This document shows, piece after piece, positions 1 to 20,815 of a DNA stretch of 20,815 nucleotides. A model generated the notes under the pieces. The model ran no database searches. It was not told the origin of the DNA and saw nothing but the letters and a program-made list of their open reading frames with translations. Origin of the DNA: a virus; IMG/VR virus record IMGVR_UViG_3300028490_000034, positions 1 to 20,815 of that record; one strand, written 5' to 3'. The translations under genes were made by a program, and so were the position numbers. How positions within the stretch are numbered: position 1 is the first letter of the stretch; each line of letters opens with the position of its first letter.

Positions 1-86
1 TATAGTCCAGCATGGTATTTCACAGTCAAGTAGGACAGTACTACTGTTCCAAGTACTACTATTAATGCTTTTATCCAGTTGTCCAT
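1..86 (-). CDS. Partial small membrane protein, 5' end only
   Basis: This is the first 28 codons of a gene that runs off the left edge. It begins MDNWIKALIVVLG and has a hydrophobic stretch at about residues 6-21, so the product probably has an N-terminal membrane anchor or signal anchor. It starts just after the stop of the 75-codon gene to its right (TAA, T, ATG), so the two are likely cotranscribed. The family is not recognisable from so short a piece. A small membrane protein after another small membrane protein could belong to a lysis module, but that is a guess. Confidence 0.55.
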   Translation of the reverse strand, partial: MDNWIKALIVVLGTVVLSYLTVKYHAGL

Positions 87-87
87 A

Positions 88-315
88 TTAATCATTATTA
101 AGTCTAAGTCCTTTCATACCCATATACTTAGTAACAGGCGCTAACACAATAATAACTCCCATAGCACCACTTTTGGCAACAATGTTAGATATATACTCAA
201 ATACACTTTGCTCAGTAAAGAACACATGTCCTTTCATTTCTTTAGCACGCAACAGCATAAGCTCACCACCACGGAATGCAGCAGTAGCTAAAATAGTCTC
301 ATCTGTAATACTCAT
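88..315 (-). CDS. Small membrane-associated protein, unknown
   Basis: The 75-residue product has an amphipathic N-terminal half (MSITDETILATAAFRGGELM) and a hydrophobic segment at about residues 46-63 (SNIVAKSGAMGVIIVLAPV region) that could cross a membrane once. Its ATG overlaps the TGA of the upstream gene by four bases (ATGA), the usual sign of translational coupling, and the next gene follows within two bases. I do not recognise a family. A holin-like role is possible given the size, the membrane segment and a second membrane protein beside it, but nothing specific shows it. Confidence 0.6.
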   Translation of the reverse strand: MSITDETILATAAFRGGELMLLRAKEMKGHVFFTEQSVFEYISNIVAKSGAMGVIIVLAPVTKYMGMKGLRLNND

Positions 316-500
316 AACTTTTTGCTTTTTAAATATGCTTTAACTTTACCATTCATGACTATGCCTTGTTGTACAGCTAGTTCACTCTCAAAGTTTTTAG
401 ACTGCGATATTTCATTAGACCATACACAATTACCTTTTGGTCTACCGTCTTTTACATTTAAAAATCCAGCCATTTTAATAGTTTTTGCTCTTGTTTTCAT
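312..500 (-). CDS. Small basic protein, unknown
   Basis: I place the start at 500, giving a basic 62-residue product beginning MKTRAKTIKMAGFLNVKDGR. The open frame extends twelve codons upstream to 536. The inner ATG is preferred because it follows an A-rich leader (AAAAACAATAAAATG) like those in front of neighbouring genes. Lysines and arginines are spread over the whole length, and the product ends YLKSKKL. The stop overlaps the next start by four bases. It could bind nucleic acid because of its charge, but no motif supports this. Confidence 0.55.
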   Translation of the reverse strand: MKTRAKTIKMAGFLNVKDGRPKGNCVWSNEISQSKNFESELAVQQGIVMNGKVKAYLKSKKL

Positions 501-536
501 TTTATTGTTTTTGTTTTTAAATCTCTCGTTAATCAA

Positions 537-796
537 ACAACTACTCTCTCACCAATCATTTTATAGAATGGGTCTACGAGAGCTTACTAAGCTCCTGGGT
601 ACAGTGATTTAGGCTCAAGGCTTGTGTAGGGAATCACCATTCCCACCTTCTGGACAGACAACGAACTCTGTCATCCTAGCTTTGTTGTAATCATATTTGG
701 TCGCAAACCAACCGCTAGTTATATTGTACGATATGCTATCACGCACTCATCCAGTATTTAAACCCACTGGCAAGGCATTCTTTATTGATTATGTGT
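537..796 (-). other. Hairpin-rich intergenic region, possible structured RNA
   Basis: The stretch between the terminator of the 860-1418 gene pair and the start at 500 holds no clear gene. It has at least five short perfect inverted repeats: 577-591 (GAGCTT/AAGCTC), 629-644 (GGGAAT/ATTCCC), 650-669 (GACAGA/TCTGTC), 697-711 (TTGGT/ACCAA) and 751-770 (CCAGT/ACTGG). A 43-codon minus-strand frame with a GTG start lies at 615-746 and reads like protein in places (SGWFATKYDYNKARMTEFVV), so a small gene is an alternative. No cloverleaf could be built. Upstream of 312-500, it could be a long structured leader or a small RNA. Confidence 0.35.
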
Positions 797-831
797 AAAC
801 AAAAACCTACGTCATCGAGAGATAACGCAGG
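797..831 (-). terminator. Rho-independent terminator
   Basis: Read on the minus strand, an 11-bp stem (CCTGCGTTATC with GATGACGTAGG, loop TCTC, two G-T wobbles) is followed by TTTTTGTTT. It lies 28 bases past the stop of the gene at 860-1111 and ends that two-gene unit. Confidence 0.75.
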
Positions 832-859
832 AATTAAAAACAACAAAACCAATTAATCT

Positions 860-1111
860 TTATCTTTTAATATTGTATACTTCAATATATTTAGTGCATA
901 CATTATGAAATTCTTTATAGAACTCGTCATAACGTTCAGTAGCACCACTTAATACATCATAGGCTACAAACAGACGATTAGTCCGCTCCTCACCTACAAC
1001 ACTATGATACTTTTTTAACAGTTTAACAGCCTCAGCAACTCGCTCATATCTACCATAGCGGATATGTTGCATTGCTTCATAAATACTCTCAACTCTCTCA
1101 GCTACACTCAT
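860..1111 (-). CDS. Small helical protein, unknown
   Basis: The 83-residue product is rich in charged and aromatic residues and looks wholly alpha-helical. The N-terminal half (RVESIYEAMQHIRYGRYERV, then AEAVKLLKKYHSVVGEERTN) resembles a pair of helical hairpins, and the C-terminal part is tyrosine-rich (YDEFYKEFHNVCTKYIEVYN). It is the second gene of a two-gene unit: its ATG is one base after the TAG of the preceding gene, and a strong terminator follows. No family is recognised. A small cytoplasmic host-takeover protein is possible, but that is a guess from location and size. Confidence 0.65.
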   Translation of the reverse strand: MSVAERVESIYEAMQHIRYGRYERVAEAVKLLKKYHSVVGEERTNRLFVAYDVLSGATERYDEFYKEFHNVCTKYIEVYNIKR

Positions 1112-1112
1112 A

Positions 1113-1418
1113 CTAATTCAATTTAGCATTTCTAATAACAGCACTAGTATCCTTTACTCTTTGATAAGCTGATTGTTGCACATCTTCACTAAGCTTATCT
1201 TTATCAATAGCATCAGCGAGATCATAAGCAATACTCATAGAATTCATAATAAACTTAACATCACTGAACTCTCCAGCCTCATACCTTTTAATCAAGGCAT
1301 CAGTAGTATTTCTATCACTTAGATCTTCATCAGCAGTCAACAACACACTCAACACAAATGCTTCTTCCATATTAAGTAGTCCAATTAATACATTAATAAC
1401 TCTAATAATACTTTTCAT
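1113..1418 (-). CDS. Small acidic helical protein, unknown
   Basis: The 101-residue product begins MKSIIRVINVLIGLLNMEEA and continues with an acidic helical body. The hydrophobic start could be a short amphipathic helix; a second ATG at codon 17 (MEEAFVLSVLLTADEDL) would remove it. I keep the first ATG because it follows an A-rich leader (AAAATTAAAAGATTATAGTT). It leads a two-gene unit with 860-1111. The upstream gap of about 370 bases holds a large inverted repeat and an AAGCGGGCGC element. No family is recognised. Confidence 0.6.
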   Translation of the reverse strand: MKSIIRVINVLIGLLNMEEAFVLSVLLTADEDLSDRNTTDALIKRYEAGEFSDVKFIMNSMSIAYDLADAIDKDKLSEDVQQSAYQRVKDTSAVIRNAKLN

Positions 1419-1723
1419 AACTATAATCTTTTAATTTTGTTTTGTTATAGAGCTAAAGCGGGCGCTTCACACTATATATATTAACTTCTAACCTTTAGTG
1501 TGCACACACAGTACACACTAAAGAGAAGCATTCAGTTTAAACTCTTAACGGAGCAGCAATAATGCGTCATCTTAACTTGCCAATTAGTTTAGGCAGCGGT
1601 TTAAATAAGATAACTATGATTTTTAATGTGAATATTTATAAGCAATAGGGATAAAAGACCGAAAATATGTCACTAAAACAGTCAATATCATGAAAATCTA
1701 TAAGCGGGAGCCTATAAAAATGG
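1419..1723. other. Intergenic region with inverted repeats, no gene seen
   Basis: No convincing coding frame lies between the terminator of the 1790-2440 gene and the start at 1418. It contains a ten-base perfect inverted repeat (1493-1523), a smaller GC inverted repeat AAGCG-GG-CGCTT (1456-1467) and, at 1702-1711, AAGCGGGAGC, which recurs upstream of the next gene at 2533. It should hold the promoter and leader of the 1113-1418 gene, but I cannot place the promoter. Confidence 0.5.
1493..1523. repeat. Ten-base perfect inverted repeat
   Basis: CTTTAGTGTG at 1493-1502 is repeated as its reverse complement CACACTAAAG at 1514-1523, around an 11-base CA-rich loop. No T-run follows on either strand, so it is not a plain terminator. 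It lies about 75 bases upstream of the start at 1418 and could be an operator for a dimeric repressor or a hairpin in the leader RNA. Confidence 0.7.
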
Positions 1724-1769
1724 TAAAAAATAAAATAACCACAGCATCATTAGGGGAATGACACTGCGG
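1724..1769 (-). terminator. Rho-independent terminator
   Basis: On the minus strand a 13-bp stem with several wobbles (CCGCAGTGTCATT with AATGATGCTGTGG, loop CCCCT) is followed by TTATTTTATTTTTT. It starts about 20 bases past the stop of the 1790-2440 gene and ends its transcript. Confidence 0.75.
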
Positions 1770-1789
1770 TTTTATACTTAATTAGAGGA

Positions 1790-2440
1790 TTATGAATCCC
1801 CTTCAACTTTAAGTGCATATTCTACGTACATTGTAGAGATTGGTCTTGCAGAAGAAGTTAGTAGTGTATCATCACTACCGCCACCTACACACAAGTCTCT
1901 AAGTACTTGGTCACTGAATAAGTCACCTTCATTGAAGTTAGGGTTATTTACCTTCTCTTTCTTCAATTGTTCACCGAAAGCTTTGTATGAACGTAGTCCA
2001 TAAACTTTATTGCCGTCAGCATCTTCAACTTCTTTACGTCCTAAGAACGTTACAGTTGCAGGTAATTGACGAGTTCCTTCAGCATTGAAGTCATCACCTA
2101 AGGTATCTACTCTGTTTTCAGAACTAGGATTCTCTTTAGGTAAAGAAGCATGCACAGTGTTCAATAAACCACTCAATGTGATGTTCATTTTTGCACCGAT
2201 TTTTCCTTCTTCAACAGACTCAATTAGAGATACTGCAACATACTTGCTGCCATCTTTTGTAGAATCACCTGTTAAATCATTTACATCAAATTCAATTTTT
2301 CTTCCTTTTTCCATTACTTGCAATGGACCAACTATGAAAGTTTTACCACTATCTCCAAACCAGTTGTCTTTTTGACTGTTTACTGACTTTGTGCGTACTA
2401 GACCTGAAAAGATCTTCTCTGGGATTTTTGTGTTACTCAT
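1790..2440 (-). CDS. Unknown 216-aa protein, single-gene unit
   Basis: The product is acidic, soluble and has mixed beta-rich character in its first two thirds (for example KTFIVGPLQVMEKGRKIEFD and GSKYVAVSLIESVEEGKIGA), with no signal peptide or membrane segment. A glycine-rich patch (CVGGGSDDTLL) lies near residue 190. The gene has its own terminator downstream and two copies of the promoter-like repeat upstream, so it is expressed alone, perhaps at high level. The leader reads AAATTAAAAAAGAT before ATG. The beta-rich, acidic nature and placement among non-structural genes would fit a single-stranded-DNA-binding (OB-fold) protein, but no diagnostic motif is visible and I leave it unnamed. 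Confidence 0.7.
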   Translation of the reverse strand: MSNTKIPEKIFSGLVRTKSVNSQKDNWFGDSGKTFIVGPLQVMEKGRKIEFDVNDLTGDSTKDGSKYVAVSLIESVEEGKIGAKMNITLSGLLNTVHASLPKENPSSENRVDTLGDDFNAEGTRQLPATVTFLGRKEVEDADGNKVYGLRSYKAFGEQLKKEKVNNPNFNEGDLFSDQVLRDLCVGGGSDDTLLTSSARPISTMYVEYALKVEGDS

Positions 2441-2684
2441 ATCTTTTTTAATTTAAAAGTGCATTTTATCTTTTATGTGGATGCATAACCACGTTAAACT
2501 TTGCTTACTCCAAACAATATGTCAAAGAACACAAGCGGGAGCTAAAAAAATGTTAGAACAAAAGTAAAGCTTTTTGACTGACGACGTAGGAGGAGATGGT
2601 GAGGTAGGGCAGGAACAGAAGTAAAGCTTTTAGATCACTGATTGGAGCGTCCAGCCGTACAGCCGTAGTCAATTGGCCTGAGTT
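2441..2684 (-). promoter_or_regulatory. Upstream region of the 216-aa gene with two repeat copies
   Basis: This gap holds two copies of the cluster's repeated element (2549-2576 and 2609-2648; reverse strand core AAAGCTTTAC, then TTTGTTC or TCTGTTCC) and the AAGCGGGAGC box at 2533-2542. A promoter for the 1790-2440 gene is expected here. The second copy retains the AATCA-type flank but has lost similarity after GTTCC, so it may be a decayed duplicate. Confidence 0.45.
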
Positions 2685-2714
2685 AAAAAAAACCTGCCTC
2701 AGTTACGAGACAGG
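2685..2714 (-). terminator. Rho-independent terminator
   Basis: On the minus strand an 8-bp stem (CCTGTCTC with GAGGCAGG, loop GTAACT) is followed by eight T. It starts seven bases past the stop of the 2722-3330 gene. The loop resembles the GTAAMA loops of the intergenic hairpins further along the cluster. Confidence 0.85.
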
Positions 2715-2721
2715 AGTGTTA

Positions 2722-3330
2722 TTAAGTCAATCGGTAATAAAGCTCAGTTTGCTTATACGCCAACTTTTCATCAGTAGGCGGGTTATCAAATAAGGCGTGA
2801 CTCTTATCATCATTAAGCATACTATCAAAACCATAAGGGTCTTTAAGTTGATCAGGTGTAGCCGTCAACTTCCATTTAGCTTTGAGAACAGAATAGTCTG
2901 CATACTCTTTATAAGGATACAGAATGTTATCCTGATAATCACGTTTAGGTAAGATAGCCTTAACAGTGATAAATGCAGGCATTAACATCTGGTCAAGAGT
3001 TTCTACCATACCACATTCTTCATGCTCTTCACCTTTGATATTAACAGTGGTCACATTAGATAACTCCCTGAAGGTGAAACCTAAATTACCAACACCAGCT
3101 ACCTTGCTGATTGGTTTGAATACCGCTCTGTATCTACCAAATGTTTTGAGTTTATCTTCATCCTTGCGTGGTTTAGCAGGAATAAAGCGTAATAGTTTCA
3201 TCTCTACATCTTTATAGCTATCCTTAATGTAGGATGAGCTTGTAGATTTTGAGAATACACTAAAAGATGAGTCTTTGACATCTAAGTCAAGCGCACTCAT
3301 AAGGCTTTGTAAAGTTACAGCTTCCGCCAT
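2722..3330 (-). CDS. Unknown 202-aa soluble protein
   Basis: I choose the ATG at 3330 (MAEAVTLQSLMSALDLDVKD) rather than the longer frame to 3357. The inner start follows a T/A-rich leader and gives a natural N-terminus, while the extension (MCFNLNFNT) is only translated leader sequence. The product has no membrane segment. It contains a serine-rich stretch at about residues 23-40 and a likely beta-rich middle (FGRYRAVFKPISKVAGVGNL). It sits alone between a promoter-like repeat at 3367-3412 and a strong terminator. Size and layout match the 216-aa gene next to it, so the two could work together, for example in DNA replication, but no family was recognised. Confidence 0.7.
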   Translation of the reverse strand: MAEAVTLQSLMSALDLDVKDSSFSVFSKSTSSSYIKDSYKDVEMKLLRFIPAKPRKDEDKLKTFGRYRAVFKPISKVAGVGNLGFTFRELSNVTTVNIKGEEHEECGMVETLDQMLMPAFITVKAILPKRDYQDNILYPYKEYADYSVLKAKWKLTATPDQLKDPYGFDSMLNDDKSHALFDNPPTDEKLAYKQTELYYRLT

Positions 3331-3366
3331 AGTATTAAAATTTAAATTAAAGCACAATTGCTAATT

Positions 3367-3412
3367 AAATGTAAGAACAAAAGAAAAGCTTTTAAAGCGT
3401 AGTGATTGGAGC
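3367..3412 (-). repeat. Promoter-like repeated element, copy upstream of 2722-3330
   Basis: On the minus strand: CAATCACTACGC, then TTTAAAAGCTTTTC, TTTTGTTCTTACATTT and TTAGCAATT, ending about 25 bases before the ATG at 3330. The same order recurs at 4617-4660 and 5541-5570 and, partly, at 2549-2648, each upstream of a gene or gene group. The position suggests a promoter. The core AAAAGCTTTT is itself a 10-base palindrome. Confidence 0.55.
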
Positions 3413-3424
3413 CGTTATGACTCC
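3408..3424 (-). promoter_or_regulatory. Intergenic hairpin after the 58-aa gene
   Basis: GGAGTC and GGCTCC form a six-pair stem with loop ATAAC on the minus strand, seven bases past the stop at 3431. It has no T-run, so it may be an RNA end or processing structure of the same family as the hairpins at 3623, 3998, 4285, 4658, 4916 and 5236. Confidence 0.5.
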
Positions 3425-3430
3425 GTTCAC

Positions 3431-3607
3431 CTATGCCTTGGCTTCCTCTATGATAGCATCAAACTTCTCAATCAGTCTGTTCTTAAACCTGACTGCTTGA
3501 TAGATGGTATCAAAAGACTTCAATTTGGTCTCTTCGGTGATGCCTGTTCTCACCTCTATAATAGGCTGTATCCCATCAGGATATCTTACTGTTACATGAT
3601 AGTTCAT
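3431..3607 (-). CDS. Small protein (58 aa), unknown
   Basis: The frame starts at ATG 3607 (MNYHVTVRYPDGIQPIIEVR) and ends KFDAIIEEAKA followed by TAG. It has a short beta-hairpin-like start with RYPDG and a helical, charged second half. It is preceded by an intergenic hairpin and an A-rich leader (TTTAAATCAAAACA) exactly as the longer genes of the cluster are, which is the best evidence that it is real. It is the last gene of the run 3431-4565. No family recognised. Confidence 0.7.
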   Translation of the reverse strand: MNYHVTVRYPDGIQPIIEVRTGITEETKLKSFDTIYQAVRFKNRLIEKFDAIIEEAKA

Positions 3608-3622
3608 TGTTTTGATTTAAAT

Positions 3623-3644
3623 GGGAGAGCTGTTACACCCTCCC
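3623..3644 (-). promoter_or_regulatory. Intergenic hairpin before the 58-aa gene
   Basis: On the minus strand GGGAGGGT pairs with GCTCTCCC around the loop GTAACA (eight pairs, one G-T wobble within the stem and a T-G closing pair). It lies between the stop at 3651 and the ATG at 3607, about 15 bases upstream of that ATG. Confidence 0.65.
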
Positions 3645-3650
3645 GTTATA

Positions 3651-3977
3651 TTATCTGAATGCCTTCATAAGCTGGTCAGAGTCCATTACATCATCCAGAT
3701 CAAGCAATGCTCTCTTAGCTATTACTCTCAATATATGACGACAGTTTTCGCCTTTATTTAATAGAGTTCTTTCACGCTCTTCTGCTTGCATCGTAGCTAC
3801 TTCACTAATATCAGTCAAAGCATAGATAGCTCTCATCTGGTCTCTTGTAAAGGTAATCTGTGCTGATTCCATAACGTTCACAGTCTTACGTTCAGTGTTG
3901 ACTGTTATTGGTATTCTTGGATTGTTTCTCTTTTTAAGTTCAATCTTTCCGAATGTCTGTGGTCCTTGGTTCTCCAT
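3651..3977 (-). CDS. Unknown 108-aa protein
   Basis: The product starts MENQGPQTFGKIELKKRNNP, has a basic, likely extended N-terminal third and a helical C-terminal two thirds (TRDQMRAIYALTDISEVA, ERERTLLNKGENCRHILRVI). It has no membrane segment. The start at 3977 follows a hairpin and the leader CTAAAACAACAATAAGATT. It belongs to a run of small genes separated by similar hairpins, so it is probably cotranscribed with 4021-4565. No family recognised. Confidence 0.65.
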   Translation of the reverse strand: MENQGPQTFGKIELKKRNNPRIPITVNTERKTVNVMESAQITFTRDQMRAIYALTDISEVATMQAEERERTLLNKGENCRHILRVIAKRALLDLDDVMDSDQLMKAFR

Positions 3978-3997
3978 AATCTTATTGTTGTTTTAGT

Positions 3998-4013
3998 GGG
4001 GCTTTTACACCCC
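3998..4013 (-). promoter_or_regulatory. Intergenic hairpin before the 108-aa gene
   Basis: GGGGTGTAAAAGCCCC on the minus strand folds as GGGGT/GCCCC around GTAAAA. It starts seven bases past the stop at 4021 and is followed by the leader ACTAAAACAACAATAAG. It is identical in sequence to the hairpin at 5236-5251. Confidence 0.65.
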
Positions 4014-4020
4014 GTTTAAA

Positions 4021-4269
4021 TTAAATTGAATTACTAACACCTGACCATTTAAGGCTTGTCACAGGTATTCTATATGAATGTGGTAGAGCGTGGGAGAAGT
4101 CAATCAGCTTTGGTATCTTCTCTTGACCCAATAGTGATATATTCACATATCCATCTTCAACCTCAAAGTAGTACAGGTTCTCTGTATCTATCTTGATTTT
4201 GTTGGTCTTTGCCTTTTTATCAATCTCTCCCAACGGGTCTTTGCCGAAGAATACTAATGTTATCGTCAT
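4021..4269 (-). CDS. Unknown 82-aa protein
   Basis: The product begins MTITLVFFGKDPLGEIDKKA and looks like a small beta-rich fold with several short strands (NLYYFEVEDGYVNISLLG; YRIPVTSLKWSGV). No signal or membrane segment is clear. The start follows a hairpin and the leader TTAAAACTTTCGTT. Spacing to both neighbours is about 40 bases, each filled by one hairpin and leader. No family recognised. Confidence 0.65.
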   Translation of the reverse strand: MTITLVFFGKDPLGEIDKKAKTNKIKIDTENLYYFEVEDGYVNISLLGQEKIPKLIDFSHALPHSYRIPVTSLKWSGVSNSI

Positions 4270-4284
4270 AACGAAAGTTTTAAT

Positions 4285-4300
4285 GGGCCATTGCTGACCC
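4285..4300 (-). promoter_or_regulatory. Intergenic hairpin before the 82-aa gene
   Basis: GGGTCAGCAATGGCCC on the minus strand folds as GGGTC/GGCCC around AGCAAT, then ATTAAAAC leads to the ATG at 4269. It differs from the hairpin at 4916-4931 by one loop base. Confidence 0.65.
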
Positions 4301-4307
4301 GTTTAAA

Positions 4308-4565
4308 TTAAATTGTTCTGCGCTCCTTGTTAGCTGATATAATCATAGCTATAAAATTATATATAAACACTACCACCAAGAAGGCGAAGGTCCTATATAA
4401 ATAAACATTGTAGATGAACTCAATACCATGTCTACCTTGGATAAGTAGACTAGTACTAAATATCTTTTGTGGCACCAATATGATGGCCACAATTGCAGTT
4501 AATAGTACGAGAATAGTGTACAACTGCAGGTACAAGTTCTCTTTCTTAAAATATACGTATATCAT
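4308..4565 (-). CDS. Small protein with two membrane segments
   Basis: The 85-residue product has two strongly hydrophobic stretches, about residues 14-32 (QLYTILVLLTAIVAIILV) and 58-77 (YRTFAFLVVVFIYNFIAMII), joined by a polar loop with RHG, and it ends in a basic tail (NKERRTI). It should be an inner-membrane protein with both ends on the same side. It is first of the run 4565-3431 and has a promoter-like repeat upstream at 4617-4660. A role in superinfection exclusion or lysis control would fit a small phage membrane protein, but the sequence does not show which. Confidence 0.65.
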   Translation of the reverse strand: MIYVYFKKENLYLQLYTILVLLTAIVAIILVPQKIFSTSLLIQGRHGIEFIYNVYLYRTFAFLVVVFIYNFIAMIISANKERRTI

Positions 4566-4616
4566 TGCGATAAGTATAATGTCATGATAGCACTATTGCT
4601 TGATAAATGACTAATG

Positions 4617-4660
4617 AAATGTAGGAACAAGAGAAAAGCTTTTAAAGCGGAGTGATTGGG
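4617..4660 (-). repeat. Promoter-like repeated element, copy upstream of 4308-4565
   Basis: On the minus strand it reads CAATCACTCCGC, TTTAAAAGCTTTTC, TCTTGTTCCTACATTT, nearly the same as at 3367-3412. It begins in the hairpin at 4658-4675 and ends about 50 bases before the ATG at 4565. Probable promoter of the 4565-3431 gene run. Confidence 0.55.
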
Positions 4661-4675
4661 ACCATTTCTGATCCC
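4658..4675 (-). promoter_or_regulatory. Intergenic hairpin after the tail-anchored protein gene
   Basis: GGGATC and GGTCCC form a six-pair stem around AGAAAT on the minus strand, six bases past the stop at 4682 and directly upstream of a promoter-like repeat. There is no T-run. Confidence 0.6.
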
Positions 4676-4681
4676 ACACTC

Positions 4682-4900
4682 TTATCCAAATAGTGCAACT
4701 AATAGGTTTAATACTATTAGTCCTGCTACCAGTAAGCCAACACGTTGCCAGCTCTCTGACACAATCTGCTCTCTATGTAGCCTCTTCTCTTCTTCCATTC
4801 TTAATTGATGTTTTTCTATGCTAAACTCCCATGGTTTAACATCGTTTGGGGGATTGAAGTCTCCCATGTCGATCTTTTCTTTTGATCCTTGTAATTTCAT
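4682..4900 (-). CDS. Small tail-anchored membrane protein
   Basis: I place the start at 4900 (MKLQGSKEKIDMGDF), giving 72 residues. A longer frame reaches 4948, but that would put the intergenic hairpin and the leader TTTAAAACAACAAT inside the coding sequence and overlap the upstream gene. The product has a polar, charged helix (EFSIEKHQLRMEEEKRLHRE) and one C-terminal hydrophobic segment at about residues 54-71 (VGLLVAGLIVLNLLVALF). It is therefore probably anchored in the inner membrane by its C-terminus with the helix in the cytoplasm. No family recognised; an i-spanin-like or host-membrane effector role is a guess. Confidence 0.65.
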   Translation of the reverse strand: MKLQGSKEKIDMGDFNPPNDVKPWEFSIEKHQLRMEEEKRLHREQIVSESWQRVGLLVAGLIVLNLLVALFG

Positions 4901-4915
4901 TATTGTTGTTTTAAA

Positions 4916-4931
4916 GGGCCATTTCTGACCC
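4916..4931 (-). promoter_or_regulatory. Intergenic hairpin before the tail-anchored protein gene
   Basis: GGGTCAGAAATGGCCC on the minus strand folds as GGGTC/GGCCC around AGAAAT. It lies ten bases past the stop at 4941 and is followed by TTTAAAACAACAATA and the chosen ATG at 4900. Confidence 0.65.
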
Positions 4932-4940
4932 TGGTTTAAT

Positions 4941-5219
4941 TTATTCACTAGGAAGATTTAACTCTCCTAATTGCTCTTTAATCTTGGTTACATAGTCCTG
5001 TAACAACTCTCTTTCTATTAGCTTGTATCCTGCCACATTATCAGCTGTGCTAGAGAAATCCATCGCTCTCTTACGACGAATAGCTCTATCAACTAGATCA
5101 AGGTTGTCTAAACTCTCTAGGAATTTAACTGCCTCTAATATCTCTACCATGTTCTCACTTGTGGTGATGTCATGCAATGCACCATCAACTTCTGTACTAA
5201 ATTTACTAAATATGTTCAT
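4941..5219 (-). CDS. Unknown 92-aa helical protein
   Basis: The product begins MNIFSKFSTEVDGALHDITT, is acidic to neutral and looks fully helical with heptad-like leucine spacing (MVEILEAVKFLESLDNLDLV and ELLQDYVTKIKEQLGELNL). It contains a basic patch, AIRRKRAMDF, around residues 46-55. A helical bundle or short coiled coil that forms a dimer is likely. It is the second gene of the unit that starts at 5510, separated by a hairpin and TTAAAACAGTAAACAA. No family recognised. Confidence 0.65.
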   Translation of the reverse strand: MNIFSKFSTEVDGALHDITTSENMVEILEAVKFLESLDNLDLVDRAIRRKRAMDFSSTADNVAGYKLIERELLQDYVTKIKEQLGELNLPSE

Positions 5220-5235
5220 TTGTTTACTGTTTTAA

Positions 5236-5251
5236 GGGGCTTTTACACCCC
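5236..5251 (-). promoter_or_regulatory. Intergenic hairpin before the 92-aa gene
   Basis: GGGGTGTAAAAGCCCC on the minus strand, the same 16 bases as at 3998-4013, seven bases past the stop at 5259 and followed by TTAAAACAG and the ATG at 5219. Confidence 0.65.
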
Positions 5252-5258
5252 ATTAGAA

Positions 5259-5510
5259 TTATAGATTTAGTCCTTGAAATAGATTCATCTCTACCTCATA
5301 TAGGATACCATTCTTGTCCTTGATGGTCATGGTATAAATACCGTCATCATTGGCTGGTGTTTGGCCAATAAACTCAGTATCACCTAATGTATGAACATCT
5401 CCCAATGCTATACAAATAGGCTCTTTAGACCATTTAGCCATTTTAGCTCTTAGGTCTTTGCGTGCCGATGCTGTTACTGCATCAGCAATATCTTTAGTCG
5501 TTATCTTCAT
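5259..5510 (-). CDS. Unknown 83-aa protein
   Basis: The product has a basic amphipathic N-terminal helix (MKITTKDIADAVTASARKDL, then RAKMAKWSKEP) and a beta-rich second half with DGIYTMTIKDKNGILYEVEM, which reads as a beta hairpin. No signal peptide. It is the first gene after the promoter-like repeat at 5541-5570, with leader TTAAAACCCGTATC, and it begins the run 5510-4682. No family recognised. Confidence 0.65.
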   Translation of the reverse strand: MKITTKDIADAVTASARKDLRAKMAKWSKEPICIALGDVHTLGDTEFIGQTPANDDGIYTMTIKDKNGILYEVEMNLFQGLNL

Positions 5511-5540
5511 GATACGGGTTTTAAGCAGAATTGCTAAATC

Positions 5541-5570
5541 AATGTAAGAACAAATGAAATGCTTTTAGTG
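5541..5570 (-). repeat. Promoter-like repeated element, copy upstream of 5259-5510
   Basis: On the minus strand it reads CTAAAAGCATTTCATTTGTTC, split here as CTAAAAGCATTTC and ATTTGTTCTTACATTG, then TTTAGCAATT. It matches the copy at 3367 through GTTCTTACATT and the following TTAGCAATT, but the palindrome core is degenerate. It lies about 30 bases upstream of the ATG at 5510. Confidence 0.5.
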
Positions 5571-5869
5571 CACAGCTATAGGCACACCCTGGTATGGTAT
5601 GATGATAGCATGATGTATGTGTATGATATGTGTGATGATAGGTGTGATAGCACTCCCTCCCTATGTATGGTGTAGTATGGTGGTGATAGAAATAGCTGGC
5701 GACTTAAATAGTTTAATACTACACCCCTCTCCCTATTTAATGTTCTCCAGGAGAATCGAAGCCTACCCGAACTTTTATCAGATTTTCATTTCCCCTAAAT
5801 TTCGAGGCGGGGGAGTAAATGCATAGTGTATCAGCACGCCCACAACAATAGCCCACACACTTTTCCCCA
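5571..5869. other. Non-coding gap with GT/AT-rich tract
   Basis: Between the left cluster and the tagged-protein operon lies a stretch without a credible gene. Positions 5590-5695 are made of repeated TATG, GATGAT, GTGTG and GGTATGG words, G and T heavy on the plus strand. Further on are a 6-bp inverted repeat TTCTCC-A-GGAGAA (5743-5755) and a CCCC/GGGG pairing around 5791-5814. A 69-codon plus-strand frame (5617-5826) is mostly translated low-complexity DNA and runs against both neighbours, so I do not annotate it. A control region or a replication-related site is possible. Confidence 0.4.
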
Positions 5870-5894
5870 CAAAAAAAGCCAGCATACGCCAGCT
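5870..5894 (-). terminator. Terminator of the tagged-protein operon
   Basis: On the minus strand AAGCTGGC pairs with GCTGGCTT around GTAT (eight pairs including two wobbles), followed by seven T in all. It lies about 45 bases past the stop of the last gene of the operon (5938). Confidence 0.65.
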
Positions 5895-5937
5895 TCTCTC
5901 AGAAATCAATTCACCATAAAAAGGGGTGGGGGGTCTT

Positions 5938-6555
5938 TTAGTCAGAGACCTTGTACATTATACCGCCACTACGTCTGACTGCCATCTTGTTGGATGCAGC
6001 TCTAGCTCTAGCAGCAGCAACACCTTTGTTGTATACCATACCACCTTTACCGTCGACTCTATATCTTTGGTTAGGATTAAGTCTCTGTAAGTACTCTCCT
6101 GCATTAGGTAACATAGCTCCTGGGTTAGTAGTAACTTCCCACAGACCATCTTGCTCATTATATCTAGTTGAAGCATACTTACTAGCAACTCCCATATTTA
6201 GAGGCTGCCTCTCTCCAGCGAACTCCATATGACCATACTCAGCAATAATCTGATCATCAGTAAGGTTACGCCCAGCATTAGCTTCCTGCGCTCTGATGGC
6301 TGCCAGTTTCTTGGGATCCATACCAGCTCTCTTTGTTTTTCCAGCTATCTTACCCATGGAGTTGTAATAGGCTTTACCCATATTAGTTCTATCACCATAT
6401 TTTGGTGCAGACACATCTACTCCACCCACAACATCACCTCCGCCAATACCTTTTTTCTTGATGCCGAAAGATTTATCGCCTCCAACAGCAACTGGCGCAG
6501 TTTTAGTACCAATTTGTGCTTTTATTATATGTCCTTTCTTTAAGTATATTATCAT
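5938..6555 (-). CDS. Tagged probable virion protein, 205 aa
   Basis: The N-terminus MIIYLKKGHIIKAQIG has a Y-x-K element followed by K-x-Q-x-G, as in four other genes on this page. The C-terminus RRSGGIMYKVSD matches the GG-x-x-Y ending of the 301-aa and 392-aa proteins, and a second internal copy, GKGGMVYNKG, lies at about residues 169-178. The N-terminal 50 residues are glycine-rich, the middle is basic and helical, and there is no membrane segment. It is the last gene of the five-gene operon, four bases after the previous stop, with a terminator downstream. The enzymatic role is unknown; I infer a protein carried in the particle from its tag and operon partners. Confidence 0.7.
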   Translation of the reverse strand: MIIYLKKGHIIKAQIGTKTAPVAVGGDKSFGIKKKGIGGGDVVGGVDVSAPKYGDRTNMGKAYYNSMGKIAGKTKRAGMDPKKLAAIRAQEANAGRNLTDDQIIAEYGHMEFAGERQPLNMGVASKYASTRYNEQDGLWEVTTNPGAMLPNAGEYLQRLNPNQRYRVDGKGGMVYNKGVAAARARAASNKMAVRRSGGIMYKVSD

Positions 6556-6559
6556 AAGT

Positions 6560-7465
6560 CTAATATTTATATAGGATTCCTCCGTTATTTTTAATCTTTG
6601 TGTTATCTCTGACCATAGGCATATAGGCAGAAGACTTTACATCTCTTTTTTGGTATACTGGATCACCCCATAAAAACCCCATAATACTTTCATCAGTATT
6701 AACACCTTCATTAGCTGCATCAACCTTCTTCTGTTTAAAGTTTTTCATGTGCTCGTCATTCTTGTATACCTTTCCATTTACATCGCCAACCCAGCCTCTG
6801 TACATATCTTCTTCACTATTCTGTCCAGCTAAAAAGCCATTCAGTGGAATCTTCTTACTGTAGTTCATATGTAATAATGCCATAAGGGCTTGATCTTCAA
6901 CACCTAAGTCCTCAACATTCTTAGCTTTAAGAATATTGTCAAACAGTTTAGGGTCCAGATCATATTCTTTAATTGCGTTCTTAGCTCTCTGTTGGTTAAC
7001 AATAAAAGCATCGTCAATGAATTGGAAGTAGCCGTTAGCTGTGCCGCCTTCAGCAGTAGTCTTTATGTTCTTACGTTTAGTTTCAGCGAAGCTGACAGAG
7101 CCTAGCAGGCGTACAAATTTATCAAAGCCCTCTTCACCGCCCTTCATCTTGCGCCACGCTGTCATCAGTTTACTGTTTGTTGCCCTGGCATCTCCCATTA
7201 TACTCCCAGCATCTTCGTAAGACATGCTAATATTAGGTACACCACCAGTGTCTGGCGCGATAGCGCTAGTATTATTAGTAGCAACAGTATTAACTTGAGG
7301 TGTCATAACTTCAGTATAGTCAGCACGCCCAGTAGTTGGGTCTGGGTCAGGTGTGGTAAACAGTCCGTCCTCGCTAGTAAGCTCAGCGGTCCCAGCGGTG
7401 AATGATCCACCGCCCTGTCTTTTCTTGACCCTTAAAATTACTTTGTTATAAAATATACCGTTCAT
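6560..7465 (-). CDS. Lytic-transglycosylase-like virion protein with shared tag
   Basis: This 301-residue protein probably cleaves the peptidoglycan glycan backbone. Residues 114-205 look like a lysozyme-like transglycosylase fold: a helix ending SFAET with the candidate catalytic Glu128, then NGYFQF (145-149), which fits the G-x-[YF]-Q-[IF] motif, and a helix EDQALMALLHMNY (190-202). The N-terminus MNGIFYNKVILRVKKRQGGG carries the shared tag and the C-terminus NNGGILYKY the shared ending. Residues 21-90 are a low-complexity Thr/Asp/Pro linker. There is no signal peptide, so it is not exported by Sec from the host; a virion-borne enzyme that opens the wall during entry fits best. A late lysis endolysin is the alternative. 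Confidence 0.7.
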   Translation of the reverse strand: MNGIFYNKVILRVKKRQGGGSFTAGTAELTSEDGLFTTPDPDPTTGRADYTEVMTPQVNTVATNNTSAIAPDTGGVPNISMSYEDAGSIMGDARATNSKLMTAWRKMKGGEEGFDKFVRLLGSVSFAETKRKNIKTTAEGGTANGYFQFIDDAFIVNQQRAKNAIKEYDLDPKLFDNILKAKNVEDLGVEDQALMALLHMNYSKKIPLNGFLAGQNSEEDMYRGWVGDVNGKVYKNDEHMKNFKQKKVDAANEGVNTDESIMGFLWGDPVYQKRDVKSSAYMPMVRDNTKIKNNGGILYKY

Positions 7466-7469
7466 AAAG

Positions 7470-8804
7470 TTATAGTCTTCTTAAGCCCTTCTTACGAAAT
7501 TTAATCTCCTCAACCTCTTTCCAATTCTTGCCATAATCACTAAGGTCATCCAACGGTTTTTGTGCCGCTCTCCTAATCTCTTCTAGCTCCCTACTAGATT
7601 TGATAGGTATACGTGTAAGTGGCTTCTGCTCTATTAAAGGTTTGAGTGGTCTGCTGGCAATTCTATCCACTGGTAGCATATTAGCAGCCTTCATATCTCT
7701 CTCCCACTTAGGGTCATATTTACCAGCTCTCAAGTCTATGTTATATTGTTTAAGTCTTTTCTCCATAGATATCTTATCTGCCAATTTAGTAGCATCTCTA
7801 TGTGCAGACTCTTCGTCAAGTCTCTTCATAGCATTAAGGTAGTCATCGTCCCCAGCATATTTGCTAATATCAGCACCACTACCACCTCTACCACCTTTAC
7901 TTCTAGCAGCATCTTCAGCAGCTCTCATCTCTCTCTCAATACCTCTAGCCTCACTTGCCCCAGAGTAATCTCTTATAGCAGCCTCAGTCTCAGATCTCAT
8001 AATATCACTTTGTCTAGCCTCTTCAGCATACAAAGCATCATAGTGAGCAACATCCATAGCATCATCAGACTTCTGTGCCCAAACTTCCATAGGCATATGA
8101 CCTCCACTGTCAGACATTGCAGCATCACTTTTCATCTTTCTCAGATACTCTTGCTCCATCTCCATCATCTCTCCTCTACTCATCTGACCACGAGAACCAG
8201 GTGCATCTTCACTTAAATCAATTAAAGTTTCAGCAGTATTTAGTTTCTTGTTCCTAGCCAGGTTACTAGCCAGTACCTCAGCCTCACTAGATTTAAACAC
8301 TTTATTAGCAATGCTCTTACCGCCGCCCATCCCAGCAAAAGGATTAAGCAACTCATTACCTACAGCCAACGCAGTATGGGCCCCAGGTTTAGCAAACGCT
8401 CCAGCTGGAGTAAATCCTACAGCCATTGCAGTGTTAAGGATAGCGGCAGGAAGTTTCTTACCTCCTATTTTAAGCAATCTCCCCATCTTTTCTTGCACAG
8501 GCAAATCACTCATCTTTACGCTATTATACTCAGCCCTCTCAGCATCACTGAAATTACCAAGGCTATATGGATCCTCAAGCATCTTAAGTAGCTTAGCTCC
8601 AACAGGTTCATTAGTTCCCCTAACTTTATTAGAAAACGCAGTATCAGCTTCTCTTTTATATTGGTCTCTATTATCTTGTCTAACGCCAGCTTCAGGTCCA
8701 TACTCAGGATTCAACCCACTCATGGCACTCATTTCTTCTCTTGTTGGGAAAGCCTTACCATTCTGCAGCTTCTCTACTCTATGTTTTTTATAAAAGATAC
8801 TCAT
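7470..8804 (-). CDS. Tagged large probable virion protein, 444 aa
   Basis: The start MSIFYKKHRVEKLQNGKAF has Y-x-K followed by K-x-Q-x-G like its neighbours; the C-terminus FRKKGLRRL lacks the GG-x-x-Y ending. A moderately hydrophobic Ala/Gly segment at about residues 117-165 (AAILNTAMAVGFTPAGAFAK) could insert in or cross a membrane. The remainder is highly charged and helical with many Arg, Asp and Glu residues (about 200-360). Such a layout fits an internal protein ejected with the DNA that helps form a channel, but this is inference. It begins two bases after the stop of the 60-aa gene and is followed by the transglycosylase after four bases. Confidence 0.65.
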   Translation of the reverse strand: MSIFYKKHRVEKLQNGKAFPTREEMSAMSGLNPEYGPEAGVRQDNRDQYKREADTAFSNKVRGTNEPVGAKLLKMLEDPYSLGNFSDAERAEYNSVKMSDLPVQEKMGRLLKIGGKKLPAAILNTAMAVGFTPAGAFAKPGAHTALAVGNELLNPFAGMGGGKSIANKVFKSSEAEVLASNLARNKKLNTAETLIDLSEDAPGSRGQMSRGEMMEMEQEYLRKMKSDAAMSDSGGHMPMEVWAQKSDDAMDVAHYDALYAEEARQSDIMRSETEAAIRDYSGASEARGIEREMRAAEDAARSKGGRGGSGADISKYAGDDDYLNAMKRLDEESAHRDATKLADKISMEKRLKQYNIDLRAGKYDPKWERDMKAANMLPVDRIASRPLKPLIEQKPLTRIPIKSSRELEEIRRAAQKPLDDLSDYGKNWKEVEEIKFRKKGLRRL

Positions 8805-8806
8805 TT

Positions 8807-8989
8807 TTATTTTTTATTAAATTGATTAATAACTCTAAGTGCATTAAGTGCTTTATTGTTACCAAGACTAGAGCTATCTTCTTTAATAGCACCACCAGCC
8901 CTGAATAGGCGTATAGACGAAGAAGACGCTTTCCTTAATTTATCAAGGCTACGTATGTCGTTCTCATCTCTCTTAGTATAAAAAATCAT
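8807..8989 (-). CDS. Small tagged protein, 60 aa
   Basis: The product is basic and serine-rich: MIFYTKRDENDIRSL, then a SSSS run and RLFRAGGAIKEDSSS. It keeps the Y-x-K start, and FRAGG at residues 29-33 stands where the others have the Q-x-GG element, but with R in place of Q. Its ATG shares one base with the previous stop (TAATG), and the next gene follows within two bases, so translation is probably coupled. It could be a minimal cargo protein that is little more than tag plus tail, or the remnant of a longer one. Confidence 0.6.
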   Translation of the reverse strand: MIFYTKRDENDIRSLDKLRKASSSSIRLFRAGGAIKEDSSSLGNNKALNALRVINQFNKK

Positions 8990-9876
8990 TATTGTCTGTA
9001 TTTTACAGATGTTTTGTACATATTACCTCTATTACCAGACGGCATAACTCCAGTTGGAGCAGTACCTGCTTGACCTATAGCCAAAGGATTAGTAGCTACA
9101 CCACCAGTTTGAACACTTTTTCTAAGTGCATCGTTTCTAAGTCCAGCACCTATAGTATCTCGTTTTCTCTCAGCAGAGAATTCAGAACCACTACGTACAG
9201 CAGCAGCTTTACCAGCAGCAGCTCTTGCACTATAATCAGTTCCCCAAGTAGCTTTAGACTTTGCCATAGTAGCAGCACGTCTATTCATAACAGCAGTGTT
9301 GCCTAAAGTTGTTCCACTCTGTGCTTTATAAGGAGTTTCTCTTACCATACCTCCACTTTGCATAGATCCAGCTTTTTTACGTTCATCTGCTTCTCTACTA
9401 TACACTGTTCTCATACTGTCTGCTTTTTGCGAATATGCTGCAGTATCTTTAATAGCTTTTTGTTTATATTCCTCACGTTTTTTTCTAGCCTCTTCAGCAT
9501 AGTATTTAACAGCCTCTTCATTAGATTTAAACTTTGGGTCAACTACACCTCCACTTTGCATAGATCCAGCAGGTGTGAATGTACTAGTGTTATTTAAAGC
9601 GCTTTGTCCAGCCCTAGCATTTTTTCTATATGCTGCACTCATGTCAACAAAAGGCTTTTTACCAATTGATTTTGCAGCCCCTATTGCTGGACTATTTTTA
9701 AGCATGTTTTTAGCAGCAGCTTTACCAGCAGCAGGGCCAGCAGTTTTAGCAACTCCGACAGCAAAGCCAGCTTTTGCCCCAGGAGAATAGCTCTTAGCTA
9801 CATTTCCTCCAGCCTGCATCTTCTTTATTCTATATAACCCAAGCTCAGGCTTTTTGATAATTTCTTTTTTCATCAT
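8989..9876 (-). CDS. Basic Ala/Gly-rich tagged protein with repeated MQxGG motifs
   Basis: The 295-residue product is strongly basic and rich in Ala, Gly, Lys and Ser. The element [MV]-Q-x-G-G occurs at residues 20-24 (MQAGG), 106-110 and 173-177 (MQSGG, both inside AGSMQSGG) and 255-259 (VQTGG), with a weaker KAQSG at 184. Between the first two lies an Ala-rich low-complexity stretch, and between the second and third a charged helix (EEAVKYYAEEARKKREEYKQ). The two AGSMQSGG copies rest on a 24-bp exact DNA repeat. It ends RGNMYKTSVKYRQ, a variant of the GG-x-x-Y ending. It leads the operon. A DNA-condensing or cargo protein that is cut at the motifs is possible. Confidence 0.65.
   Translation of the reverse strand: MMKKEIIKKPELGLYRIKKMQAGGNVAKSYSPGAKAGFAVGVAKTAGPAAGKAAAKNMLKNSPAIGAAKSIGKKPFVDMSAAYRKNARAGQSALNNTSTFTPAGSMQSGGVVDPKFKSNEEAVKYYAEEARKKREEYKQKAIKDTAAYSQKADSMRTVYSREADERKKAGSMQSGGMVRETPYKAQSGTTLGNTAVMNRRAATMAKSKATWGTDYSARAAAGKAAAVRSGSEFSAERKRDTIGAGLRNDALRKSVQTGGVATNPLAIGQAGTAPTGVMPSGNRGNMYKTSVKYRQ
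9349..9570 (-). repeat. Two exact 24-bp direct repeats inside the 295-aa gene
   Basis: The 24 bases at 9349-9372 and 9547-9570 are identical (plus strand begins ACCTCCACTTTGCATAGATC). They encode the two AGSMQSGG copies. Identity at the third codon positions means the duplication is recent or is maintained by recombination. Confidence 0.8.
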
Positions 9877-9907
9877 ATTATATTTAATCGATTAATGTAT
9901 ACTTCTT

Positions 9908-9916
9908 TATAATACT
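9908..9916 (-). promoter_or_regulatory. AGTATTATA motif upstream of the tagged-protein operon
   Basis: AGTATTATA on the minus strand, preceded by AAAAAAAG, lies 31 bases before the ATG at 9876. The same nine bases stand upstream of 10419, 12028 and 17179 on the plus strand, so it is a candidate core promoter for this operon. Confidence 0.5.
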
Positions 9917-10136
9917 CTTTTTTTAGCATACTCACACGTATAATAGGTAAAAATCCTCCTCGTCATATATATTTAATAGCTCTGCAGCGTAGCAAAGGAG
10001 GTAACACGTTGATATATAGGGAAAAGGGCTTTTGATGGGGAGGACTCGGATTGGCCTGAAAGGCGCAAGGTGAGGGAGGGGCCCTGCCAGACCATCACAG
10101 TTACCAGAACTATATGTGGAGGGTCGTAGCTTGTTT

Positions 10137-10168
10137 ATGTAGCTGGCTTTTAAAGGCTATAGCTACAT
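10137..10168. repeat. Nested inverted repeat in the divergent region
   Basis: ATGTAGCT (10137-10144) is repeated as AGCTACAT (10161-10168). Between them is GCTTTTAAAGGC, itself a palindrome with one mismatch. The whole could form a 32-base cruciform or RNA hairpin; it lacks a T-run. Confidence 0.65.
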
Positions 10169-10183
10169 GGCCTGCACAGACGG

Positions 10184-10225
10184 TCACTACCAAATATGGA
10201 CAGATCACTACCAAATATGAACAGA
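10184..10225. repeat. 21-bp tandem repeat, iteron-like
   Basis: Two head-to-tail copies of TCACTACCAAATATG, G or A, then ACAGA (10184-10204 and 10205-10225) differ at one base. A further ACAGA precedes the first copy and TAGTGA follows the second. The 21-base period, two helical turns, puts the copies on one face of the DNA and fits binding of a protein array. Confidence 0.75.
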
Positions 10226-10390
10226 TAGTGAAGCAGCTTCGCACAGTTGTTTGAATTATTTCCATACCGTCCCTGTAAGGAGATACTATAAGTACTATGT
10301 CTATCAAGTAGTTATAAACAATCCCCTATTAGATTTATACACTTACATAACAAAATTGAACACTTTGACACAATATTGTCGTCTATTTTT

Positions 10391-10399
10391 AGTATTATA
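10391..10399 (+). promoter_or_regulatory. AGTATTATA motif upstream of the winged-helix gene
   Basis: ATTTTTAGTATTATA ends 19 bases before the ATG at 10419 and is followed by AAAGAATAG (10407-10415). The same pair of elements precedes the portal gene. TTGACA at 10365 lies too far upstream (22-base spacer to TATTAT) for a standard sigma-70 promoter. Confidence 0.55.
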
Positions 10400-10418
10400 T
10401 AGGTATAAAGAATAGTTT

Positions 10419-11300
10419 ATGACAAAAGAAGAGAGAAATAAGAAGAAAGTTAAGTTGTTGGCCGACCATGAATTTCATATGAAAGAAGGCAAACAGGAGA
10501 TTATTGTGAAGAATATAAAAAGTTTGTATATCTATGCTCCAAGAGGTGAGGGTGCTATGGAAAATATTGGTATGCACGCTAGGATACCATTAAGACTACG
10601 TGGCCTCACAAATGCAGAACTTCTTGTTTTATCTTATATTGAGATACACCAATTCTCTGACAAGAGTTTTAACTTTATCACAAAGAATAGGAAGGCTATG
10701 CCAGTTAAGCTGTTTGCAAGAGTACTTAAACTAAGTGAAATGTCTGTAAGTAGATCTTTAGCTACTCTTATAAAGAAGAATATAATAACAAAAATAAGAG
10801 ACGTACACAAGTCTAAGAACACTTACTTCAGTAATATGATTAAAAAAGGTGTTGAGTATCAGATGTTTACATTAAAGTTTATAAAGAGGGCTGATATTAG
10901 TAAATCTGCAAGAGGATTTTTGATAAGAGTCATGATGCTAAATACTAGTAAGCTAACTGATGTTGGGAATATAGCCGATCTAAGTAGAAGAGTAAACATG
11001 TCTAGAACATCTATTTATAAAGCTCTTAATGAACTAGCGGACAGAGAATTTTTATATGATATAGGGGAAGGTATATTTGGACTAAATACTAAATTTATAT
11101 CTGAAGAGTTTGAAAGGCGTGAGGTTGTGGAGACTGCTGACATTATGAATGAGATATTCACAAAGGATGAGGAGATTAAGATGTTACGAACAGAGCTAAT
11201 TAAGCTAAGAAGAGAGCTAAATATTCTAAGAGCTGAAAATAAAACTATGAGAACATACATATATAATGACAGGGTGGACGACGAATACAGCGGATTATAA
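10419..11300 (+). CDS. Tandem winged-helix DNA-binding protein
   Basis: The 293-residue protein has two helix-turn-helix units. The first, about residues 60-125, contains LTNAELLVLSYIEIH, KLFARVLKLSEMSVSRSL and IKKNIITKI. The second, about 160-217, contains DLSRRVNMSRTSIYKALNEL and ADREFLYDIG, a clear winged-helix pattern. Residues 245-282 (EEIKMLRTELIKLRRELNIL) form a leucine-heptad coiled coil, so it is probably a dimer. It leads the plus-strand block next to a 21-bp tandem repeat. It may be a transcription regulator of the divergent promoters. A plasmid-type replication initiator, which also has two winged helices and binds iterons, is the alternative. Confidence 0.75.
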   Translation: MTKEERNKKKVKLLADHEFHMKEGKQEIIVKNIKSLYIYAPRGEGAMENIGMHARIPLRLRGLTNAELLVLSYIEIHQFSDKSFNFITKNRKAMPVKLFARVLKLSEMSVSRSLATLIKKNIITKIRDVHKSKNTYFSNMIKKGVEYQMFTLKFIKRADISKSARGFLIRVMMLNTSKLTDVGNIADLSRRVNMSRTSIYKALNELADREFLYDIGEGIFGLNTKFISEEFERREVVETADIMNEIFTKDEEIKMLRTELIKLRRELNILRAENKTMRTYIYNDRVDDEYSGL

Positions 11301-11317
11301 TAATTAAATAAGATAAT

Positions 11318-12001
11318 ATGGCAAATAAGAAACAAATGTTTACCTACATCCTGAAAGACAAGGATTTAGACATCTACAAAATTGGAAAAACTACTGACCC
11401 GTCAGTGAGATTTAAAAGTCTTTGTACTAGAGGAGAAGTTTACCCTATAGCAATTATAGATGAAGATGTTGAAAAGGAACTACATAGGATGTATGACGAT
11501 AATAGAATTGGAACCAATGCTAAAGCAGCATCAGGGGTCACAGAGTGGTTTAGAAGAGGAGGTAAATTTGATGACCTTTTGAAGGAAATTGATGATGGGG
11601 AAGAAGTCCCATATATTACGCCGCATGCTATGCTAAAGGATATGGAAAGTAAAGGTAATTTCGACATACTTGGGCCTGGGGCTATGTGGGATTTTGATAA
11701 TATTGTATCCAGTCGACACGCACTAGGAACTGCTTTTCTACAAAGCATAGGGGCCCTAGTTGGAAAGCCTTTCAATTATACAGTAGCACCTGGGTATGAG
11801 GATGATATAAAGCTTTATACGATTAAGGTATCCCTTACTGACAGCTTCGCTACTATGCTAGCCTCAACTTATAAGATAGCTCTTGGGGATAAGTCTACTT
11901 TAGAGGCCTTAAAAACAATGAAGGGGGATGGAACTGTGTGTCTATGCTCTACAAAAATAAAGGGATTTACTTTTTATTTTATCATAAATAAAGTATTATA
12001 A
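11318..12001 (+). CDS. GIY-YIG (T5orf172-type) nuclease-like protein
   Basis: The N-terminal 80 residues fit the T5orf172 branch of the GIY-YIG nucleases: TYILKDKDLDIYKIGKT (9-25) supplies the Y-x-L and Y-K-I-G strands, Arg31 follows in DPSVRFKSL, then EKELHRMYDDNRI with Glu54 and ends at TEWFR (75-79). These proteins cut or bind DNA, and many are phage-borne. The C-terminal 125 residues (from TPHAMLKDME) are not recognised. It follows the winged-helix gene by 17 bases, and its last codons contain the AGTATTATA motif of the next gene. A selfish homing nuclease and a DNA-processing factor are both possible. Confidence 0.75.
   Translation: MANKKQMFTYILKDKDLDIYKIGKTTDPSVRFKSLCTRGEVYPIAIIDEDVEKELHRMYDDNRIGTNAKAASGVTEWFRRGGKFDDLLKEIDDGEEVPYITPHAMLKDMESKGNFDILGPGAMWDFDNIVSSRHALGTAFLQSIGALVGKPFNYTVAPGYEDDIKLYTIKVSLTDSFATMLASTYKIALGDKSTLEALKTMKGDGTVCLCSTKIKGFTFYFIINKVL
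11992..12000 (+). promoter_or_regulatory. AGTATTATA motif upstream of the peptidoglycan-binding gene
   Basis: The motif spans the last codons of the GIY-YIG gene (AAAGTATTATAA includes its stop) and lies 27 bases before the ATG at 12028. It is a weaker case than the two intergenic plus-strand copies because it overlaps coding sequence. Confidence 0.4.
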
Positions 12002-12027
12002 TAAAAATAACACGTTAAAACATAAGA

Positions 12028-13206
12028 ATGGGAATACTATATAACAAAGGGACACGTAAATTTCAAGAAGGAGGCTCAGTGCCTAGTAAAGAAGCACTAG
12101 TCAGTGCTGGAGATCCAAATGATGCATACGCGTCAGATATTCCTGTTGATGTTGAAGACGTTGATTCTGAGGTTGTTAAGGCTAAAGTTGCTTTAGATAG
12201 AGCCAAAAGACGTGAGAGAGTGACTAGACTGCAGAAGATAATGATACAGAATGGCCTACTGAATGGAGAAGGTGAAGAAGCTGCTGATGGTGTAATTGGT
12301 CTTAGAACTAAAGGAGCTATTGAGAAAGCTAAGAGGATACAGAAGATGCTTAAAGTTAAGCAGGATGGTATTATAGGCAAGAAGACTATTAGATCTGCTG
12401 CTGAAAAGGGTGTTGGTATCGATGAGCTGGTTAGGCATATTGACAACACACCTATGTTTCAAGGTGGTGGAGAGATTGGATATTATAGTCCTGATGATTA
12501 TTGGAAGAAGCATTTTGATGAGGGCAAAAGATTTAACGAATATAATAAACTTGTAGTGGAGTCTGATGACCTTAGGTTATTGGACGATGATGGAGCCAGC
12601 AAGGATTATGGGTATGTTAGCAATGGTATGAATTATATTGGGAGAGACCCATCATTCGACGGTAATGAAATACGTGGGTATGAGGATACTCCAGCCGACT
12701 ATGATGCTAGAATGGCCCCACCTGAGAAGTATAAATTTGGAGTTCTTGGTGGAAGTGATTTTACCACTACCAAGACACCAGAGGAAAAGAAGATTATAGA
12801 GGACGAGATACGAGCTTCCGAGGCAGAAAATAGAACCACAAGAATACAGCAGATACTTATTGACTATGGTGCATTATCTGGAGAAGGCGCTGAAGGCGCT
12901 GATGGTAAGATGGGAGCAAATACTTCACGCGCTATGGATGATGTTGAGGCCTTACAGGATGCTATAGGAGCAGACAAAGACGGTATCATAGGCCCTGAGA
13001 CTATACGTAAAGCTAAAGAGAAAGGTATTGATATTAGACAGTTTTTATCTAATAGAAGAGCACCTAAGACAGGTGGGGTTGGATCACTTATTACACCAGA
13101 CATGTTTGGTAAAATTGATGAGGTTGCTGCTATGAAAGTTATTGATGATGCAAGAGAGCTTAAGAAAAGAGGATTTAATAAAGGAGGCGTCCTATACGGA
13201 AGATAA
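12028..13206 (+). CDS. Tagged double peptidoglycan-binding virion protein
   Basis: The 392-residue protein has two copies of a peptidoglycan-binding (PG_binding_1-like) module, about residues 63-128 and 270-334. Each has two D-G-x-x-G turns: DGVIG 87-91 and DGIIG 113-117, then DGKMG 292-296 and DGIIG 318-322, with LQKIMIQNGLLNG or IQQILIDYGALSG helices before them. The N-terminus MGILYNKGTRKFQEGGSV has the shared tag, an internal FQGGG lies at 144-148, and the C-terminus NKGGVLYGR has the shared ending. No catalytic domain is seen, so it probably anchors to the cell wall. It is the only tagged protein on the plus strand and likely works with the transglycosylase at 6560-7465. Confidence 0.75.
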   Translation: MGILYNKGTRKFQEGGSVPSKEALVSAGDPNDAYASDIPVDVEDVDSEVVKAKVALDRAKRRERVTRLQKIMIQNGLLNGEGEEAADGVIGLRTKGAIEKAKRIQKMLKVKQDGIIGKKTIRSAAEKGVGIDELVRHIDNTPMFQGGGEIGYYSPDDYWKKHFDEGKRFNEYNKLVVESDDLRLLDDDGASKDYGYVSNGMNYIGRDPSFDGNEIRGYEDTPADYDARMAPPEKYKFGVLGGSDFTTTKTPEEKKIIEDEIRASEAENRTTRIQQILIDYGALSGEGAEGADGKMGANTSRAMDDVEALQDAIGADKDGIIGPETIRKAKEKGIDIRQFLSNRRAPKTGGVGSLITPDMFGKIDEVAAMKVIDDARELKKRGFNKGGVLYGR

Positions 13207-13235
13207 AACGCCAATGATAATGAAAAATATGTTAT

Positions 13236-14129
13236 ATGTTAATAATGGATGCAAGGCCACAGTTGGTGGTCAAAGGAATAGAGGTAGATAACGTTAGCCT
13301 AAACGATAAGGTGTTCTTTTTAGAAGAGGGACATAAATATTATCATGAGGATGATATCGTTGATGGTGAATTACTGCCGTTTGAAGAATCGAAATACCAG
13401 TTTAGGTCGCCTACTGGAATACTGGCTGACTTCAAAGAGAAGTTTGAGACCGAACGCATAGCGCGTACTTACGTTATTAAACATGAGTTAGATATTACAT
13501 GGGAAGAACTTGTAGCAGAGTGGGATGAGAAAGCCCGTGTAGCATCTGAAGAAGGTACATTGTTGCATGGTTACGCTGAGTCTATGTTTAATAAGTGGGG
13601 GATGGAGCAGCCAGAGGCCCCTAAAGCATTATATGTTAATGAGCTATACAAAGAGCTGCTGGATAAGCACGTATTGGCTAAGACAGAGCTGTTAGTATAT
13701 TCAGAGAAGCTGAGATTATCTGGTCAAGTGGATCTATTGATGCGAAACGAGGACAGGAGCGAATATTACCTGTACGATTACAAGTTTATTAAGAAGCCGC
13801 TTGAAAAAAAGAGCTTTTACAACCCAAGAACTAGGAAATATAAGATGATGTCTGGGCCTTTTAGGTTCCTATATGACTGTAATTACTCTCACTACTCGAT
13901 ACAGATGGAGATTTACAGGTATCTTATGGGCTCCGTAGGTAAGAAGACTGTTAGGAAAGCACTAATTGTAGTGACCCCTGATAAGTATGAGATAGTTGAC
14001 GGGATGCCCATGAAGATTTGGGTGGATAACAATGGAATACTGCAGGCCGCCTATCATAATAGATGGGGCAAACTGTATAATAGTGCGAAGGATAAGAAGT
14101 ATCTGAGCAAACCCTATAAATTAATATGA
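13236..14129 (+). CDS. PD-(D/E)XK nuclease, RecB/Cas4-like
   Basis: The 297-residue protein has the motif order of RecB-type PD-(D/E)XK nucleases: G-x-x-x-H-x-x-x-E with His111 and Glu115 (GTLLHGYAE), Glu151 (TELLV), GQVDLL with Asp166, YDYKFI with Asp181 and Lys183, and the helix SIQMEIYRYL with Gln223. These residues bind metal and cut DNA, often as exonucleases that process replicating or packaged DNA. The start is uncertain: ATG at 13236 (MLIMDARPQL) or the third-next ATG at 13245. It stands upstream of the small gene and packaging genes, so a role in DNA processing or recombination before packaging fits. Confidence 0.8.
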   Translation: MLIMDARPQLVVKGIEVDNVSLNDKVFFLEEGHKYYHEDDIVDGELLPFEESKYQFRSPTGILADFKEKFETERIARTYVIKHELDITWEELVAEWDEKARVASEEGTLLHGYAESMFNKWGMEQPEAPKALYVNELYKELLDKHVLAKTELLVYSEKLRLSGQVDLLMRNEDRSEYYLYDYKFIKKPLEKKSFYNPRTRKYKMMSGPFRFLYDCNYSHYSIQMEIYRYLMGSVGKKTVRKALIVVTPDKYEIVDGMPMKIWVDNNGILQAAYHNRWGKLYNSAKDKKYLSKPYKLI

Positions 14130-14133
14130 AATA

Positions 14134-14364
14134 ATGAGAGAAACGACTTACACAGAGAAGATCTACTTCACACCAGGTGATATAGTAGTGATCAAGCATG
14201 ATTTAGAGTACAAACCCAAAATGCTTGTGCAGAGCGTTGACAAGGCAACCATGTCTTCTGATAGAGGAGGTATGTTGCTAGGAGTGACGTGCATATGGTT
14301 CAATACCATGGGAGAGATACAGAAACACCGATTCAGTACTAAAGACATATCTAAAGTAGAATAA
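14134..14364 (+). CDS. YodC/DUF2158-like small protein
   Basis: The 76-residue protein resembles the YodC (DUF2158) family: YFTPGDIVVIKH (11-22) gives the P-G-D-x-V-x-L strand, and VTCIWFNTMGEIQKHRF (51-67) gives the C-x-W-F and following hairpin, ending ISKVE. The family is a small beta barrel of unknown function found in bacteria and phages. It sits five bases after the nuclease gene and one base before the next gene, so it is in the packaging operon. A KOW/SH3-like barrel that binds nucleic acid or protein is likely from the fold type, not shown. Confidence 0.65.
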   Translation: MRETTYTEKIYFTPGDIVVIKHDLEYKPKMLVQSVDKATMSSDRGGMLLGVTCIWFNTMGEIQKHRFSTKDISKVE

Positions 14365-14365
14365 T

Positions 14366-14941
14366 ATGGTTAGATTTACTATCGTTAATAATAAGGTAGT
14401 CTTAGATCCAAACATTGTATTATTAAAAAATCTAAGTGACCTTTACACAGAGAAGAGGGGACCAAAGTTACTGCAAGTGATATATTATCTTCACTCCAGG
14501 AACCAGGATAATCCTTTTCGTGACCTAGACCAGGTTACCATTGAAACAAACGTGCTACAGGCCGTATTCAATAAGGCTAGATGGGAAGAGATAAAGATGA
14601 CGGATAAGGAGAAGAAACTTTATCTCGGAGCGGAGAAGACGTTTATGAAGCATAACACCACACCAGAATCAAGGCTTGAGAAAGCTATTGATAAGAAGCT
14701 AGATGAGGTGAGTAAGATGTTGAATGAAACTGTCCCAGTTATTGAGGAAAATATAACGAAGAGTGGAGAGACTAAATTTAACTCTAACCTGAGTATCATA
14801 TTGGGCTTATTCTCTAAGATTGAGACCATTATGAAAAGTAAGACTGTGCTGCAGACTGCTATACTTAAGCAAGAGGTTGCAGGCAAGATTAGAGGTGGTG
14901 GTACTACAAGTTTCCGTGAAATGGGTATCCTAAAGAAGTAA
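14366..14941 (+). CDS. Helical protein before terminase, possible small terminase
   Basis: The 191-residue product is mostly helical. The first half (LDPNIVLLKNLSDLYTEKRG onward) carries a basic region, the middle has KLYLGAEKTFMKHNTTPESR, and the second half has long coiled-coil-like helices (KAIDKKLDEVSKMLNETV and KFNSNLSIILGLFSKIETIM). It ends with a glycine-rich IRGGGTTSF stretch. The position, one base before the large terminase start, and the helix-rich oligomer-like build suggest a small terminase subunit. No helix-turn-helix is clear, and small terminases diverge too fast to recognise by eye, so the call is from context. Confidence 0.5.
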   Translation: MVRFTIVNNKVVLDPNIVLLKNLSDLYTEKRGPKLLQVIYYLHSRNQDNPFRDLDQVTIETNVLQAVFNKARWEEIKMTDKEKKLYLGAEKTFMKHNTTPESRLEKAIDKKLDEVSKMLNETVPVIEENITKSGETKFNSNLSIILGLFSKIETIMKSKTVLQTAILKQEVAGKIRGGGTTSFREMGILKK

Positions 14942-14942
14942 G

Positions 14943-17132
14943 ATGAAAATAAGATCTAAAACTACATACGACAAGTATAACGATAAGAAGCTAGACTTTT
15001 TAGAGTATACTGACGATGGTAAGATTATGAATGGTGAGTGGGATGTCACTGAGGTAAAAGATTATCTTGAGGGTATTAAAACTGGTGAGGAAGAGATTAG
15101 GTTGAAAGACTATCTTGTTTATCGACCGCTACCTGTTGGTCTACTGAAGCTGGGAGAGATGCCAGATGTTCACCCTCAATCATATGAGATGCAGCTATGG
15201 TACAAGACACTGTACACTGCTACTACTGAGGGAGTTACCATTGGGAAGGAATACTTTAATCCTTTCTTTGTATTTTGGATATTGGTATTTATATTTGAGA
15301 TACCTATGTATGATGATGAGGGCAACCCTATGGAGGGTTCTGAAATTGATCAGCCTATCTATGCTAACATGGACAGGTATATGCTTGACATATTTTGGAA
15401 AGCATACAAGCAAAGGAAGTATGTGGCGCTAATGTCTGGTCGTGGACTGGGGAAATCGTTCCTTACCTCCGCAATTGAAGCGTGGTACTACACGTTATTC
15501 GATAACCAAGAACTTATTGTTTCCGCTACATCTGAACCGATTGTGGAAGAGGCGTGGACAAAGACTACAGATACATTTGATTTAATTGAAAAGAAATTCC
15601 CTGGCTTCAGGCAGAAAAGGATATTGAATAGTAATATCAAGATTCAGGCTGGAGAAGAGTATTATGATGCTAACGGTGACCTACAGACTAGGGGATCGCT
15701 GAATGATGTGCGTCGTATTGTATATGGTGATAACGCCAACAAAACAAGGGGTCGTCGACCACACTTCCAACACGTGGAGGAGTTCGCGGCATTCCCTATG
15801 CACCCATCCAAAGGCTCATTGAAAAACGTTATTGGTCAGTCAAAAGGATCGTGGCTTGTGATGGGGTCATTTAAGAAAGCATTTGTTATTTACACTGGGA
15901 CTGGTGGATCTGTTAACAACAAGGACGCTGAGGATGTGTTTACAAATCCTACTGCCTATAACCTTATAGAAGTTAATGAGTGGGGTAAACCTACAAGTCT
16001 TTTCATACCTACATTCCTAAAGTATGCTGGAACGTGGGAGAAGACTGGAGTGCCTAATATTAAACTTGCTTTAGAGAGAGTGCATAAGAACAGGGAAGGG
16101 CTTGAGTCTGACCCAGTTGCATATCTGAAGGAACTGCAGGAATTCCCTATTACTCTGGATGAGGTATTCATCGTACATGGTACGAACATTTTTAATCAAG
16201 ATAAGATCAGTGAGATGATTGCCAAAGCTAAGATGGCTAGAGAGAAGACATATGACGTCGGAAAACTGGAGTACGTTTTAGATAGTAATGGTAATGTACA
16301 GGATGTGAAGTTTGTTGAGGACCCTACGGGAGATATCATCATTGTAGAGCACCCTCACAAAGAGACTAATGGTAAGATACTTAATAACCTCTATGTTGCT
16401 GGAATAGATAGTATTGACCAAGGTAAGGCTGACTCGCTTGTAGATGGGTCTAAGCTGGCCATGACGGTCAAGAAAAGGATTTCTGGCTCTATGTTTACTC
16501 AGACCAGTAACCTCTATGTAGCCTTCTATAACAAGCGATCTGAGCAAGTTAGGTGGGACTATGAAAACGCACTAAAGTTAAGTATGTACTTTAACGCGAG
16601 GGTGAATTTGGAATACACAAAGATTAATATTATCTCGCATTTTAGAGAGCGTGGGCAGTTTTGGAGATTTCTTCAGAGACCGTCTATTGCAATTGGGGCG
16701 AATGTTAGTGGGGCCAAGGCAAGTACTCTTATTGGTACACCAGCCACATCTCACGTTATTGCTCACCAGGATCAGAAACTTGCTGACTATATAGATGACT
16801 TCTATTATCAGATTGTATATCTACCTGCGCTTGAGCAGCTTAGGGACTACTCTATGGAAGCTAGAACCAAGTTTGACTACGTTGTTGCAATGGGGCTGAC
16901 GGAACTTGCTGACGAAGACTTTTTGGGTAAGCCTGCCACTGCTGGAGGATCTGCCACAGAAGACATAGCTGATTTTGGATTCTATAGAGATAAAAGAGGC
17001 GTGAAACGTTGGGGAGAAATCCCTAGAGAGTCAACTGAGATAAAGAGTATCGCTGAAGATATGATTAATGAGCAGATAGAGGACGCAAATAATCCATTTA
17101 CTTGGGTAGAAGCTAATTCATCCAGACGATAA
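14943..17132 (+). CDS. terL: Large terminase, ATPase and nuclease
   Basis: This packaging motor protein (729 aa) moves DNA into the head and cuts concatemers. The Walker A motif is MSGRGLGKSF with Gly166-Ser172. Walker B-like HFQHVEEF (274-281) provides the acidic pair at 279-280. The RNase H-like nuclease domain follows: VAGIDSID with Asp489, ARVNLEYTK with Glu557, and FDYVVAM with Asp645. The length is above the common 450-650 range but fits large-genome crAss-like phages. It lies two bases after a helical gene and is followed by the portal, the conserved packaging order. I see no intron, inteins or frameshift. Confidence 0.93.
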   Translation: MKIRSKTTYDKYNDKKLDFLEYTDDGKIMNGEWDVTEVKDYLEGIKTGEEEIRLKDYLVYRPLPVGLLKLGEMPDVHPQSYEMQLWYKTLYTATTEGVTIGKEYFNPFFVFWILVFIFEIPMYDDEGNPMEGSEIDQPIYANMDRYMLDIFWKAYKQRKYVALMSGRGLGKSFLTSAIEAWYYTLFDNQELIVSATSEPIVEEAWTKTTDTFDLIEKKFPGFRQKRILNSNIKIQAGEEYYDANGDLQTRGSLNDVRRIVYGDNANKTRGRRPHFQHVEEFAAFPMHPSKGSLKNVIGQSKGSWLVMGSFKKAFVIYTGTGGSVNNKDAEDVFTNPTAYNLIEVNEWGKPTSLFIPTFLKYAGTWEKTGVPNIKLALERVHKNREGLESDPVAYLKELQEFPITLDEVFIVHGTNIFNQDKISEMIAKAKMAREKTYDVGKLEYVLDSNGNVQDVKFVEDPTGDIIIVEHPHKETNGKILNNLYVAGIDSIDQGKADSLVDGSKLAMTVKKRISGSMFTQTSNLYVAFYNKRSEQVRWDYENALKLSMYFNARVNLEYTKINIISHFRERGQFWRFLQRPSIAIGANVSGAKASTLIGTPATSHVIAHQDQKLADYIDDFYYQIVYLPALEQLRDYSMEARTKFDYVVAMGLTELADEDFLGKPATAGGSATEDIADFGFYRDKRGVKRWGEIPRESTEIKSIAEDMINEQIEDANNPFTWVEANSSRR

Positions 17133-17146
17133 AGTAAATTATTTTT

Positions 17147-17155
17147 AGTATTATA
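17147..17155 (+). promoter_or_regulatory. AGTATTATA motif upstream of the portal gene
   Basis: ATTTTTAGTATTATA lies in the 46-base gap between the terminase stop and the portal start, 23 bases before the GTG. AAAGAATAG follows at 17166-17174, as in the copy before the winged-helix gene. It may give an extra start point for the head genes. Confidence 0.5.
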
Positions 17156-17178
17156 AACAAGAATTAAAGAATAGAACT

Positions 17179-19479
17179 GTGATAGGAGATTATTTAACAA
17201 TAGAACATGAGGTACACCTGTCTGACAAACAAAAGCTTAAACCTAAGTATTTTGAAGACATGGCCAGGCATTATATAATGCTCCTTAATTATGATAGGGA
17301 TAACATTACTAGTGCTAGAAATTATTACTCTAGTGTTAGGGATGAGTATGACTTTCAATATTTGGAAGATATCTATGGTATGCAAAACCCTATTGATCTT
17401 GGGTTCACTAATATCATTAAACCTAGAGTAGATGCCCTAGTTGGACTAAGTTTACTAAGTGAACCAACTTTTCAAACACATTATACTGATAAAGAGACTA
17501 TTGCCAAAGTTAAAGAAGAAAAGATTGGGGCGATGGTTAATGATATATTTGCTGACATTAACAATGGTATACAGATAGCTCAAAAGGCGAGTGCCGATGG
17601 AAAAGATCCTGCTAAACAAAAAGGAGGAATTGGAGCAGACACTAAGGAGTTCTTAGATAATACTGCAAAGAAGTATGGTGAGGAATTCATGTCCTCATAT
17701 CAGATAGCTGCCGACCATATTATAAGGTTAATTGAGACTGATGCTGAGATAGATCTTAGTAATGTAAAGAAAGAGGTGGCGAAAGATTACTTTATAACTG
17801 GCGAAGGATACACTAGAGAAATATATAAAGGAGAAGGGAAGGACCCAAAGATTGAGGTTATCTTACCTGACTATTTTTACTCTAATAGACCTCGTCTTGA
17901 TAAAGATTTAAAGAGAACCAGTGTTGTAGTTTATAGAGAACGTATATCTCCTCACGAAGTCTTGAAAAAATTAGGGGATAAAATTACTAAAGAGGATGCT
18001 GAGAGATTATTTTCATACTACGGGGCACTAAGTGGTGAGGAGTTATCACTTAATGGTGGATCGCCTGATGCAGAACTTAATGCACCTGTAGATGATATGC
18101 ACCAGCTTGACACTTTCTATCTAAAGACTGGGTGGATAAACGGTCCGTTAAATGGTCCAGGAGGATACAAAGGACCTCTAGTGGATCTATACCATGTTGA
18201 GTGGCTTGCATCCACAAGAATACCTAATGGTAAAGGTGGGTACGTGTACCGTGAGGACCGCTATGAAGCCTACAGAGTTGGATATGATATTTATATTGGT
18301 GGGCGTCGTTGTGATGAGGCACCAAGAACAAAAGACGAGCCGTGGAAAACAAATCTTTCTTATAAAGGTGCTATTAATGCATCGCGTACAGGAGTAATAC
18401 ACTCTATGGTGCATTCTATGAGAGAATTACAGGATCTATATGATATCATAATGTTCTTTAGAAATAATGCCATAGCTAACTCGGGAGTAAGCGGTTCACG
18501 TGTAAACACTGCTGCTATACCTAAGGCTCTTGGTAAAAAATTTATGGATAGGCTAACTAAATGGATTACCATTAGAAAGCAGGGTATTGAACTTATTGAC
18601 CCAACTGAAGAGGGCGCACAGCTCTTTCAGCACTACGGGGACTTTGATGCCTCTGTGGACGGAAATACTATCCAATCTATTAATGCAGTTCTTGAATCTC
18701 TTACGGTGCAGGCCGACATCGTCAGTGGTGTGCCTCGCCAGATGCTTGGTATCATAGAGGAGAGGGATGCTGTTGAAAATGTAAGAGTCGGACTTAATCA
18801 AGTCTCTATTCTTTCATTAGAAATGTTTAGAGAGGTGGATAGAATACTTAACAGGGCTGTTCAGGGTACTCTAGATAATTTTAAATACTCATATAGAAAT
18901 AAAGCACTTCAAGGAGTGTATAAAAATGGTGTCGCTATGATGCCTTTTATACTTCAACCTGACGAATTCAGTACCACTGATTATAAAGTTACTGTGATAA
19001 GTGCTGGTATTGAGAACGCTAAACTTATGAAAATCCAAGCATTGGCTAAGGAGTTCGTGAGTGCTGGTGCAATTGATCCTGATGTACTTATTAAAATAAT
19101 CAATAATAAATCTATTGTTGAGATTGAATACTTACTAGCTAAGGCTACTGCCAAGAAAAAGGAGGAGATGCAAAGTATGGGACAACTAGAGCAACAACTC
19201 GAGGAGTCACAAAAGCAGGTTAAGCAACTTGAAGGGGAGATTAGAAGATTAGAAAATAATGCTAGTCAACAACTTGAGGGAAGACTTGAGCTTGATACTA
19301 AAAAGGTAGAGAATGAGGCCAGATTTAAGGAAAAAGAAATTTCACTTACTGAGGCTAAGAATAAAAAAGATAATGAGTCCAAAGCCAGAGAGCTTAATAT
19401 TAAGCAAGACCTAGTTGATCTCGAGAGGGAGCAGCTAGTTTATGGGCCAGGAAGTAGTAAAGAAATTAAAAACCAATAA
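17179..19479 (+). CDS. Portal protein
   Basis: The 766-residue protein follows the large terminase and has the build of a portal: a long N-terminal helical wing (residues 1-130), a beta-rich middle with DYFITGEGYTREIYKG and VVVYRERISPHEVLKKLG, the crown/stem region with SINAVLESLTVQADIVSGVP and RQMLGIIEERDAVENVRVG, and a C-terminal coiled coil at about 664-752 (QLEQQLEESQKQVKQLEGEI). The portal ring is the DNA gate at one vertex and contacts the terminase. The best start is GTG at 17179, since no ATG is in frame between the upstream stop at 17146 and codon 28. It is much longer than the roughly 500-600 aa usual in T7-like phages, consistent with crAss-like portals. Confidence 0.85.
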   Translation: MIGDYLTIEHEVHLSDKQKLKPKYFEDMARHYIMLLNYDRDNITSARNYYSSVRDEYDFQYLEDIYGMQNPIDLGFTNIIKPRVDALVGLSLLSEPTFQTHYTDKETIAKVKEEKIGAMVNDIFADINNGIQIAQKASADGKDPAKQKGGIGADTKEFLDNTAKKYGEEFMSSYQIAADHIIRLIETDAEIDLSNVKKEVAKDYFITGEGYTREIYKGEGKDPKIEVILPDYFYSNRPRLDKDLKRTSVVVYRERISPHEVLKKLGDKITKEDAERLFSYYGALSGEELSLNGGSPDAELNAPVDDMHQLDTFYLKTGWINGPLNGPGGYKGPLVDLYHVEWLASTRIPNGKGGYVYREDRYEAYRVGYDIYIGGRRCDEAPRTKDEPWKTNLSYKGAINASRTGVIHSMVHSMRELQDLYDIIMFFRNNAIANSGVSGSRVNTAAIPKALGKKFMDRLTKWITIRKQGIELIDPTEEGAQLFQHYGDFDASVDGNTIQSINAVLESLTVQADIVSGVPRQMLGIIEERDAVENVRVGLNQVSILSLEMFREVDRILNRAVQGTLDNFKYSYRNKALQGVYKNGVAMMPFILQPDEFSTTDYKVTVISAGIENAKLMKIQALAKEFVSAGAIDPDVLIKIINNKSIVEIEYLLAKATAKKKEEMQSMGQLEQQLEESQKQVKQLEGEIRRLENNASQQLEGRLELDTKKVENEARFKEKEISLTEAKNKKDNESKARELNIKQDLVDLEREQLVYGPGSSKEIKNQ

Positions 19480-19481
19480 TA

Positions 19482-20522
19482 ATGAATACAGAAAGCATTT
19501 TGGTGCAGGATACCAATGGAGATCTTGCAAATGATATATTAAAAAATGACCCAGATAAGGAAGCGCTAAGTGTTTGGTTTACAAAACTTCCTCGCACTGA
19601 TAAGATTGTTATAAACTTTTCTGCTAATAATGTGAGGTATGATTCAATTCCAAACATATCTGCGGCGACGTATTTAACAAAGCTTACATATAATGGTTCA
19701 GCAGGGTATCAAAATAAAATATTCTCGTCTGTAGTCGCGGAGGATACTGGAGTTTTCGATAAGAATAACGTACCAGTATTAACGTTTGATCCATCTAATG
19801 TCATAGATATACCAGAGATCCCTGTTTTAGAGGACGTGGTATTAGACATTAAGATGTACAATGGGACAATAGATTTACTTAACTACGCTGATTCGCGAAT
19901 GGGTTATGGCCCTCTTAGTAAGGGCAGCAATCAGTACATAGTAAAGTCCAGGCGTTCATTTCCTACTCAGGTCGATACGTTACCAAACGTGTGTGGAAAG
20001 AAAATCTATGTAGATGGATGGTACACTTACACACAAATTATCTTCAAAGACCTTATAGAAGGAAGCGAGATTATGGACGGGAATTATTATGGTAGAGATG
20101 GAGTTATCTATAAAGCAAGTTGCTACGGTAAATACTATATTACATCATCTGGTGAGGGATATGTTGTAGATAATGGAGGGAATACTATAGAAAACTGCAT
20201 GAAAGTTATCAGTAAAGTTGATTATGAAGAAATGTTATTTAGTCTTAATGAGACTGCTGATATGTCCCCACAATCTAACTCTGTATTTCTACACTCACAA
20301 GTACTTATAACAGAGGAACTTAGGGTAGCTATACTACAGGAGATCATAGATATTTCTTGTAAAGGTAAGAGTGGATGTGACTTTATGGATTGGCAAAAGC
20401 TTAATCTTAAGAAGCTTTCTGCTGGTATAATGTTTGAGAATGGTATGTTTGAAAAGGCACAGGTAATTCTTGAGTCTGCCAGAGAGATGTGCCATGGATT
20501 AGGATTTAATTTAAACTGTTAA
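19482..20522 (+). CDS. Unknown 346-aa protein after portal, probable head or connector component
   Basis: The product starts MNTESILVQDTNGDLANDIL. Its first 240 residues appear beta-rich with many aromatic residues (YYGRDGVIYKASCYGKYYIT), and the last 80 are helical (EELRVAILQEIIDISCKGKS, then MDWQKLNLKKLSAGIMFENG). The C-terminal helical repeat is TPR-like in pattern. Its ATG is two bases after the portal stop. Position directly after the portal suggests a structural protein, such as a head-tail connector or a protein bound to the portal, but no family motif was recognised. Confidence 0.65.
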   Translation: MNTESILVQDTNGDLANDILKNDPDKEALSVWFTKLPRTDKIVINFSANNVRYDSIPNISAATYLTKLTYNGSAGYQNKIFSSVVAEDTGVFDKNNVPVLTFDPSNVIDIPEIPVLEDVVLDIKMYNGTIDLLNYADSRMGYGPLSKGSNQYIVKSRRSFPTQVDTLPNVCGKKIYVDGWYTYTQIIFKDLIEGSEIMDGNYYGRDGVIYKASCYGKYYITSSGEGYVVDNGGNTIENCMKVISKVDYEEMLFSLNETADMSPQSNSVFLHSQVLITEELRVAILQEIIDISCKGKSGCDFMDWQKLNLKKLSAGIMFENGMFEKAQVILESAREMCHGLGFNLNC

Positions 20523-20525
20523 GAT

Positions 20526-20783
20526 ATGTTAATAATAGAAGACGTTTGGACAGCAATAGATAAAGGATATGAGCAGATCGCAGCACTTCAGTACGAAGTA
20601 GCTAAGAGGGCTCCTATATCTGGAGATCTACTAGCATTCAATAAAGAGGGACAGACTTCTATGGAACTGCTAGCATACATAGAGTCTTTAGAAGGACTTA
20701 ATTTAGGACATTCAATAAAAGAGAATAAAGTAATCGAAAGGTTATACAACAATATAGTAATTTTAACAAAAGATATATCATAA
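20526..20783 (+). CDS. Small helical protein, unknown, in head operon
   Basis: The 85-residue product (MLIIEDVWTAIDKGYEQIAA onward) is helical and acidic, with LQYEVAKRAPISGDLLAF in the middle and a leucine-rich second half (MELLAYIESLEGLNLGH). Its start is three bases after the previous stop, and its own stop overlaps the next ATG by one base (TAATG), which indicates coupled translation. It is probably a small adaptor of the neighbouring structural protein; the basis is location only. Confidence 0.6.
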   Translation: MLIIEDVWTAIDKGYEQIAALQYEVAKRAPISGDLLAFNKEGQTSMELLAYIESLEGLNLGHSIKENKVIERLYNNIVILTKDIS

Positions 20784-20815
20784 TGGAATTAAAAGGATAC
20801 AGAGCATTTAGAGAT
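20783..20815 (+). CDS. Partial gene at right edge, 5' end
   Basis: Eleven codons (MELKGYRAFRD) start at the ATG that shares a base with the previous stop, then the window ends. The coupled start makes it likely to be real. Family cannot be judged. Confidence 0.5.
   Translation, partial: MELKGYRAFRD

Follow-up and report, generated by a model that had tools for sequence, protein, structure and literature searches.

Introduction

The maturation protease of adenoviruses cuts at sites of the xxGG-x type, with the cut following the second Gly. In phage T4, the highly diverse internal, injected proteins have a single element in common, the capsid targeting sequence (CTS), which directs them into the precursor scaffolding core and permits their proteolytic processing in the prohead (PMC3012670). 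Phage P1 provides another example: DarB carries an N-terminal packaging signal, of which 30 residues are enough for a reporter to be taken into the capsid, while the Dar proteins reveal no shared consensus by BLAST (PMC9024508). In crAss001, gp45, gp46, gp47, gp49 and gp50 have been identified as virion cargo by mass spectrometry, and within the capsid, residues 425-552 of gp45 bind the portal (PMC10172136). Overall, ejected phage proteins mostly go unrecognized, as their bodies diverge beyond recognition.

Here we analyze a stretch of 20,815 nucleotides from a virus (IMG/VR record IMGVR_UViG_3300028490_000034; the window), for which an earlier note, made from the letters alone, had proposed a shared N-terminal tag on six otherwise unrelated proteins, to be read as a sorting or cleavage signal. 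The note knew of no description of this exact motif, and we likewise found none in the open-access literature searched. Judged by the sequences of its terminase large subunit (TerL; 14943..17132, plus strand; phrog_6681, 3e-42) and its portal protein (17179..19479, plus strand; phrog_6547, 4e-36), both without the tag and both related to those of Crassvirales, the phage is crAss-like. Its TerL is 23-30% identical to those of named Crassvirales and of MT835470; as to family placement, no named relative exceeds 30% TerL identity, the nearest ones being IMG/VR contigs and MT835470. As to the host, a TerL relative and an L134 relative were sought in GTDB genome contigs, and neither was found.

The tagged proteins of the window

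All six of the shared N-termini are present, five of them encoded on the minus strand. The 205-aa protein (gene 5938-6555) starts with MIIYLKKGHIIKAQIGT (6505..6555), the 301-aa protein (gene 6560-7465) with MNGIFYNKVILRVKKRQGGG (MNGIFYNK...KKRQGGG; 7406..7465), and the 444-aa protein (gene 7470-8804) with MSIFYKKHRVEKLQNGK (MSIFYKK...EKLQNGK; 8754..8804). They are joined by a 60-aa protein (gene 8807-8989), in which MIFYTK is followed by LFRAGG about 22 residues on (MIFYTK...RLFRAGG; 8891..8989), and by a 295-aa protein (gene 8989-9876) that carries GLYRIKKMQAGG (..LYRIKKMQAGG) within 9805..9876. The sixth, a 392-aa double peptidoglycan-binding protein, is encoded on the plus strand (gene 12028-13206) and starts with MGILYNKGTRKFQEGG (12028..12075). 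However, the strict rule for the tag, [KR][FYLMAI]Q-x-G-[GKNTS], is obeyed by only four of the six: the 301-aa protein possesses the start of the tag, but its RQGGG is spaced differently, and the 60-aa protein possesses the MIFYTK start, but its FRAGG has no Gln in register, leaving the second half weak. In the 295-aa protein both halves are recognized, although the first is spaced Y-x-x-K and not Y-x-K. The Q-G part is found in 5 of the 29 window genes, as is the hydrophobic-Y-x-K start, and neither count was reached in any of 20,000 shuffles within the N-termini.

The bodies behind these tags are indeed unrelated: iterated searches with five of them (the 60-aa one left out) returned only the queries themselves, save for a weak peptidoglycan-binding link between the 392-aa body and a tagged 386-aa protein of a relative (E=1e-6). 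A Pfam scan of the six proteins gave no match to PF25725. The transglycosylase-like character of the 301-aa protein is a weak resemblance, and AlphaFold modeling of this protein alone gave no usable fold (pLDDT 33). The shared residues are encoded by differing codons from gene to gene, indicative of conservation at the protein and not the DNA level, and this rules out a purely nucleotide-level cause of the tag.

The earlier note did not mention that three of the six proteins also end in a half-tag, GG[ILV][LFM]Y: GGIMYKVSD in the 205-aa protein (5941..5967, minus strand), GGILYKY in the 301-aa protein (6563..6583, minus strand), and GGVLYGR in the 392-aa protein (13183..13203, plus strand). 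Such C-terminal half-tags were counted 12 times, versus 0.2 expected. Internal copies exist as well. The 295-aa protein contains xQxGG at residues 20, 106, 172, and 255, the last three being MQSGG (9547..9561), MQSGG (9349..9363), and VQTGG (9100..9114), all on the minus strand. The 392-aa protein contains FQGGG at residue 144 (12457..12471, plus strand), the 205-aa protein contains GGMVYNK at residue 171, and a 578-aa protein contains an internal RKGGILYIKKYQNGT, in which the C-terminal and the N-terminal tags are fused into one motif.

Distribution of the motif

The strict motif, expressed as a regular expression that was built in part on the data it first scored, is present within the first 40 aa in 26 of 485 genes of crAss-like relatives versus none of 777 genes from eight control genomes (named Crassvirales and FpV4; p=1e-11), and the reversed motif gave no match. 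A scan of all of IMG/VR with KKYQxGG, which serves as the independent test, produced at least 120 matches, 55 of those among the matches listed being no more than 40 aa from the start of an open reading frame; the reversed peptide produced 41 matches, a single one N-terminal (Fisher p=1.5e-6 for the N-terminal share among the matches listed versus the reversed peptide). Internal positions are also common, accounting for 43 of the 98 cases within open reading frames among the matches listed. By single linkage, the tagged proteins form about 60 families unrelated to one another. The final Gly of the tag can be replaced by Asn, Lys, Thr or Ser, and the position that follows is random.

A crassvirus-wide tag is ruled out, the motif being absent from the tested genomes of Steigviridae, Suoliviridae, and Intestiviridae, and from FpV4. 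No named isolates were found that carry tagged L125, L134, L167, L170 or L189 proteins. Relatives of L195 occur in pelagiphages, and the HTVC104P copy begins with MLTKIKRIRRNTGGEARKF, without the strict motif.

By the criterion of the earlier note, equal frequency of the motif in non-virion proteins would count against its reading, and this check did not refute it. In the two tagged genomes that are most complete, 14 of 116 late genes are tagged versus none of the 98 other genes (p=1e-4). In other phage contigs, a tagged 431-aa protein (L134/L245) and a tagged 1062-aa protein (L189/L246) match PF25725 (crAss_CARG1) at 31.8 and 28.7 bits, respectively, the curated cut-off being 27 bits, and the gene for the former directly follows the gene in the muzzle position, the same slot that gp45 occupies in crAss001. 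Another tagged protein, of 262 aa, matches the DNA ejection protein phrog_4287 (4e-8). An SLT domain (6e-17) is present on a protein with a Y-x-K start and a C-terminal tag, and a glucosaminidase domain (3e-9) and a PG_binding_1 domain (8e-10) are present on tagged proteins. The remaining Pfam matches in the tagged families are weak, and replication or metabolic enzymes are not prominent. An acidic protein encoded upstream of the major capsid protein, likely the scaffold, is tagged in the clade of the window, while its putative counterparts in sister lineages are without the motif. Untagged are also the giant proteins of 2290 and 2967 aa that adjoin the tagged cargo genes. Both crAss001 and cr85 possess C1 cargo and yet no tag, so the tag is no general requirement for crassvirus cargo. 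A 568-aa protein of MT835470 shares a C-terminal domain with the 519-aa protein of G002 and gives no match to PF25725; its identification as a gp45 homolog is moderately supported.

Possible functions of the motif

As the carriers with a recognizable function are either enzymes of the cell wall or proteins presumed to be ejected with DNA, the tag probably serves to address proteins for loading into the virion. The spread over about 60 families, the restriction to late genes, the CARG1 domains, the crAss001 cargo slot, and the DNA-ejection and muralytic carriers all support the sorting signal for ejected cargo suggested earlier, and we favor, with moderate confidence, a short linear motif by which ejected cargo is targeted to, or anchored within, the virion. 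The presence of the tagged proteins inside the particle is what we infer from these sequences. In full, the tag reads [K]-G-G-[IL]-[LF]-Y-x-K-(x)n-K-[YF]-Q-x-G-G, with Met taking the place of the first G-G at the protein start (M-x-[IL]-[LF]-Y-x-K...K-[FY]-Q-x-G-G), with the first half alone, GG[IL][LF]Y, at the protein end, and with further copies inside some proteins. The exposed peptide may dock on a surface that only the procapsid offers, for example that of the inner capsid shell, the portal crown or the scaffold, and the tagged proteins would then be packaged alongside the DNA for ejection into the host. With the address confined to some 15 residues, new enzymes could join the cargo by acquiring the tag alone, be it wall-cutting domains, pore proteins or possibly host-modifying enzymes, and this mode of addition would explain why the tags are conserved and the bodies are not. 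Some of the tagged enzymes could be ordinary lysins for exit, and the tagged protein that is likely the scaffold need not be ejected.

Cleavage after G-G, the other possibility raised in the earlier note, has gained no support. A phage protease modeled on the adenovirus enzyme or on the prohead proteases of T4 or HK97 would, in this case, cut after ..xQxG(G) near the N-terminus and between GG and ILYK near the C-terminus, trimming cargo and scaffold during head maturation. At both termini, and also where the two tags meet inside the 578-aa protein, G-G ranks among the most conserved elements, the basic, Ala-rich 295-aa protein has four spaced xQxGG sites, as might be expected of a processed core-protein precursor, and the putative scaffold carries the motif in the clade of the window. 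However, the scaffold of the sister lineages does not, the last Gly and the residue after it are as loosely constrained as described above, and the upstream Ile-Leu-Tyr-x-Lys half is conserved too, while a bare G-G site would not need it. No prohead protease of the S77 or S78 kind and no C5 or C48 protease scored over the cut-off in 15 records, several of them fragmentary; for S77, C5, and C48 the negative is weak, as their controls also gave no match. Given the C-terminal and internal copies, a docking motif fits at least as well, and we regard cleavage as possible yet unlikely.

A still less likely role is recognition by a cytoplasmic partner (a chaperone, holin or lysis regulator), or targeting of late lysis proteins to the envelope, in either case unrelated to packaging. 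Lysis would also suit the several carriers that are muralytic or bind peptidoglycan, but not the CARG1 proteins, the DNA-ejection protein or the putative scaffold, and a lysis cassette would not need as many tagged genes as follow one another in G002. Finally, a functionless origin, through translation-initiation preference (A-rich early codons giving Lys, Asn, and Tyr), recombination at gene starts or mere Lys/Gly richness, appears very improbable. KK or NK at positions 5-8 is in part a codon effect in AT-rich phages, and GG and K abound in many tagged proteins, but shuffling that preserves composition did not once yield counts as high as those observed. The reversed peptide is infrequent and hardly ever lies at an N-terminus, the same motif recurs at C-termini, codons vary between genes, and none of the 777 genes in related phages carries it.

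If the tag is indeed a packaging signal, its conservation over divergent bodies would offer a simple sequence rule for recognizing injected proteins in metagenomes, one that would reach possible anti-defense and host-modifying enzymes, and the tag itself may help to load foreign proteins into phage particles. More tentatively, and with the odds somewhat against it, K-[YF]-Q-x-G-G / GG-[IL]-L-Y-x-K may represent a general address code for loading ejected effectors in many unrelated lineages of tailed phages, in which case injected cargo would be recognizable straight from sequence across viral dark matter.

Comparison with known systems

The likeness to the adenovirus sites lies in xxGG near the N-termini of core proteins, along with C-terminal sites in some, but here the upstream Lys-aromatic-Gln and Ile-Leu-Tyr parts are also conserved, and C5 and C48 are unmatched (weakly so, the controls being silent). 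The crAss001 cargo protein C1 (gp45; PF25725) is comparable through its domain, found on two of the tagged proteins, one in the same gene slot; unlike these, gp45 itself has no tag and contacts the portal via the domain of residues 425-552 and not via a terminal peptide. As in P1 DarB, the signal is N-terminal, while, unlike in the Dar proteins, one consensus is common to about 60 families. As with the T4 CTS, to which we liken the tag by behavior and not by sequence comparison, a short sequence is common to otherwise unrelated proteins; unlike the CTS, the tag is K-[YF]-Q-x-G-G, it has C-terminal and internal copies as well, and it is accompanied by no S77 or S78 match over the cut-off in the 15 records, fragments included (for S77 a weak negative). 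The best reading is that the tag would work like the capsid targeting sequences of T4 and P1.

Distribution of the motif

Judged by its sequence, the window is a 20.8-kb piece of a crAss-like phage, with a terminase gene (14943-17132; phrog_6681, 3e-42), whose product is 23-30% identical to those of named Crassvirales and of the crAss-like phage genome MT835470, and a portal gene (17179-19479; phrog_6547, 4e-36); the tagged block lies upstream of the terminase. The six N-termini for which an earlier note proposed a shared tag are all present, and four of them fit the proposed shape under a strict pattern, [KR][FYLMAI]Q-x-G-[GKNTS] within residues 1-40; RQGGG in the 301-aa protein is a variant, and FRAGG in the 60-aa protein is a weak form. 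Five of the six start with hydrophobic-hydrophobic-Tyr-x-Lys, with LYRIK instead in the 295-aa protein, and when each N-terminus was shuffled 20,000 times, neither the Q-G count nor the Tyr-x-Lys count was ever reached. Missing from that note are a half-motif at the C-terminus of three window proteins (GGIMYKVSD, GGILYKY, and GGVLYGR, at 5941-5967, 6563-6583, and 13183-13203) and internal copies of the tag; xQxGG occurs four times in the 295-aa protein, the N-terminal one included. As the codons for the shared residues vary between genes, the constraint acts on the protein. A T5orf172/GIY-YIG-like endonuclease domain (PF10544) is encoded at 11318-12001, in the gene that directly precedes the one for the tagged 392-aa protein, and a similar gene has the same location in contig L005.

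The motif is real, much wider than the window, and apparently undescribed so far. Some 40 contigs of relatives emerged from searches with the terminase and the capsid protein. Tags are present in L005 (MSKGIFYKSKKQKFQSGG, MSKLLYSKK...RQGGILYKL, RRGGILYKR), in contig G003 (MSLIYTRKGKVQKFQNGG...NGGLLYKKR, MSLIYKPRKFQEGG), in a gene run of the 80-kb contig G002 (starts MSLLYVQKFQIGG, MSLLYVEKFQKG, MSLLYTKKYQTEG, MLYNKVKKFQPGK, MALLKKYQDGG, MMLYNKIGKYQKGK, MALLKKYQKGN), and in MT835470 (117 kb; MSQAIRKYQTGGK, MEIINKIQKLQGGG, MRKIMKFQWGN, MATKFQQGG, MKVIPKLQQGN). A 578-aa protein of G002 carries in mid-sequence RKGGILYIKKYQNGT, a C-terminal tag continuing into an N-terminal tag, and the two are thus parts of one motif.

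With genes called simply as longest ORFs, the strict motif, partly derived from the genomes first scored, occurs in 26 of 485 genes in tag-bearing relatives versus 0 of 777 in eight control genomes (Steigviridae, Suoliviridae, Intestiviridae, FpV4; p=1e-11), and the reversed motif gave no matches; a DNA-level search gave 18 matches for K[FY]QxGG and none for its mirror. The C-terminal half-tag GG[ILV][LFM]Y is found in 12 of 319 tag-clade genes versus 0.2 expected (reversed, 0), and in 1 of the 777 control genes. As an independent check, all IMG/VR contigs were scanned with one codon spelling of KKYQxGG, giving at least 120 matches, 55 among the matches listed lying no more than 40 residues from the start of an ORF, versus 41 reversed matches in all, one N-terminal (p=1.5e-6 against the forward matches listed). 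The 114 tagged ORFs (for IMG/VR, among the matches listed) represent 60 families without detectable similarity; in aligned representatives MxxxxxKKYQxGG is the main conserved block, and the consensus is [IVL]-K-K-[YF]-Q-x-G-G, its KK biased by the scan pattern, the preceding aliphatic residue unbiased.

Nature and setting of the tagged proteins

A minority of the tagged proteins have recognizable domains. Examples are the peptidoglycan-binding 392-aa window protein (8e-10), a glucosaminidase of MT835470 (3e-9), an SLT transglycosylase of G002 (6e-17; N-terminal LLYNDK and C-terminal GGLLYKK, without the Q-G part), a DNA ejection protein of contig L167 (phrog_4287, 4e-8), and, in contig L189, a match to a tail protein (phrog_24249, 1e-15) and one, below cut-off, to Transglycosylas (1e-4). 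PF25725 (crassvirus cargo protein 1) is above cut-off in two tagged proteins, of 431 aa (L134/L245) and 1062 aa (L189/L246). By eye only, HExxH-like sequences are seen in two further tagged proteins and a stretch resembling an ADP-ribosyltransferase in one. Some C-terminal ends are also common to different tagged proteins: G[GA]AxGP[HN]GIL-like in L188 (4675-5502, 5521-6336) and L160 (88-522), and DG[IC]A-x-x-GKT[KR]GR in small proteins of L136, L146, L182, and L198.

Within G002 and MT835470, tags occur in 14 of 116 late genes versus 0 of 98 others (p=1e-4), the tagged genes following the tail/muzzle genes. The same is seen in contig G020, where a putative muzzle protein of 1322 aa, assigned from position and size, is followed by the tagged CARG1 protein (431 aa) and proteins of 406 and 928 aa, an order resembling gp44-gp45-gp46 of crAss001. 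Beside the tagged cargo genes lie genes for giant proteins that lack the tag (2967 aa, MT835470, 49835-58738; at least 2290 aa, G002, left end to 6870) and have in common a different N-terminal start (..DWF....N). Another module, some 50 residues long (..GxFTxxAxxxGMxVQExAxxVLA...KKANFARNAxxW), recurs in unrelated proteins, at their termini or close to them (crAss001 gp45, L007; MT835470, 110250-110552; G011, 16506-16841; G002, 60148-61953; L163, 4609-5493), with a divergent internal copy in crassvirus cargo protein 1 of crAss001.

Possible function

Between the sorting and the cleavage signal suggested in the earlier note, presence in late genes and cargo-type proteins favors sorting, and a docking address for virion cargo is the reading we consider fairly probable; we infer that the tagged proteins are present in virus particles. 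Cleavage at G-G is unlikely: no S77, S78, C5, or C48 protease was found over cut-off in 15 records, several of them fragments (with S78 as the exception, the controls were weak), the final G is variable, the position after it is random, and the conserved Ile-Leu-Tyr half would be left unexplained. Recognition in lysis or by a chaperone appears more doubtful still.

As to the dock, an acidic family of 376-401 aa, probably the scaffold, is encoded immediately upstream of the gene for the major capsid protein and is conserved through crAss-like phages (L015, 17175-18380; L006, 5486-6685; L092, 18304-19458; L096, 13593-14783; L002, 32522-33658). Its members in the window's nearest relatives carry tags (MSFKKFQGGG, MKKKFQGGG, KKIFQSGG, KIKKYQQG) and those in sister lineages do not, so that the tag looks to have been gained or lost. 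Because this likely scaffold is sometimes tagged, the dock may be an inner capsid or portal surface also contacted by the scaffold.

Mass spectrometry of crAss001 identifies gp45, 46, 47, 49, and 50 as cargo of the virion, and within the capsid a portion of gp45 is bound to the portal (PMC10172136). Unlike the cargo candidates described here, the cargo of crAss001 and cr85 is untagged, as are the giant neighbor proteins, and therefore other loading routes exist. Among known systems, the very diverse injected internal proteins of phage T4 have in common a short capsid targeting sequence that directs them to the scaffolding core (PMC3012670), and 30 N-terminal residues of DarB suffice as a packaging signal in phage P1 (PMC9024508), precedents for reading the motif as a docking address; by analogy, it would work like a capsid targeting sequence, the likeness observed being one of mode.
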